A DNA stretch of 60,958 nt from Terriglobia bacterium. Lineage in GTDB: Bacteria; Acidobacteriota; Terriglobia; UBA7540. A program made the translations under genes and the position numbers. Shown here piece after piece: positions 1-60,958 of the stretch; the stretch's first letter is position 1, and each line of letters starts with the position of its first letter. The notes beneath the pieces are model-generated. The model was not told the origin of the DNA and made no database searches. It worked only from the letters and a program-made list of their open reading frames with translations. The stretch is taken from NCBI GenBank assembly GCA_030041095.1, contig JASHON010000134.1, forward strand, positions 1-60,958, in the 5' to 3' direction.

Positions 1-343
1 TCATCGCGCTGAAAATGACGGCGTTAGCTCCAACACCAAGGGTAATTGCCAGCACAGCCACGGCCGTGAAGCCGGGATTGCGGCGCAACTGCCGCAATCC
101 GTAGCGCACATCCTGGATCAAGTCGTCCAGCCAGCGCAGCCGGTCAGCATCACGGCACTGTTCTTTCTTCTGCTCCACTCCGCCAAACGCTCGCAGCGCA
201 GCGTAGCGGGCCTCCTCCGGCGACATTCCGGCGTCGATGTTCTCCTGAGTCTTCAATTCGATATGGTGTTGCAGCTCGTCGTTGAGGTCGCGCTCAACTT
301 CTCGCCGAGCGAACAATGATCGGAACCGATTGATCAGTGACAT
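1..343 (-). CDS. ADOP-family ABC transporter permease, N-terminal part (cut by window edge)
   Basis: Translating the minus strand from the ATG at 343 gives an open frame that runs off the left edge after about 114 residues. It starts [11 protein letters not shown], continues with a soluble stretch rich in '[13 protein letters not shown]' and '[16 protein letters not shown]', then '[20 protein letters not shown]' and the first membrane helix ([12 protein letters not shown]). This is the typical start of the acidobacterial duplicated orphan permeases (MacB-like FtsX fold). A GAGG sits about 7 nt before the ATG. Members of the family are often preceded by a padR gene, as here. The substrate cannot be inferred, and most of the protein lies outside the window. 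Confidence 0.9.
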
Positions 344-360
344 AGTAATGCCTCGACTAA

Positions 361-432
361 GCCGTCAGTCATCAGCTATCCGCATCCAGCCGTCAGTGAT
401 CAGCTTTGCTGAGGGCCGATAGCTGATGGCTG
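361..432. repeat. Short direct and inverted repeats between padR and the permease
   Basis: A 17-bp unit (GCCGTCAGTCATCAGCT) at 361-377 recurs with one change at 389-405. 366-379 is also inverted at 419-432 (13 of 14 positions pair). The stretch could fold as an RNA hairpin between the two genes. No coding potential was seen. Confidence 0.6.
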
Positions 433-442
433 GGGGCTTCTT

Positions 443-766
443 TCACGCATATCGAAGGACTTTGGCCACGCCTTCTGTGACCCTCGCCCAATTTTCCTGT
501 TCCTGGGCCAGACGTTTCCTGCCCTTGGCTGTGAGGTGATAGTATTTTGCCCGCCGGTTCTTTTCCGACGGCTTCCATTCCGGCTTGATCCAGCCGGCCT
601 GCTCCATGCGGTGAAGCGCCGGGTAGAGCGAACCTTCCTCGACTCGCAGCGCGTCTTCCGAAATCTGCTTGACCCGGAGCGTAATGCCATATCCGTGCTC
701 CGGCCCGCGCGCGAGCACCTTCAGGACCAGCAGGTCCAGCGTCCCTTGCAGCTTGTCATAGCCCAT
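443..766 (-). CDS. PadR-family transcriptional repressor
   Basis: A 107-residue winged-helix protein. The first 80 residues match the PadR domain: LQGTLDLLVLKVLARGPEHG, then GYGI, then EEGSLYPALHRMEQAGWI (recognition helix and wing), then KYYHLTAKGRKRL. There is no long C-terminal effector domain, so it belongs to the short PadR-s2 type. Two ATGs lie in tandem (769 and 766). The AGGAGG on the minus strand (771-776) is 4 nt from the second and only 1 nt from the first, so 766 is preferred. The gene precedes the ADOP permease on the same strand, and PadR genes next to such permeases are usual in Acidobacteriota. It probably represses itself and the permease; the ligand is unknown. Confidence 0.9.
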   Translation of the reverse strand: MGYDKLQGTLDLLVLKVLARGPEHGYGITLRVKQISEDALRVEEGSLYPALHRMEQAGWIKPEWKPSEKNRRAKYYHLTAKGRKRLAQEQENWARVTEGVAKVLRYA

Positions 767-773
767 CATTCCT

Positions 774-787
774 CCTAGCTGTCTAGG
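774..787. promoter_or_regulatory. Candidate PadR operator overlapping the padR ribosome-binding site
   Basis: CCTAG-CTGT-CTAGG is an inverted repeat with a 4-bp centre, directly upstream of padR and overlapping its AGGAGG. It fits autoregulation by occlusion, but no footprint or second copy supports it. Confidence 0.4.
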
Positions 788-915
788 ACATCATGCACCT
801 GCGCGAACCCGATGTCAAGCCGTCGGAGTGTGCGCGGTTTGAGGGATTATGCGATGCTGTTGAGGGATTGAATGCGATCCACGCTTTGGCGTGCAATTAG
901 GATTACGCGGGGAAG

Positions 916-1587
916 ATGCTTTCACGAAGGACTACGGTCAGGATTGCGACGGGAATCGAGCTATCGGCCGTGTATGCGTGCATCTTGATTTATATCTGGA
1001 AATGGCACCGAGCTTATCATCCAGCGTGGATTCCCGTTCTCCTGTTCGTCATTTTCAGCCACTGGATTCATGGCGATGGGCTGCGCGGGATGGGGCTGAC
1101 GGCGCACGAGCTCGGCGGCAGCGCAAGGGTGATTTTTCCCATTGCTGCGGTCATTTACGGAAGCCTGGCGGCCTGGGCTCTGGCCACTCACCGGCTGATA
1201 CCGGGCTGGCCACGGGCAAGCGGATTGGGACGTTTCGGCCTCTACACCGTTTGGTGCTGTTTCCAGCAGTACCTGATGCAATCCTATTTTTATCGCCGGC
1301 TTAGAACCGTCCTCGGCTCGCCTCATTGGAGCGCGCTGGTTGTGGCGCTGATGTTTGGGGGCGCACACGTTCCGAATCCGGTGCTGATAGCGGCCACTGT
1401 GATAGGTGGCTTCATTCTGTCTGAAGTGTTCGCGCGGCATTCAAGTATCTGGCCGCTCGCGTTGACGCAAGCGGTGGGTGGGATGCTGATCGGCGCGGTC
1501 TTCCCTCCTTCGCTCATTCACCAGATGCGAGTTGGGCCCGGCTACTATCAATGGTTACCCAGCAGGGCCTTGCAGCCACGCGGCTGA
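916..1587 (+). CDS. CPBP-type (Abi/Rce1-like) intramembrane protein
   Basis: A 223-residue polytopic membrane protein with about six hydrophobic segments. The C-terminal half resembles the CPBP glutamic intramembrane protease family: CCFQQYLMQSYFYRRL stands where motif 1 (EExxxR) is expected, and MFGGAHVPNPVL supplies the FxxxH/HxxxN-like part of motif 2. The two catalytic glutamates are both glutamines (QQ) here, so proteolysis in the Rce1 manner is doubtful. It is divergent from padR with a 146-bp gap. The ATG at 916 follows GGGGAAG closely. The family call is fairly good; the function is unknown. Confidence 0.7.
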   Translation: MLSRRTTVRIATGIELSAVYACILIYIWKWHRAYHPAWIPVLLFVIFSHWIHGDGLRGMGLTAHELGGSARVIFPIAAVIYGSLAAWALATHRLIPGWPRASGLGRFGLYTVWCCFQQYLMQSYFYRRLRTVLGSPHWSALVVALMFGGAHVPNPVLIAATVIGGFILSEVFARHSSIWPLALTQAVGGMLIGAVFPPSLIHQMRVGPGYYQWLPSRALQPRG

Positions 1588-1648
1588 AAGGCCCAATCCG
1601 GCATAATTAGCGGGCCGCTGTGACGTCGAGGGGAGAGCAAACATTCAA

Positions 1649-1752
1649 CAGGCTGCGGAAAAACTCGGCGGCGCCGTGAATGGTGCGCCGGCATCTTGCC
1701 AGCCCCGGTTGAATTGAAGGGAGTTGCCGGCTGGAAGCCGGCGCTACGTCAA
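1649..1752 (+). repeat. Dispersed intergenic repeat, partial copy of the 46808-46941 element
   Basis: It starts CAGGCTGCGGAAAAACTCG and ends with TTGAATTGAAGGGAGTTGCC followed by GGCTGGAAGCCGGCGCTACGT. Both blocks occur in the same order at 46815-46905. The right inverted end present in the other copy is missing here. Non-coding. Confidence 0.75.
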
Positions 1753-1770
1753 CGCTGCGATGTGGACTAT

Positions 1771-1782
1771 ATTGTGCACAAT
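1771..1782. promoter_or_regulatory. Perfect 12-bp palindrome upstream of the proline-catabolic genes
   Basis: ATTGTGCACAAT lies 83 bp before the P5C dehydrogenase start, followed 2 bp later by TGTACA (1785-1790). It is a plausible operator for a dimeric regulator of the proline genes. No regulator gene lies next to it, so the partner is unknown. Confidence 0.35.
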
Positions 1783-1864
1783 ACTGTACACTTAAATCTA
1801 TCGCACTTTGGGTAACGCTCGTATTAAGATGGTGTTTATTCTCTTACCTTAATGGAGGTCAGTA

Positions 1865-3454
1865 ATGCAGTTGTCAGACTTCAAGAATGAGCCGCTCAGC
1901 AATTTCAAACAAAATCCTGCTCACCGCGAGGCCATGGAGGAGGCTCTCGGGACCGTGAAGAACGAGTTGGGACGAGAGTATGAGATTGTGATTGCGGGCG
2001 ATCGGATCAAGGCAGCGGAGAAATTTGCATCCACGAACCCTGCGGCTCCGGAACAGGTGGTTGGAGTGTTTTCGAAGGCAAACAAAGAGCTTGCCGAGCG
2101 AGCCGTCCGGGCGGCGGACGAAGCCTTTAAGACGTGGAGCTGCACGCCTGCTGAGACTCGCGTGAACTTACTCCTTCGCACCGCAGCCATCCTTCGCGAG
2201 CGAAAATTCTACTACGCGGCGTGGATGGTGTACGAAGTAGGCAAAACGTGGCCCGAAGCGGACGCGGATGTTGCCGAGGCCATCGACTTTGCGGAATTCT
2301 ATGCGCGAGAGATGCTCCGCTACGCTCCGCCTCAGCCGTTGACGCCGGTTCCAGGCGAACGAAACCATCTGCGGTACGTTCCTCTTGGCGCCGGCATCAT
2401 TATCCCGCCCTGGAATTTCCCGCTCGCCATTCTCACCGGCATGGCAACGGCATCCATCGTGACCGGCAACACGGTCATTCTGAAGCCTTCCAGCGATTCT
2501 CCCACCATCGCCCGCAAGTTTTTCGATGCCCTGGAAGAAGCCGGACTGCCGAAAGGCGTGGCGAATTTTCTGCCCGGGCCCGGCGGCGCGGTGGGTGACA
2601 CGCTGGTGGCGCATCCCCGTACGCGATTCGTCGCATTCACGGGATCGAAGGAGGTAGGACTCCACATTAACGAGTTGGCCGCGAAGCCAGCGCCGGGGCA
2701 GATCTGGATCAAGCGCGTGATTGCGGAGATGGGCGGCAAAGATTCCATCCTGGTGGACGGCGAAGCGGACGTTGACGCGGCCGTCGAAGGCGTGGCTGTT
2801 TCCAGCTTCGGGTACCAGGGGCAAAAGTGCTCGGCGTGCTCGCGCGCGATTGTGGTGGAAGGCGTCTATGACGAATTTCTCGAGAAGCTTAAGAGGCGCG
2901 TGGAGCGGATTCGCACGGCTGACCCTCGGGAACCGGAATCAGACATGGGGCCTGTGATCAACGCCAGCGCGCGCAAGCAGATTATGAGCTACATCGAAAC
3001 AGGGAAGAAGGAAGGCCGTCTGCTGACAGGCGGCGCAGGCTCCGGGCCGGGCCACTTCATCGAGCCCACGGTGATTGCCGACGTGCCTCCGAAGGCCACG
3101 ATCGCGCAGGAAGAAATATTCGGCCCTGTCCTTGCTGTCATCCGCGTGAAGGACTTTGACGAAGGTCTCGAGGTGGCGAACAACACGGAGTACGGACTGA
3201 CGGGCTCAGTTTACAGCAAGAGCCGCGCGCACCTGGATCGCGCCGCCGCCGAGTTCCACGTGGGCAATCTCTATTTCAATCGCAAGTGTACCGGCGCATT
3301 TGTAGGGGGGCATCCGTTTGGGGGATTTAACATGTCAGGAACGGACTCGAAAGCAGGGGGTAGAGATTACTTGCTCCTCTTCTTGCAGGCCAAGGCGCTT
3401 TCGGAAAAGGTTACGGAATCAGCCGAGCCTGCGGGGCGCGCAGCCTCGAACTAG
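1865..3454 (+). CDS. rocA: L-glutamate gamma-semialdehyde (1-pyrroline-5-carboxylate) dehydrogenase
   Basis: A 529-residue NAD-dependent aldehyde dehydrogenase that oxidises glutamate semialdehyde to glutamate, the second step of proline breakdown. It shows the ALDH fold motifs in order: IIIPPWNFPLAI, GNTVILKPSSDSP, FTGSKEVG, EMGGKDSILVD (general-base Glu), GQKCSACSR (catalytic Cys) and QEEIFGPVLAV. The N-terminal part (DFKNEPLSNF onward) and the length match the RocA/PruA type rather than general ALDHs. GGAGGT lies 6 nt before the ATG. It is followed after 173 bp by proline dehydrogenase on the same strand, so the two steps are separate polypeptides rather than a PutA fusion. Confidence 0.95.
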   Translation: MQLSDFKNEPLSNFKQNPAHREAMEEALGTVKNELGREYEIVIAGDRIKAAEKFASTNPAAPEQVVGVFSKANKELAERAVRAADEAFKTWSCTPAETRVNLLLRTAAILRERKFYYAAWMVYEVGKTWPEADADVAEAIDFAEFYAREMLRYAPPQPLTPVPGERNHLRYVPLGAGIIIPPWNFPLAILTGMATASIVTGNTVILKPSSDSPTIARKFFDALEEAGLPKGVANFLPGPGGAVGDTLVAHPRTRFVAFTGSKEVGLHINELAAKPAPGQIWIKRVIAEMGGKDSILVDGEADVDAAVEGVAVSSFGYQGQKCSACSRAIVVEGVYDEFLEKLKRRVERIRTADPREPESDMGPVINASARKQIMSYIETGKKEGRLLTGGAGSGPGHFIEPTVIADVPPKATIAQEEIFGPVLAVIRVKDFDEGLEVANNTEYGLTGSVYSKSRAHLDRAAAEFHVGNLYFNRKCTGAFVGGHPFGGFNMSGTDSKAGGRDYLLLFLQAKALSEKVTESAEPAGRAASN

Positions 3455-3627
3455 CGTGGCGTCCCTCGACATTCTTTACAGAGGGCGGTCCATCGCGACC
3501 CTCTCGCCCGGCGCTGCGCGCCGCTCTTTTCCCCAAGGGGGCACGGGGATGGTCAAAGCTTAACCGGACGCGTCAGTAGCGCCCTGTCCCGCCTGAATAG
3601 GGTTCCTGGGTCTTTGGAGAAGAAACA

Positions 3628-4560
3628 GTGAGCATCATGCGAAGCCTGCTGCTGGCAGGCTCGGAAAGCTCGTGGCTAAGGGAGCGCGCGCCGCGGTTTT
3701 GGCCTGTCCGCCGCGCCGTCTCACGATTCATGCCCGGTGAAGCGCTGGAGGATGCTCTGGCGGCAGCCGACGAATTGAAGACGCAACACTCCGTTGCCGC
3801 GGTGCTCACGCACCTGGGAGAAAACATTGCCGACCCTTCCGAGGCGGCGCGTGTTTCCCGGCATTACGTGAACGCGCTGGACCGCGTGCGAGAGCTGAAC
3901 CTGGACGCAGAGGTTTCCGTCAAGCTCACTCAACTGGGCCTCGACTTGAGCCAAGAGCTCTGCTATGAGGGCCTGGCTGCCATCATTGAGCACGAGCAGC
4001 CGGATCGTGTGGTGTGGATTGACATGGAAGCCAGCCAGTACGTGGACGCGACGCTTGAAATCTACGAGCGTGCGCGCCGCTCCTATCCTAACGTGGGCGT
4101 GTGCCTGCAAGCCTATCTCTACCGGACGAGCAAGGATTTGGCCGCGCTCATGCCGCTGAGCCCTGCCATCCGCCTGGTGAAGGGCGCTTACAACGAGCCG
4201 GTGGATCGGGCTTTTGCGCAAAAGAAGGACGTGGACGAAAACTATTTTCAGCTTGCGAAGACGCTGACCGGCGAAGAAGCGCGGCAACGAGGCGTTCGAG
4301 CGGCCTTCGGAACTCATGACCGGAAGCTCATCAGCCGAATCATCAGCCTGGCCGGATCGAACGGGCTTGCCAGGAACCATCTGGAATTTCAAATGCTTTA
4401 CGGAATCCAGCGCGCCGAGCAGCTTCGCCTGGCGCGCGACGGCGTTAAGCTGCGAGTGCTGATCTCTTACGGCAGTTATTGGTTTCCGTGGTTCATGCGC
4501 CGGCTGGCTGAGCGCCCGGCCAATACGATGTTCGTGGTGCGCAACCTCTTTGCCCGCTAG
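3628..4560 (+). CDS. Proline dehydrogenase (monofunctional, FAD-dependent)
   Basis: A 310-residue TIM-barrel flavoenzyme of the PRODH family that oxidises proline to 1-pyrroline-5-carboxylate and passes electrons to the quinone pool. Motifs: VWIDMEASQYVDATLEIYE, VGVCLQAYLYRTSKDL, IRLVKGAYNEP, AFGTHDRKLI, LEFQMLYGI, and near the end YGSYWFPWFMRRLAERPAN. The length equals that of monofunctional PRODH of the PutB/FadM type. The GTG at 3628 is chosen because GGAG lies about 9 nt upstream; an ATG three codons later is possible. It lies between P5C dehydrogenase and an amino-acid permease that begins 7 nt after its stop, so the three probably form one operon. Confidence 0.95.
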   Translation: MSIMRSLLLAGSESSWLRERAPRFWPVRRAVSRFMPGEALEDALAAADELKTQHSVAAVLTHLGENIADPSEAARVSRHYVNALDRVRELNLDAEVSVKLTQLGLDLSQELCYEGLAAIIEHEQPDRVVWIDMEASQYVDATLEIYERARRSYPNVGVCLQAYLYRTSKDLAALMPLSPAIRLVKGAYNEPVDRAFAQKKDVDENYFQLAKTLTGEEARQRGVRAAFGTHDRKLISRIISLAGSNGLARNHLEFQMLYGIQRAEQLRLARDGVKLRVLISYGSYWFPWFMRRLAERPANTMFVVRNLFAR

Positions 4561-4567
4561 GCCCCGC

Positions 4568-6076
4568 ATGCCTTCCAAGACTCCCACCCCGTCTACTGAC
4601 ACGGAATTTGTTCGCGGGCTGGGCCTGTTTGACTCCGTGATGGTGGTGATCGGAGTCATGATTGGGTCCGGGATATTCATTGTTTCTGCGGACATGAGCC
4701 GCCGGATCGGCAGTCCTGGCTGGCTGCTTGTGGCCTGGGTCATCGCCGGCCTGCTGACGATTGCGGCCGGGCTTTCTTACGGAGAGCTGGCTTCGATGAT
4801 GCCTCGCGCCGGCGGAATGTACGTTTACTTACGCGAAGCGTATTCCCCTGTCTTTGGCTTTCTCTACGGCTGGACGCTCTTTACGGTGATCCAAACCGGA
4901 ACGATTGCCGCCGTCGCCGTGGCGTTTGCCATTTTTGCGGGCGTATTGTGGCCCGGAATCGCGGAGAGCCATTATCTGATCGCGCCCATCCACCTCTCTT
5001 CGCACTACGCCATTTCGCTTTCAACCGCGCAGTTATTGGCATTGCTGGTGATCGTTCTGCTCACCTGGACCAACAGTCGCGGCCTCGAATATGGCAAGAA
5101 AGTCCAGAACACGTTTACCGTGGCCAAAACGGCGGCTTTGTTGGGACTCATCGTGATTGGGCTATGGCTGGGCCGAAACGCTCACGCGCTGCGATTCAAC
5201 TTCGGCCACTTCTGGCAATTCAGCGGTTACGTTCCTCTGAGGCCGGGCCTCGATGCAACCACTGCGTTCGGGCTGTTTGTGGCGCTTTGCGTCACGCAAA
5301 CGGGCTCGCTCTTTTCTGCCGATTCCTGGCACGATATCACGTTCGCAGCGGGTGAAGTGAAGGATCCGCAGCGGACGTTGCCTCGCGCCCTGGCTATTGG
5401 CACCATCGTGGTGATCGTTCTCTATCTGCTGGCCAACGTCGCCTACCTCACCACGCTTCCTTTGCCAGCCATTCAACACGCCCCATCGGACCGCGTGGCA
5501 ACGGCAGTGCTTCGGGTTGTCTATCCGGGCGCAGGAAGGGCCTTGATGGCCATCGCCATCATGGTTTCCACCTTTGGCTGTGTCAACAGCCTTGTCCTGG
5601 CCGGACCGCGCGCCTACTACGCGATGGCCCGCGACGGATTGTTCTTCCGGGCGGCAAGCCGGCTGAGCCGCGCCAAAGTTCCGGGTTGGTCGCTGTGGAT
5701 TCAAGGAGCGTGGGCGGCGGTGTTGGTTTTGCCGCGAACGTATAACCCTGCAACCCGAACGTATGGCAGCCTCTATAACGACCTGCTGGATTACGTCATT
5801 TCGGCCGCGCTCGTCTTTTACGTGCTGACCATCGCCGGCCTTTTTCGGCTGCGGCGGAAACGCCCGGAGGCGGAGCGGCCCTACAAGGCATTTGGCTATC
5901 CGATCGTTCCCGCATTGTACATCGCTGGCGCCGGGATCATTACCATTGTCCTGATTGCTTTTCGGCCCTCCACCACTTGGCCAGGCCTGGCCATCGTCCT
6001 GTGCGGTTTGCCTGTTTATGCGTGGCTTGCCAGGAAGCAGAAGGCGGGGGAAGGGCGAGGCACAGCCTCGCCCTGA
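4568..6076 (+). CDS. APC-family amino-acid permease (probably part of the proline operon)
   Basis: A 502-residue inner-membrane transporter with about 12 helices. The N-terminal part reads LFDSVMVVIGVMIGSGIFIV, the conserved APC substrate/ion-site helix, followed by GELASMMPRAGGMYVYLREA and, midway, AGEVKDPQRTLPRALAIG. This places it in the APC superfamily near the LAT/YfnA-like group. The ATG at 4568 lies 7 nt beyond the proline dehydrogenase stop; an upstream in-frame TTG at 4550 would overlap that gene and has no better ribosome-binding site. Context suggests proline or a related amino acid as substrate, but sequence alone does not fix it. Confidence 0.88.
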   Translation: MPSKTPTPSTDTEFVRGLGLFDSVMVVIGVMIGSGIFIVSADMSRRIGSPGWLLVAWVIAGLLTIAAGLSYGELASMMPRAGGMYVYLREAYSPVFGFLYGWTLFTVIQTGTIAAVAVAFAIFAGVLWPGIAESHYLIAPIHLSSHYAISLSTAQLLALLVIVLLTWTNSRGLEYGKKVQNTFTVAKTAALLGLIVIGLWLGRNAHALRFNFGHFWQFSGYVPLRPGLDATTAFGLFVALCVTQTGSLFSADSWHDITFAAGEVKDPQRTLPRALAIGTIVVIVLYLLANVAYLTTLPLPAIQHAPSDRVATAVLRVVYPGAGRALMAIAIMVSTFGCVNSLVLAGPRAYYAMARDGLFFRAASRLSRAKVPGWSLWIQGAWAAVLVLPRTYNPATRTYGSLYNDLLDYVISAALVFYVLTIAGLFRLRRKRPEAERPYKAFGYPIVPALYIAGAGIITIVLIAFRPSTTWPGLAIVLCGLPVYAWLARKQKAGEGRGTASP

Positions 6077-6270
6077 ATAATTGGATCAGCGGCGCAGTCG
6101 GAAAGGCGAGGCCTTCGTCAAGTGTGGCCGCACGTCAGGCGGCGGAGCCGCATCGTAGCAATGCGACACCGCTGAGCAAAGGTAGAAACTTCGGCGGTGA
6201 GGTTAAAAACCCCACCCTTCCGTTAACACTGGTGAGAAATCCGGGTTCGCCGTGCTTCGGAATTCAAAAC

Positions 6271-7275
6271 TCAGTAAACCACGGGCCCTTCCTGCAATTG
6301 GTTCTTGCCGTCTTTCCACGTGGAGTACTTCAACCGGAAGCCTTGATTCATGGAGGCGTTGCCCATCTCGCCGCGCGGATTCATGGCGATGACGGCGCAT
6401 TGCCCGTCTTTATTACGTGGATCAGATTTCACCATGTGGCGAAGCAGGTCTTCGCACGCCTCCTGGGGTGAGGCGCCGCGGGCCATCGCCTGGACAATTG
6501 AAACGCTGGTGCAGTAATTCGTCATCAGGTCGCCATCGCCGGTGGCAGAGGCCGCGCCCGCGTTGTCATCCGCATAGACGCCGCAGCCAACCAGCGACGA
6601 ATCGGCGATTCGTCCCGGAATCTTGAACGCCAGGCCGGAGGTGGAACACCCCGCCACCATGTGACCTTTTCCGTCTGTGCCCACCATTCCGATAGTGTCG
6701 TGGTTCTTCTCAGACTTCAGCCAGAAGGTCTTGCGGTTGGGATTTGCTTTCCATTTCATCCACACTTTCAGGCTTTCCGGCGTCAGCAACTGTTCCGGCT
6801 TGAATCCCAGCTTCAGCGCAAAGAGAAAGGCGCCCTCGCCCGCCATCGTCGTATGGCTTGTTTTCTCGATGACCTGGCGCGCGACAGAAATCGGATTTTT
6901 TATCATATGCAGATCGCAAATGGAGCCGGCTCGATGGCGCGTGCCGTCCATGATGGCGGCGTCCAGCGAGACAATCCCATCCGCGTTGGGAACGCCTCCA
7001 TAGCCTACGGTCATCACGGCCGGATCGTCTTCGATCACGTTAATGCCTTTCTCGACCGCATCCAGCAGGCTGCCACCGCCTTGAAAAACCTCAGCTGCGC
7101 GCTCATTGGCCTTGACGCCCCACTGCCACGTTGTGAGCAGAATCAGTCCCGTTCGAGCCGGGTCCCCGGCGCTTGGTGGCGAGCCAGGGTTACCACTCGC
7201 CGGCGCCATCGACGCACCGAGCGCCGTGGCTCCGGCAACCGACTTCATGAATTTCCTTCGGCCGATAGATTCCAT
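6271..7275 (-). CDS. N4-(beta-N-acetylglucosaminyl)-L-asparaginase (aspartylglucosaminidase), Tat-exported
   Basis: A 334-residue Ntn-hydrolase that would cleave the GlcNAc-asparagine bond of degraded glycoproteins. The N-terminus (GRRKFMKSVAGATALGASMA) is a twin-arginine signal peptide, so it is exported folded. The autocleavage site is HDTIGMVG with Thr194 as the expected new N-terminal nucleophile. MVAGCSTSGLAFKIPGRIAD and GAASATGDGD are family motifs lining the active site. The length is normal for the pro-enzyme. It is on the strand opposite the proline genes and separated by a 194-bp gap. Together with the nearby amino-acid permeases it fits scavenging of amino acids and sugars from proteins; that link is inference. 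Confidence 0.93.
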   Translation of the reverse strand: MESIGRRKFMKSVAGATALGASMAPASGNPGSPPSAGDPARTGLILLTTWQWGVKANERAAEVFQGGGSLLDAVEKGINVIEDDPAVMTVGYGGVPNADGIVSLDAAIMDGTRHRAGSICDLHMIKNPISVARQVIEKTSHTTMAGEGAFLFALKLGFKPEQLLTPESLKVWMKWKANPNRKTFWLKSEKNHDTIGMVGTDGKGHMVAGCSTSGLAFKIPGRIADSSLVGCGVYADDNAGAASATGDGDLMTNYCTSVSIVQAMARGASPQEACEDLLRHMVKSDPRNKDGQCAVIAMNPRGEMGNASMNQGFRLKYSTWKDGKNQLQEGPVVY

Positions 7276-7407
7276 TCGAGTTGCACCTCCACGCTGAATT
7301 CACGGAGCTTGATTCCCATGGCAAAAATCGTCAGAGACTAACTTCCACGCGCCGATCGGAGACCAGCCATCGGTTCTGCGCAGGACGTGGAAAGCGAACC
7401 ATCCTAA

Positions 7408-7536
7408 CAGGCTGCGGAAAAAGCCTGTCTGCCTTGCTGAGTGAGGCGAGAGATATCTGCATCTCTTCGAAAATAAATGCCGGGATTCTTCGCTGCGCTC
7501 AGAAGGACATTTGTTGAAAACGTTTTTCAGCATCCT
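7408..7536 (+). repeat. Intergenic 'SERSEES' repeat with CAGGCTGCGG left end
   Basis: The left end CAGGCTGCGGAAAAA is shared with the repeats at 1649 and 46815. The body (ATGCCGGGATTCTTC, CTCAGAAGGACATT, CAGCATCCT) matches 30150-30216. The minus strand would read 'CPSERSEESRH', a well-known spurious translation of such repeats. It fills most of the 278-bp gap between the asparaginase and permease genes. Confidence 0.8.
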
Positions 7537-7553
7537 GACTAAACCGCCAACGA

Positions 7554-7577
7554 TCAATCGTCAATCGCCAATCGGTT
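7554..7577 (-). repeat. GATTG-type repeat containing the permease stop codon
   Basis: Read on the minus strand it is CCGATTGGCGATTGACGATT then GA. It supplies the terminal residues AIDD and the stop. A similar block, inverted relative to the local gene, is found just after araD (44950-45016). Confidence 0.55.
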
Positions 7578-8966
7578 CCTTGCCGCTAGCCGGCTCCGCC
7601 GTTTCCCAAGGTAGATCAGGCTCCCGGAGAGGATCACGGCGGGAATCACCCACATTTGGTAAAGCTCCGGTCCTCTCTCGTTGAAAGCGGCAGCAGCAAC
7701 AATCGCGGCGAACGCCATGGGCAATACCATCACGGCAACTGCGCCGGGCCAGCCGCCCGGCACGCGAAATGGGCGATCAAGGTTCGGGCTCCGCTTTCGC
7801 AACGCGAGCAAGGCGATGAATTCGAGCAGCAGCTCGATAGAATAAAGCAGGATATCAAGCACCACCAACTCCGTAAACGGAAATGCGGCAATCAACCCTG
7901 CAACGACGCATGCAGCAGCCAGCGAAGCCACGGGAACGCCGGAGGTTGAAGAGCTGCCGGCAAAGAGCTGCGGGAACCATCCTTCGCGCGCCATGGCGTA
8001 AGGGAGCCGGGAGATATAAAGCAACTGGCTATTGAACATCGACCACGCCGCAACCAGCGCCATGGCTGCGACAATCACGCCCAACTCCGGACCGCCAATC
8101 AGGCGGGCGATTTCCGGCCACCCAGCGGATTCGCTCCACACATGGCGGCTGGTTGTGAGCGCCACACCGGCCAAAACGGGCAATGCGTAAGAGGCCACAA
8201 TCACCACTTGCGCCGTACCGAGAGCGAAAGGGTAGGCGCGCGGCGCGGTTTTTACTTCACCGGCAAACGTGGATACATTGTCCCAACCCGAGTAGTTCCA
8301 TAAGACGGTTGCCAGGCCCAACGCGAGCAGGTGGCTGCTGGGTCCGTGCCGCAGGCCCATTTCTACTGCGGAAAATGACGCCGCAACGCTTCCTGCCCGT
8401 CCCAGCACAAGCATGGCGAGCGCCCCAAAGGGTAACAGGACGAGCACCATGGTCAGCGCCGAACTTCTCCCTACGACGTGGATCCCAAGCCAGTTCACCG
8501 TGAATGCTGCGGCAATGACTGCCAGCGCCACCAACCATCGGGCCAGAAACACGTCGCCCGAAGCATGGCCGCTGGCGCCCAGCGAAAGCCGGGGATCGAA
8601 ATACGCCATGTAGTCTACAAAAAGCACGGGATAGAGAGCCATATCGACGGCGGTGTAACACAGCGTCCACCAGCCTTCCTGAAAGCCCCAGTATTCACCC
8701 AATCCCTTCCGCACCCATACGTAATAGCCACCTTCCTCTGGAATAGAGCTTGAGAGCTCAGAGACCATCCAGGAAATGGGCAGGGACCAGAGCAGCGGCA
8801 CCAGCAGGATCAAGGCAACGGCCCAGCCAGCATCGAGCGACCCAACCAGCGGCTCGAGGCCGTAAGGGCCTCCGGCCACCGTGAAGAAGATCACGCAAAC
8901 CAGGCCCAGCCGGCTAAGTTGCGGCGTGATGGGCGAGCGTTTGTGGTCAACGGATGGCGGAGTCAT
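7554..8966 (-). CDS. APC-superfamily amino-acid/polyamine permease
   Basis: A 470-residue 12-helix transporter. The first helix reads LGLVCVIFFTVAGGPYGLEP, an unwound-helix motif seen in PotE/PUT-like and eukaryotic-like LAT/PUT permeases, followed by SSSIPEEGGYYVWVRKGLGEYWGF and NYSGWDNVSTFAGEVKTAPRAYP. The ATG (8964-8966) shares one base with the mutL stop (TAATG on the minus strand), so it is likely translated by coupling to mutL. The last codons and the stop lie in a GATTGACGATTGA repeat (7554-7575). The substrate is uncertain: polyamines or a cationic/neutral amino acid. The transporter has no evident functional link with mismatch repair. Confidence 0.88.
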   Translation of the reverse strand: MTPPSVDHKRSPITPQLSRLGLVCVIFFTVAGGPYGLEPLVGSLDAGWAVALILLVPLLWSLPISWMVSELSSSIPEEGGYYVWVRKGLGEYWGFQEGWWTLCYTAVDMALYPVLFVDYMAYFDPRLSLGASGHASGDVFLARWLVALAVIAAAFTVNWLGIHVVGRSSALTMVLVLLPFGALAMLVLGRAGSVAASFSAVEMGLRHGPSSHLLALGLATVLWNYSGWDNVSTFAGEVKTAPRAYPFALGTAQVVIVASYALPVLAGVALTTSRHVWSESAGWPEIARLIGGPELGVIVAAMALVAAWSMFNSQLLYISRLPYAMAREGWFPQLFAGSSSTSGVPVASLAAACVVAGLIAAFPFTELVVLDILLYSIELLLEFIALLALRKRSPNLDRPFRVPGGWPGAVAVMVLPMAFAAIVAAAAFNERGPELYQMWVIPAVILSGSLIYLGKRRSRLAARNRLAIDD

Positions 8967-11044
8967 TAGATCCGCTTAAACGCTTTTTCAATATCCCTCA
9001 TCGAATACCGAAGCAGGATGGGACGGCCGTGAGGACACGCCATGGGAACTTTCGTTTTGCCCAGCTCCCTCAAGAGCCATTCCATCTTATCGCGCGTCAG
9101 AGGCATATTCACCTTGATGGCGGCGTGGCAGGCAACGGACGCAGCAATACGGTGGCGAAGCGAATCAAGCGAAACAGTTCTTGCGTCGCGGCCGGATCCA
9201 TCAAGAATTTCGATCAGAAGCCGTTCGGTTTCTTCCGCCCGGACCTCGCTGGGCGCGCTTTTGATGGCAATTGTTTTCTTGCCAAACGGCTCCGCCTCGA
9301 AGCCGTTGGCCAGAAGCTCCTGCGCGATACTTTCGAACGTGGCCTGTTGTTCCGGATTCAGCTCCACGACGATGGGCAGCAATAACCGCTGGCCCTCGAC
9401 CCTCTTTTCCAGACGCTCGCGGAGGTGTTTCTCAAAGAGGACGCGTTCATGGGCGACATGCTGATCGATGATCCAGAGTCCTTCGTCGTTGGTTGCCACA
9501 ATAAAGCTCTCGCGCACCTGGCCAAGCGCCCGAAGGTTTTTGGGAAACTCATCTGCACTCGAGGCCGCTCCAGCCGGCGCTTCCTGCGCAGCGGCTCGCG
9601 TCGAATCGAGCGGCTCCGGCTGCATCGGCTGCCTTCCGCATTCCTCGGACGCGGGCGTCATGCTTCCGCCCGCACTCGCAGGTTCGGCTGTTGAAGAGAC
9701 GATGGCCGCAGAGAGCCCGCCCGCGCTTGTTTGCGGAGACCAACGAACGCCGCCGGATAGCGAGGGACTTGGGGGTTCGGGAGCAAACGGCAGACGGCCC
9801 GTTTCAGGATCGGGCTGTGGCGAGGAAAGACGAAAGGGCATGGGACGGTTCGCTTCATCCTTCCCGAAGGCGCCCGTCCCAGCCTGAGTGGCCGGTTGTT
9901 CTTCTCTCATGCTTTCGGCCGTTTCGACGTCGTTGCCCTCAAAGGATGCGCCGGGATCGCGGCGGGCCCGCGCGGAAGGGACGGGAAAGGCAGCCATGGG
10001 ACGGGCGGCGAGTAGTGCGGCCCGCATCGCGTCACGCGCGAAGTCGTGCGTGAAAGACGCATGCCGGAAGCGCACCTCGGTCTTTGACGGGTGGACGTTG
10101 ACGTCCACCTCCGTGGCCGGCAGTTCGAGGAAAAGCAAGGCAATCGGGAAAACGCCGGATGGAAGAATGTTTCGATAGGCTTCCGTGATGGCATGAAGAA
10201 TCAAGCGGTCGCGCACCAGCCGCCGGTTCACGAAGAAGTAGATCTGGTTGCGATTGAGCCGGTGCACTTCCGGCCGGGAAATAAATCCAGACAGTCTCAC
10301 TCGCACAGGCGCCTCAGCCTCTTCTTCGTAAGCTTCCGATGGTGCGGCGGCAATCATCCGCTGGACGGGCTCGATCTCGACGAGCGTATCGAGCGTCTGC
10401 TTGCCCATCACCTGATAAAGGCGCTCTCGAAGGCTGCCGGCAGGCGCCGTATTCAGAATCTCGTGAGTCATCGAAGCCAGGCGAAAAGATTTTTCCGGAT
10501 GCGCGAGCGCGTAGTGGGTTACGTGGCCGGCAATATGGCCCAATTCGGTCGATTCGCTTTTCAGGAATTTACGCCGCGCCGGCGTATTGAAAAAGAGATC
10601 GCGAGTTTCAATCCGCGTTCCGCCAGGCCAGGTAATCTCCTTGACGTCCCGCAGCTTGCCTCCGGCAATCTCCAGTTGGGTGCCGGAAGCTTCGGAAGAG
10701 TGACGGGTGGCCAGCGTCAGGCGCGAGACAGAAGCGATGGCAGGGAGCGCCTCACCACGAAAGCCGAGGGTTGTGACTTCGAACAGATCGTCTGCGGACT
10801 TGATTTTGCTTGTGGCGTGCCGCTCGAAGGCGAGCAGCGCGTCATCGCGGCTCATGCCGCAGCCGTCATCCTCAATACGGATGACCCGCTTGCCTCCTGC
10901 TTCAGCATAAACATCGATGCGGCTTGCGCCCGCATCGATCGAGTTCTCAAGCAGCTCTTTCACGACCGAAGCCGGCCGCTCGACAACCTCGCCTGCGGCG
11001 ATCTTATTGGCGACGGATTCGGGAAGAATGCGAATGATGGACAT
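8966..11044 (-). CDS. mutL: DNA mismatch repair protein MutL (endonuclease type)
   Basis: A 692-residue GHKL ATPase that links MutS mismatch recognition to strand incision. N-terminal ATPase motifs: KIAAGEVVERPASVVKELLENSIDAGA, IEDDGCGM (about 57-64), TLGFRGEALPAIASVS (about 92-107). A Pro/Ala/Glu-rich linker covers about 345-495. The C-terminal dimer domain holds DQHVAHERVLFE (DQHAxxE endonuclease motif with Ala to Val), ACHAAIKVN and CPHGRP, so it should nick DNA itself as in bacteria without MutH. The start at 11044 gives the family-typical MSIIRILPESVANKIAAGE; an in-frame ATG at 11068 lies inside a repeat. It is downstream of aspS on the same strand. Confidence 0.96.
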   Translation of the reverse strand: MSIIRILPESVANKIAAGEVVERPASVVKELLENSIDAGASRIDVYAEAGGKRVIRIEDDGCGMSRDDALLAFERHATSKIKSADDLFEVTTLGFRGEALPAIASVSRLTLATRHSSEASGTQLEIAGGKLRDVKEITWPGGTRIETRDLFFNTPARRKFLKSESTELGHIAGHVTHYALAHPEKSFRLASMTHEILNTAPAGSLRERLYQVMGKQTLDTLVEIEPVQRMIAAAPSEAYEEEAEAPVRVRLSGFISRPEVHRLNRNQIYFFVNRRLVRDRLILHAITEAYRNILPSGVFPIALLFLELPATEVDVNVHPSKTEVRFRHASFTHDFARDAMRAALLAARPMAAFPVPSARARRDPGASFEGNDVETAESMREEQPATQAGTGAFGKDEANRPMPFRLSSPQPDPETGRLPFAPEPPSPSLSGGVRWSPQTSAGGLSAAIVSSTAEPASAGGSMTPASEECGRQPMQPEPLDSTRAAAQEAPAGAASSADEFPKNLRALGQVRESFIVATNDEGLWIIDQHVAHERVLFEKHLRERLEKRVEGQRLLLPIVVELNPEQQATFESIAQELLANGFEAEPFGKKTIAIKSAPSEVRAEETERLLIEILDGSGRDARTVSLDSLRHRIAASVACHAAIKVNMPLTRDKMEWLLRELGKTKVPMACPHGRPILLRYSMRDIEKAFKRI

Positions 11045-11057
11045 GGATTCATTTAGG

Positions 11058-11118
11058 GATTGAATCATTGGTTCATTGAATCATTGGATCATTGATTCAA
11101 TGACTCGATGATTCAATC
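11058..11118. repeat. Long imperfect palindrome between aspS and mutL
   Basis: Arms 11058-11085 and 11091-11118 (28 bp each) pair at 24 positions with a 5-bp loop. The arms are built of GATTGAATCATT and TCATTGAATCA units. On the minus strand the aspS stop TGA (11113-11115) sits in the first arm and the mutL start lies just beyond the second. There is no T-run, so it is not a classical terminator; it may protect or attenuate the transcript. Confidence 0.75.
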
Positions 11119-12897
11119 GTTGGTGACTTTCAGCCCCAATTCCTTAATCTGCTGCGCATCCACCGGGGCTGGCGCATCGCACATCAAGTCCACGGCGCTG
11201 GCGGTTTTCGGAAACGCAATCACCTCGCGAATGTTTGATTCGCCGGCCATCAAGGCGACGATGCGGTCGTGCCCCAGCGCGATGCCACCATGAGGCGGCG
11301 TCCCGTAATCGAGCGCCTCCAGGAAAAAACCGAAACGCTCGCGCGCCTGCTCTTCGGTCATCCCAAGCGTCTCGAAAACCATCTGCTGAATGTCGCGGCG
11401 ATGCGACCGGATGGAGCCGCCGCCAATCTCCGCGCCATTTAAGACCAGGTCATAGGCACGAGCTCTAACCGAAGCGGGATCCGACTTTAGAAGATGCAGG
11501 TCTTCTTCGCGAGGCGACGTAAAAGGATGGTGCATGGCGGCAAAACGCTTTTCCTTTTCGTCATACTCGAACATCGGAAAGCTCACGACCCACAGAAAAT
11601 GCCACTCGCCGGATTTCAACAGGCCGAGCGTTCTGGCAATTTCCAGGCGCAGTTGCCCGGAAGCCTCGTCGAGCCGTCTTGAAGTTGCTGGGCCATGAGA
11701 GCCCGGCTTGGCGCCAAGGAAAACCAGAAGTTCGCCCGCTTCACCGCCGGCGGCCCCGACGAGCTGGCGAACGGTCGCCTCTCCCAGAGGCTTGGCGAGC
11801 GCCGACTGGATTCCTTCGTCCATCACCTTCGCCGTGGCGAACCATTCGGCGCCCGCTTCAACGGCGGCCTTCTGCAACTTGTCGATCTGGCTGCGGCTTG
11901 CCTGCGCCCATCCCGGAACGCGCAATACCTTGATGGGTTCGGCAACGTTCATCTTGCCGCGAGCGTCCTCGGGAAGCGCCAGCCGCTTCCATTCCAATCC
12001 GAATCCGGTATGAGGCTTGTCGGAACCATAACGTTCCATGGCTTCATCGTACGCAAGCTGCGGGAACGGCCGCTCGAGCTTGACGCCAATCAGTGAGAAA
12101 AGCTGCTCCATCAGTCCTTCGATGATTTTGAACAAAGTGGACTGCTGCGGGAAGGCCATCTCGATGTCAATCTGGGTGAATTCGGGCTGGCGATCCGCTC
12201 GCAAATCCTCATCCCGGAAACACCGAACGATTTGAAAATAGCGATCGAGTCCGCCGATCATCAGGATCTGCTTAAAAAGCTGAGGAGATTGCGGCAATGC
12301 ATAGAAATGGCCGTGATGGATGCGGCTGGGAACAAGGTAATCGCGCGCGCCTTCAGGCGTGGAGCGGGTGAGAAAGGGAGTCTCAATCTCGGTGAACCCG
12401 CATCCGCTCAGATATTCGCGCACGGCAGAGGAGGCGCGGTGACGAAGCCGAAGATTGCTCTGCATCCGCGCGCGCCGCAAATCGAGAAAGCGATAACGAA
12501 GCCGCGTCTCTTCCTGCGTTTTCCCGGCATCGTCGATCGGAAAGGGCGGCGTCTTCGACTCGTTCAGGAGCAACAGAGCATCTGCAAACACCTCGATATT
12601 GCCGGTCGGAAGCTGCGCGTTCGCCGTCTCAGCGCTGCGCCGCACCACGACTCCCTCCACGCCAATCACGAATTCCGGACGAACGTCTTCGGCTTTCGCG
12701 TGCGCCCCGGCGCTCCGCTCACGATTGCAGACAATCTGCGTGACGCCGGTGTGGTCGCGAAGATCGAGGAAGATGAGGCTGCCGAGGTCACGGCGGCGCG
12801 CCACCCAACCGGCTAGAAAAACCGTGCGTCCTTCGTGCTCCTCACGTAATTCACCACAATGGTGAGTTCTTTCCCGATTTCCCAACAGGTCTAGCAT
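11113..12897 (-). CDS. aspS: Aspartyl-tRNA synthetase (bacterial type)
   Basis: A 594-residue class II synthetase. N-terminal OB-fold anticodon-binding domain: GRTVFLAGWVARRRDLGSLIFLDLRDHTG. Motif 1 region: RHRASSAVREYLSGCGFTEIETP. STPEGARDYLVPSR is the flipping loop, and FRDEDLRADRQPEFTQIDIE is motif 2. The bacterial GAD insertion lies at roughly 290-420. Motif 3: GGIALGHDRIVALMAG. The start at 12897 is supported by AAGGAG about 8-10 nt upstream and by MLDLLGNRERTHHCGEL, which aligns with known N-termini; an earlier start at 12951 would overlap hisS. It lies 50 bp downstream of hisS, an adjacency also known in Firmicutes. Confidence 0.97.
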   Translation of the reverse strand: MLDLLGNRERTHHCGELREEHEGRTVFLAGWVARRRDLGSLIFLDLRDHTGVTQIVCNRERSAGAHAKAEDVRPEFVIGVEGVVVRRSAETANAQLPTGNIEVFADALLLLNESKTPPFPIDDAGKTQEETRLRYRFLDLRRARMQSNLRLRHRASSAVREYLSGCGFTEIETPFLTRSTPEGARDYLVPSRIHHGHFYALPQSPQLFKQILMIGGLDRYFQIVRCFRDEDLRADRQPEFTQIDIEMAFPQQSTLFKIIEGLMEQLFSLIGVKLERPFPQLAYDEAMERYGSDKPHTGFGLEWKRLALPEDARGKMNVAEPIKVLRVPGWAQASRSQIDKLQKAAVEAGAEWFATAKVMDEGIQSALAKPLGEATVRQLVGAAGGEAGELLVFLGAKPGSHGPATSRRLDEASGQLRLEIARTLGLLKSGEWHFLWVVSFPMFEYDEKEKRFAAMHHPFTSPREEDLHLLKSDPASVRARAYDLVLNGAEIGGGSIRSHRRDIQQMVFETLGMTEEQARERFGFFLEALDYGTPPHGGIALGHDRIVALMAGESNIREVIAFPKTASAVDLMCDAPAPVDAQQIKELGLKVTND

Positions 12898-12914
12898 CAA
12901 AGCGGCTCCTTCAG

Positions 12915-12963
12915 AGAATTGACTCATTGAGTTCTTGCTTCGCTGCCTCAATGATTCAATTCT
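12915..12963. repeat. Palindrome at the hisS stop codon
   Basis: Arms 12915-12931 and 12947-12963 (17 bp) pair at 16 positions around a 15-bp loop. CTCAATGATTCAATTCT holds the hisS stop (TGA at 12948-12950, minus strand) and its last two codons. The unit is the same AATGATTCAAT core as at 11058-11118 and 48692-48724. Confidence 0.75.
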
Positions 12964-14225
12964 TTCAGTTTGGCTCGCAGATAGTCCGCAATGCGGGCTC
13001 GCTCGACGGGCTCTTGTTCGCCTGTCGACATATTCTTGACAGCAAAGCGGCCGGTCGAGGCCTCATTCGGTCCGATGATGACCGAGAAGGTTGCGGTCAT
13101 CTTGCTCGCGGCCGCGAGGGACTTCTTGAACTTCATCGGATGAAAGAGCAGCTCCACGCGCAGGTTTTCCTGGCGAAGCTCGCGGGCCAGCTCCGCGGCA
13201 GGACGCAGCGAGCTCTCTTCAAGCCAGGCAATATAGATGAGGTCTTCAGCGCCCGCTCGATCTTCGACGGCTCCATAGGCCAGAACCAGCCTGTCTTCGC
13301 CGATCGCAAAGCCGAAGCCGGGCGCCTGCGGGCCGCCTAACAATTCCGCCAGACCATCGTAGCGCCCACCCCCGGCCACTGCGTTTTGCGCGCCAAGGGC
13401 TCCGCTGGTGATCTCGAATGTTGTGCGCACGTAATAATCCAGCCCGCGAACGAGACGCGGCGTCACCTGGTACTCTATAGCGCGCTCGTCCAGTCCACGT
13501 TTCACGGCATCGAAATGTTCGCGGCACTCGACGCATAAATAGTCGAGGATTGTGGGCAGTGTGGCAATGATGGGTTGGTCCGCCTCGACTTTGCAATCGA
13601 GCACCCGCAACGGGTTGGTTTGCGAACGGCGCTGGCAATCCGCGCAGAGGCGGTCCTTCACATTCTCCAAAGCATGCCGCAGCGCCGAGACGTAGCTCGG
13701 CCGGCAGCGAGGGCAGCCCACGGAATTCACGAGCAGCCTCGAATCGCGCAGTCGAAGCCGCATCACGAGCAGAGCGTGCAGCATTTCCAGCGCATCCACG
13801 TCCGTTTCCGGCTCGTCCGATCCGAGGACCTCGGCTCCAATCTGATAAAACTGGCGATATCGCCCCTTCTGTGGCCGCTCACGCCGGAACATCGGGCCAA
13901 GATAGAAAAGTTTATGGATGCCTCCTTCATTAAACAGCCGATGCTCGATGTATGCCCGGACGACGGATGCGGTGGCCTCCGGGCGAAGCGTGAGCGATTC
14001 ACCATCGCGGTCTTCGAACGTAAACATTTCCTTCGAGACAATGTCCGTGTCCGCTCCTACGCTGCGGGCGAACAAGGATGTGTGCTCCAGAACCGGCGTA
14101 CGAATCTCCATGAAATTGTAGGCACGAAACGCGGCGCGCGCTTCCTCCTCCACTTTCTGCCACAGGCGGATTTCTTCGGGCAGAAGGTCGCGCGTTCCCT
14201 TCACGGAGCGGACGATCTCAGGCAT
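12948..14225 (-). CDS. hisS: Histidyl-tRNA synthetase
   Basis: A 425-residue class II synthetase. It starts MPEIVRSVKGTRDLLPEE (motif 1 region follows: YNFMEIRTPVLEHTSLFARSVGADTDIV), then SLTLRPEATASVVRAYIEH, motif 2 FYLGPMFRRERPQKGRYRQF, and the histidine-specific motifs LVRGLDYYVRTTFEI (HisA) and AGGGRYDGLAELLGG (HisB), ending in a short anticodon-binding domain. The ATG at 14225 is chosen for its family-typical N-terminus; an upstream TTG at 14258 would add 11 non-conserved residues. GGGGAG lies 14 nt upstream, rather far. The stop lies inside a hairpin repeat. Confidence 0.96.
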   Translation of the reverse strand: MPEIVRSVKGTRDLLPEEIRLWQKVEEEARAAFRAYNFMEIRTPVLEHTSLFARSVGADTDIVSKEMFTFEDRDGESLTLRPEATASVVRAYIEHRLFNEGGIHKLFYLGPMFRRERPQKGRYRQFYQIGAEVLGSDEPETDVDALEMLHALLVMRLRLRDSRLLVNSVGCPRCRPSYVSALRHALENVKDRLCADCQRRSQTNPLRVLDCKVEADQPIIATLPTILDYLCVECREHFDAVKRGLDERAIEYQVTPRLVRGLDYYVRTTFEITSGALGAQNAVAGGGRYDGLAELLGGPQAPGFGFAIGEDRLVLAYGAVEDRAGAEDLIYIAWLEESSLRPAAELARELRQENLRVELLFHPMKFKKSLAAASKMTATFSVIIGPNEASTGRFAVKNMSTGEQEPVERARIADYLRAKLKELNH

Positions 14226-14284
14226 GGTTGACAAGTAAGCTCCCCCGCCGGCTGGCAATGAGGTTCAAGACGCCAGGCATGCCG

Positions 14285-14797
14285 CTACGCCTTCATAGCA
14301 AGATAAACGCCCCGGCGATGCACGTAGTGTTCGGCGTGGGCATCAATGAATGCGCGGTCGGCTTCGCCGAGCTTGCGGCGAAGCCGCGCGGGAACACCCA
14401 TCACCAGGCTGCCCGGCTCGATGACGGCGTCTTCCGGCACGACCGCTCCGGCGGCCACGATCGATCCCTCGCCCACCCGGGCGCGGCTTAAGACTAACGC
14501 ACCCATACCGATCAAACAGTGATCCTCAATCGTGCAGCCGTGAATCACGGCGCGATGCCCCACGGTCACCCAGTCGCCGATGAGCGCCGGCGCGCCCGCA
14601 TCGGTGTGGACCACCGATCCGTCCTGAATGTTACTGTTTGCACCCAGCCGAATCAGCTCGATATCTCCTCGCAACACGCATTGAAACCATACGCCGGCAT
14701 TTTCGCCAAGCTCCACGTGGCCGATGACATCCGCGCTGGGCGCCACAAACGCCGAGGGCGGAATCCGCGGAAGGCGGCCCTGGAAAACTGAAATCAT
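14285..14797 (-). CDS. Gamma-carbonic anhydrase-like left-handed beta-helix protein
   Basis: A 170-residue hexapeptide-repeat protein of the YrdA/PaaY/CamH-like group, normally a trimer. Repeats of the [LIV]-G-x-x-x-x type run through the middle (VIGHVELGENAGVWF, VLRGDIELIRLGANSNIQDGSVVHTD, ALIGDWVTVGHRAVIHGC). The three metal-ligand histidines expected for gamma-carbonic anhydrases are visible: VVHTD, GHRA and IHGC. Whether it hydrates CO2 or acts as an acyl-CoA-related enzyme is not decided by sequence. It lies 59 bp upstream of the hisS start and 10 bp downstream of the amidotransferase gene, so cotranscription is likely. Confidence 0.88.
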   Translation of the reverse strand: MISVFQGRLPRIPPSAFVAPSADVIGHVELGENAGVWFQCVLRGDIELIRLGANSNIQDGSVVHTDAGAPALIGDWVTVGHRAVIHGCTIEDHCLIGMGALVLSRARVGEGSIVAAGAVVPEDAVIEPGSLVMGVPARLRRKLGEADRAFIDAHAEHYVHRRGVYLAMKA

Positions 14798-14807
14798 AAC
14801 TCACCAG

Positions 14808-16715
14808 TCAGAAGGCGGGGTCGCGATCGATAAAAACGCGCCTCCAGAGTTCCAGGTTCATCAGCCGCCAAATGCGGTCAGTGTGGTCTTTCGAGCGGCT
14901 CCGATGTTCCGAGAACAGGCGTCGAAGCGTTTCCGGCTTGAAGAGGCCCCACTCGAGGCTTCGAGGGCCCAGCAGCAAGCTCTCGACGTGATCCAGTTGA
15001 GGACCCGCGAGCCATCCACGCAGAGGAGTGGGGAAACCCATTTTTTTCCGGTAGATGATGGAAGCGGGCAAAAGGCCGCGGGCGGCGGACTTCAGAATGA
15101 ACTTGCCGGCGAGGCCCCGCGTCTCAAAGCGGGCAGGAATCCCGGCGGCAAATTCCGCAAGAACGTGGTCGAGAAATGGCACGCGGCTTTCGATTGAGGC
15201 AGCCATACTCATATTGTCCTGCTTCATCAGTAATTCTACGAGATAGGTTTTGATATCCGTGTAGAGAAGCCGATAGAGCAGGTCTCCGTCTGCTTGCTCC
15301 CAATAGGAAAGCGCGTTGTGGTACGCATCGCCGGGCGCAGGCCGGTACGCGTCCGCCATCAGGTCGAATTGGGCCGCTTCGGAAAAGGCGGAGTAAAAGT
15401 TATCGAAATAGAAAGAGGGCCAGGAATCACCATCACGCGCGAGGAAGGTATGCCGCAGGCGCCTTTCGAGCGCCAGGGGCAGAACACCGGCTTCGTCAGA
15501 ATATTTCCGAACCACCGCGCGAAGGGCAGCGGGAGTCACTTTCCGGTAGACTCCGTCCAGGCGGGCGTTCCACAGGGTCCACGCGTATCGGGTGTAGCCT
15601 GCCAGCGTTTCGTCGCTTCCTTCGCCCGTCAGCACCACTGTGACGCGCTCGCGCGCCAGCCGCGCCACGAAATAAAGCGAAACGCTGGATGGCCAGACGA
15701 TCGGCTCATCCTCGTGCCAAATCAGCCGGGGCAGGGCGTCCATGAAATCCGTCCAGCTTACCTGCACTTCGTGATGAACCGAGCCAATATGCGCCGCAAC
15801 TTCGCGTGCGAACGGAAGCTCGCTATACGGCGCTTCCGCGTAGCCGACGGAAAAAGTTTCGATCGGCTCACGGCGAAGCCGGGTGGTTAACGCGGCAACG
15901 ACGCTGGAATCCAGGCCACCACTTAGAAACACGCCGAGAGGCACATCGCTCATTAAGTGGCTGGAAACAGCCTCCTCCAACAACTCGCGGTAGCTTTCCA
16001 CGTAATATTTCTTCGGATGGGTTCCGCCGGCGCGAGCGGGAGGAAAGTCCCAATACGGTTCGATTTTTGCCTCGCCGGTCTCGTCCAGCTCCAGCGTGTG
16101 CCCGGGCATCAGCTTGCGAACGCCTCTGAAGAAAGTTGTGTCGCTCGAAAGATAGCCGAAGGCCAGATACTCCGGAAGCGCCTTGGGGTCGAATTCGGCA
16201 CGCAGAGCGGGATGATCGAGCAGCGCTTTGATCTCTGAAGCAAAGAGAAAAGAATTCTTGTCCAGATAGTAGTAGAACGGCTTGATGCCCAAGCGATCTC
16301 TTGCAGCGAACAATCGTCGCCGCGATTGATCCCATAGGACGAAAGCGAACATGCCGCGGAGGCGCCCGATGCCGGCTCTCCCGTATTCTTCATACAGGTG
16401 GATGAGCGTTTCCGTATCACTCTGGGTGCGATAGCGATGGCCGCGCGCTTCGAGATCAGGCCGAAGATCCCGATGGTTGTAAATCTCTCCATTGAAAACG
16501 ATCCACAGAGTGCCGTCTTCGTTACTCATCGGCTGGTGGCCCGTTGCCAAGTCGATGATGCTGAGGCGGCGCATCGCGAGGCCTGCATTACCCGCAATGT
16601 AGAACCCTTCGTCATCCGGGCCCCGGTGAGTTATCCGCCGGTTCATGGAAGCAACAACCTGTGCGTCCACGGGCCGGTTGCGATCGAAATTGAGAACGCC
16701 ACAAATGCCGCACAT
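14808..16715 (-). CDS. asnB: Glutamine-dependent asparagine synthase-like amidotransferase
   Basis: A 635-residue protein with an N-terminal class II glutaminase domain (MCGICGVLNF with Cys2 as nucleophile, RRITHRGPDDEG, NGEIYNH) and a C-terminal PP-loop ATP pyrophosphatase domain (SGGLDSSVVAAL, TGEGSDETLAGY, ESRVPFLDH). This is the form common in exopolysaccharide clusters, where it may amidate a sugar acid rather than free aspartate. Six bases separate it from the upstream heparinase-like gene on the same strand, which supports a polysaccharide role; that role is inference, and free asparagine synthesis cannot be excluded. Confidence 0.9.
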   Translation of the reverse strand: MCGICGVLNFDRNRPVDAQVVASMNRRITHRGPDDEGFYIAGNAGLAMRRLSIIDLATGHQPMSNEDGTLWIVFNGEIYNHRDLRPDLEARGHRYRTQSDTETLIHLYEEYGRAGIGRLRGMFAFVLWDQSRRRLFAARDRLGIKPFYYYLDKNSFLFASEIKALLDHPALRAEFDPKALPEYLAFGYLSSDTTFFRGVRKLMPGHTLELDETGEAKIEPYWDFPPARAGGTHPKKYYVESYRELLEEAVSSHLMSDVPLGVFLSGGLDSSVVAALTTRLRREPIETFSVGYAEAPYSELPFAREVAAHIGSVHHEVQVSWTDFMDALPRLIWHEDEPIVWPSSVSLYFVARLARERVTVVLTGEGSDETLAGYTRYAWTLWNARLDGVYRKVTPAALRAVVRKYSDEAGVLPLALERRLRHTFLARDGDSWPSFYFDNFYSAFSEAAQFDLMADAYRPAPGDAYHNALSYWEQADGDLLYRLLYTDIKTYLVELLMKQDNMSMAASIESRVPFLDHVLAEFAAGIPARFETRGLAGKFILKSAARGLLPASIIYRKKMGFPTPLRGWLAGPQLDHVESLLLGPRSLEWGLFKPETLRRLFSEHRSRSKDHTDRIWRLMNLELWRRVFIDRDPAF

Positions 16716-16721
16716 ACGAGA

Positions 16722-19217
16722 TTACGAATTCAGAGCGCTTGCCAACGCTGCTGCGTCACAGCGGACGACGGCTCGGGAGTCAGAGCAGAAGGTCTGGGTC
16801 TCTCCATGCGTCACGCGAATTTCCAGCCGCTCCACACGTGCGTCCGCTGTCGCTACCGGTTGGCCATCAAACGCGAGATAGCTTCCTGAGCAGAGGGCAA
16901 TATCGATGCTTGCTGTCCGCTCGCTCACGGCGGAATAAACAAATCGCGCATCGCTTGTCCATGAATCCACTTTCCAGCCTTGAGCCCCGCTCCCTATGAA
17001 AAACCAGTGGCGCTCGCTTCCACGATTATACCGAAAGGCACGCACGGACCGGTCAGGCGAGGGGCCGGCCATAACCAAACGCCGGGCTTCGTGCGATAAG
17101 TCAGGGAGAGGCTCGAGGATGGCTGTGAACTCCGCAGGCAGGACTGCTTGGGTGGTGAAGCGGACGACGGCCGCCGGCTCCTGACTCCCGTACGCGGGTG
17201 AAACATGACCACGTACTATTTGAGCAGACCAGCCATGAGCCTCAACCGGGAGGATGAGGAAACCTTGGTACGCGCCGCGCAAGCCGGAGTCGGCGACAGG
17301 GCTGAGGGTGAAACCCGGCGGCGTATAGGAAGGAACCAGCCGCGGGGCAAAATGCCAGAAAAGATCCAGCCGGTGTTCGCCTTTGCCTTCCACCACGTCG
17401 CGTACCAGCCAGAATTCACCCTTCCGGTGAAATATGCACCGGCGATGCGTCGCGGGATCATCAAGCCGGCGGTAACCATCGTGGCTGCCAATAAACAGGT
17501 CAAAATATTGGCCGGGAATCCAATTTTCCACCCGGGCTGCCGGCATGGCGCGCCAGGCGAAAGGCCCCGCCGGCTCAGCCTGGCTCAGGTTGTCAAGCTG
17601 TAGCGTGTTGTGCGCTTGAGTGGACCGGAACAGATCGCGCTCTGCGTTGGCGGAGACGTAGCAGAAGGAGCCAGGATCGGTGAGCCACTCGTCGCCGCCC
17701 GCTGAAGCCACGAGGCTCAGAGCGTCAGCGTGAGAGTGGCCGCACCGCCCGGGAATACGCGATGGCGCGCGGATGACGAGTTGGAGCCCAGGCCTCGCAG
17801 ATGCAGCCGCAGGATTTGCGGCGGACGGTGGATCAGACTCGCCATTTGCGCTCGCGCCAGCCATCACGTAGCAACCGCCGTCCGCGAAACTGCGCGAAGC
17901 CGGCGCCAGCGCGGGCGCTTCCAGCGCATCGAAATTCCGCACGCCTTCCGGGCCGAAGAGCCATACGGTTTCTTCCGTTGGATCTCTAAATCCTCGCTTG
18001 AATTCGGGGCGGTGATAGAGCACGCTTCCCAGGCATAACGGATCCAGAAGATGCTCAGCGCGGTTGCGGGCCGGGTCAAACAGGCGGCCGCCGTCATCAT
18101 CGCCGATTCGTGGAGGAGGTCCTGCTTGCGACAGTCCTTGGAGCGCTTCCAGCATCATGATGACCGTCTCGTCCAGTGACTGGGGAATCGGGATTCCGTT
18201 GCGCGCCGCAAGGATTCTGGCATGAAGCAAAAAGTCCAACGCGTACACGTGGTAATAAATCGATTGCTCGAAATGCGTACCATCGGGCTGCACCTGCCGT
18301 CCGGCCTGTTCCAGAACCACGCGCCAGCCCAATTCTCTCCAGCGGGCAGCGGAATGGAAAGACGGGCGGAGCAGTCCTATGAAAAACAACGCAACTCCTT
18401 CTCCGAGCAGATGCGTGTTCGGCGACCAATAAGTGGAAAGATTGCGTTCGATATGCCGGGCGTTCAGCGCCAACGCGCCATCGAGCTCGGCCTGAAGCGC
18501 GCCGGAAAGAGCGGAGCTACCCGAAAGCATGCTGGCGACCCAGAGCCAGGAAAGGCTTCGGAAGGCAATTTCCAGACTACTGGCCCAGTTGATGCCCCAG
18601 GGGTAAGGGTTTTCCTTGCGCCATTGCCGCCATTGGCTGACCAACTCACTCACCCAGCGTGGTTCCTGAGTGAGCACATGCGCCTTGGCCAGAGTAACCA
18701 GGTGCTGATGACGGTTCAGTTCCCAAACAATCTTGTGATCGCCAACCACGTTGTAGTCGAGGAAAGGAATCCGATACCAGGGTTTTCGGGGCGCGCGTTT
18801 CCCGCTGACCCGATCGCGCTGCGTGTCAATGCTGCTGCCCCAGTCCAGTTGTTTGTAGCCCAATAAGTCGAAGCGGTGGCGCAAAATACTGTCAGCCCTG
18901 CTCAGGATTGCTTCGGCTTGCTGCGGAAGACGATCGCGCAGAACCTGCCCAATAAGCTCGACAGAGCCAGCGTCAAAGAAAAACTGCGGAGGAGAGGTTG
19001 CCGCGCTCGTCAGCGGGGTATCGGCGACGGTTCGGTGTGCGTTCTTCTTGACGCCGTTCCGGCGGCGCAGCTCATTCTGAATGGAGCCGGCTCCGAGGCG
19101 CCAAGCCCAGGCATCCCTGCGCTTCCAGACCTCCTGCTTCAGGCGGCTGAACAATTCATCCCACCCCATCGCCCTCAGACGTGAGGCCTTTGCCCTCAGA
19201 GCATTTGGAGGGGACAT
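16722..19217 (-). CDS. Heparinase II/III family protein
   Basis: An 831-residue protein. The N-terminal half is an alpha/alpha-toroid of the alginate-lyase/heparinase II type (NRHQHLVTLAKAH, WGINWASSLEIAFRSLSWLW, NTHLLGEGVALFF, FEQSIYYHVYALDFL). The C-terminal half holds the family signature GRCGHSHADALSLVASAGGD followed by TDPGSFCYVS and the beta-sandwich domain. It would cleave or trim a uronic-acid-containing polysaccharide, or help build a capsule. No signal peptide is evident at the N-terminus (MSPPNALRAKASRLRAMGW), as in many such proteins of capsule clusters. It is the first gene of the minus-strand run and is divergent from glmM with 87 bp between starts. Confidence 0.9.
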   Translation of the reverse strand: MSPPNALRAKASRLRAMGWDELFSRLKQEVWKRRDAWAWRLGAGSIQNELRRRNGVKKNAHRTVADTPLTSAATSPPQFFFDAGSVELIGQVLRDRLPQQAEAILSRADSILRHRFDLLGYKQLDWGSSIDTQRDRVSGKRAPRKPWYRIPFLDYNVVGDHKIVWELNRHQHLVTLAKAHVLTQEPRWVSELVSQWRQWRKENPYPWGINWASSLEIAFRSLSWLWVASMLSGSSALSGALQAELDGALALNARHIERNLSTYWSPNTHLLGEGVALFFIGLLRPSFHSAARWRELGWRVVLEQAGRQVQPDGTHFEQSIYYHVYALDFLLHARILAARNGIPIPQSLDETVIMMLEALQGLSQAGPPPRIGDDDGGRLFDPARNRAEHLLDPLCLGSVLYHRPEFKRGFRDPTEETVWLFGPEGVRNFDALEAPALAPASRSFADGGCYVMAGASANGESDPPSAANPAAASARPGLQLVIRAPSRIPGRCGHSHADALSLVASAGGDEWLTDPGSFCYVSANAERDLFRSTQAHNTLQLDNLSQAEPAGPFAWRAMPAARVENWIPGQYFDLFIGSHDGYRRLDDPATHRRCIFHRKGEFWLVRDVVEGKGEHRLDLFWHFAPRLVPSYTPPGFTLSPVADSGLRGAYQGFLILPVEAHGWSAQIVRGHVSPAYGSQEPAAVVRFTTQAVLPAEFTAILEPLPDLSHEARRLVMAGPSPDRSVRAFRYNRGSERHWFFIGSGAQGWKVDSWTSDARFVYSAVSERTASIDIALCSGSYLAFDGQPVATADARVERLEIRVTHGETQTFCSDSRAVVRCDAAALASALNS

Positions 19218-19304
19218 AAGCTAAACTCATCATAACTTTGGTTTACGGTCTTGGACAATAGCTTGGGGCAGGCAAGAACTTACCCCGTGATACAATTGCA
19301 GCGA

Positions 19305-20663
19305 ATGGCAGACAAACTGGCCCTCTTTGGCACCGATGGCGTGCGCGGCGTCGCGGGCGAGTACCCGCTCGACCGGCCCACTGTGGCGTCGCTCGCTCTG
19401 GCTCTTGCCGGCGAGCTCAAGGACCAAAGCGGCGCCAGCCGGCCTACCGTGCTGCTTGGTGAGGACACGAGGGAATCCAGCCCGTGGCTTATCCGGGCTC
19501 TGGCTGGCGGGTTGGCTGCAGGCGGAGCAACCGTTGCCTATGCGGGCGTTATCACCACTCCCGGCGTCGCGTTCCTGACACGTCATTTGGGTTTTTCCGC
19601 AGGGGTGATGATTTCCGCATCCCACAACCCCTTCGAAGATAATGGAATTAAGGTGCTGTCGAGCACGGGAACCAAGCTGCCCGAATCGGCCGAGCGCCAC
19701 ATCGAGCAAGCCATGTTGGATTCCCGTGCGGCCGGGAAAGAGGTTGCCGATGGGGCCCTTGAGCCGGATCCTTCGTTGCTGGAAACCTATCTTGATTTCC
19801 TGGCTGGTTTAGCGAAGGCGGATGGGCGAGCAACGAGGCTTCCCGTGGTGGCCGATTGCGCCAACGGGGCCGCTTCCGTCGTCTTCCCGAAACTGATGAA
19901 CCGCTTAGGGATGGACGCAAGAATCATCAATGCCAAGCCGGATGGCCGCAATATTAACCTGGATTGCGGATCTCTTCATCCACAAGGCATGGCAAAGGAG
20001 ACGCAAGGCGCCGGAGCCGCGCTTGGCGTTGCCTTTGATGGCGATGCGGATCGGGCTATTTTTGCCACAGCAACGGGCAGAGTCTCCGATGGCGATTGCG
20101 TGCTCTTTGCTACAGCTCCCTTCCTGAACGAACGAAAAAGGCTGACCGGGGGCGCCGTGGTCGGAACCCTCATGACCAACCTTGGACTGGAAATCGCGCT
20201 CAAGTCTCGCCGGATTGGCTTGAAACGAACGCCCGTAGGCGACAAGTTTGTTTTGGAGGAAATGCTCCGCTCGCGCATTAACCTGGGCGGAGAGCCGTCG
20301 GGACACATCATCTTTTCGGACGTTTCACTGGCAGGCGATGGCATCGTGACGCTCATTCAGATGCTACAGCTCCTTGCGGAGTCCGGCCAATCAATGGAAG
20401 TGCTGATACGGCCTTTCAAACCTTATCCCCAGCTCATCCGCAACGTGCGGGTGCGCGAAAAGCCACCCATCGAGGCTGTTCCGCAGGCAGCTTCTGCCCT
20501 GGCTCGCTGCCAGGAAGAATTGGGCGAGCGGGGCCGCGTTGTGGTCCGCTACTCAGGAACAGAGCCGCTGGCGCGCGTGATGGTGGAAGCAGAAGATGCA
20601 GCTCGGGTTGAGTTTCACGCTTCCCGCATCGCTGCCGCAATCGAGCAGGCATTGGGAGGATAG
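19305..20663 (+). CDS. glmM: Phosphoglucosamine mutase
   Basis: A 452-residue alpha-D-phosphohexomutase that converts glucosamine-6-phosphate to glucosamine-1-phosphate for peptidoglycan and LPS precursors. It starts MADKLALFGTDGVRGVAGEYPL. The phosphoserine loop is VMISASHNPFEDNGIK with Ser106 as the active serine. The metal loop is FDGDADRAIF, the sugar loop GGEPSGHIIF, and the phosphate-binding loop RYSGTEPLARVMVE. These and the length are GlmM-specific rather than PGM/PMM. An earlier in-frame start at 19251 would add 18 non-conserved residues. Confidence 0.96.
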   Translation: MADKLALFGTDGVRGVAGEYPLDRPTVASLALALAGELKDQSGASRPTVLLGEDTRESSPWLIRALAGGLAAGGATVAYAGVITTPGVAFLTRHLGFSAGVMISASHNPFEDNGIKVLSSTGTKLPESAERHIEQAMLDSRAAGKEVADGALEPDPSLLETYLDFLAGLAKADGRATRLPVVADCANGAASVVFPKLMNRLGMDARIINAKPDGRNINLDCGSLHPQGMAKETQGAGAALGVAFDGDADRAIFATATGRVSDGDCVLFATAPFLNERKRLTGGAVVGTLMTNLGLEIALKSRRIGLKRTPVGDKFVLEEMLRSRINLGGEPSGHIIFSDVSLAGDGIVTLIQMLQLLAESGQSMEVLIRPFKPYPQLIRNVRVREKPPIEAVPQAASALARCQEELGERGRVVVRYSGTEPLARVMVEAEDAARVEFHASRIAAAIEQALGG

Positions 20664-20895
20664 AAACCGGCCCATTGCCGCCGGGCAACCAGGCTGCGCA
20701 AGCGGCCATCCAACGCGTGGGTGAAGGGCTGTGGCGTGATGCCCGGTCATCTCGCTGCGTTTTTACCGTGCCGTCGGATGTTCTTCCGCTTACGGGGGAT
20801 ATCCCAAAGACAGCGAGTAGCGGGCGGTGCAGAGTTTTCACGCTTCTGAGCATCCGTAAGGCAGCATCGCCGGCCGCGTCGGAAAGAGGGCCAAC

Positions 20896-21711
20896 ATGAG
20901 ACTGACATGGTGCAGGGTGTCTCGCCGAGTGTCTCCATTCTGCCTTCTGACTCTATTGCTCCTGCTTGCCGCCGTCGCGGGTTTTGGCCAAGCCACGCCA
21001 GCCCGGAAGGCTGAAGCGCCGGCCGCGTCAAAAGCAGCGACGCAGATCTCAACTGAGCAGCCGGGTGACGCCATCGCTGTGCCTGCTAACACCCAAATTC
21101 CTTTGGAGCTTACGAGCGCTCTTTCGTCGCGGACCGCATATGTGGGAGAGCCCGTCTATTGCCAGACGGTTTATCCCATAGATATCCATAACCGGATCAT
21201 CATCCCTGTAGGGACCTATGTGCAAGGGAAGATCACGGAAGTTCGTCGTGCTGGCCACATTCACCGCCGTGCCCAACTGGGCCTCCGCTTTGATTCCATG
21301 ATTCTGCCCAGCGGGCTGACGAAGGTATTTGATGGAACGCTTGCCGGCTTCGCAGGAAATGGCAAGGAGGGATTCAACCCCACTGAGTCCAGGATCAAAG
21401 GGCCAGGAGACAAGGGCACAGATGCGGAAACCATTATCATCAGCAGCGCCGAAGGAGCCGGAATCGGCTCGATCGCCGGAATCAGCAGCGGCCACTCCGG
21501 AGCGGGCGCTGCAGCGGGAGCTGCCGGTGGCGCCGTCCTTGGCACCATCTTAACGTTAGCACGAAGAGGAAAAGAACTCACACTTCCTCGTGGGACCAAT
21601 CTTCAGCTCCAGCTTTACCGCCCGCTGGTTTTCTATCGCTATCAGCTTGGGCCTTTGGTGAATTCGCCTTCAGGGCCTGCATTTACGAGGCGTGATCCCG
21701 GTCCGGGATAA
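20896..21711 (+). CDS. Exported TrbI/VirB10-like beta-domain protein of unknown function
   Basis: A 271-residue protein. Residues 1-32 are a signal peptide (CLLTLLLLLAAVAGFGQA). After an Ala/Lys/Glu-rich linker comes DAIAVPANTQIPLELTSALSS, then GEPVYCQTVYPI, IIIPVGTYVQGKITEVRRAG and RAQLGLRFDSMILPSG. These resemble the beta-barrel of TrbI/VirB10 conjugation proteins, where IP.G..v.G.i is typical. A Gly/Ala-rich segment (AGISSGHSGAGAAAGAAGG) follows and may insert in a membrane. No other secretion or conjugation gene lies nearby, so a stand-alone periplasmic or envelope role is more likely. GAGGG precedes the ATG. Confidence 0.65.
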   Translation: MRLTWCRVSRRVSPFCLLTLLLLLAAVAGFGQATPARKAEAPAASKAATQISTEQPGDAIAVPANTQIPLELTSALSSRTAYVGEPVYCQTVYPIDIHNRIIIPVGTYVQGKITEVRRAGHIHRRAQLGLRFDSMILPSGLTKVFDGTLAGFAGNGKEGFNPTESRIKGPGDKGTDAETIIISSAEGAGIGSIAGISSGHSGAGAAAGAAGGAVLGTILTLARRGKELTLPRGTNLQLQLYRPLVFYRYQLGPLVNSPSGPAFTRRDPGPG

Positions 21712-21793
21712 ACGTGGAAACGGGCGGTCCCACGAGGAGTCTTTTGGCTCCTTCAATCTAAACATCTCTCCAAACTTGCCGAAGATCACTTTG

Positions 21794-22261
21794 ATGCCTT
21801 CCGAGCCCGACTTCACGTTTTCGGAAACCGATCTCGCGACAGCCATTCTGGGACTGCGCGAGGCGCTTGGCCGCTCGCAGGAAGTTATGGCGCAGCTTCT
21901 TGGATGCAGCCTGCCGGCCTTGCAGAAGTGGGAAATGGGGATAGCGATCCCCGATGGCGAATGGCTCATTCGCATGTTGCAAATCTGTCCGGACGAGGAG
22001 ACGCGCAACGCGTTTCGCATCCGCGCAGAAAGAAGGGCCGCGCCGCGTCCGCCCTCAGAATCGCGGCTGAAGCGCGTGTGCCGAATGGACGAGAGCCGCC
22101 GGCTGGAAGTACGCAGGATGGTTCATGAGGCGGTGGACACGCTCTGCGCATGCGGCGAGAACGGAATGGACGCCGCGGACAGCCGCCTTGAGGAATTTGC
22201 GGAGAATCTACAGGGCGCTGCGCGACATTTTTCCGCGCATTTGAAGTTGAAGAATAATTGA
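21794..22261 (+). CDS. HTH (XRE/Cro-like) DNA-binding protein
   Basis: A 155-residue protein with a helix-turn-helix at about 15-70: LATAILGLREALGRSQEVMA, then LLGCSLPALQKWEMGIAIPD, the usual Cro/C1-type pattern (QEVMAQLLGCSLPALQKWE). The C-terminal part is charged and helical, and its ligand is unknown. The ATG at 21794 is preferred; an upstream extension to 21692 looks non-conserved. It lies 82 bp after the TrbI-like gene on the same strand and converges on the Gfo/Idh/MocA gene. Confidence 0.7.
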   Translation: MPSEPDFTFSETDLATAILGLREALGRSQEVMAQLLGCSLPALQKWEMGIAIPDGEWLIRMLQICPDEETRNAFRIRAERRAAPRPPSESRLKRVCRMDESRRLEVRRMVHEAVDTLCACGENGMDAADSRLEEFAENLQGAARHFSAHLKLKNN

Positions 22262-22456
22262 CCTGACGCCCTCCAAGGTAGCCGCACACCGCGGGAACCA
22301 TAACGGACGGAAGGCCGCTGGCGGTTGTGACAGTGGCAAACTTTCCCAGATGGCCGCGCGCCGATTCAACGAGCATTCCCCTTCCGGCGACGAGGCAGAA
22401 GCGGGCGCCATCATACCCTCAAAAGCCGGTCGTCGATCGGAGTCAAAAGCAAACGG

Positions 22457-23464
22457 CTACGGCGACTCCCACCGGCCGCTTTCTGCCGACCGGAAAATCG
22501 CGTCGATCACCGACATGTTCGCGATGGCGTTTTCCAAATCAACAGGGACTTCGCCGTGGCCGCGAATTGCCTTGGAAAACGCATCGCCTTGAATCGTATA
22601 TTGGTTGCACACGTCGACCTTCTCTTCCGCCACGCCGCTTCCCAAAACGTCCCGGCCATCGTCAAGAAAGATGCTGCAGGGCCGGTCCGGCGGGGCGTTG
22701 AAGGGAATCGCAATTTCAATGCGTCCCCTGGTTCCAAGGAACTGCATTCGTTGGTAAGGAACAAGCTGAGTGCCGCACGTGAAGACGGAATGGCCGGACG
22801 GAAACTGCAACATGGCCGAAGTGAGCCGGTCAACGTTCCACTCCGGATCGCGCTCGACGAGACCCAGCACCCGCGAAGGCTCTTCTCCGAACATGAATCG
22901 GGAAATATTGACGGGATAGCAGCCAATATCCAGGAGAGCGCCGCCGCCGTATTCAGGAACGTTGCGGACGTTTGAGGCGTCTCGATTGAAGTAGCTGAAG
23001 AAGCCACCGATGGACCGCAATTCGCCGATGCGGCCCGAGCGGACCCACGCGCGCGCCCGAAGCCATTGAGGATGCGTGCGCACCATGAATGCCTCACCCA
23101 TCTTCACCCCGGTGCGGTCTCGAACGCTTAGAAGCTGCTGAGCTTCTTCCGCCCTTAGGCCCATGGGCTTTTCGCACAAAACGTGTTTGCCGGCCTCGGC
23201 TGACTTTGCGGTCCAAGGTACGTGCAAATGATTCGGCAACGGAATATAAACAGCCTCAACGGCAGGATCCGCCAGAAGGTCTTCGTAGGAGCCATAAGCT
23301 TTCGGTATGTTGAGCGAGCGTGCTGCGCCTTCGGCTTTCTTCCTGTCGCGCGATGCGATCGCCACCACTTCCGTCCACTCACCCTTTTGCATGGCCGGAA
23401 TCACCTTGCTGACGGCAATATGCGCAACCCCCAGGACGCCCCAGCGGACTTTATCGATTGCCAA
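22457..23464 (-). CDS. Gfo/Idh/MocA-family NAD(P)-dependent oxidoreductase
   Basis: A 335-residue dehydrogenase. The Rossmann domain is at the N-terminus (VRWGVLGVAHIAVSKVIPAM, then EVVAIASRDRKKAEGAARSL), followed by YIPLPNHLHVPWTAKSAEAGKHVLCEKP with the family EKP lysine, then an alpha/beta substrate domain with GGGALLDIGCYPVNISRF (DxGxxxxH-like segment). The substrate is a sugar or cyclitol that cannot be predicted. TTG is the start; GGAGG 6 nt upstream supports it. It lies downstream of the PP2C phosphatase gene. Confidence 0.88.
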   Translation of the reverse strand: MAIDKVRWGVLGVAHIAVSKVIPAMQKGEWTEVVAIASRDRKKAEGAARSLNIPKAYGSYEDLLADPAVEAVYIPLPNHLHVPWTAKSAEAGKHVLCEKPMGLRAEEAQQLLSVRDRTGVKMGEAFMVRTHPQWLRARAWVRSGRIGELRSIGGFFSYFNRDASNVRNVPEYGGGALLDIGCYPVNISRFMFGEEPSRVLGLVERDPEWNVDRLTSAMLQFPSGHSVFTCGTQLVPYQRMQFLGTRGRIEIAIPFNAPPDRPCSIFLDDGRDVLGSGVAEEKVDVCNQYTIQGDAFSKAIRGHGEVPVDLENAIANMSVIDAIFRSAESGRWESP

Positions 23465-23496
23465 AATACCTCCCTTGCTGTATGACTGAGGCCCCG

Positions 23497-24357
23497 CTAC
23501 TGCGGCTCACCGGATTCCATCACTTCTGCCAAAATAACGGTGATATTATCCGGACCGCCGTGTTCGTTCGCCCGCGCCACCAGTTGTTCTGCCTTAGCCC
23601 AAAGCGAGACCGGCAAACCGAGGACTTGGTTGATTTCCGCCAGGTCCACCACCTTGTAAAGGCCGTCGCAGCAAAGCATCAGGAGATCACCGGCCGCGAG
23701 CGGGCTATCCGTCAGCGCCACGTGAACTTGCGCTTGAGCGCCTACGGCCTGTGTGAGCATATCGCGGATATGCTCACTCACTTCCGCGGCCCCGCTTTCC
23801 GAACCGAGAAGATTTCCCACCGTCTGATCCTGAGTGAGCCGAGAGAGCTCTCCCTTGCGAAACAGGTATGCCCGGGAATCGCCGACGTGGGCCACCACTG
23901 CGGCGCCTTCCACGAGCCATGCCGCCGTCAAAGTGGTGCCCATCCCATGAAGTTCCGATTGCTCGCCAGCCCTTGTGTAAACAGTCCCATTCACTGCCTC
24001 CACGGCGCGCTCCAGCTCAATTTGCGGCCCTTCAACCGGCATCTTGCCTTCCGCTGTGCGGTTCATCAGTTCCTGAGAGAGCGTTAAGAGGGACAAACTG
24101 CTTGCCACTTCGCCCGATTGGTGGCCGCCCATTCCATCCGCAATGGCAAGGACGACTCCCGCAGGACCCAGATTGAACACGCTCGCCATCTGGCCGTCAT
24201 ACTGAGCCCGGTCGTCGAGAGAGAGTACAAGGCATCGGTCCTCATTGTTCTGGCGTTTCCGGCCTACGTCCGTGCAAGTGGCGACGGAGAGCCAGAGGCC
24301 AGGCGGCGCCGGCGCCCCGCTCCCTTCTGAAAATGCTCTTGGAAAGTCAGTAGACAA
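23497..24357 (-). CDS. PP2C-type Ser/Thr protein phosphatase
   Basis: A 286-residue soluble PPM/PP2C phosphatase. Metal-binding and active-site motifs appear in order: GRKRQNNEDRCLV (Arg and Asp), LAIADGMGGHQSGE (Asp), GMGTTLTAAW, VVAHVGDSRAYLF, LMLCCDGLY (Asp-Gly) and HGGPDNITVILAE (Asp). No transmembrane segment is seen. Enzymes like this reverse Hanks-type kinase phosphorylation, but no kinase gene is present in this window. TTG is the start codon, with GAGG about 5 nt before it; other starts are possible. Confidence 0.93.
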   Translation of the reverse strand: MSTDFPRAFSEGSGAPAPPGLWLSVATCTDVGRKRQNNEDRCLVLSLDDRAQYDGQMASVFNLGPAGVVLAIADGMGGHQSGEVASSLSLLTLSQELMNRTAEGKMPVEGPQIELERAVEAVNGTVYTRAGEQSELHGMGTTLTAAWLVEGAAVVAHVGDSRAYLFRKGELSRLTQDQTVGNLLGSESGAAEVSEHIRDMLTQAVGAQAQVHVALTDSPLAAGDLLMLCCDGLYKVVDLAEINQVLGLPVSLWAKAEQLVARANEHGGPDNITVILAEVMESGEPQ

Positions 24358-24583
24358 AAACCTCGTCCCTTTCAGATGCCGTCAAAATTCGGGTAGCAGC
24401 TCCTGGGTTCTCACGCCCTCGCGCCCCTTCGGGAAGCCGGTATGCGCCAGCAGGCGGTCGCGTGAGGTGGTCCTTCTCGCCCTAACGGGTGTCACAGAGC
24501 GCCGTAGCCGGCTGCCCTGTCTTGGAAGAGCATAGCATGGAAGCGGGACGATGCAACGGGTTACCAAGTGAGGGAATCTCCCG

Positions 24584-25591
24584 TCACGCCGAGTGGGCAA
24601 CGTCGAGCACGGCGGAGCCGCGGATGGCGTCGTTTTTGAGGGAGTTGAGGGCGCGGTTGGAATCCCGCAGCGGGTAAGTTTCAATGTGGGTGTGGATGGG
24701 TATTTCGGCCGCAATGCGTAGAAACTCTTCGCCGTCTTGCCGCGTATTGTTGGCCACACTACGGACTACTCGCTCGCCGTAAAGCAGGCGGTAATCGAGT
24801 GGCGGCGTAGGGCTCATGTGAATGCCGGCGAGCGCCAGCGTGCCGCCCTTCTTCAGCGCTTTGAGGGCCACCGGCACCAGTTCGCCTGCTGGAGCGAAAA
24901 TGATGGCAGCATCAAGCCTCTCCGGCGGCTCACCCATCGCCCCGCCCGCCCAGTGCGCGCCCATCTCCAGAGCCAGCCTCTGATGCCGCTCATCTCGCGT
25001 CGCTGCATAGACCGCAATGTTCCAGTAATTCGCTACCTGGATGGCCACGTGAGCCGCCGATCCGAAGCCGTAAAACCCCAGCCGGCCACCCGGCTGGATT
25101 CCCGAAAGGCGCAAGGCACGGAACCCAATGATACCGGCGCAAAGCAACGGCGCTGCCTGGTTATCCGCAAAACCTTCCGGAATGCGGTAGGTGAAGGACT
25201 CGTCCGCCAGGGCAAACTCGGCGTAACCGCCATCGACGGTATATCCAGTGAATTCCGCGTTGTCACAAAGGTTCTCTTGACCCGCACGGCAATACTCACA
25301 GTGCCCGCAAGTATGATGCAGCCACGCCACACCGACTCGGTCACCTGCGTGATACCGCTGGACGCCCGCGCCCACTTTTTCCACCACTCCTACGATCTGG
25401 TGCCCGGGAATCAGCGGCAGGCGGCGTACCGGCAGCTCCGCCTCAATCACGTGAAGATCCGTGCGGCAGACGCCGCACGCCGAGACACGCACCAGGACCT
25501 GGCCACGCTCCGGCTTCGGAATCTCGACGTCGCCAAAGTGAAGAGGGTTTGATTCAATGGGCGCTGTCGCACGTAGAACGTTGGCTTTCAT
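24584..25591 (-). CDS. Zinc-dependent alcohol dehydrogenase family protein
   Basis: A 335-residue medium-chain dehydrogenase. Catalytic zinc ligands are in GVCRTDLHV (Cys) and [12 protein letters not shown] (His). The structural zinc cluster is [17 protein letters not shown] (four Cys). The Rossmann fold has the unusual [17 protein letters not shown], as in AdhA-like acidobacterial and actinobacterial enzymes. The start overlaps the uvrA stop by 4 nt (ATGA), which suggests translational coupling. The alcohol or aldehyde substrate is unknown. Confidence 0.92.
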
Positions 25592-28500
25592 GACGCCTCC
25601 CGGAGGAGCAGCGGCCGCAGAAACCTGCCCGTGTGCGACGCCGGGGCGGCAGCAATCAACTCCGGCGGTCCCTCAGCCACCAAGTAACCGCCCGCATCCC
25701 CCCCTTCCGGACCCAGGTCAATAATCCAATCGGCTGACTTCAAAACATCCAGGTTGTGCTCGATAATCACCACGGTTCCACCCGCGTCGATCAACCTGGA
25801 GAAAGCAGAGAGCAGCTTGTTGATGTCGTCAAAATGAAGGCCCGTGGTGGGCTCGTCGAAAATGAAAAGTGTGTTTTCGCTCGTTTGCTCGGCCAAATGC
25901 GCGGCAAGCCGGACGCGCTGAGCCTCTCCTCCGGAAAGCGTCGTCGCGGACTGGCCGAGCCGCAGATAACCGAGTCCCACTTCATCCAGCACGCGAAGCT
26001 TCCCGGTGATTTTCGGCGCGCCGGAGAAAAAGGCGAGAGCTTCGCGAACCGTCAATCGCAGGATTTCAGCAACGTTCTTCCCCTTGTATCGAACTTCCAG
26101 AACGTTCGGCTTGAAACGCTCGCCCTGGCACGCCTCGCATACGAGCTCGACGTCGGCCAGGAATTGCATCTCAACCGTGACCGTGCCATCGCCCTGGCAG
26201 GTTTCGCAGCGCCCTCCCGGGACATTGAATGAAAAATAACCAGGAGTGAACCCGTGCTTTCGAGCTTCGGGCGTGGATGCGAGAAGAGCCCGCACCTCAT
26301 CGAACGCTTTCATGTAAGTGACAGGATTGGAGCGGGGCGTGCGCCCCAACGGAGATTGGTCCACCAAGACAACGCCTGCCAGCGCACCGTCACCTTCCAG
26401 TCCTCCAACCTCCGCGCGCGGGGCTGCGACGCCCCGGCGCGAGACGAGCGTGTTATACAGCACTTCGTGAAGGAGCGTTGACTTCCCGGAACCGGAAACG
26501 CCGCTGATGCAGGTCATCGTGCCGAGGGGGATCCTCACATCAATCGATTTCAAGTTATACTGGCGCGCCTGGCGAATCCTGAGCCAGCTCTTTGCAGGTT
26601 TTCGACGCGAGCGTGGCAAGGGGATTTGAAGCTGTCCTGAAAGGTATCGCCCCGTCAAAGAGTGCGGCTCGGCCAGCAAACCTGTGAAGCCTCCTTCATA
26701 GACGACCCGGCCGCCATGTTCTCCCGCGCCTGGGCCCAAGTCCACGATTTCATCCGCCTCGCGCATCATCGCCGCGTCGTGCTCCACGACCAGAATCGTA
26801 TTGCCGAGATCGCGCAGACGTTTGAGGATGGAGATTAACCGGCCCGTATCGCGCGCGTGAAGCCCAATCGATGGCTCATCGAGCACATAAAGCGCACCCA
26901 CCAGGTTCGAGCCCAGCGAAGACGCAAGCTGAATCCGCTGCGACTCGCCTCCGGAAAGCGTGGAAGCCAGACGGTCCAGCGTGAGATAGTCAAGGCCCGC
27001 TTCGTCGAGGAACCTCAAGCGCGACTGCACTTCCTCGAGCACCATTCCAGCCACCGGGCGCTGCTCGGGCCGGAAAGAGAGCCGGCTGAAGAATTCGCGC
27101 GCCTCGCGGATGGACATCCGGCATACTTCGACAATGTTTTTTCCGCCCATGCGCACGTAGAGCGCTTCGCGCCGCAGCCGGCCTCCGTGGCACTCCCGGC
27201 AGACCGAATAGCCACGATAACGGCTGAGAAAAACGCGGACGTGAAGCTTGTATTTCTTCCGCTCGAGCGCGTCGAAGAATCCTCTTACACCCGGAAACTC
27301 ATCGTCGCCCTCCATCACCCATGCCTGCTGAGCCTCAGTGAGGTGCGAGAACGGAACATCGAGAGAAACGCCATGGGCACGCGCATGTCGCTTCAGCGCG
27401 CCCGCCAGCTCGCGATAACGCGGCTTAGTCCATGGCTCAACCGCGCCTTGGGCCAGGCTCTTGGACTTATCTGGAATGACGCGATTGGGATCGAGATCGA
27501 TGGTGTTGCCAAAACCCTGACAGCGCGGGCAGGCGCCGAACGGATTATTGAAAGAAAACAAGCGCGGCTCCGGCTCCAGGAAAGCGATGCCGCACTTCTT
27601 GCACTCAAATCGCTCGTTCAACACCCAGCGCCCGCCCGCCGAAGACACGCCATCGCCCGGAAATTCCAAAACAGCTTCGCCAGCTTCCCGGAAGCACAGC
27701 TCGATGGAATCGATCAGCCGCTGGCGTCCTTCCGGGCTTGCGGTGAGCCGGTCGATGAGAATGAAGACGGGCCGGCTGAAATCAACTTCCAGAAGGGACT
27801 CGGGCGTTGAGAATTCGAAGATACGTCCATCCTGACAAAGACGGTTGAATCCTCGCTGGCGCAGCAAAAAGAGCTTCTCACGCAGCGCGCCGGGAACGCG
27901 CAACGCCGCGGATCCTGTAGGAACGGGCCTACCGGCTAAACCGGATACTTCTGGCTGCGCGCGGCTTGGCGCCTCTCGCTTTTTGCCCTTTGCTTTTTGC
28001 TTTTTCGCCTTCGACGTTCCGCCTGCCGTTTCCAGCCCGCCGGAATTCGTTTCTCGTTGGTCCGGATTCTCGGGCTCCGCGTAAGTCCCAGGCGTCTGCG
28101 CAGAGTTTCCGGCGCTCTCTTCACGAACCGGAAACAACACTTGAAACCTCGTGCCGGAGGGCAGTGCCTGGACCCGGTCGGCGATCGCTTCCACGTGGTC
28201 CTTCTGCACTTCTCCGCCGCATCGAGGGCAGAACGTGGTTCCAATCCTTGCGAAGAGTACTCGGAGGTAATCGAAAATCTCCGTGGCCGTAGCTACCGTC
28301 GAGCGTGGGTTGCGCGTGGCGTTCTTCTGGCGGATGGCGACCGAAGGCGCGATGCCGATGATTTCATCCGCGTCCGGCTTCTCCATGCGTTCCAGGAATT
28401 GCTGGGCATAGGCTGAGAGCGATTCGACGTATCGCCGCTGGCCTTCGGCATAAAGAGTATCGAACGCGAGGCTGGACTTGCCTGACCCGGAGACTCCAGT

Positions 28501-28701
28501 AACGACCGTGAGACGGTTCAGGGGAATACGAACGTCGATATTCTTCAGATTATGCACTCGCGCTCCGCGCACCACGATAAAGTCGGCCTCGATCGCCGCG
28601 GTATCTTCCAAGTGTTGCTCAACGCAAGCTGGATCGGCGGCTACGGGAGGCGTTCCTGGCCGATGCCGAAGCTTGGGGTCAGTTTGGATGGTTTCGGGCA
28701 T
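25588..28701 (-). CDS. uvrA: Excinuclease ABC subunit A with a lysine-rich insertion
   Basis: A 1037-residue DNA-damage recognition ATPase (usual length about 940). Two ABC modules: Walker [27 protein letters not shown]-type at about 69-93 and [17 protein letters not shown] in the second half, with [12 protein letters not shown] and [12 protein letters not shown] signatures, and zinc motifs such as [28 protein letters not shown] and [15 protein letters not shown]. There is an N-terminal extension of about 37 residues before [16 protein letters not shown]. Residues about 195-272 are an extra, low-complexity segment ([14 protein letters not shown]) in the region between the first zinc module and the UvrB-binding domain. 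UvrB and UvrC are not in this window. Confidence 0.97.
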
Positions 28702-28885
28702 GATCGATAAGGCGCAAAATGTTCGTGGGTACCGACAGCAGGCGCAAGCAGCAATCGTACAAAATAATAATTATAGCGCGTTGCTCCGGTCCCGTACGTG
28801 TGACCGCAGCTCCGGGCTTGAAATCTCAGGTCTGGCTTCGATTGCGGTTTTGCCGTTCGGTGGTTGCTCAGGCAGGTTTGCGCGT

Positions 28886-29848
28886 TCAGGGCAGCAGGAC
28901 GATTTTTCCGCAGGCGCCGGGCTCCATCACTGCCTGGTGCGAGCGAGGGGCCTGCGCGAGCGGGAACCGCTGGCCCACGATGGGCCGGAGCGTCCCATTC
29001 TCCAGGCCCGCAATGAGCGCGGCGTGAATGGAAACAAGCTCGGGCGGTGAGGCGTTGAGGAGCGACATGCCCACAATTGAGGCATCGCGAGACATGGCTT
29101 CGCGCGGATTGATCTCCACATTGCCTCGGCTGCCCACAACGACCACGCGCCCGCGCGGGGCAAGAGCGGTCAGGTCTTTGCCCAAGTTCACATTTGCAAG
29201 CATCTCAACGATTACATCGACGCCTCGGCCGTGCGTGATCGCCTTTATTTCCTCGAAGTGATCCGCCGAATGATGATCCAAAACGTAATGAGCTCCTTCC
29301 GCCTTCACCACCTCGCGGCCACGGGCACTGCCCGCCGTACCGATTACCACCAATCCCCTGGCGCGCGCCACTTGCACTGCTGCGATACCGACTCCTCCGC
29401 TCGCTCCGTGCACCATGACAGTTTCGCCCGCCATGGCGCGCCCGCAGAAGAACAGCGCGCGATATGCCGTGCCGTAAGGCACCCCTAGCGCAGCCCCTTG
29501 CTCGAAAGTTACTTTGTCCGGCAGCGGATGCACCTGGGCGGAAGCACAAAGCGTCAACTCGGCGTAAGTCCCGCTCAGCGAGCCCGCAACGTAAACCCGC
29601 TCGCCTTTTTTGAATCCGCTGACGCCTTCACCGACGCTTTCCGCCGTGCCCGCGCCGTCCATCCCCGGCGTATACGGCAAGGGCGGCTTATATCCGTAGC
29701 TTCCGGCGCGAATGTAAGTATCTACGGGATTCACTCCAGCCGCTTCGAGCCTCACAACAATTTGTCCGGCGCCCGCCTTGGGCTCAGACACTTCCTCGAG
29801 CTTCATTACATCCGGACCACCAAACTGCCGCGCCTGAATCGCTTTCAT
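28886..29848 (-). CDS. NADPH:quinone oxidoreductase-like zinc-less medium-chain dehydrogenase
   Basis: A 320-residue QOR-type protein: MKAIQARQFGGPDVMKLEEV, then AAGVNPVDTYIRAGSYG, PYTPGMDGAGTAESVGEGVSGFKKGERVYV, and the Rossmann motif GASGGVGIAAVQVARARG. It has no zinc cluster, which separates it from the alcohol dehydrogenase gene downstream. The ATG at 29848 is used; an in-frame TTG at 29860 exists. It lies 184 bp upstream of uvrA on the same strand and may be a monocistron. Confidence 0.9.
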   Translation of the reverse strand: MKAIQARQFGGPDVMKLEEVSEPKAGAGQIVVRLEAAGVNPVDTYIRAGSYGYKPPLPYTPGMDGAGTAESVGEGVSGFKKGERVYVAGSLSGTYAELTLCASAQVHPLPDKVTFEQGAALGVPYGTAYRALFFCGRAMAGETVMVHGASGGVGIAAVQVARARGLVVIGTAGSARGREVVKAEGAHYVLDHHSADHFEEIKAITHGRGVDVIVEMLANVNLGKDLTALAPRGRVVVVGSRGNVEINPREAMSRDASIVGMSLLNASPPELVSIHAALIAGLENGTLRPIVGQRFPLAQAPRSHQAVMEPGACGKIVLLP

Positions 29849-30069
29849 AACCTTCCGCAAACCAAGCGGCCGCCTTCACCATCGCCATGGACGGGCTTGA
29901 GCTTCAAAGAGAGCCATTTTCTCATAGAGGGTACTGTATGAGAACCCGTCGCGAGGTTGCCATTCCGAGCCGCCATCACAGCTTATCTCATTCAAAACGG
30001 GCAAGCAAATATCGCGACCCAATCAGGTTGAGACAAATCCGTCCATACGTCTGCGATCACGACCACGGT

Positions 30070-30216
30070 AAATTTGTTCTGCCAGGGGGCTGAAAAAACA
30101 CTTTGGGTCATGTCATGCTGAGCGAAGCGAAGCATCTCTGCATTTCTTTGGAAACCAATGCCGGGATTCTTCACCGCTCTCAGAAGGACATTCGTTGAAA
30201 GCGTCTTCAGCATCCT
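30070..30216 (+). repeat. 'SERSEES' repeat copy 1
   Basis: It begins AAATTTGTTCTGCCAGGGGG, contains TGTCATGCTGAGCGAAGCGA, and ends CATTCGTTGAAAGCGTCTTC then AGCATCCT. The latter half matches 7470-7536, and the first 75 bp match 30521-30595. Confidence 0.8.
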
Positions 30217-30333
30217 CATTGGAGCTGCGAGCGCACAACAACGTGGGAACAAATCGCGCCGGAGACGAAAGGGAAGACGTGAAGCGAAATCCCTGGACGT
30301 GTTCGGGAATGCGTGACAGCAACAAGAACCATG

Positions 30334-30405
30334 ACCAACAAACCCAGTAAGTTGTTGAAAACAAATGATGGTGATGAGGCCCGATACCAACAAACCCAGT
30401 AAGTT
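30334..30405 (+). repeat. 20-bp direct repeat pair
   Basis: ACCAACAAACCCAGTAAGTT occurs at 30334-30353 and again at 30386-30405. A degenerate third copy (CCCAGCAACTTGTTGAA) lies at 30446-30462. Function unknown. Confidence 0.8.
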
Positions 30406-30520
30406 TATGAAAAGCGAGGAGTTATGAAAATCCGTCACATCATATCCCAGCAACTTGTTGAATAAACATGCGATAGCTAAATCTGAACTTCGACGTGGCG
30501 CTGCTTTCCGAGCCACGATA

Positions 30521-30751
30521 GATTTGTTCTGACAGAGGGCTGAGAGAACACTTCAGGCGATGTCATGCTGAGCATAGCGAAGCATCTCGGCATTTGAGAA
30601 ATCAAGCAAATGCAGTGATCCTTCGTCGCCCCGGCTCCTCTGCATGATACACGGCGCTAAGCCTTTTGTATTCACCGAGCCGGAATCGCGCCCTGGCGCC
30701 GCGTGTCATGCCCCAGATTGGCAGCCCAAGCTGTGGGCGCTCAGGATGACA
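30521..30751 (+). repeat. 'SERSEES' repeat copy 2 with inverted ends
   Basis: It starts like copy 1. The motif TGTCATGCTGAGC (30561-30573) is inverted at 30739-30751 (GCTCAGGATGACA, 12 of 13 pairs), so a 191-bp segment is bounded by inverted repeats. Confidence 0.75.
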
Positions 30752-30950
30752 GCCGTCCGTTTTCAACAAGCGCCAAGCATGCTTTTGGCAGCTTGAAGCT
30801 CAGAACAAAATTACCCTGGATCACGACGCATCGCCATTGACAACTTGGCGCGTTTTATTCAAATTGGACAATCGACAAGTGATATCCTGTGTCCGGGAAG
30901 GGCCGCAGGGGACTGCAGTCAATATTGAGGACATGTGAGGAGTAACGTTG

Positions 30951-31739
30951 ATGGAATTCAAGAGGAAGATTCTCATCGCATTGGTCGTGATCATTCTGGC
31001 GAGCTTGGCGAGCGCCTGTCATAAGGCGCCTCCAGTCGCACCCACGCCTGTGGCAGCGGCGCCCTCGGCTACGCCGCCGCCCGGACCGCCCACGTGCGAC
31101 CTGACGCCCTCGCCCACGACAGTGGAGCTGGGACAAGCCGTCACGCTTTCCTGGACGTCCGAGGATGCTGTGACGCTGACGCTGAATCCCGGTCTTGGCG
31201 AGGTGCAGGCCAAGGGCTCGACCTCGGTAACTCCTTCGGCTCCTACGACCTATTCGCTGACCCTGCAAGGACCTGGAGGCGCTGGAGAGTGCGAGGCACG
31301 GGTCACGGTGACTCCGCCGAGCACGACGGCGCCCTCCATCAGCGAGTCTAATATCGGTGCTGGTGGCGCGGCCGGGGCTCCTGGAGCAGCGGCTGCAAAT
31401 GCCTTGCAAGACGCTTTCTTTGATTTCGCGACCTCAACCCTTCGTCCTGATGCGGTCAAGGCTCTTACTCAAGACGCAGATTACCTGAAAGCCCATCCCG
31501 ACATGAAGATTCAGATTGGGGGATATTGCGACCAGCGTGGCAGCGAAGAGTACAACCTTGGCCTGGGAGAAAGACGGGCCGAAGCAGCCCAAACCTTCCT
31601 GGTGAACATGGGAGTTCCGGCAGACAACATCACCACGATTTCTTACGGTAAGGATCGCTTGTTCTGCACGGAGGCGACCGAGACGTGTTATCAAAGCAAC
31701 CGGCGCGATCATGTCCTCATTCAAGGGCAAGCGCAATGA
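30951..31739 (+). CDS. Pal/OmpA-family lipoprotein with an extra N-terminal beta domain
   Basis: A 262-residue envelope protein. Residues 1-24 are a lipoprotein signal (ILASLASAC, Cys23 as the lipid site; the -3 position is Ala). Residues about 25-50 are a Pro/Ala linker. About 50-125 resemble an Ig-like beta domain (TVELGQAVTLSWTSEDA, TYSLTLQGPGGAGECEARVTV). The OmpA-like peptidoglycan-binding domain follows: FFDFATSTLRPDA, LKAHPDMKIQIGGYCDQRGS, EEYNLGLGERRAEAAQTFLV. It would tie the outer membrane to peptidoglycan. No tol genes are adjacent. GAGGAG lies 9 nt upstream of the ATG. Confidence 0.9.
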   Translation: MEFKRKILIALVVIILASLASACHKAPPVAPTPVAAAPSATPPPGPPTCDLTPSPTTVELGQAVTLSWTSEDAVTLTLNPGLGEVQAKGSTSVTPSAPTTYSLTLQGPGGAGECEARVTVTPPSTTAPSISESNIGAGGAAGAPGAAAANALQDAFFDFATSTLRPDAVKALTQDADYLKAHPDMKIQIGGYCDQRGSEEYNLGLGERRAEAAQTFLVNMGVPADNITTISYGKDRLFCTEATETCYQSNRRDHVLIQGQAQ

Positions 31740-31753
31740 CAAGATGATGCCTT

Positions 31754-32923
31754 ATGTTTCCCTTTCACGGCGTTGATTTCGCGGCCTTTGATGACCTGCT
31801 GAGCGATGAGGACAAGCTCGTCCGCCAGACGGTCCGTGAATTCGTTCAGCAGGAAGTGATGCCGGGGATCGAGGAGTGGAACCGGGAGGCGAAATTTCCA
31901 TGCCATTTGGTGCGCCCTATGGCTGAGTTGGGCTTGTATGGTGCTAGCCTTCACGGATACGGCTGTGCAGGTATGACGCACATCCAAAATGGGCTGATCA
32001 TGCAGGAGCTCGAACGGGGCGATAGCGGTTTACGCAGCTTTGCCTCCGTGCAAGGGTCGCTCGTGATGTTTCCGATCTATGCCTACGGCAGCAACGAGCA
32101 GAAGAATCGCTGGCTACCCGAACTACAGCAAGGCAAGGCCATCGGCTGTTTTGGACTGACGGAGCCGGACTTTGGTTCGAACCCGGGAGGCATGCGAACG
32201 CGCGCCGTTAAAGACGGGAGCCATTACATCCTGAACGGAGAGAAGGCTTGGATCACCTCCGGAAGCATCGCCGACGTATCCCTCGTGTGGGCGCGCGCGG
32301 AGGACGGCATTCGCGGCTTTCTCGTGGAAGAAGGGACGCCCGGATTGAGCGCCAGGGACATCAAGGGTAAGCTTTCATTGCGGGCTTCAATCACCAGCAT
32401 TCTTGCGCTTCAGGACGTCCGCGTGCCAGCGGCCAGCATGCTCCCGGGCGTTCGCGGGCTGAAGGGGCCTTTGAGCTGCCTGGACCAAGCGCGCTACGGC
32501 ATTGGCTGGGGCGCTGTGGGCTCCGCAATGGCGTGCTACAACGAGGCGCTGGAATATGCCAAAACGCGCACGCAGTTTGACGAAAGGCCCATCGCCTCCC
32601 ATCAGCTCGTCCAGGAACGCTTGGCGGATATGATTACGGAAATCACCAAAGCTCAGTTGCTTGCCTGGCAGGTGGGGCGACTGAAAGACCGGGATCGGGT
32701 CGAGCCGGCTCACATCTCAATGCTTAAGCGCAACAACGTCAAGATGGCCCTTGATGTGGCGCGGTGCGCACGCGACATCCTCGGCGCGAATGGAATCGCG
32801 GACGAGTACTGCGTTTTCCGCCATATGTGCAACCTGGAGTCCGTGTTTACCTACGAGGGCACGCATAATATTCATACGCTCATTGTTGGAGAGCGCGTCA
32901 CAGGGATGCCCGCATATCGGTGA
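31754..32923 (+). CDS. gcdH: Glutaryl-CoA dehydrogenase-type acyl-CoA dehydrogenase
   Basis: A 389-residue FAD enzyme expected to oxidise and decarboxylate glutaryl-CoA to crotonyl-CoA in lysine/tryptophan breakdown. Family features: RSFASVQGSLVMFPIYAYGSNEQK (active-site Arg region), CFGLTEPDFGSNPGGMRTRA, WITSGSIADVSLVWAR, and near the end VFTYEGTHNIHTLIVG, where the Glu is the catalytic base position of human GCDH. These agree better with GCDH than with short-chain acyl-CoA dehydrogenases. It starts 14 nt after the Pal-like gene and is followed by a macro-domain gene 19 nt later. Confidence 0.9.
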   Translation: MFPFHGVDFAAFDDLLSDEDKLVRQTVREFVQQEVMPGIEEWNREAKFPCHLVRPMAELGLYGASLHGYGCAGMTHIQNGLIMQELERGDSGLRSFASVQGSLVMFPIYAYGSNEQKNRWLPELQQGKAIGCFGLTEPDFGSNPGGMRTRAVKDGSHYILNGEKAWITSGSIADVSLVWARAEDGIRGFLVEEGTPGLSARDIKGKLSLRASITSILALQDVRVPAASMLPGVRGLKGPLSCLDQARYGIGWGAVGSAMACYNEALEYAKTRTQFDERPIASHQLVQERLADMITEITKAQLLAWQVGRLKDRDRVEPAHISMLKRNNVKMALDVARCARDILGANGIADEYCVFRHMCNLESVFTYEGTHNIHTLIVGERVTGMPAYR

Positions 32924-32942
32924 CCGGGAGGGGCAGGCTTCC

Positions 32943-33467
32943 GTGGTGAAGATACTCTTTCAAAAGGGAGATATCACCGACTGCAGTGTCGATGCCATCG
33001 TCAATGCGGCAAACACGGATTTGATGTTGGGCGCCGGCGTGGCCGGGGCAATCCGTCGCAAAGGCGGAACGCGCATCCAGGAAGAATGCGATCGCATTGG
33101 TCCTATACAGCTTGGCGAAGCTGCCGTCACCCCCGGCGGCAATCTGAAAGCGTTCTACGTGATTCATGCGGCCAGCATGCAGTTGGGTGGGAAAACAGAC
33201 GCAGAATCCCTTCGTCGCGCCACTCACAATTCCCTTCAACGCGCTGAAGAAAAGGCATTCAAGACCATCGCCTTCCCCGCCATTGGAACCGGTGTCGCCG
33301 GATTTCCCATGCCGGATTGTGCGCGGATTATGATCCAGGAAGTGCTCCACCATCTCGAGCGGAGAACCAGCCTGGAGAAAATCTATTTCGTGCTCTACGA
33401 CGATGAGTCACTGAAGGTTTTCCAAAACGTCTATCAGGAATTAACCGCCAAACCCGACAAGCCGTGA
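32943..33467 (+). CDS. Macro-domain protein (probable O-acetyl-ADP-ribose deacetylase)
   Basis: A 174-residue stand-alone macro domain. ADP-ribose-binding motifs: DITDCSVDAIVNAANTDLML, GAGVAGAIRRKGG, and FPAIGTGVAGFPM (the phosphate loop). It would hydrolyse acetyl-ADP-ribose or remove ADP-ribose from proteins. The GTG at 32943 (tandem GTG-GTG) is preferred because GGAGG lies about 10 nt upstream and the protein then begins VVKILFQKGDIT; an upstream frame extension overlaps gcdH and is not conserved. Coexpression with gcdH is likely from the 19-nt gap. Confidence 0.9.
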   Translation: MVKILFQKGDITDCSVDAIVNAANTDLMLGAGVAGAIRRKGGTRIQEECDRIGPIQLGEAAVTPGGNLKAFYVIHAASMQLGGKTDAESLRRATHNSLQRAEEKAFKTIAFPAIGTGVAGFPMPDCARIMIQEVLHHLERRTSLEKIYFVLYDDESLKVFQNVYQELTAKPDKP

Positions 33468-33643
33468 TGAGAGATGAGTGGGGGGCTGGTCCGTGGTCAG
33501 CAGCACTCCTCCGGGGCGCTGCCAGCGGTGACCCAAAACTGCGTGCCTTCGATCAATGGGTTTCGGTCAAAGACAGGACTGAGCCCGAGCCAAGGACCAG
33601 TGATCAAGGACGAAGCATCAAAATCGGCTCTCGGCCCGGCTGT

Positions 33644-34207
33644 CTACAATTCAAGAAAATTCGCCAACAATTGCTTTCCTGCCTCGGTGAGGACGGATTC
33701 AGGATGGAATTGCACCCCTTCCACTTTCATCTCCCGATGCCGCAGCCCCATGATGAGCCCGTCCGGCGAGGTTGCGGAAACTTCAAGGCAGGAAGGCAGA
33801 CTTTCGCGCTCGACGATTAACGAATGATAGCGAGTGGCGGGAAACGGATTGGGGAGGCGCTTGAAAATGGTTTTACCATCGTGAGCGATCAGGCTGGACT
33901 TGCCGTGCATCACTTGCGGGGCACGGATCACCTTGCCGCCGAACGCCTGGCCAATGGCCTGATGTCCAAGGCACACACCCAGAATGGGTGTGATGCCGGC
34001 GAAGCGGTGGATCACCTCCAAACAAATACCCGCATCATCCGGCGTCTTCGGCCCAGGAGAAATCACGATTCGCTCCGCACGCATTTGTCCGATTTCTTCC
34101 GGTGTGGTTGCGTCGTTCCGCCTGACCACGACCTCCGCACCTAATTCCCCTAGATACTGCACCAGATTGTAGGTGAACGAATCGTAATTATCGATCACCA
34201 GAAGCAT
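33644..34207 (-). CDS. Anthranilate/aminodeoxychorismate synthase glutamine amidotransferase subunit
   Basis: A 187-residue class I amidotransferase of the TrpG/PabA type: [47 protein letters not shown] with Cys79 as nucleophile, and VQFHPESV with the His-Glu of the triad. It supplies ammonia to TrpE or PabB; neither partner is in the window, so the gene could serve tryptophan or folate synthesis, or both. GGAGGG lies 6 nt before the ATG. It converges on the macro-domain gene. Confidence 0.93.
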
Positions 34208-34360
34208 GCGACGCCCTCCACGCTCTCGCGCCGAAGCAAACGAACATTATACGATGATCCCGTTGCGGGCCGTCTGCCCGGCGCCGGCCGGTGGCGCTTT
34301 CCTGGGTACATGGAACAGAGTATTCTGTGTTGTTTCAGAGTCGCAGTTGAGCGGAGGAAG

Positions 34361-35395
34361 ATGAAGATGCCGGGTGTGGTAGCGTTTGGCGAGGCGATGA
34401 TGAGGCTGTCGCCGCCAAATTTTCAGAGGCTGGAGCAGGCGCACTCTCTTGACATTCAAATCGGGGGCGGGGAACTGAATGTCGCGGTTGGGCTGCGTCG
34501 GCTGGGTATTGAGAGCGCGTGGGTATCACGGCTTCCGGAAAACCCGCTGGGCCGGCTGCTCGAAAACCGCGTGGGCCAGATGGGCGTAGACACGTCGAGC
34601 ATTGTTTGGAGCCGCGATGGCCGGCTGGGAATTTACTTTGTAGAATTCGGCGCCGCGCCGCGTCCGAGCTCCGTTCTCTACGATCGGCAGTATTCCGCAA
34701 TGAGCGCAATCCAGCCGGGTGAAGTGGATTGGAAAGGCGTGCTCTCCGGACGCTGCTGGTTTCATGTGAGTGGCATTACTCCCGCCTTGAGCGATTCCGC
34801 CGCTGCGGTCACGCGCGAGGCCCTCGTTGCCGCCCGCGAGGCCGGCATACCGGTCAGCTACGATTTGAACTATCGCGGTAAGCTCTGGCCTCCATCCAAA
34901 GCGCGAAGCGTTCAGGAGCCGCTCATGGATTATGTGGATGTCCTGATTACCACGGAAGAGGATACGCGCGTTGTATTTGGCATCGAGTCCTCAGCCGGAA
35001 GTGAGTCGAATGGTTTTGAGAAGGTCTGCGCGGCGGCATACGAGGAAGTCGCCCGCCGGCTGCAGGCGAAGTTCAAATTCAGAGCCGTCGCCATCACGCT
35101 ACGGGAAAACCCGCTGGTGTGGCGCAATACTTGGACGGCAATTGTCTATGCCGACGGCAAAGTCTACGACGATGTCAAGTACGACCTGGAGATTGTCGAT
35201 CGCGTAGGCGGCGGGGATTCTTTCAGCGCCGGATTCATTTACGGCTACCTCACTCACAAGTCTTACGAGGCCGCGCTGCGCTATGGCAACGCCTTCAGCG
35301 CCCTCAAGCACACCACACCCGGTGACTTCAACTGGGCGACACTTGTCGAAGTGGAACAGCTCCTGAAAGGCGCCAGCCTGCGCGTAGCACGGTAG
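34361..35395 (+). CDS. kdgK: PfkB-family sugar kinase, probable 2-keto-3-deoxygluconate kinase
   Basis: A 344-residue ribokinase-fold protein. MPGVVAFGEAMMRLSPP and IQIGGGELNVAVGLRRLG form the substrate-binding N-terminus, and RVGGGDSFSAGFIYGYL is the PfkB signature with the catalytic Asp. The assignment to KDG rests on context: it is followed after 26 nt by an eda-type aldolase, which together convert 2-keto-3-deoxygluconate to pyruvate plus glyceraldehyde-3-phosphate. AGGAAG directly precedes the ATG at 34361; an upstream ATG at 34310 lacks conservation. Confidence 0.88.
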   Translation: MKMPGVVAFGEAMMRLSPPNFQRLEQAHSLDIQIGGGELNVAVGLRRLGIESAWVSRLPENPLGRLLENRVGQMGVDTSSIVWSRDGRLGIYFVEFGAAPRPSSVLYDRQYSAMSAIQPGEVDWKGVLSGRCWFHVSGITPALSDSAAAVTREALVAAREAGIPVSYDLNYRGKLWPPSKARSVQEPLMDYVDVLITTEEDTRVVFGIESSAGSESNGFEKVCAAAYEEVARRLQAKFKFRAVAITLRENPLVWRNTWTAIVYADGKVYDDVKYDLEIVDRVGGGDSFSAGFIYGYLTHKSYEAALRYGNAFSALKHTTPGDFNWATLVEVEQLLKGASLRVAR

Positions 35396-35421
35396 GATGC
35401 AATCCAACACCTGGAGGCCTT

Positions 35422-36078
35422 GTGCCGTGGACCCGTGAAAAAGCTTTGGAAAGGATTCGCAGCGTTGGGCTCGTGCCGATCGTGCGCACACCGTCAGCGG
35501 AGGATGCCTCCCGCGTCGCGGAAGCGATACTCGAAGGACAAATCGGGATCGCCGAAATCACCATGACGGTGCCCGGAGCGATTCGCGTGATTGAAGGGGT
35601 TGCCGCGAAGCATGGTGGAAGCGTACTGCTCGGCGCGGGTACGGTTCTGGACGCGGAAACTTGCCGTGCGTCGATCCTGGCAGGGGCGGAATTCATCGTG
35701 ACCCCCGTGCTCGCGCGCCGCGTTGTGGAAATGGCGCGGCGATATAGCAAGCCCTGCATTCTCGGCGCGCTGACGCCTACAGAAGCCATGGCCGCCTGGC
35801 AAGCGGGCGCGGACATGGTGAAGATTTTCCCGTGTGGGCCGTTGGGCGGGCCGAAATACATCAAGGCGATCCGGGGGCCCTTGCCCCAAATCGACTTCGT
35901 ACCAACCGGTGGCGTGACGTTGGAAAGCGTGTCTGAGTATATGAAGGCAGGCGCCGCGGCGGTGGCTGTGGGCAGCGAGCTTGTGGACCTTAAAGCGGTT
36001 CGCGACGGCCGGTTGGGGTTGGTCACCGAAACAGCGCGAAAGTTCCTGAAAGCGGTTCAGAGCGGGCGCGGCGAATAA
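35422..36078 (+). CDS. eda: 2-dehydro-3-deoxy-phosphogluconate aldolase (KDPG/KHG aldolase)
   Basis: A 218-residue class I aldolase: GLVPIVRTPSAEDASRVAEA, GIAEITMTVPGAIRVIE (catalytic Glu), LLGAGTVLDAETC, IVTPVL, VKIFPCGPLGGPKYIKAI (Schiff-base Lys in MVKIFP) and FVPTGGV. The start is GTG at 35422 with GGAGG 4 nt upstream. It is directly downstream of kdgK. Its stop (TAA) abuts the stop of the convergent GntR gene without an intergenic base. Confidence 0.93.
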   Translation: MPWTREKALERIRSVGLVPIVRTPSAEDASRVAEAILEGQIGIAEITMTVPGAIRVIEGVAAKHGGSVLLGAGTVLDAETCRASILAGAEFIVTPVLARRVVEMARRYSKPCILGALTPTEAMAAWQAGADMVKIFPCGPLGGPKYIKAIRGPLPQIDFVPTGGVTLESVSEYMKAGAAAVAVGSELVDLKAVRDGRLGLVTETARKFLKAVQSGRGE

Positions 36079-36837
36079 CTACCAACTCCCGCGTTCTCCG
36101 AGACGCTCGATCACATGGCACAGCCGCACCGCTCCATTTTCCCAGTTCGCTTCAATGGCACGCTCCGCAGCCTGCGAATCGCCTTTTTCGATGGCATGGA
36201 TAATCGCGCTATGTTCCTCAACGGAGATCTTAAGTTGGTCTAGAATGGCGCTCGCATAGAGGCGCCAATAACGTTCCGTCTGAGGCTTGATTGCGGTATG
36301 TAAGGCACGCAGGCGGGATCCGGCGCTGGCATCGACGATGGTTTGATGGAAAGACATGTCAAGCTCGAAGATGCGGTTCGGATCACTCAAGCCCGTTTGC
36401 GCAAGGGACTGGAGCTCTTTGTTAATTTCCTTCAAAGCGGCCACCACGTTGGCGCGTTCACCCGGATCGAGCATTGCGGTCGAGCGGCCTGCCAGGCCCT
36501 CGAGCCGCCCAACGATGGGATAGAGTTCCTTCGCGTCCTCCTTGGTGAGTGGAGCAACCGTCAGCCGAATCTTCCGCCCGCCTTCCGAGCTAGCGAGAAT
36601 ATAGCCCTCTTTCTGAAGCATGTGAAGCGCACTGCGAACGGGTGTGCGGCTGACGCCGAGGCGGGCAGCGAGCTCACCCTCCATCAGGCGGCTGCCCGGG
36701 GAGAGACGCCCGTGGATGATGAGCTCACGGATTTGCTCGAGGCACCGGCGCAGGTTGGTCTGGTGCAGAGGCTGCGCAACATGCCGGGAAGAACGAGATT
36801 CCATTCGCGTGGGCGCCAAGCGTGCCTTGGGTTCCAT
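36079..36837 (-). CDS. GntR-family (FadR-type, FCD domain) transcriptional regulator
   Basis: A 252-residue regulator. The N-terminal winged helix holds LRRCLEQIRELIIHGRLSPG, MEGELAARLGVSRTPVRSALHML and GYILASSEGGRKIRLTVAP. The C-terminal all-helical FCD domain has a metal/effector site with ELDMSFHQTIVDASAGSRL and EHSAIIHAIEKGDSQAAERAIE. The ATG at 36837 follows AGGAAGG; a GTG at 36858 is also possible. It is the last gene of a dapA-like/SDR/GntR run (17-nt gap from the SDR stop), so it probably controls that catabolic set in response to a sugar acid. Confidence 0.92.
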   Translation of the reverse strand: MEPKARLAPTRMESRSSRHVAQPLHQTNLRRCLEQIRELIIHGRLSPGSRLMEGELAARLGVSRTPVRSALHMLQKEGYILASSEGGRKIRLTVAPLTKEDAKELYPIVGRLEGLAGRSTAMLDPGERANVVAALKEINKELQSLAQTGLSDPNRIFELDMSFHQTIVDASAGSRLRALHTAIKPQTERYWRLYASAILDQLKISVEEHSAIIHAIEKGDSQAAERAIEANWENGAVRLCHVIERLGERGSW

Positions 36838-36854
36838 GGTCGATATATCCTTCC

Positions 36855-37646
36855 TCACAACACCGATCGAATCAAGCCGCCATCCACTTGCAATGTGGCT
36901 CCCGTGATGTAGGCGGCGGCTTCGGAGACCAAGAAAGCTGCTGCCCTTCCGAACTCGCGAGGCTCACCATACCGCTGCAGCGGTATGGCAGCCCTCCCTT
37001 GCGCCTGCTGTTCTTCCAGGCTGATGCCTGCACGGCGCGCCCTGTTTCCATCCAGCTCTTCCAGCCGCTCCGTGGATATGCGACCGGGAACGAGCTGATT
37101 AACCCGAATTCCTTCCGGCGCAAGCTCCAGCGCGAGTGTCTTGGCGAGCGCCGCGACGGAAGCGCGCAGGACGGTTGAAAGTGTCAGGTGAGCAATCGGC
37201 TCTTTGACGGATGATGACGTAAGAAACAGGATGCTCGCGCCTGGACGGCCCCTCATCGACGGAGTCACCGCTCGCGCCATGCGCACAGCGCTCAGCACCA
37301 ACAGCTCAAATGCCTTCTCCCAGGCAGCGTCATCGAGGGAGACAAAATCTCCCGGCGGTGGTCCGCCGGAGTTGGTAACCAGCACGTCGATGCCGCCCCA
37401 CCGTTCAACCGTTCGAGCGCGCCAACGCTCGATGTCCGTCGCCACGCTTACATCCGCGGCCGTAGCTAAAACGTCGCAGCCGCCCTTGGGCTCGATGCGC
37501 CGGGCCGCCCCGGAAATTGCGTCCTCATTCCGGGAGGCGATAGAAACGGCAGCGCCCTCGGCGGCGAGCGCTTCGGCCACGGCAAATCCGAGTCCGCGGC
37601 TCGCACCCGCGATCATTGCTACCTTGCCTTTTAGACCGAAATCCAT
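36855..37646 (-). CDS. Short-chain dehydrogenase/reductase
   Basis: A 263-residue SDR: cofactor loop IAGASRGLGFAVAEAL, VTNSGGPPPGDFVS and a C-terminal GATLQVDGGLIRSVL. The usual catalytic Ser-Tyr-Lys is atypical: LFLTSSSVKEPIAHLTLSTVLRASVAALAKTLA has Ser but no clear YxxxK, the Tyr position reading Leu/Ser. Such forms occur in the BKR-like group with the GGPPPG loop. The start overlaps the dapA-like stop by 16 nt. It probably oxidises or reduces a sugar acid of the same pathway; the substrate is not predictable. Confidence 0.85.
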   Translation of the reverse strand: MDFGLKGKVAMIAGASRGLGFAVAEALAAEGAAVSIASRNEDAISGAARRIEPKGGCDVLATAADVSVATDIERWRARTVERWGGIDVLVTNSGGPPPGDFVSLDDAAWEKAFELLVLSAVRMARAVTPSMRGRPGASILFLTSSSVKEPIAHLTLSTVLRASVAALAKTLALELAPEGIRVNQLVPGRISTERLEELDGNRARRAGISLEEQQAQGRAAIPLQRYGEPREFGRAAAFLVSEAAAYITGATLQVDGGLIRSVL

Positions 37647-38545
37647 TCGACACCCTGTTTCTCCCGCATCCAATGGAGCAGATGATCGAGGGCGTCGCTC
37701 GTGCGCGCATCCAGGGACACCCCTGGAGCGCGGATTACCGCTTCAGCAATCGCGCCACGCCGGCGAAGCACCTCTTTCCTCAATGCCATTCCAATCCCTT
37801 GCTGAAACTCAAAGCGCATCAACGGGACGTAACGATAGAAAGCATCCGCCGCGCGATTCACGTCACCGGCATTGTAAAGCTTGACGACTTCGACCAACAT
37901 CTCCGGATAAGCGAATCCCGTCATCGCACCTGCGGCGCCTGCCAGTAGCTCTTCGATCAAGTAAACGCCGCCAAGGCCGCCCAGAATGTTGACTTCATAT
38001 CCCTTACACGCTTCCAGGATTCGGCTGGTTTTCAGCGGGGTCGGCGGATCCTCCAGCTTAATGGTGCGAGCCTTTGGAACCTCGCGAGCGATGCGAGCAA
38101 GCAGGGCCGGCTCCATCGTGTACCCCGATTGCGGCGGGTAGTCCTGAACCACAATGTCGATGTCGAGGGTGGCGCCGAGGCTCGCATAATGGTTCACCAC
38201 CGCTTCCGAGTTAAGCTTGGGCATCCTTGGCGGGCTCACCATGACGGCTGCGGCGCCCGCGGCCTGCGCGCGCAGGCTGTTCTGGATGCACACCATCGAT
38301 CCGTCCGCAGATGTTCCTGCTACCACGGGTAGCTTGCCACCCACGCGCCGGATTACAGTCTCCAACACCTGGTGACGCTCGCCCTCTTCCAGCCGCGCAA
38401 CTTCGCTCGTCACGCCAAGCGCCGTGAGTCCGTTAACGCCGGCGCCAGCATAGAGATCGACCACGCGCTCGAGGCTGGGAATATCGATTGACCCATCGCC
38501 TCGAAACGGCGTGGGTAGTACCGAATAAACTCCTCTAAACTTCAA
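37631..38545 (-). CDS. DapA/N-acetylneuraminate lyase-family aldolase or dehydratase
   Basis: A 304-residue TIM-barrel class I aldolase. YSVLPTPFRGDGSIDIPSLE, GLTALGVTSEVARLEEGER, VVQDYPPQSGYTM (Tyr) and ARTIKLEDPP (Schiff-base Lys) are visible. Since it heads an operon with an SDR and an FCD-type GntR regulator, and lies next to kdgK-eda, a role with 2-keto-3-deoxy sugar acids (aldolase or dehydratase) is more likely than lysine synthesis. TTG start at 38545 with GGAGG 4-5 nt upstream. Confidence 0.85.
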   Translation of the reverse strand: MKFRGVYSVLPTPFRGDGSIDIPSLERVVDLYAGAGVNGLTALGVTSEVARLEEGERHQVLETVIRRVGGKLPVVAGTSADGSMVCIQNSLRAQAAGAAAVMVSPPRMPKLNSEAVVNHYASLGATLDIDIVVQDYPPQSGYTMEPALLARIAREVPKARTIKLEDPPTPLKTSRILEACKGYEVNILGGLGGVYLIEELLAGAAGAMTGFAYPEMLVEVVKLYNAGDVNRAADAFYRYVPLMRFEFQQGIGMALRKEVLRRRGAIAEAVIRAPGVSLDARTSDALDHLLHWMREKQGVEWISV

Positions 38546-38708
38546 CAGACCTCCCTACCCGGCATATCCTGAGGGCATGGCCACGAACCATCTCCCGAGA
38601 CTTGCTGAAACCGGCATGAGTGCGAAGAGGTAGAACACGGATTTGAGATTGTATCCGAAGCTGCTTTCAAGGGTCAATCGATGAACCGCTAAACCCCCTG
38701 ACCGTACT

Positions 38709-39797
38709 TCAGCAATCATCTCGGGTGCTGACCTGTGACACGCCAACTCTCTGTACCTGATGAAGCGGGGCAGGGCCGGTGGACTTGCCGGCCACAAGGT
38801 CGATCTTGATGGCGTACTCCTTCCCGCCACTTCCAGGAGCTGTGATCGCGTCGTTCAGAGCGTCGGCAGCCGTTCTTCCCAGTAGATCCGGATGCATGTC
38901 CACTGTTGTGAGACGTGGAACAAAATATGCGGCGAGGTACGTGTTGTCAAATCCCGTGACGGAAATGTCCTCGGGTACTCTCAGCCCCGCTTCGCTGAAT
39001 GCGCTGATCAGGCCTACCGCGGTCAAATCGTTCACGGCCACAACGGCGGTAGGCCGTTCTGGCAGCTCAAGAATTGACACGCCTGCAGCGTAACCGCCGT
39101 CGAGGCGCTGGTTCCCCATCAATTCCGGTCCGGGAGAGAGGCCGAGCCCAGCCATGGAATTCAGGTAGCCTTCGTACCGGGAAAGAATGTTCTTGAACTT
39201 ACGCTTTCCGCCAACATACGCGATCTGCCGGTGGCCCAAGTGGTAGAGGTGGTCCAGCAACTGGCGCATTCCGGAGAGATAGTTCACCTTGATGTTGCTC
39301 GCGCGCTCTGAGTTGAAATCAAGGTCAAAGCAGGTCACTGGAATCCCTCGCTCCAGGATTTCTTCGAGCCAGGCCGGACTCATCTCCGAGGTCATGATGG
39401 CTACACCGCTGACTGCCTGCTCCAACATGCTTTCCGCCGCGTGCCGCATCAGCGTGAGCTCATATCCCGTTTCACTGGCAATCATGTCGAAACCATGTTT
39501 GCGGGCCTGAGCTTCGAAGTGCTTGATCACGACGGTGAAGAATGGATTCTCGATGTCTGATACGACCATGCCGAGCGTGCGGCTGTTTCCAGCCGCCAGA
39601 TTCCTCGCATAGCGATTGGGATGATAATTAAGCTTCCGCGCGATGGCTCGGATGCGCTGGCGCGTCTCCTCGCTGATGCGGCCGCTTGAATTGAAAACTT
39701 GCGAGACCGCGGCGGTCGAGACACCTGCATCACGCGCCACTTCACGAATCGTCACGCGGTTACCATCTCTGATCCTCGGCTTCCTGCCGGTTCTCAC
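38709..39797 (-). CDS. LacI-family transcriptional regulator
   Basis: A 362-residue repressor. HTH: VTIREVARDAGVSTAAVSQVFNSSGRISEETRQRI and the hinge RKLNYHPNRYARNLAAGNSRTLGMV. The periplasmic-binding-like sugar domain contains HRQIAYVGGKRKFKN and PTAVVAVNDLTAVGLISAF. Starts are uncertain: GTG at 39797 has GGGAG 7 nt upstream; TTG at 39830 would extend it and overlaps a palindrome. It is divergent from the GH127/ara operon and separated by 511 bp, so it likely represses that operon with arabinose or a derivative as inducer. Confidence 0.92.
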   Translation of the reverse strand: MRTGRKPRIRDGNRVTIREVARDAGVSTAAVSQVFNSSGRISEETRQRIRAIARKLNYHPNRYARNLAAGNSRTLGMVVSDIENPFFTVVIKHFEAQARKHGFDMIASETGYELTLMRHAAESMLEQAVSGVAIMTSEMSPAWLEEILERGIPVTCFDLDFNSERASNIKVNYLSGMRQLLDHLYHLGHRQIAYVGGKRKFKNILSRYEGYLNSMAGLGLSPGPELMGNQRLDGGYAAGVSILELPERPTAVVAVNDLTAVGLISAFSEAGLRVPEDISVTGFDNTYLAAYFVPRLTTVDMHPDLLGRTAADALNDAITAPGSGGKEYAIKIDLVAGKSTGPAPLHQVQRVGVSQVSTRDDC

Positions 39798-39820
39798 TGC
39801 CGCACTCCCGGAAGCGTTAG

Positions 39821-39830
39821 TTGTATACAA
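39821..39830. promoter_or_regulatory. Palindrome TTGTATACAA, candidate regulator-binding site
   Basis: A perfect 10-bp palindrome. This form resembles operators of FCD-type GntR regulators rather than the CG-centred LacI operators. One copy only was found. Confidence 0.35.
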
Positions 39831-39969
39831 TTCGTTACGGTCATACCCTATACTGTGCCGTTATGACGCCTTGTCGCGCTATGGTGTGGCGCGCCCCTGG
39901 CAGGGGCTGACATGCACGTGGGGCAATCATATCATGCCCGACGCCTTCATAATACCTCGTGCGCGGTAG

Positions 39970-40001
39970 TTGGAGGAAAGTGCTGTTGGAGGAAAGTGCT
40001 T
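39970..40001 (+). repeat. Tandem 16-bp duplication next to the promoter
   Basis: TTGGAGGAAAGTGCT followed by G then repeated, ending in T, directly before and into the TTGACA box. Possibly a paired regulator site. Confidence 0.7.
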
Positions 40002-40029
40002 GACAGTGATGGCTCGTATGGATTATACG
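40000..40029 (+). promoter_or_regulatory. Sigma70-like promoter of the arabinose operon
   Basis: TTGACA (40000-40005), an 18-bp spacer, then TATACG (40024-40029). It points toward the GH127 gene, leaving a leader of about 270 nt. It is one of the better promoter matches I noticed in the window. Confidence 0.55.
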
Positions 40030-40308
40030 GTATATCTCGCGGAGCGCGCGGGCTTCCTGTGTGAGCCAACCGACGGGAGCTGAGCATGTTTCTCATTGGC
40101 CGATACCATTCGTTGGGGAAGCGTGCTGAGTGCCGTGCGGTACGTTATCGGACTTTCGGTCAGCAGGCCCGGGAAGCTTTCACGAAAACTTTTTTAACAC
40201 CTCCTCCCCACTCTAAACGGCAGCTCCCGGCACGCATTTGATCGATCCACGCTGGGGGCTGCCGTATTTGTTCTCCGCATTGCCAACCTACATCGGAGGT
40301 ACCCACCC

Positions 40309-42273
40309 ATGGATCATACCGGAAAACTTGGACGCAGAGGATTCCTCGGACTGGCCGCGGCCGGTGCGCTGGCAGCCTCGTTACCTGAAGGATTGCCTGC
40401 GAGCCCATTTCAAAATCCTGTCGTGAATACGGTGGTGCAGAACGGGAAACCGGTTATCCACGAGGCCGTGCCGTGGCAAGTGCTGCCGTTTCCCAATCCG
40501 CAAGTTCGGCTGCTTGACGGAATCTTCAAGCAGGAAATGGAGCTTAACCAGCGCTACCTGCTCACTTTGCCGAACGACCGGCTGGCCCACATGTTTCGCA
40601 TCACGGCGAAGCTGACTTCCACGGCGCAGCCGTTTGGCGGATGGGAAAATCCCACTTGCGAATTACGCGGCCACTTCACCGGGGGTCATTACTTATCTGC
40701 AGCGGCGCTGCTGTACGCCAGCACAGGCGATGAAGAAATAAAAAAGAAAGGAGACGAGCTGGTTGCTATTCTGGCGCAATGCCAGCAGGCTCACGGAAAC
40801 GGCTACCTGAGCGCTTTCCCCGAAGAGTTTTTCGACCGCCTGCGCGAGGGCAAACCGGTTTGGGCGCCCTTTTACACGATTCACAAAATCATGGCCGGCC
40901 ACCTTGATCTGTACACCCACTGTGGGAACGAGCAGGCGCTCAACACGCTCGAAAAGATGGCCGGCTGGGTGGGTCAGTGGGTTGGGCCGCTGAGCGACGA
41001 CCACATGCAGCGCGTCCTCGAAGTGGAGCAGGGCGGGATGCTCGAGGTTCTTTGCAATCTGTATGCGGTCACCGGCAAAGAGGAGTATTTGTTCATCGCC
41101 CGAAGGTTCGATCACAAAGCCGTTTTCGACCCTCTCTCCGAATATCGCGACGAGCTGCGGGGTTTGCATGCGAATACGAACATCCCCAAGATGATTGGCG
41201 CGGCGCGGCAGTACGAAGTGACAGGCATTCGCCGATACCACGATATTGCAAGCTACTTCTGGCATGAAGTGACCAGCAAACGCACGTTTTGCAGCGGCGG
41301 CACCAGCTACGACGAGCATTGGCTTGCTGAGCCGGGCAAGCTGGGACACGAAGTGGGGCAGACGATGGAAGAATGCTGCTGCGGATATAACATGCTCAAG
41401 CTGACGCGCCACATCTTCGGCTGGACGGCAAACCCACGAGCCATGGATTACTACGAGCGCACGCTCTTCAATAGCCGGCTCGGCACCCAGAACGAACAAG
41501 GGCTCAAAGGTTATTTCTATCCCTTGGGGCAGGGCTGGTGGAAATACTACAACACGCCCATGAATTCCTTCTGGTGCTGCACGGGAACCGGTGCTGAGGA
41601 GTTCTCAAAGTTCAATGACACCATCTATTTTCACAACGGACGCGATCTTTACGTGAACCTGTTCATTGCCTCCGAGCTGAGCTGGCCGGAGAAGGGGCTG
41701 CGGCTGCGCCAAACGACGGGATTCCCGGAACAGGACGGAACTTCGCTGCTGCTTCACGTGCGTGCGCCGATACGGATGGCAGTGAACATCCGCGTTCCGT
41801 ACTGGGCAACCCAAGGCGGAACGGTGCGCTTGAATGGCCAGGCGCTGCCCGTCTTTGCCAGTCCGTCGAGCTACCTCACCGTCGAGCGTGTGTGGAACGA
41901 CGGCGACCGGATCGACGTGACGATGCCGATGAGCCTGCACGCGGCGCCAGTGCCCGGCGATGAGACACAGCAAGCTATGATGTATGGCCCGCTGGTCCTG
42001 GCAGGAGAGCTTGGCAGCCAAGGACTAAACTCGTCACTCACCTACTCGGGCTACGACACCGTGCCACAAGGCACACCGGCATCTACGCCTGAAATTGAAG
42101 GGAGTGAGGATGGCTCGTCGGGCTGGGTAGAGCGAGTGAGTACGTCTCCTCTTGCTTTCCAAACCGTCAGCCAGAGCCAGACGATTTCCCTGACGCCACT
42201 TTACCGGGAAGCCGGCCAGCGATATGTGGTCTATTGGAAGATGAAACGGGCCAAAAGCCGGCTCCAAGACTAG
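40309..42273 (+). CDS. GH127-type beta-L-arabinofuranosidase, Tat-exported
   Basis: A 654-residue glycosidase (former DUF1680). Residues 1-35 form a twin-arginine signal (LGRRGFLGLAAAGALAASL), so it is exported. The (alpha/alpha)6 barrel follows. The active-site motifs of HypBA1-like enzymes are present: EECCCGYNMLKL (Glu355 and Cys) and NSFWCCTGTGAEEFSKF (Cys423/424, with the nucleophile Cys). A C-terminal beta domain follows (VNIRVPYWA, VRLNGQALPV). GGAGGT lies before the ATG. As first gene of the ara operon it would release L-arabinose from beta-L-arabinooligosaccharides outside the cytoplasm. Confidence 0.92.
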   Translation: MDHTGKLGRRGFLGLAAAGALAASLPEGLPASPFQNPVVNTVVQNGKPVIHEAVPWQVLPFPNPQVRLLDGIFKQEMELNQRYLLTLPNDRLAHMFRITAKLTSTAQPFGGWENPTCELRGHFTGGHYLSAAALLYASTGDEEIKKKGDELVAILAQCQQAHGNGYLSAFPEEFFDRLREGKPVWAPFYTIHKIMAGHLDLYTHCGNEQALNTLEKMAGWVGQWVGPLSDDHMQRVLEVEQGGMLEVLCNLYAVTGKEEYLFIARRFDHKAVFDPLSEYRDELRGLHANTNIPKMIGAARQYEVTGIRRYHDIASYFWHEVTSKRTFCSGGTSYDEHWLAEPGKLGHEVGQTMEECCCGYNMLKLTRHIFGWTANPRAMDYYERTLFNSRLGTQNEQGLKGYFYPLGQGWWKYYNTPMNSFWCCTGTGAEEFSKFNDTIYFHNGRDLYVNLFIASELSWPEKGLRLRQTTGFPEQDGTSLLLHVRAPIRMAVNIRVPYWATQGGTVRLNGQALPVFASPSSYLTVERVWNDGDRIDVTMPMSLHAAPVPGDETQQAMMYGPLVLAGELGSQGLNSSLTYSGYDTVPQGTPASTPEIEGSEDGSSGWVERVSTSPLAFQTVSQSQTISLTPLYREAGQRYVVYWKMKRAKSRLQD

Positions 42274-42284
42274 CTGGCAGATGC

Positions 42285-42437
42285 GCATTGAGGAAACTCT
42301 CACGCCGAAAGACAGTAGGTTTACTCGGAGGGGCAGGGGTAGCCGTTGCTGCAGGATGGTTGCTTCAAAGTGAAGCTGATGCCCGAAGGAACAGAGAGGT
42401 TCGTCTGGTTCGAAGGCGGAACGATGACAGTTCAACT
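42285..42437 (+). pseudogene. Possible remnant of a Tat-leader gene in frame with araB
   Basis: Between the GH127 stop and the araB ATG the araB frame stays open and reads LSRRKTVGLLGGAGVAVAAGW, a good twin-arginine leader (SRRKxxGLL plus an Ala/Gly/Val-rich core), followed by charged residues. Kinases are cytoplasmic, so this is more likely the leftover start of a lost exported protein than part of AraB. No good ribosome-binding site or ATG is seen for it. Confidence 0.4.
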
Positions 42438-44120
42438 ATGACCAAAGATACTTTTAGCATTGGAATTGACTACGGAACCGAGTCCGGCCGTGCCGTCGTC
42501 ATACGCGTTCGCGATGGCATGGAAGCGGGCGCAGCCATTGTGTCTTACGCCGACGGCGTGATCGATGAGCGGCTTCCGGGCGGGCCTCGACTCGAGCACG
42601 ATTGGGCTCTGCAGAACCCACGCGATTACCTCAGCGTGGTCGAGAAGGCAGTGCCCAAAGCCTTAAAGGCTGCAGGAGTTCGCGGCGACCGCGTGATAGG
42701 CCTGGGGACGGATTTTACAGCTTCTTCGCCGATGCCTACGCTCCGGGACGGCACTCCTTTGTGCTTTCTCAAGCAGTTCCGGAAAAACCCTCATGCTTGG
42801 GTGAAACTGTGGAAGCACCACGCGGCGCAGCCTGAAGCTAACCGCATCACGCAAGCCGGAACGGAGCGCAACGAGGAGTTCGTACGAATTTACGGCGGGA
42901 AATACTCTTCGGAGTGGTTTTTTTCCAAGCTACTTCAAATCCTGAATGAGTCTCCGGAGACCTACGCCGCCGCAGAGCGGTTTATCGAATCGGCAGACTG
43001 GATCGTTTGGCAATTGACAGGAGCGGAAAAGCGAAGCGCCTGCACGGCCGCATACAAGGCCATGTGGATAAAGGGAAAAGGATTTCCCTGCACCGACTTC
43101 TTCCGCGCGCTTGACCCGCGTTTTGAAAATGTGATCGAAGAGAAAGTGGGTGAAAAGTTTTTCCGGTTAGGCTCCTGTGCAGGCGGTCTGAGTCCATACT
43201 GGGCTGAGAAAACGGGCTTGCCGGCAGGGATTGCAGTCTCCGTTGGCAACGTGGATGCCCACGTCTCCGTCCCCGCGGTAACCGTGACGCGCCCCGGAAC
43301 GCTCGTAATGATCATGGGCACCTCGATCTGCCATATTCTGTTGGGCGAGGACAGGCGCACGGTTGAAGGGATGTGTGGCACGGTCGAGGATGGCGTCGTG
43401 CCCGGCTTTTGGGGATATGAAGCAGGCCAGTCTGCGGTCGGCGATATTTTTGCCTGGTTTTTCGAGCAAGGGGTGCCCGGTGCGACCGAGCGCGAAGCGC
43501 GGCGAAACAAAATGGCGCTGCACAGCTTTCTGGAAACGCGCGCAGCAGGGCTCGGACCGGGCGAATCCGGACTCCTCGCGTTGGATTGGTGGAATGGCAA
43601 TCGCTCGATCCTGGTGGACGCCGACCTCACGGGACTCATCTTGGGTCTCCGGCTTAATTCCAGGCCTGAGGAAGTCTTCCGTGCGCTCATCGAGGCAACG
43701 GCGTTTGGTACGCGCCAGATCATCGAAGCGTTCGAGGCGCGCGGCATTTCCGTGAAGGACTTGGCGGCCTGCGGAGGCTTGCCGGAGAAGAACAAGTTGC
43801 TCATGCAGATTTATGCGGACGTGACCGGACGCGAAATCCACATTGCTCCGCAGCCGCTCACCTGCCCGGCGCTCGGATCGGCCATGCACGGCGCGGTGGC
43901 GGCTGGCCGGGCGCGCGGCGGCTACGACTCCATCTTTGAGGCGGCGGAGCGAATGGCATCGCTCAAACGGTCCATTTATCGGCCAAAACCTCAAAATTCC
44001 GCCATCTACGATGGCCTGTTCAAAGAATACCAGACGCTTCACGATTACTTCGGCCGCGGCTCAAATGATGTGATGAAACGCCTGAAGAAAATCGCGCAAA
44101 GAGAAGTCAGTTGCCAGTAA
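42438..44120 (+). CDS. araB: Ribulokinase
   Basis: A 560-residue FGGY kinase that phosphorylates L-ribulose to L-ribulose-5-phosphate. Features: FSIGIDYGTESGRAVVI (phosphate-binding N-terminus), ALQNPRDYLSVVE, GLGTDFTASSPMPT, LKQFRKNPHAWVKLWKHHAA (ribulokinase type), MIMGTSICHILLG, GESGLLALDWWNGNRS and the second-domain AACGGLPEKNKLLMQIYADVTGREI. The ATG at 42438 gives the standard start; an open extension upstream is described separately. Its last codons (CAGTAATCAG) lie in a short repeat. It lies between GH127 and araD. Confidence 0.95.
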   Translation: MTKDTFSIGIDYGTESGRAVVIRVRDGMEAGAAIVSYADGVIDERLPGGPRLEHDWALQNPRDYLSVVEKAVPKALKAAGVRGDRVIGLGTDFTASSPMPTLRDGTPLCFLKQFRKNPHAWVKLWKHHAAQPEANRITQAGTERNEEFVRIYGGKYSSEWFFSKLLQILNESPETYAAAERFIESADWIVWQLTGAEKRSACTAAYKAMWIKGKGFPCTDFFRALDPRFENVIEEKVGEKFFRLGSCAGGLSPYWAEKTGLPAGIAVSVGNVDAHVSVPAVTVTRPGTLVMIMGTSICHILLGEDRRTVEGMCGTVEDGVVPGFWGYEAGQSAVGDIFAWFFEQGVPGATEREARRNKMALHSFLETRAAGLGPGESGLLALDWWNGNRSILVDADLTGLILGLRLNSRPEEVFRALIEATAFGTRQIIEAFEARGISVKDLAACGGLPEKNKLLMQIYADVTGREIHIAPQPLTCPALGSAMHGAVAAGRARGGYDSIFEAAERMASLKRSIYRPKPQNSAIYDGLFKEYQTLHDYFGRGSNDVMKRLKKIAQREVSCQ

Positions 44121-44292
44121 TCAGAATTCCCTTTGCAGCCATCGGCGATCGGCAGCTTTTTTCGCATGTTCTACGCGCACGGAGATAGCCTTGTTGACTG
44201 CGGAAGGCGCCGATGGCGGATTGGCTGATTGCGAGCTTCTGACTCCTGAAAGCTTACGCTCGCCCCTGGGTAGGGGGTGAAGATCTTCAATT

Positions 44293-44961
44293 ATGAAATC
44301 TGATCCTTTGAAAAAGCTTCGAGACGAAGTTTGGGCGGCCAACCTCGAGATTTTCAGATCCGGCCTCGTCACCATGCACAGCGGCAATGCCAGCGGGATC
44401 GACCGGAAGAAAGGATTGGTACTGATTAAGCCCAGCGGCATGGATTACGACAAGCTGCGTCCAGCCGATTTGCCGGTGACCGATCTCTCGGGGCACAAAT
44501 TAAAAGGCCGGCGGAAGCCTTCCGTGGACCTTCCTCACCACCTGTTTCTTTATCACCATTGCCCGGAAATCGGAGGCGTCATTCACACGCACTCCAATTA
44601 CGCAACAGCCCTCGCGCTTCTTGGAAAATCCATCCCCGTCTATCTTACCGCGATTGCCGACGAGTTCGGCGCGGCCATCCCCTGTGCTCCCTACGTGGAC
44701 AATGTCGGAGACCATATCGGCGAGACTATCCTGAAATACCGAAGCGCCGCGCCTGCCATTCTGCTGGGCCATCACGGCGCTTTCGCCTGGGGTCCTACGC
44801 CCCGGGCCGCCCTCAAGGCCGCAGTCATGCTTGAAGATGTTGCCAAAACCTGTTATCTTGCTCTGCTTTTGGGCAAAGCGAAGGCGCTTACGCCCAAAGA
44901 GATCAAAAAGTGGTACGAGCGCTACCACACCACGTATGGACAAACGGAAACTGACGATTGA
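44293..44961 (+). CDS. araD: L-ribulose-5-phosphate 4-epimerase
   Basis: A 222-residue class II aldolase-family epimerase producing D-xylulose-5-phosphate. Motifs: TMHSGNASGID, LIKPSGMDYDKL, GVIHTHSNYATALA (metal His), ILLGHHGAFAWG (metal His) and the AraD-typical C-terminal WYERYHTTYGQ. The length matches AraD (about 230). The last residues TETDD and the stop lie in a GACGATTGA repeat. It comes 172 bp after araB; the gap holds GC-rich repeat-like sequence only. Confidence 0.93.
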   Translation: MKSDPLKKLRDEVWAANLEIFRSGLVTMHSGNASGIDRKKGLVLIKPSGMDYDKLRPADLPVTDLSGHKLKGRRKPSVDLPHHLFLYHHCPEIGGVIHTHSNYATALALLGKSIPVYLTAIADEFGAAIPCAPYVDNVGDHIGETILKYRSAAPAILLGHHGAFAWGPTPRAALKAAVMLEDVAKTCYLALLLGKAKALTPKEIKKWYERYHTTYGQTETDD

Positions 44962-45016
44962 CGCTGTTGACTCCGTGATCTGTTCTTCGATCGACGATCG
45001 TCAAGCGCCAATTGGA
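44950..45016 (+). repeat. GATTG-type inverted repeat at the araD stop codon
   Basis: TGACGATTG near the araD stop is inverted as CGATCGTCA (8 of 9 pairs) before the symporter gene. The right half, CGTCAAGCGCCAATTGG on this strand, is the complement of the repeat at the stop of the permease at 7554. Confidence 0.5.
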
Positions 45017-45029
45017 ATGTGAGCTCTTT

Positions 45030-46751
45030 ATGACGCATCTTCCCTGGACTGTTCCCGCTCTGTTGCTACTGGCGGCATCGCACGTTCTCTCACCCAAGGC
45101 CGTAGACTTCGTGGTGATCGTTGTTTACTTCGTGATGGTGCTGGGAATCGGTTTCTATCTGAAGAAATACACGAAGAGTGGCGAGGACTTTTTCCTGGCC
45201 GGACGGGAAATGACGGCCTGGGTGGCCGGCCTGGCTTTTCTTTCAGCCAATCTTGGCTCGCTCGAATTGATGGGCTGGGCCGGAGCGTCTGCCGAATACG
45301 GTATTCTGGCCGCGCATTGGTACTGGATCGGAGCCATCCCGGCCATGGTGTTTCTTGGCGTAGTGATGATTCCGTTCTACTACATTTGCAAAACACACTC
45401 TGTTCCCGGCTACCTGAACCTGCGCTACGATCGCGCGACGAGCGGTCTGGGCGCCATCTGCCTGGCCGTCATTACGATTCTGACTTCGGGCGTTAATATG
45501 TTTGCCATGGCGCTGGTGCTCAATGTCCTGCTTGGATGGAACATCAACGTCAGCATTTGGGTTTCGTCCCTCGTGGTGGGCGTTTACGTGGCGGCAGGCG
45601 GCCTGTTTTCCGCCATCTTCAACGAAGTGGTGCAATTCTTTCTGATCTGGTTCGGATCGCTGCTGATTCCGATTCTGGGAATGATTGAAACGGGGGGTTG
45701 GAACGGCCTCGTGGCGCGCATCCGTGCTCGCTTCCCTTACCAGGACTTCACGCATTTGTGGCGGGGGCTCGGCCACTTCAGCAGCAACCCCATGGGCATC
45801 CATTGGACGGGAATCGTCTTCGGCCTGGGCATGGTACTTTCGTTCGGTTATTGGACCACGGACTTTCTGGTGGTGCAGCGCGTGCTGAGCGCCAGAGACG
45901 TGCGCGCAGCAAAGATGGCGCCGATCATTGCCTCCTTTTTTAAAATGGCAATTCCGCTGATCGTCATTTTACCGGGATTGCTGGCGCTCGGAGTCCTTCC
46001 GTTTCACCTGGTGCCGCAAAGCACTGCGCATGCGGGACAATACACCTACAATGACGTTCTCCCGCTCATGCTGGGGCGATATTGCGGTCCCGGACTTTTA
46101 GGCTTGGGCATCACAGCGCTCATCGCCGGCTTCATGTCCGGCATGGCCGGGAACACCAGCGCATTCTCCACGGTGTGGACCTACGACATTTACCGCGCCT
46201 TTATCCGCAAGGACGAGTCAGATGAGCACTACGTCAGCATGGGCCGGTGGTCCACACTCGTTGGCGTCGTCGTTTCAATCGGCGCCGCGTACTTGGTGAT
46301 GCAATTTGCCAGCATCATGGACTACGTTCAGGCGCTCTTCAGCTTTTTCGATTCTCCGCTCTTTGGCACCATCATCCTGGGGATGATGTGGAAGCGGACC
46401 ACGCCGAAGGGGGCTTTTTGGGGCCTGGCGGCCGGGGTGGGCTCGTCAGTGGCGATGTTCGTGGCGGTCAAGGTGAATCCTCACCTGCTCGCTGTCTTCG
46501 CTCTCTCGTCGCACGCCCAGGTTATGGCCGATAATATGTATCGGGCCTTGTGGTCATGGCTCATCTGCGTAGGTGTGACGGTGGGCGTTACGCTCTTCAC
46601 TTCACCGCGCAAAGAAGGGGAATTGACCAGCTTGGTTTACGGCCTTACCGAACTGCCTTCCGAAGGGCACCTGCCGCTTGTGAAGCGGCCGATCTTCTGG
46701 GGCGCAGTTGCGATGGCCGCTCTGGTGGCGCTGCAGATCATTTTCTGGTAG
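45030..46751 (+). CDS. Sodium/solute symporter (SSS family), probable sugar importer
   Basis: A 573-residue inner-membrane protein with about 13-14 helices, typical of SGLT-like SSS transporters: SGEDFFLAGREMTAWVAGLAFLSANLGSLELMGWAGASAEYG (first helices with the sodium site), FLGVVMIPFYY, GYLNLRYD, and the mid-region GYWTTDFLVVQRVLSARD. SANLGSLELMGWAG is characteristic of the sugar subgroup. Position at the end of the ara operon suggests L-arabinose uptake. The ATG at 45030 is used; an earlier start at 45012 adds six residues. Confidence 0.92.
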   Translation: MTHLPWTVPALLLLAASHVLSPKAVDFVVIVVYFVMVLGIGFYLKKYTKSGEDFFLAGREMTAWVAGLAFLSANLGSLELMGWAGASAEYGILAAHWYWIGAIPAMVFLGVVMIPFYYICKTHSVPGYLNLRYDRATSGLGAICLAVITILTSGVNMFAMALVLNVLLGWNINVSIWVSSLVVGVYVAAGGLFSAIFNEVVQFFLIWFGSLLIPILGMIETGGWNGLVARIRARFPYQDFTHLWRGLGHFSSNPMGIHWTGIVFGLGMVLSFGYWTTDFLVVQRVLSARDVRAAKMAPIIASFFKMAIPLIVILPGLLALGVLPFHLVPQSTAHAGQYTYNDVLPLMLGRYCGPGLLGLGITALIAGFMSGMAGNTSAFSTVWTYDIYRAFIRKDESDEHYVSMGRWSTLVGVVVSIGAAYLVMQFASIMDYVQALFSFFDSPLFGTIILGMMWKRTTPKGAFWGLAAGVGSSVAMFVAVKVNPHLLAVFALSSHAQVMADNMYRALWSWLICVGVTVGVTLFTSPRKEGELTSLVYGLTELPSEGHLPLVKRPIFWGAVAMAALVALQIIFW

Positions 46752-46807
46752 AGCGGGCCCGACGCCCCCTCCCGCGCCGGTCAGACGTTACCGACGCCAT
46801 TTCAGCC

Positions 46808-46941
46808 GGCTGCACAGGCTGCGGAAAAACTCGACGCCGCTGCGAACGTAGTGCCGGCCTCTGTTGAATTGAAGGGAGTTGCCGGCTGGAAGCCGGTGCT
46901 ACGTCAACTCCCGAAAGAGTTTCTCCGCAGCCTGTACAGCC
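46808..46941. mobile_element. MITE-like palindromic repeat element with 25-bp inverted ends
   Basis: GGCTGCACAGGCTGCGGAAA (46808 onward) is inverted at the right end (46917-46941, 23 of 25 pairs). The interior holds TTGAATTGAAGGGAGTTGCC and GGCTGGAAGCCGG, itself a short hairpin. It has no reading frame. It sits between the convergent symporter and aldose epimerase genes and may act as a bidirectional terminator. A truncated copy is at 1649-1752. Confidence 0.8.
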
Positions 46942-47004
46942 CAAGCACGTTGGCGCGTTTGAGTTACTCTCCCCAGTAGCTGCAGTTCCAGGACAAGCTG
47001 CGGC

Positions 47005-48150
47005 CTACCGCGAGGTCAGGAATTTGAAAACCGTGGTTTGATGGAATGTTTGGCCGGGTTTCAGCTCCGTTGTGGGGAAATGAGGTTGGTTGGGCGAATC
47101 GGGGAAATGCTGCGTCTCAAACGTGAACGCTGAACGGTGACCGTAAACTCCCCCTATTCCATGGATCGTGCCGTCCAGGAAGTTGCCCGTATAGAGCTGC
47201 ACGCCAGGCTCTGTGGTAAACACTTCCAACTCGCGCCCTGATTTTGGACTAACTGCGCGTGCGGCGAACTCCAGGCCGGGACCTTTGCGGTTCAGGATCC
47301 AATTGTCATCGTAACCCCTCGCGAATTTAAGCTGCTGATTGCCCTCGTTGATTCGCTCGCCGATCCGCGTGAGTTTACGGAAGTCAAATGGAGTGCCGTC
47401 CACGCTCTCGATCTTCCCCGTTGGAATCATCACGTCGTTGATCGGCGTAAAGGAGTCGGCGTTGATCAGGACCGCTTCGTCCAGTATGCTGCCGCTTCCC
47501 GCTCCGTCGAGATTGAAATATGAGTGATTGGTCAGGTTGATGACCGTGTCTCTGTCGGTTGTGGCAGTATAGTCGATTGTTAATGCATTGTCATTTTTAA
47601 GCGTGTAGACCACTTTCACGTGCAAGTCGCCCGGGAAGCCTTCTTCGCCGTTTTTGCTGAAGTAAGTAAGCTCGACGGCCGGGAGCGGTCCAGCGAGCTC
47701 GTGCGCTTTCCACACCTTCTTGTCGAAACCTTCGGGACCACCGTGCAGGCAATTCGGGCCGTCGTTGATGGGGAGATGGTATTCCACGCCGTCCAGATGG
47801 AATCTGCCGTTGGCGATTCGATTGGCATAACGGCCGACGGTGGCGCCGAAGAACGGATCGTTGCCGAGATAGCCGGTCATGCTGTCAAAGCCCAGGACCA
47901 CGTCGGCCATTTTGCCGTGGCGGTCGGGCACGTCAATCGATTGAATTCTTGCCCCATACGTGATGATGCCCACTTTCATCCCATGCGAGTTCGTTAGCGT
48001 GTACAGATCGACCGGCGTTCCATCCGGCATTTTCCCGAATTGACTCATAGTGATTCCTTGTCTCGAAATTGACTTGGCTGCGGCCATCACTCCCCAAAAG
48101 ACGAATGCGACGACCGGCAAAATCACCCAAGGGTTTTTGATGCGCGACAC
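47005..48150 (-). CDS. Aldose 1-epimerase (galactose mutarotase), exported or membrane-anchored
   Basis: A 381-residue mutarotase. Residues about 7-27 (WVILPVVAFVFWGVMAAAKS) are a signal peptide or anchor. The GalM fold follows: NSHGMKVGIITYGARIQSIDVPDRHG, DPFFGATVGRYANRI, NGPNCLHGG-like INDGPNCLHGGPEGFDKKVW, INLTNHSYFNLDG (catalytic His), and TEPGVQLYTGNFLDG (Glu). It probably equilibrates anomers of sugars freed in the periplasm, such as arabinose from GH127. It converges on the symporter gene with the MITE-like element between them. Confidence 0.93.
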   Translation of the reverse strand: MSRIKNPWVILPVVAFVFWGVMAAAKSISRQGITMSQFGKMPDGTPVDLYTLTNSHGMKVGIITYGARIQSIDVPDRHGKMADVVLGFDSMTGYLGNDPFFGATVGRYANRIANGRFHLDGVEYHLPINDGPNCLHGGPEGFDKKVWKAHELAGPLPAVELTYFSKNGEEGFPGDLHVKVVYTLKNDNALTIDYTATTDRDTVINLTNHSYFNLDGAGSGSILDEAVLINADSFTPINDVMIPTGKIESVDGTPFDFRKLTRIGERINEGNQQLKFARGYDDNWILNRKGPGLEFAARAVSPKSGRELEVFTTEPGVQLYTGNFLDGTIHGIGGVYGHRSAFTFETQHFPDSPNQPHFPTTELKPGQTFHQTTVFKFLTSR

Positions 48151-48161
48151 AGCGACTCCTT

Positions 48162-48340
48162 TTACAGGCGTTCAATCCTGATCCGGCGCGCCTGGGCTAT
48201 AGGCATTGCCAGGTGCAAGGCGCCTGAGGAAACTTCGGCGCGTGAAGCCCTTCCGTGCCGGACTCGGTATTTTCCTCCCGCAAGCCGCTCAATGTCAATT
48301 TCGGCGGTCCGGATTATGTCTGCCCGGACTGTCACGTCGG
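48162..48340 (-). pseudogene. Possible 3' remnant of a gene upstream of the mutarotase
   Basis: On the minus strand the last roughly 60 codons (DVTVRADIIRTAEIDIERLA, then GKYRVRH, ending HLAMPIAQARRIRIERL) look protein-like and end 11 bp before the mutarotase start, as an operon partner would. Upstream they run into antisense of the decayed TPR gene. The parent family is not recognised. Confidence 0.3.
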
Positions 48341-48673
48341 ACAATTTCCGGCGGAAGCGCTTGAATCGCGAGGACGGCTGGGTGAGGCAGGGGACGAAGA
48401 TCGGAAAACAAATTCGATAAGAGACGATGCCAGTTTCGCGCAAGGTTACCTGGGACTCGGCATCGCGTACAACGCCGCGGGGCAGCATGCGGAAGCGATC
48501 AAGCCACTCGAGAAATGCGTCAAGATGGATGCACCCAATCCGGCCACTACCAGCTTGCCATCGCCTACGCCCGCACCGGCCAAAAGCAAGCATCAGCCGA
48601 GCAGCTTGTTCTGCTTCGCGAGACAACCGCTCGCGAAACCAAGAATAGCGTGGCCACTACGCGGAAGACCTGA
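48341..48673 (+). pseudogene. Decayed TPR-repeat protein gene with a frameshift
   Basis: One frame reads DDASFAQGYLGLGIAYNAAG, then QHAEAIKPLEKCVKMDAPNP; the next frame, from about 48545, continues HYQLAIAYARTGQKQASAEQ, then LVLLRETTARETKNSVATT, and ends at TGA 48673. Both halves are clear tetratricopeptide repeats in the right order, so a single frameshift near 48537-48545 has split the gene. No start or ribosome-binding site remains, and the 5' part is missing. Confidence 0.8.
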
Positions 48674-48691
48674 TGCAGCCGCATCAAACCG

Positions 48692-48724
48692 TTGAGCCAT
48701 CGAATCAATGATTCAATCTCTCAA
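48692..48724. repeat. Palindrome containing the stop codon of the 59-residue gene
   Basis: TTGAG (48692-48696) pairs with CTCAA (48720-48724) around GAATCAATGATTCAAT. It is the same AATGATTCAAT core as the hairpins at the hisS and aspS stops. Confidence 0.6.
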
Positions 48725-48900
48725 TGCCAAGGGAACGGGTACATGATCCATCCGAGCGCAATGGCGATGCCCATGAAGAGTGCGAAAGACTTTATGCCGT
48801 AAAAAATCTTCTCGCGCAGGGTTTCCTTGTTGAGGGTGGCAAAGACGACGGAGACCAATAAGGAGAAAAGCGTCATGGCCGAGAAGTGGTAAATCACCAT
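48721..48900 (-). CDS. Small membrane protein of 59 residues
   Basis: An ATG-started frame 3 nt after the stop of the DUF6677-like gene, with GGGAGAAAG about 10 nt upstream inside that gene. It reads MVIYHFSAMTLFSLLVSVVF, then ATLNKETLREKIFYGIKS, then FALFMGIAIALGWIMYPFPW. Two hydrophobic helices are joined by a charged loop. It is not recognised as a known family. Tight spacing suggests it works with the upstream membrane protein. Confidence 0.65.
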   Translation of the reverse strand: MVIYHFSAMTLFSLLVSVVFATLNKETLREKIFYGIKSFALFMGIAIALGWIMYPFPWH

Positions 48901-48903
48901 ACG

Positions 48904-49365
48904 CTAGGACTTTCTCCCTACCGCAATGTCGAAAGCATCGAGCAGGGCAAGAACGTTTAGCATTCCCGCAGAGACCAGATAGGCCGTGCCATAATCCGCG
49001 CTAGTGAAAAACGGGTTGCCGCCTCCGTAGCCAAAAAACTTGGCCAACATCATGGGAAGGCCCACTGACAGCTCGCTGAAAAATCCAAGCCGCTCCAGGA
49101 TGGACTGCGACGAGATTGAGAAGAACGTGCCCTGCATCAACAGGCCGAAGATGAACATGGCGACGATGGCGACGAAAAGAATAACCGCACGCCAGCGTTT
49201 CTTCAATCGCCAATGTCCCAAGCCGGGAACGAGCCAGGCCGCTACACAGAGTCCGGCCAGCCGGCCGAAGCTCGGCTTCGCTGCGGCGGGGCGAGCGCGC
49301 TCCTGGGCCTCAGTCTTGGTTGCGCCGGAAGCGGAGCGTTGAGCGTTTCGGGATGGGGGAGGCAT
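48904..49365 (-). CDS. DUF6677-like membrane protein
   Basis: A 153-residue protein. After a hydrophilic, basic N-terminal region come about three membrane helices: AGLCVAAWLVPGLGHWRLKKRWRAVILFVAI (the PGLGHWxLK turn is typical of the family), MFIFGLLMQGTFFSI, and GTAYLVSAGMLNVLALLDAFDIAVG at the end. ALLDAFDIAVG-type C-termini occur in bacterial proteins of unknown function from Acidobacteriota. The start is uncertain (49365 or 49407), and neither has a strong ribosome-binding site. Confidence 0.65.
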   Translation of the reverse strand: MPPPSRNAQRSASGATKTEAQERARPAAAKPSFGRLAGLCVAAWLVPGLGHWRLKKRWRAVILFVAIVAMFIFGLLMQGTFFSISSQSILERLGFFSELSVGLPMMLAKFFGYGGGNPFFTSADYGTAYLVSAGMLNVLALLDAFDIAVGRKS

Positions 49366-49615
49366 TAGGAAGTTATCAGAGATCAGCTTCCAGAAATCAG
49401 CCCGCACAAGCCTGCCACAGGCTTTCGGGTAGCTCTAGACTTCGCTCGGAGAAGCCAGTCACGCGACTTTCTTCCGAGCGAGTACCAAGTTAACACATCT
49501 CGGAATGGGGCGGCAAGGGAACTGGCCGGTCGCAGCTCACCGACCCGTGGCGACGGGGAAGCAAAGGGCAGCGGGCCCCTTATTCTCTACGATCCGCGAA
49601 CAACGGACCGCCCGG

Positions 49616-52444
49616 CTACTCCGGGTCCGGGGGGAAGACCGCATGGCGCGGTGGCGGCATGGGGACATTTCCTTTGCGCTCGCGCCAGAGGATGGCGTTG
49701 AGCACTGCGGCATTCGCCTGGTCGGCGTGGGTGAAATCCATGCGAGCGGAAGCGCGCGCGCCGGGGGCGTTCGGCAAATTGACGCGGTAGATTAAGCCGT
49801 TGTTCCGATTTCGATAATCCGCCGTAAAGGGAGGCTGATCGCCCGGTCCTGCAAACATCGGCGCTGTCACCGCGGCGTGGGCGTCGTCAACATTCATGGG
49901 AGGCAGCCCGAGCAGCACTTCCATCGTGCGAACCATACTGACGGTTGTATAGAAGTGGCTATCGACGAAAGGACGTGATGCCGAGCCGGGAGAATATTTG
50001 CTGATGACGAGGACGGTCGACCGATGGGCGTCAACGTGATCGGGGCCACTCTGGGAGTCGTCTTCCAGAATGAAAATGGCTGTATCGTCCCAATACGAGC
50101 TATGCGAAACGGCGTCCACGACGCGGCCCACAGCGAGATCATTATCAGCCACGGAAGCCTCGGGCTTTGGCATGCCTGGCCGCGTGCCTGCAGTATGGTC
50201 GTTGGGCAGACGAAGGATCACGAACTGGGGAAGCCGCTCGTTTGCTGCCAATCCTTCCTGCCGTGCCCGGACGAATTTCCGAAACTCGTTCAGGAACTCG
50301 TCCACGCGCAACTGGTCGGGATAATCAAGCCTGAAATCGGCATAGCGAGGATCGAAGTGCCCCTCAAGCGCAGGCATCGTGGCCACATCACGCGCGAGGA
50401 TGGGGATCGGCCAGAGCCATGGGCTCGGCGAGCCGCGCGGATCACCCACATTGGGCGGCAGCGGCTGGCCGTGATCGATAAACGAGCGCGAGCACGCCAA
50501 GCCTTGCGCGAGCGGTGTGCCGAGCAGCGGCGACTGCGAAGCATGAAACTCATTACACCACAGCGAGGAGACGAATTCGCCGTAATTCCGGTGCGTCAGG
50601 CCGTGTCGCGCGACATTGTCCCAGATATAGCCCGTTCCGGGCTCGTCCACATCCGGCTGGTCTTCTAAGATCGGAAAGCCGTTGTTCACCACTCCTTCGT
50701 AATCGTAATGGCGCTCACGGCTGCGGTAACCGATCTCCCACGTCCGTTCCGTATAGTCGCTGTCAATAGCGGCCATGGACCAAACGTGCCCATTTCCTGA
50801 AACTTCGCCGCTGCAATAGAAATTATCGAGAGTGCCGAACTGCCGGGCCAGCTTGTGTTCGTTGGGCGTAATGTCCCAGCCATACATGGTGAGGGCCGGG
50901 TCGCCGTTGCCGGGTTTCAAGTCGCCGAAAATCTGGTCGTAAGTCCGGTTTTCCTTGATGATGTAAATCACATGCTTAATAGGATTGCCACTCTGCGCAA
51001 AACGAATGGCGCCCAGCTTTCCGTTCATCAAGTTGCTTTCTTGAACCGAGCGGGTGAGAGACGGCAGGCGGGTCAGCGTTTCTTGAATGCTCACCCGGCC
51101 GAGCGAGCCGTGGATGAGTGTTGCGATATAACGGAATCGAGGGTGGCCGTGGTCGTAGCGCGCTCCAGCCGGCGATGGCAGCGCATTCGGGCCAGTGCCG
51201 CGTCCCTTGCCCGTGGCGATGAACAGGCTGTCGCCTTCAACTTTCAACGCAGTGGGATACCACTCCGTCGGAATAAAGCCAATGGGCTGAGCTTCGCCGA
51301 AGCTGACAGGAGCATCGGGGCTTGTCCACGCTGACGTTTTGCACACTGCCACAGCGTCGGCGGCAGCGTCCGCAACAAAAAGGAATTTGCCATCACCGGT
51401 TTCGGCCAGTGCGTCCGGCACTGTCCCACCGTATCGTTCCCCCGGCAGTTTAGTAGAGATGTATCCGAGCACAGCTCCGGTGGCCACACGAATCACGGCA
51501 ACCTTATCCGCATTAGCGAGTGTGACATAAACGAATTTTTGATCGGGGCTCAGCAGCAGCGCGGAGGGATGAGTGCCGGGGGCATGTGGGTCGTCGGGCC
51601 GGAGGAGAGGAATAAATCGCGACACCTTTCCGCTTGAAAGATCCAGCTCCGCCACTTCTGAAGCGTTCCAGAGAGTGCAAAATCCTGTTCGCCCGTCGCG
51701 CGTGACTACCACCCCATACGGATAGGAGGCCGGAACGTAGGGACCGGTGCTAAGATCAAACCGATGCAGGATCCTTCCAGTCGATCCATCGATCAGCAGC
51801 GCGTCATCAGCGAGATTATTGGCAACGAGCAAATCATCGGTTGCGCCCTGTGGCACAACCGCCAGCCCTGCCGGATAGGGTACCAGCATGCCCGGCGGAA
51901 GCGCGCGGGAAAGCTTCAGAGCGCGGTGGCCCGGGTCCAAGGTTTGGAGCGGTATTTTCAAGAAACCTGCAAATAACGGATGACCGTCGCGAAACTCGTA
52001 GATCCCAATGCCGTTACCTGTGTCACCAGGCCGCGCGCCGGCCGGGTCGGTCATAGAAGCAAACGAAGCATAAAGGCGCTGGCCATGAGAGCCGAACGCG
52101 AGGCCGAGAAAAAACGTCTGGTGCGCATGGGGATAAAGGCGAGCGTCAGGGTAATCGCCCAACTCCTGCGTTCGAGCGTTCAGGATGGCGATGGATTCCG
52201 CCCCGCCGGATTCTTCCGTGCCATAACCGTTGTTCAGGACAGCGAGATATTTTCCATTCGGGCTCAATGCAAGAGCAGTGGGGAAACTGTTCGTGCTCTG
52301 CGGATGGGCTGGGACCGGCGATTGTAGCAGTTTTCCGGTGGGCAGATGGATAACCTTGGAGCCGCTTTCTTTGGACGTGTTGGTACAAGCGCCGCAGGGA
52401 ATAAGGACCACGCACAACACGGCAAGCAGGAATTTCAGCCGCAA
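49616..52444 (-). CDS. Lipoprotein with YncE-type beta-propeller and phosphoesterase domain
   Basis: A 942-residue envelope protein. Residues 1-20 are a lipoprotein signal (VVLIPCGAC). The N-terminal half is a YncE-like beta-propeller with repeats such as PTALALSPNGKYLAVLNNG, YPYGVVVTRDGRTGFCTLWN and HPSALLLSPDQKFVYVTLAN. The C-terminal half resembles phosphoesterase/alkaline phosphatase-family proteins (VIYIIKENRTYDQIFGDLKP, DDTAIFILEDDSQSGPDHVDAHR). The metal-site Asp/His residues of the second half are visible, but the substrate is unknown. TTG start with GAGGAG 6 nt upstream. Proteins of this fused form are known as a bifunctional YncE/alkaline phosphatase group. Confidence 0.88.
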   Translation of the reverse strand: MRLKFLLAVLCVVLIPCGACTNTSKESGSKVIHLPTGKLLQSPVPAHPQSTNSFPTALALSPNGKYLAVLNNGYGTEESGGAESIAILNARTQELGDYPDARLYPHAHQTFFLGLAFGSHGQRLYASFASMTDPAGARPGDTGNGIGIYEFRDGHPLFAGFLKIPLQTLDPGHRALKLSRALPPGMLVPYPAGLAVVPQGATDDLLVANNLADDALLIDGSTGRILHRFDLSTGPYVPASYPYGVVVTRDGRTGFCTLWNASEVAELDLSSGKVSRFIPLLRPDDPHAPGTHPSALLLSPDQKFVYVTLANADKVAVIRVATGAVLGYISTKLPGERYGGTVPDALAETGDGKFLFVADAAADAVAVCKTSAWTSPDAPVSFGEAQPIGFIPTEWYPTALKVEGDSLFIATGKGRGTGPNALPSPAGARYDHGHPRFRYIATLIHGSLGRVSIQETLTRLPSLTRSVQESNLMNGKLGAIRFAQSGNPIKHVIYIIKENRTYDQIFGDLKPGNGDPALTMYGWDITPNEHKLARQFGTLDNFYCSGEVSGNGHVWSMAAIDSDYTERTWEIGYRSRERHYDYEGVVNNGFPILEDQPDVDEPGTGYIWDNVARHGLTHRNYGEFVSSLWCNEFHASQSPLLGTPLAQGLACSRSFIDHGQPLPPNVGDPRGSPSPWLWPIPILARDVATMPALEGHFDPRYADFRLDYPDQLRVDEFLNEFRKFVRARQEGLAANERLPQFVILRLPNDHTAGTRPGMPKPEASVADNDLAVGRVVDAVSHSSYWDDTAIFILEDDSQSGPDHVDAHRSTVLVISKYSPGSASRPFVDSHFYTTVSMVRTMEVLLGLPPMNVDDAHAAVTAPMFAGPGDQPPFTADYRNRNNGLIYRVNLPNAPGARASARMDFTHADQANAAVLNAILWRERKGNVPMPPPRHAVFPPDPE

Positions 52445-52580
52445 GATGGCTCCTCGGTTATCGCTTCTGTAGAATTACCGAAATAGAAGCGCCTTCAATG
52501 GTTGAGCTCTCCATCGCTCCCACCACTGCCGCTTCCTCGCCGGGTAACAGCCAGGTGTCCCTCTGACCGGTCACTCGCCG

Positions 52581-52994
52581 TCAGAACTCGAACGCGAACG
52601 CAAGCCCTTTTGTCTTCCGATCCACCAATAGGCCCTCCGGCGGCTCCCGATGATTAATGCGGACCGTCACTTTGACAGTTTCAGAGCCTTCCGACTCTGC
52701 CTGAACGATCTTAAATGACGTGATCTTTCCATAATCGCCTTCCGGTCCCCAGTCGTGCATGAAGTCGCCAAAGGCGTAAGACGGAACGGGCTGCCAGAGC
52801 TTATAAGCTTTCTGGTAATTGCCCTTTTCGAGCGTGGTGAGAAAAGTTGTGACGGCCCGTTCCTCGGGATAATCCCAAAACTCTCGAACCGCGATTCCTA
52901 TCACAACCGCGATGATAATGATGAGAAGCCACAGAGGAACGTACTTGAAGATTCCCGTTTTGGGTCTTGGAGGTCTCGCGTCGAGAAGGGTCAT
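52581..52994 (-). CDS. Single-pass membrane protein with NTF2-like outer domain, unknown function
   Basis: A 137-residue protein with one helix at about 20-37 (PLWLLIIIIAVVIGIAVREFW) and a C-terminal domain of about 90 residues (AVTTFLTTLEKGNYQKAYKL, VRINHREPPEGLLVDRKTKGLAFAFEF), which resembles small NTF2-like folds (SnoaL/DUF4864-like). It is probably periplasmic and anchored. It lies downstream of the transpeptidase gene on the same strand (68-bp gap). Confidence 0.55.
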   Translation of the reverse strand: MTLLDARPPRPKTGIFKYVPLWLLIIIIAVVIGIAVREFWDYPEERAVTTFLTTLEKGNYQKAYKLWQPVPSYAFGDFMHDWGPEGDYGKITSFKIVQAESEGSETVKVTVRINHREPPEGLLVDRKTKGLAFAFEF

Positions 52995-53062
52995 GGCTCG
53001 CCGGTGTGGGTCATGGAGCTTGGCCGAAGTGACGAAATCAAAAGTGACTTATCCGTCGCTGG

Positions 53063-54433
53063 CTAGCGCCCGGCGCCGCGCGGCGGATGAACAAGTTCAG
53101 GGAAAACGCTCCGGGCTTCAGCCGGAGTCATGTTCTGCGGAAGCAGCGAACGGTAGAGTACGCCGCCGATTCCTGCCGCGTGCGGGCCGAACATCTCACG
53201 CCCGCCACGCAGCATCACGACGACGACGTACCGCGGATTCCGCTGCTCGGAGAAGGAAAGAAACCAGCCCATTCTTCCACCATCTTCACTGCACGTACCC
53301 GTCTTGCCGAAAACGTCTTCAAACGGATTATAAGCCAGCCGCGAGGTTCCGTAGAGTACTGAAGCCGCCATGCCTTCTCTGACTTCAGAAATATACGGAG
53401 CAAGTCCCGTGAGCCGCTCTCTTACCTCGGGCTTAAAGTTGGCGATCTCCTCCGGCGTGCGCGGCCATTGAAGCCAGTAAAGCGTTCCGCCGTTGGCTAT
53501 GGCTGAAGCCAGTGCAGCCACCTGGAGCGGCGTCTGATCGATCCCAGTCCCGAAACTTGTCAATCGGCCCACGCCACCTATACCCGGAGGCGGCGGGGCA
53601 GACGGGAAAACGCCCGGAGACTCGTCTGGAATGTCGAGCGCGGCCCGCTGGCCATATCCAAGCAGTTTGGCGTACTGCTCCACGCGTTCGAATCCCAGCA
53701 TCTCTCCCACGCGCGCAAAGTAGCGGTTATCCGAATGAGCCAACGCGACAGTCATGTCAATCGGCCTGCCGGACATTCCGATAAGCCTGGTGTGAAGCGT
53801 GACAACTCCGTCTTTCAGCCCGGCAAGCGCCACCATGGGCTTGATGGTGGAACAAGGAACGTAGCCGCGGGTCAATGCGAGATCCTGGTTTACGAAGGCC
53901 AGGATGCGGCCGGTAACCGGGTCCACAACCAGGATGCTTCCGTTCAAATCACCAAGAGCTTTTATCGCCGCAGCGCGAATGTATGGATTCTGCCCCTCGA
54001 TGTCATCACCGAACTCAGGATCCCGATTGATCGAGTTTACGCTCCACGGACTCCACCGCCGCAAGCGATGGTACGGCCGGCGGACTACCGTATGATACGC
54101 GACGCGGCGAATCCGCAGCCGGCGGTAGGGGCCCCTGCGCCGCGCGTAGTGATGAATAACCGGGTGACGCGCGCTTGCCAGTCGAGTGCGGGGACGGTAC
54201 GCCACTCGCCGCGAGGTGCGGCGAACCGGGCGCTTGTGATAGGTTGATCCGCGATTGACGCGATGATGCGCCACGGCTCCGTGCACCTCAACTTGGTGGG
54301 AAGTGGATGGCGGGGACGAAAGCGTACCGGTTGCGGTGGTTGGCGAGCTTTGTGCAGCGGCGACTTGCACGCCCACACCCACGGTCATGCCGGCAATCAG
54401 GATGCTGATCGCCAGAGCGGAAGGCTTTCTCAC
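53063..54433 (-). CDS. Penicillin-binding transpeptidase-domain protein with an arginine-rich linker
   Basis: A 456-residue periplasmic protein. Residues 1-28 are a signal peptide (ALAISILIAGMTVGVGVQVAAA). Residues 51-127 have about 24 Arg and 9 His and no acidic residue (for example RRTSRRVAYRPRTRL). The transpeptidase domain follows: SxxK at 195-198 (CSTIKPM), SDN at 234-236 (AHSDNRYF) and KTG at 377-379 (GKTGTCSED). No glycosyltransferase domain is present, so it is a class B-like or beta-lactam-sensor-like enzyme. The GTG at 54433 is chosen since GGAGGGG lies 9 nt upstream; an ATG at 54451 overlaps that site. Confidence 0.88.
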   Translation of the reverse strand: MRKPSALAISILIAGMTVGVGVQVAAAQSSPTTATGTLSSPPSTSHQVEVHGAVAHHRVNRGSTYHKRPVRRTSRRVAYRPRTRLASARHPVIHHYARRRGPYRRLRIRRVAYHTVVRRPYHRLRRWSPWSVNSINRDPEFGDDIEGQNPYIRAAAIKALGDLNGSILVVDPVTGRILAFVNQDLALTRGYVPCSTIKPMVALAGLKDGVVTLHTRLIGMSGRPIDMTVALAHSDNRYFARVGEMLGFERVEQYAKLLGYGQRAALDIPDESPGVFPSAPPPPGIGGVGRLTSFGTGIDQTPLQVAALASAIANGGTLYWLQWPRTPEEIANFKPEVRERLTGLAPYISEVREGMAASVLYGTSRLAYNPFEDVFGKTGTCSEDGGRMGWFLSFSEQRNPRYVVVVMLRGGREMFGPHAAGIGGVLYRSLLPQNMTPAEARSVFPELVHPPRGAGR

Positions 54434-54624
54434 GTGCACGTACCCCTCCATTTTATTGTCTTACGCGAATGTTTCGCGCGGCCTTGGCGCAAAACCGCTT
54501 GGACCCCACCGGCCCATTCGAATCGCCCAAGCCGAATGAATACAGGATGATGCGGAGTCCGCTGCAACTCCGACGAGCCGTTTTCCACGGCGCCCTCCCC
54601 AAAATCAACCGCACAGGGCAGTCG

Positions 54625-55674
54625 CTACTTTTTGCCGCTGCGCGCCGCCACGGCCTCTTGCTCCGTTTGCTCGCGCGGCAGGGTTAGAGCTTTTCGGACC
54701 TCATCCTCGAGCCTGGACCGCAGGCCGGGGTTATCTTTCAAAGTACGGCACGCATTATCGCGTCCCTGGCCAATGCGCTCACCGCCGAAGGAAAACCAAG
54801 AACCACTCTTCTCGAGAATGCTCAACGCGGCGGCAAGGTCAATCAAATCCCCTTCTTTCGAGATTCCTTCCCCATAAAGTATATCAAACTCCGCTTCGCG
54901 GAACGGCGCGGCCATCTTGTTCTTGACGATTTTCGCCCTGACGCGGTTCCCAACCACGCGATCACCGTCCTTGATGGACGCGACGCGGCGAATATCCACG
55001 CGAACCGAGGAGTAGAACTTCAGCGCCCGCCCGCCCGTTGTAGTTTCCGGACTCCCAAACATCACGCCGATTTTCTCGCGGATCTGGTTAATGAAGATGA
55101 GGCAGGTCTTCGACTTGGAGACAACGCCGGTGAGTTTCCGCAAGGCTTGAGACATGAGGCGGGCCTGAAGGCCGGGCATCGCGTCTCCCATATCACCATC
55201 GAGCTCTGCCTTGGGCACGAGCGCCGCCACCGAATCAATCACCAGCACGTCGACAGCGTTGGACCGCACCAGAGCTTCCGTAATCTCAAGCGCCTGCTCG
55301 CCGTAATCGGGTTGGGAGACCAACAGGTTGTCTATGTCCACACCCAACCTCCTGGCATAGCTAGCGTCGAGCGCGTGCTCGGCATCTACGAAAGCAGCCA
55401 TGCCGCCGCGCTTTTGCGCCTCCGCCACAACGTGCAGAGCCAGCGTGGTTTTGCCGCTCGATTCAGGGCCGTACATTTCCACCACGCGACCTCGAGGCAT
55501 TCCCCCAATCCCCAGGGCCGCATCGAAGGAAAGCGCTCCGGTCGGAATCACTTCGACCGCAACCAGGGCTTCTCGCGAACCGAGCCGCATGATTGATCCC
55601 TTGCCGAACTGCTTCTCAATCTGACCAAGTGCGACATCAAGCGCCCGGGTTCGTTCCGATCGGTCGTCGGCCAT
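54625..55674 (-). CDS. recA: Recombinase A
   Basis: A 349-residue RecA. Walker [10 protein letters not shown] (69-77), then [20 protein letters not shown], Walker [53 protein letters not shown] and [18 protein letters not shown] are all intact. The C-terminal tail is unusually short on acidic residues ([15 protein letters not shown]), whereas many bacteria have an acidic tail. AGGAAAG lies 9 nt before the ATG. No LexA box was recognised. Confidence 0.97.
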
Positions 55675-55800
55675 AAACAACTTTCCTCACTATGTACTTA
55701 ATCGGCAGATTTTCGTCCGCCTCTACTCTATCATAGCGGACGCAGAAGCAAGCGCAGCAAGCCCTTTGGCGGATGCAGAATATTAGAATTTAGTCTCCAG

Positions 55801-56691
55801 TTAATCCGCCCCGTTCACTACTTGGAACGGAATCTGGCGTTCCGTTTCCAGTCTCAGGCCCTCCGGAGTGACCCGATAAACCGCTTCGTATCCCGGCGGG
55901 AGTTGGTTCTGTTCGACCGCCTGAACGTACTCAGGTTCCTTGAGGTAACGAAGTGTGACGGTCTGGGGTGTGACAGCGATCTTGCCGTCGTAAAGATCAG
56001 GTCTTTCCCAAAGATCCTTCAGCGTTTTTCCGTCGAAAGAGTACAAAATGGCAGTGAGGCGCGGCTGGCTCTGACCGTGCATCGAGCCGAAAATGATGAA
56101 GCGGAAGTCACCGTGTGCGCCTGGCTGAAGGAAAGCGTAATGAAGGTCGGTTTGCGGCACGAAGTCTGTCTCCGCTACTTTCGTGGTCTCTGTCGCCCGG
56201 TGCTCGTAAAGAGCGAATGCGTTAACGGTATCAAACCGGGTCCAGCCAAGCGTATACCCGGCGCCGATCAGTTCCTTGTCCTGCCACTTGCGTACGAAGA
56301 CTGAAGGCTCGCCGTACCATGGATAGTGAAGTTTTGAAAGATAGTTTTCGAGCTGCATCCGCACCTGAACATCGAGTCCGTAAGCCGCTTCCGGGTTCCA
56401 GGGGGCCTTCCCGTTCAGCCACTTTGTGAGTGCGCCAAAGACAAGCGTTTCGATCTTGCCGGGAATATCTCCTGCCTCGTAGTAAGGGACCCCGTAAAGC
56501 TGCCTTGCCAGGGAATTGACCTGATTGGGCAGAGACTGAGCCTCAGCGGCCGGGGCTTTCTTATGCCTCGCGGGGATCGGCCGGGCGCAGAGGCACACTT
56601 GATGCCAGCCTGCCGGAGTGGCGGCCAGAACCGCCAGGCAGGCAATCCAGGTCAAGTGTCCTGGACGGATCGTGGGCATGGTCAATCTCAT
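55801..56691 (-). CDS. Exported protein of unknown function
   Basis: A 296-residue protein with a signal-like segment (IACLAVLAATPAGWHQVCLC) near residue 15-34 and otherwise a soluble, Tyr/Trp-rich domain (LARQLYGVPYYEAGDIPGKI, YGLDVQVRMQLENYLSKLHY, DFRFIIFGSMHGQSQPRLTA). I do not recognise the family. The ATG at 56691 has GGAG 10 nt upstream; an ATG at 56679 is possible. It is divergent from adenosine deaminase. Confidence 0.6.
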   Translation of the reverse strand: MRLTMPTIRPGHLTWIACLAVLAATPAGWHQVCLCARPIPARHKKAPAAEAQSLPNQVNSLARQLYGVPYYEAGDIPGKIETLVFGALTKWLNGKAPWNPEAAYGLDVQVRMQLENYLSKLHYPWYGEPSVFVRKWQDKELIGAGYTLGWTRFDTVNAFALYEHRATETTKVAETDFVPQTDLHYAFLQPGAHGDFRFIIFGSMHGQSQPRLTAILYSFDGKTLKDLWERPDLYDGKIAVTPQTVTLRYLKEPEYVQAVEQNQLPPGYEAVYRVTPEGLRLETERQIPFQVVNGAD

Positions 56692-56813
56692 TGTAATCGA
56701 CTCCGGCAAACGTGCAAGGGCATCAGCGCCAAAATCGCAGCTTGTTCATCGCAGCCGCTCTTCCGGGTTACCATTTTGCCGATTCCAAGCTCCAATAATG
56801 CTAGAATCCAGGC

Positions 56814-57869
56814 GTGAGGCCACCCAAACAGCCAGGTATTTTATACGGCGAGTCGAATTCTTCGATCGAATCATTTATCCGCGCGCTCCCAAAAGTGGAA
56901 CTGCACGTGCATCTCGAAGGGAGCATCGACCCCAAGACACTGCGCGAGCTTGCGGCCAGCAAAGGGCGCCTGCAGGAAAAGACCGAAGCCTGGATCCAGC
57001 AGCAATCGGCAAGGCAGTTTCGCTATCGCTCGCTTCCTAACTTCCTTGAAGCGTTCAAGCTGGTTACGCTGCTCCTTGACTCTCCGTCGGATTACGCTCT
57101 GGCCACAAAGCGGCTGATCGAGCGGCTGGCGGCCCAGCGCGTCCGCTATGCGGAAATTACACTTTCGACGGGCGTCATACTGTGGAAGAAACAGCAGGTG
57201 CCCGCTATTTTTGAGGCCATACTCGCAGCCGCCAAAGAGGCCACGAAGGCTCATAGCGTGCACGTCCGCTGGATCTTCGACGCCGTGCGCCACTTTGGTC
57301 CCGATCACGCCCGCGAAGTCCTCGGATGGTCCCGAATCTTCCGGGATGACGGCGTAGTCGCATTCGGCCTGGGTGGTGACGAGGAGCGTGGGCCCGCGGA
57401 ATGGTTTAGGGATGTTTACGCGGAAGCAAAGGACCTGGGCTTGCACCGAACTGCCCACGCCGGCGAAACCGGTGGGCCGGAGAGCATCCGCAAGGCTGTC
57501 GAGCTGCTCAACGCCGAGCGTATCGGCCACGGATTGACGGCCGTGCGTGATCCACAAGTGATGGACTTGCTTCGCCGGCGTCGCGTCCCGCTAGAAGTCT
57601 GTATCACGAGCAATGTCGCCACAGGCCTCGTGGCCTCCGTTGAAGAGCATCCGCTGCCTCGATTCCTCGAAGCTGGCATTCCGGTGACGCTGAATTCTGA
57701 TGATCCCGCCTTGTTTCGGGTGAACCTGGAAGAAGAGTTGATCCTCGCTGCAAAGACCTTCAGCCTTTCTCCTGCGATTCTCACCCGCATGATGCGAAAC
57801 ACCGTCCAAGTGTCTTTCTGCCCGGACGGCGAAAAACGTGCGCTTCTCGCCGATTTGCCTTCTGTCTAA
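56814..57869 (+). CDS. add: Adenosine deaminase-family protein
   Basis: A 351-residue metal-dependent TIM-barrel deaminase. Motifs: KVELHVHLEGSI (metal His pair), HRTAHAGETGGPESI (catalytic Glu), RIGHGLTAV (metal His) and TLNSDDPALF (metal Asp). It converts adenosine to inosine. The related 6-aminodeoxyfutalosine deaminases have the same motifs and cannot be excluded without context; no menaquinone genes are nearby. The start is GTG at 56814 with no strong ribosome-binding site. Confidence 0.88.
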   Translation: MRPPKQPGILYGESNSSIESFIRALPKVELHVHLEGSIDPKTLRELAASKGRLQEKTEAWIQQQSARQFRYRSLPNFLEAFKLVTLLLDSPSDYALATKRLIERLAAQRVRYAEITLSTGVILWKKQQVPAIFEAILAAAKEATKAHSVHVRWIFDAVRHFGPDHAREVLGWSRIFRDDGVVAFGLGGDEERGPAEWFRDVYAEAKDLGLHRTAHAGETGGPESIRKAVELLNAERIGHGLTAVRDPQVMDLLRRRRVPLEVCITSNVATGLVASVEEHPLPRFLEAGIPVTLNSDDPALFRVNLEEELILAAKTFSLSPAILTRMMRNTVQVSFCPDGEKRALLADLPSV

Positions 57870-57941
57870 TGTTGAGATGCCGAGCGGTCGAAGATTACCT
57901 GAGAGACCATCATAACTCCTCCGGGAGAAGAGTGCTCGCCT

Positions 57942-59225
57942 ATGAACGCTCCCACTTCCTGTGACGTGAGCCCCGAGCTCACCGGCGATGCCGGTACGCG
58001 TGTGCGCCATTCCTCGCCGGCGCGGTTTGTGGCCCGCCAGCCTATTCTTGACCGTAGCCAGCGAACCTTTGGGTACGAACTCCTCTTCCGCACCACGGCG
58101 GAAAGCCTGTTTAGCGCCGAGAGCTCGGACACGGCCACCAAACTCTTGTTGGATAACGTGTTCCTGCTGGGCTTAGACACCGTTTCTGACGGCCACCCCG
58201 TGTTCATGAACTGCACGCGAAATATCCTGACCGGCGGCATGGCTGCTTTATTGCCCTCTGAACGGGTAGTCCTGGAGGTGCTTGAGACCGTCGACCCGGA
58301 TGATGGCGTGGTGCAAGCTTGTGTCGATCTCAAAGCCGCAGGTTACCGGCTGGCCTTGGATGATTTTACACTGGCCCAGTTTCCTCACCCCTTGCTCCCT
58401 CTCGCCGACTTTGTGAAGGTCGACTTCCGCTTGAATACAACCAGCGAAAGGGGCGAGCTTGCCCGTCAACTGGGTTCGAAAGGAGTTCACCTGGTTGCTG
58501 AAAAGGTTGAAACACAGGAAGACTTTGAGGCTGCCCTCAGAATGGGGTATCAATATTGCCAGGGATTTTTCTTCGCTAAGCCCAAAATGATGACGGCCCG
58601 TGCCGTCCCTGCGTTTAAGCTAAATTTACTTCGGATCATGCGCGAAGTGTGCCAGCCGGATTTTGACGCCTCACGGCTCGAGAGCACCATCAAAGCTGAG
58701 ACGTCGGTTTGTTTTCGCCTGCTGAATTATCTGAATACTTATGCATTCTCCTTCCGCTCCGAAATCACCTCCATACGCCACGCTTTGGCGCTGCTCGGGG
58801 AGAGCAAGGTGCGCCAATGGCTGTGCCTGGTGGTTGAGACCGCCATGGGCCAGGACAAGCCGTCCGAACTGGTCGTCACCTGCCTGATTCGCGCGCGATG
58901 CTGCGAGCAGCTTGCGAAATCGGCCGGCATGCCGGTCTTCGAAACCGATCTTTTTTTAACCGGGATGCTATCGGCCATTGACGCCATCCTCGACAGGCCG
59001 TTGGAGGAGATCCTGAACGAACTGAATGTCTCCCACTGCATTCGTTCTGCATTGATCGAAAGCAAAGGGCCTTTGCATCCCTTGATTGCTGCCGTGCTTG
59101 CTCTGGAGACAGGCGATTGGGGGGAGATGAGTGAAATGACTCTCCGAGCCCATCTGCCTGAGCGAGACCTAATGGATGTTTACGCCAAATCGCTTGAGTG
59201 GGCCCAAACCGTCTTCCGGATGTAA
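57942..59225 (+). CDS. EAL-HDOD two-domain signalling protein (YuxH-type)
   Basis: A 427-residue protein with an EAL-like domain (about 30-220) and a C-terminal HDOD domain (about 220-420, LESTIKAETSVCFRLLNYLN, then AFSFRSEITSIRHALALLGE). In the EAL part the motif reads YELLFR instead of EALLR, but MNCTR (Asn), VLEVLETV (Glu), LALDDFTLAQ (Asp-Asp), FVKVDF (Lys), LVAEKVET (Glu) and CQGFFF (Gln) remain. The usual members lack c-di-GMP hydrolysis and act as regulators of motility. No helix is predicted in the membrane. ATG start at 57942. Confidence 0.88.
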   Translation: MNAPTSCDVSPELTGDAGTRVRHSSPARFVARQPILDRSQRTFGYELLFRTTAESLFSAESSDTATKLLLDNVFLLGLDTVSDGHPVFMNCTRNILTGGMAALLPSERVVLEVLETVDPDDGVVQACVDLKAAGYRLALDDFTLAQFPHPLLPLADFVKVDFRLNTTSERGELARQLGSKGVHLVAEKVETQEDFEAALRMGYQYCQGFFFAKPKMMTARAVPAFKLNLLRIMREVCQPDFDASRLESTIKAETSVCFRLLNYLNTYAFSFRSEITSIRHALALLGESKVRQWLCLVVETAMGQDKPSELVVTCLIRARCCEQLAKSAGMPVFETDLFLTGMLSAIDAILDRPLEEILNELNVSHCIRSALIESKGPLHPLIAAVLALETGDWGEMSEMTLRAHLPERDLMDVYAKSLEWAQTVFRM

Positions 59226-59298
59226 TCTCCGCCTCAGCCCACAAGACTGACATGCGTGCCCTCCGTGCAAGTGTGTGCTACGCTCGACGGAGCAGTGA

Positions 59299-60315
59299 GT
59301 GAAAGCCGCGTGTGGAACGGGCGAGCACATGAATATCGGAAGCAAATGGACGGAAGTCGCCCGAGCACTCGAACGGCTACTCCAGCAGCGCCATTCGTAC
59401 GAGGATGTTATCCGCGACAGCCATTGGGCTGAAGGCCCGATTTACGTAGTCAGTGAGACTGCTTCGCGCGGGGCAGGCTGTTTGACGGTGCGAGCACTCG
59501 AGTGGCTCCTGGGCTGGCTCGCTGTCCTGCGAGGGGCTGAAGAATTCTGCGCTTATTCACTGCCTATGCTCCGCCCGCGCAGTGTCCTTCTTGCGGTCAC
59601 GCCTGAAGGTAAAGATGCGTCTGTGCTTGATTCTGTGCGCCGTGCCGCCCGGCGCGGTGTGGTGTGTTACGCCCTCACGCGCGATCCGGATAGCCCGATC
59701 TCTCGTGCCGCCCGCGGCAACTTCACTTTGCCGGCGTGTGACGAAGGGCTTTCCGCGCCGTTCAGCACATTCTTGGAGGAAACGGCGCTCGCTTATATTT
59801 CGTTCCTCGCGGCGCGACTCTACAATCCTCGCCATCCCGAGCTTGAGGCCCTGGAAAAGGGGTTCGCGGAACTGCCGGCACAGCTCGAGTGGATTTCCCT
59901 TCAGCTTCCTGATGCCCTTCGTTCGCTCCTTGGGCGACTGAAGGGTTTTGACCGAGTGGCCTTTTGCGGCGAAGGATTTCACCACGACGCGACTCTCCTG
60001 GCAGCGCGCTTGGCGCTCGGGCTCGGCTGGCCCGGTCTGCGCGTGGACTATCCTTGCGCTTTTATGCGTCCCGATAGCCGCCAAGCAATTGTCTTGGTGT
60101 CGGGATCGAGCTGCAAAACCAAGAAGACCGCTCTCTCCGTCTCAGAAAGCCTGAGGAAACGGAAGATGCCCGTGTTTTCTATAACCGACCATAATGATCA
60201 CCAGCTCGCAGAAGCTTCCGACCTCGCCATTATTCTGCCGCCCAGTGCTGAATTGACTGGATCGCTGCTGGCTCTTGCTTGCCTCGATTGGCTGGTTCTC
60301 GATCTTGCATCGTGA
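59299..60315 (+). CDS. Tandem SIS-domain (sugar isomerase-like) protein
   Basis: A 338-residue protein with two SIS folds, one at about 45-155 (PIYVVSETASRGAGCLTVRA, RSVLLAVTPEGKDASVLDSVRR) and one at about 210-330 (RVAFCGEGFHHDATLLAARL, QAIVLVSGSSCKTKKTALSVSE, PVFSITDHNDHQLAEASDLA). This is the architecture of the isomerase half of GlmS and of AgaS/FrlB-like deaminases. The first domain lacks the usual Ser/Thr-rich loop, so catalytic capacity is uncertain. GTG at 59299 has GGAG 6 nt upstream; ATG 59329 is an alternative. No amino-sugar catabolic genes are nearby. Confidence 0.75.
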   Translation: MKAACGTGEHMNIGSKWTEVARALERLLQQRHSYEDVIRDSHWAEGPIYVVSETASRGAGCLTVRALEWLLGWLAVLRGAEEFCAYSLPMLRPRSVLLAVTPEGKDASVLDSVRRAARRGVVCYALTRDPDSPISRAARGNFTLPACDEGLSAPFSTFLEETALAYISFLAARLYNPRHPELEALEKGFAELPAQLEWISLQLPDALRSLLGRLKGFDRVAFCGEGFHHDATLLAARLALGLGWPGLRVDYPCAFMRPDSRQAIVLVSGSSCKTKKTALSVSESLRKRKMPVFSITDHNDHQLAEASDLAIILPPSAELTGSLLALACLDWLVLDLAS

Positions 60316-60333
60316 GGCTCATGACGCATGGGT

Positions 60334-60339
60334 TATAAT
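60334..60339 (+). promoter_or_regulatory. Candidate -10 box before the cysteine synthase-like gene
   Basis: A perfect TATAAT lies 30 bp before the ATG. No -35 box at 16-18 bp is evident (TTGCAT is 23 bp upstream), so this is tentative. Confidence 0.3.
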
Positions 60340-60368
60340 CATCCGTTCCCCTGACGCGGATTATTGCC

Positions 60369-60958
60369 ATGCGCTATAACAACATTCTCGAAGCCATCGG
60401 GCACACTCCCCTCATCAGGCTGAACCGTATTCCCACGGATTGGCGGGCCGAAGTGTGGGCCAAGTGTGACTATCTGAATCCGGGCGGCAGCGTCAAAGAC
60501 CGGATCGGCGTGGCCATGGTGGACGAGGCGGAACGCAAGGGATGGCTAAAGCCTGGTGGAACGCTGGTGGAGGGGACGTCGGGAAATACGGGCATGGGCC
60601 TGGCATTGGTCGCTGCCGTGCGCGGCTACAAGGCCATTTTCACCATGGCGGATAAACAATCCCGCGAAAAAGTGGACACGCTCAAGGCGCTCGGCGCCGA
60701 CGTGATTGTTTGCCCGACCGCTGTAGTTCCCGAAGATCCCCGGAGCTATCATTCGGCGGTGAACAAGCTGGCCAGCGACATCCCGAATGCGTATCATCCG
60801 GATCAATATCACAACCCCGCAAACCCCGAAATTCACTACAAAACGACTGGGCCTGAAATTTGGGAAGACACCGAGGGCCGCGTCACTCATTTTGTGGCGG
60901 GCATGGGCACGGGTGGAACAATAACTGGAATTGGCCGTTTCCTTAAAGAAAAGAATCC
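60369..60958 (+). CDS. PLP-dependent cysteine synthase/cystathionine beta-synthase, N-terminal part (cut by window edge)
   Basis: An open frame of at least 196 residues from ATG 60369 that runs off the right edge. It starts [23 protein letters not shown]-binding Lys is in [11 protein letters not shown]. The phosphate or substrate loop is [12 protein letters not shown]. Later [16 protein letters not shown] is the cofactor phosphate loop. [23 protein letters not shown] is nearer to cystathionine beta-synthase/CysM-like proteins than to CysK. It would make cysteine from O-acetylserine, or cystathionine from serine and homocysteine. The C-terminal half, including any CBS domains, is outside the window. 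Confidence 0.92.

Follow-up and report, generated by a model that had tools for sequence, protein, structure and literature searches.

The Element and Its Surroundings

The DNA analyzed here, referred to as the window, is a stretch of 60,958 nucleotides from a Terriglobia bacterium. A sodium:solute symporter gene (45012–46748, plus strand) and an aldose epimerase gene (47005–48150, minus strand) converge in it, and a short palindromic element sits between their ends at 46808–46941. The 25-bp inverted ends (23 of 25 positions matching) and the internal hairpin that had been reported there in a preliminary description, made from the letters alone, are indeed present. When split base by base, each of these 25-bp ends turns out to combine 18 bp of the element's own end with 7 bp of its palindromic target. 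The element proper therefore covers 120 bp (46815–46934), its usual form being 131 bp, and is probably a non-autonomous element of IS5 type with an interior that we call body A. Its left inverted repeat, CAGGCTGCGGAAAAACTC, lies at 46815–46832 (plus strand), and the right one (46917–46934, minus strand), with a terminus that reads GAGTTTCTCCGCAGCCTG, matches it at 17 of 18 positions. Comparison of the flanks assigns TGCA (46811–46814), a TNNA motif, and TACA (46935–46938), with one mismatch, to the left and right copies of a target duplication, and GGC (46808–46810) and GCC (46939–46941) to the arms of the palindromic target.

One intact REP was found in the interior, a GTAG-tagged sequence at 46881–46902 that reads GTAGCACCGGCTTCCAGCCGGC on the minus strand and was recognized by its match to a family counted genome-wide. 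The alignment of copies places the remnant of a second, inverted REP at 46848–46858 (plus strand), this left REP being 11 bp shorter than in the 131-bp form; the window copy thus appears to be a deletion derivative.

Folded as RNA, the window element reached −59.6 kcal/mol (z −5.33, 0 of 200 shuffles equally low); its other strand gave a z score of −7.92, and full-length body A reached −81.3 kcal/mol (z −9.16). The z scores for the two other bodies described below were −2.96 (body B) and −5.60 (body C). A predicted hairpin of this strength could possibly affect the neighboring transcripts. No Rfam family was matched in the window at the gathering score. In a genome of the same genus (G001), the gene beside the insertion has an ortholog that aligns at 74% identity over 45099–46435. 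No end with two or fewer mismatches was present in the fetched ortholog, and the alignment stops about 380 bp before the insertion point, too early to cover a possible empty site.

Related copies lie elsewhere in the window. The copy at 1649–1752 was confirmed to be a body-A copy that keeps its left end and has lost the right one; its REPs are at 1682–1703 and 1726–1747, and its RNA fold is unremarkable (z −1.15, 27 of 200 shuffles as low). The left-end motif had also been noticed at 7408, next to a different, 'SERSEES' hairpin body. This proved to be a complete body-B element of 130 bp (7408–7537) with the exact left end, a right end, TTTTTCAGCATCCTG, that differs at 2 of 15 positions, and flanks of CTAA at 7404–7407 and CTAA at 7539–7542, one base off the right end. 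A decayed element with a related hairpin body occupies 30083–30216, with 3 mismatches in the 15 positions of the left end and a degenerate right end. Degenerate hairpin-body repeats were seen both there and at about 30500–30660, with a near-repeat of accaacaaacccagtaagtt between them.

Copies, Ends and Bodies in the Genome

The 15-bp core of the end, CAGGCTGCGGAAAAA, was searched in the whole source genome (G000; 4,880,965 bases or 4.88 Mb, 207 contigs, 95.5% complete) allowing one mismatch. It was found 244 times (130 forward and 114 reverse), against 1 + 0 matches of the reversed-pattern control, which excludes chance as the origin of the repeat. When the A and B elements were used as DNA queries, a first look listed 192 and 266 candidates, and 40 of each were scored. 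Within the retrieved stretches, 91 two-ended copies were examined, leaving out two pairs that reuse the right end of another copy; these comprise 68 with body A, 18 with body B and 5 with body C, and the figures are not genome totals per body. A length of 130 or 131 bp was observed in 74 of the 91, though the bodies are unrelated, and body-A copies have an identity of 0.946 to their consensus (67 copies). At 120–131 bp and in many copies the element is too short to encode a transposase, as is characteristic of a MITE.

The highest numbers of ends were counted in the source genome, G001 and G027. The same-genus genome G001 has 15 distinct two-ended copies, nearly all with body C and 13 of them 131 bp long. 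The eight two-ended copies of G027 span 120 to 470 bp, and a constant length is therefore not general. The 122 distinct elements that were compared across nine genomes fell into 16 body clusters, four of which occur in the source genome. No match to the 131-bp body-A element was found in phage and plasmid collections, and among viral contigs the 18-bp end occurred in 14 stretches, with a second inverted end within 500 bp only in L261.

Target Duplications and Landing Sites

Identical 4-bp duplications flank 29 of the 68 body-A copies (shuffled mean 3.79, maximum 11 in 1000 shuffles), and 5-bp duplications flank 4 more; the remaining 35 have neither. Duplications were also observed in G001 (13 of 15 copies; shuffled mean 4.83, maximum 10) and in G027 (4 of 8; shuffled mean 0.76, maximum 4). 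Body B shows 4-bp duplications in 3 of 18 copies (shuffled mean 0.77, maximum 4), and body C in 5 of 5, but with repeated flanks that the copies share (shuffled mean 3.44, maximum 5). The flank consensus of body A is GGC-TNNA-GCC, written out as GGCTTTAGCC, with two exact arms in 25 of the 68 copies, and GGC/GCC arms are present in 14 of the 15 copies of G001. The mean outer stem of body A measures 2.13, compared with 1.52 after shuffling (maximum 2.1, 1000 shuffles), while the flanks of body B are not significantly palindromic (0.89 vs. 0.59 shuffled, maximum 1.28).

The whole-genome search that the preliminary description had proposed thus yielded bodies A, B and C between consistent ends, with 4-bp duplications, far beyond the places first listed. 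The idea of a non-autonomous family whose members differ in body but have their ends in common, presumably mobilized by one enzyme, agrees with the high copy number and the target duplications.

Many body-A copies have unmatched flanks, such as TTTA/TAAA, which recombination between copies or assembly errors at the repeat would produce. The copies at L017, L034, L171 and L184 pair a TTTA flank with a TAAA flank and look as though two insertions had swapped flanks by recombination or misassembly. Several contigs terminate a few hundred bases from an element.

Additionally, the flanks of 37 copies with a duplication were joined and searched for empty sites in the retrieved sequence. An uninterrupted paralogous target was detected for 13 of the 37, after one self-match had been dropped from 14; one of these is weak (72%), and several cannot be counted as independent, having a single repeated target in common.

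Some landing sites lie beside RAYT genes. Four places in the source genome (L096–L099) carry RAYT genes that are 89–94% identical and bracketed by GGGCTTTAGCCC palindromes; L096 scored 110.9 bits against the NCBIfam RAYT model (cut-off 80). In L096 and L099, a C element interrupts one palindrome of the pair at the central TTTA/TAAA, so the family uses RAYT-flanking palindromes as targets, among others. Both palindromes are intact in L097 and L098. Hairpins of GGCATGACTTCAGTCATGCC were also seen near this multi-copy RAYT (L096–L099).

REP Sequences as Passengers

Body A consists of two inverted copies of a GTAG-tagged REP, GTAGCGCCGGC-NNNNN-GCCGGC. This pattern has 234 matches in the source genome (control 0) and 23 in G001, and is present in 38 of the 61 genomes, with controls never above one. 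Among the first 100 places listed, 48 have an exact end within 120 bp, 8 belong to other scored elements, and the remaining 44 fall outside both classes. Twenty loci were fetched from this last group, and because 12 of them lack an end even at 3 mismatches, the solo REPs are probably older or independent. One of these 12, L203, contains the middle of body A with its REP pair, and would be either a precursor or a decayed copy. In G046, of the same class, 63 REP matches were observed, several as inverted pairs 48 bp apart, together with only 3 end matches; these pairs seem to have spread without IS5 ends.

Other GTAG pairs occur between the same ends in G027, for instance GTAGCGGCGACTTTACGTCGCC with GGCGGGGTAAACCCGCCGCTAC. 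Under a strict hairpin definition, a GTAG hairpin was found in 5 of the 16 body clusters, from 4 genomes, and in none of 17 body-B and 14 body-C members, nor in the B-like body. As the B, B-like and C bodies lack it, REP cargo is frequent among the bodies and is not a rule.

These counts bear on the strongest alternative, to which we give slightly less than an even chance: that the IS5-type ends and the REPs are independent repeats brought together by a single chance encounter, body A being spread by its ends alone with the inner REPs as inert filler. Bodies B and C did spread without REPs, and the background rate of the GTAG hairpin is not zero, with 14 of 2139 windows of 130 bp, a lenient control as these windows include coding DNA. 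However, against this background and the 4 of 3200 block-shuffled bodies that form the hairpin, the share of the clusters that carry it indicates that REPs are over-represented among the passengers, which argues against a single encounter.

Transposons With the Same Ends

The route from the ends to an IS5-family transposase led through the genome G040, in which no complete IS5 element was found, only collapsed ends at contig edges. IS5 elements from Thiolapillus and Acidithiobacillus plasmids carry related ends, namely CAGGGTGTTGAAAAA, flanked by TTAG left and right, and CAGGATGCTGAAAAA. A scan of genome contigs with the transposase of G019 returned 10 loci, of which L228, a short match, was left out of the end comparison. 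Both 15-bp ends are exact in L220 (Acidobacteriaceae MAG palsa_296) and in L221 (bog_373). L221 is flanked by a TAAA/TAAA duplication in GGGCACGGC-TAAA-GCCGTGCCC; the flanks of L220, TGAA/TAAA, are not an exact duplication, and its right end has 20 bp in common with body A. In L219 (the G019 contig) and L222 the right end is exact and the contigs begin inside the element, the left end lying beyond the edge. The five loci from other bacteria have ends with 2 to 4 positions different. Past the first 15–20 bp, the elements are unlike the IS5 elements examined.

Against the NCBIfam model NF033581 ('IS5_4', cut-off 140 bits), L220 scored 238, L221 150 and L137 218. Among the 61 genomes, 11 exceeded the cut-off; none of G000, G001 and G027, the genomes richest in ends, had a protein above it. 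At the 11 best-scoring loci that relatives have above the cut-off, both ends were found within 3 mismatches in 6 (two of these being the same contig in two genomes), one exact end in 1 and none in 4. L132 and L133 are the same contig (7835 bases, reversed) in G006 and G030, which points to shared or misbinned IS contigs; the IS contig of G019 also has 7835 bases and gave no megablast match to it.

The recurrence of the exact ends on full-length NF033581 transposons of other Acidobacteriota, one of them with the same duplication and target, makes an IS5-type DDE transposase the most likely enzyme, rather than a RAYT. Against an IS5_4 enzyme stand the lack of a transposase above the cut-off in G000 and G001, the body-A copies with neither a 4-bp nor a 5-bp duplication, and the few duplications around body B. 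From its absence in the genomes richest in ends, we infer that the IS5 transposase that moved these copies, acting in trans, either disappeared from this genome once the bursts were over or is not represented in the assembly; repeated IS may have collapsed in an assembly of this fragmentation and completeness.

It is improbable that another DDE family of the same genome, with ends resembling those of IS5_4, supplies the enzyme. The own-genome search covered only PF13751, PF01797 and NF033581, which leaves room for such a family, and an IS1182-type gene is indeed present, being the single NF033581 match of the source genome (67.5 bits). Nevertheless, this transposase was rejected as the owner of the ends, since its own perfect 23-bp inverted repeats have a different sequence, and every transposase-bearing element seen with exact ends belongs to IS5_4. 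The IS1182-type element at L091 (1309–2865) has a 451-aa open frame and perfect 23-bp inverted repeats, and is unrelated to the MITE.

The preliminary description had suggested a RAYT as the mobilizing enzyme. RAYTs are tyrosine transposases of the IS200/IS605 type, which are not known to leave a target duplication. The sequence fetched around each of the eight Y1_Tnp loci of the source genome, up to about 3.4 kb, includes an element end at four of them. A solo REP lies to one side of the domain match in L097, at a distance of about 200 bp, and another is more than 600 bp away in L098. Even with this proximity and the inverted GTAG-tagged REP pair of body A in its favor, a family moved by a RAYT, in essence a REPIN with long outer arms, is highly improbable, and the RAYT was discarded as the enzyme, given the 4-bp duplications, the fixed palindromic target, bodies B and C with the same ends and no GTAG hairpin, the exact ends on IS5-family elements, and the RAYT genes L096–L099, where GGGCTTTAGCCC palindromes, and neither the end nor the body-A REP, form the brackets. 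The involvement of REPs and RAYTs is a different one, with REPs as cargo of body A and RAYT-flanking palindromes among the landing sites; the transposase whose own flanks carry the end, which the preliminary description had advised looking for, was met in the IS5-family elements of other Acidobacteriota and not in these RAYTs.

Discussion

Taken together, the family is very probably a non-autonomous MITE of IS5 type, moved in trans by an NF033581 transposase, duplicating TNNA in GGC-TNNA-GCC palindromes and carrying the REP pair as the passenger of body A. The sequence evidence covers the ends, copy number, bodies, duplications, palindromic target, paralogous empty targets, the IS5 elements elsewhere and the solo REPs. 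In the mechanism proposed, an IS5-family DDE transposase supplied in trans would recognize the 15–20 bp ends, CAGGCTGCGGAAAAAC(TC), whatever the interior, and would excise or copy the element, so that anything between two inverted ends could travel along. Insertion would take place with a 4-bp stagger at the center of a GGC-TNNA-GCC palindrome, duplicating TNNA, and the landing site would be a small GC-rich palindrome, usually intergenic. With an inverted GTAG-REP pair as the passenger in body A, the pair would gain a second way to multiply. Presumably the ends captured the REP pair, and solo REPs did not arise by losing them.

MITEs derived from IS5, MITEs that bear REPs and insertion sequences that target REPs have all been described, and it is their combination that appears to be new. 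A MITE that has IS5 ends and interchangeable bodies, carries GTAG-REP pairs and inserts in palindromes flanking RAYT genes was not found in the searched open-licence literature. The IS5-family MITEs of Porphyromonas gingivalis (BrickBuilt, MITEPgRS, MITE239/700; PMC4596501) have ends common to IS5 elements and differing interiors, as here; in the portion of that article available, no transposase remnant is described inside them and one interior is itself a repeat, also as here. That repeat is a 23-bp minisatellite, whereas the Terriglobia passengers are REP-type hairpins, and the Terriglobia element differs further from the MITEs of that portion in its much higher copy number and palindromic target. 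QMITE2 of Coxiella burnetii (PMC5896051, PMC10969869) is a MITE with a GTAG REP, like body A, and another insertion sequence, IS1111, lands in that REP. Its duplications are variable (7–11 nt) and an IS5 link is not given in the extracts of these articles, whereas the Terriglobia element itself lands in palindromes.

In Anabaena variabilis, GTAG REP dimers form inverted pairs regularly found inside a longer palindrome, as in body A (PMC3733652). The outer palindrome is read as the target in that article, with no IS link in the part available, while the Terriglobia ends are linked to IS5 and flanked by duplications. The REP-targeting insertion sequences of PMC1525189 hit the axis of the REP palindrome and include the IS5 family (ISNm1106), which resembles the present element; ISRm22 is likewise inserted at a palindrome axis. 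In the sections of that article considered here they are full-length elements, whereas the Terriglobia element is non-autonomous with REP cargo. REPINs (PMC3116915) share with body A the inverted REP pair, and RAYT genes are present in the source genome; unlike REPINs, as far as the excerpted text describes them, the Terriglobia element has ends, duplication and target of the DDE transposon type.

More tentatively, IS5-type ends might repeatedly pick up RAYT-made GTAG-REP pairs and the elements land in RAYT-flanking palindromes, so that two unrelated transposition systems feed each other throughout this bacterial family; we regard this as less likely than not. If it were true, each round of one system would provide cargo or landing sites for the other, and mutual feeding would have raised the REP count of the source genome about tenfold over that of G001 (234 vs. 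23).

For the non-autonomous IS5-type MITE itself, the family offers a concrete case of REP pairs apparently spread by a DDE transposase instead of a RAYT, which bears on how REPs multiply where no REP-flanked RAYT is found. The targeting rule (palindrome center, TNNA) would direct a mini-transposon into intergenic hairpins, and the end-matched bodies may be useful for probing the length and interior that the enzyme tolerates.
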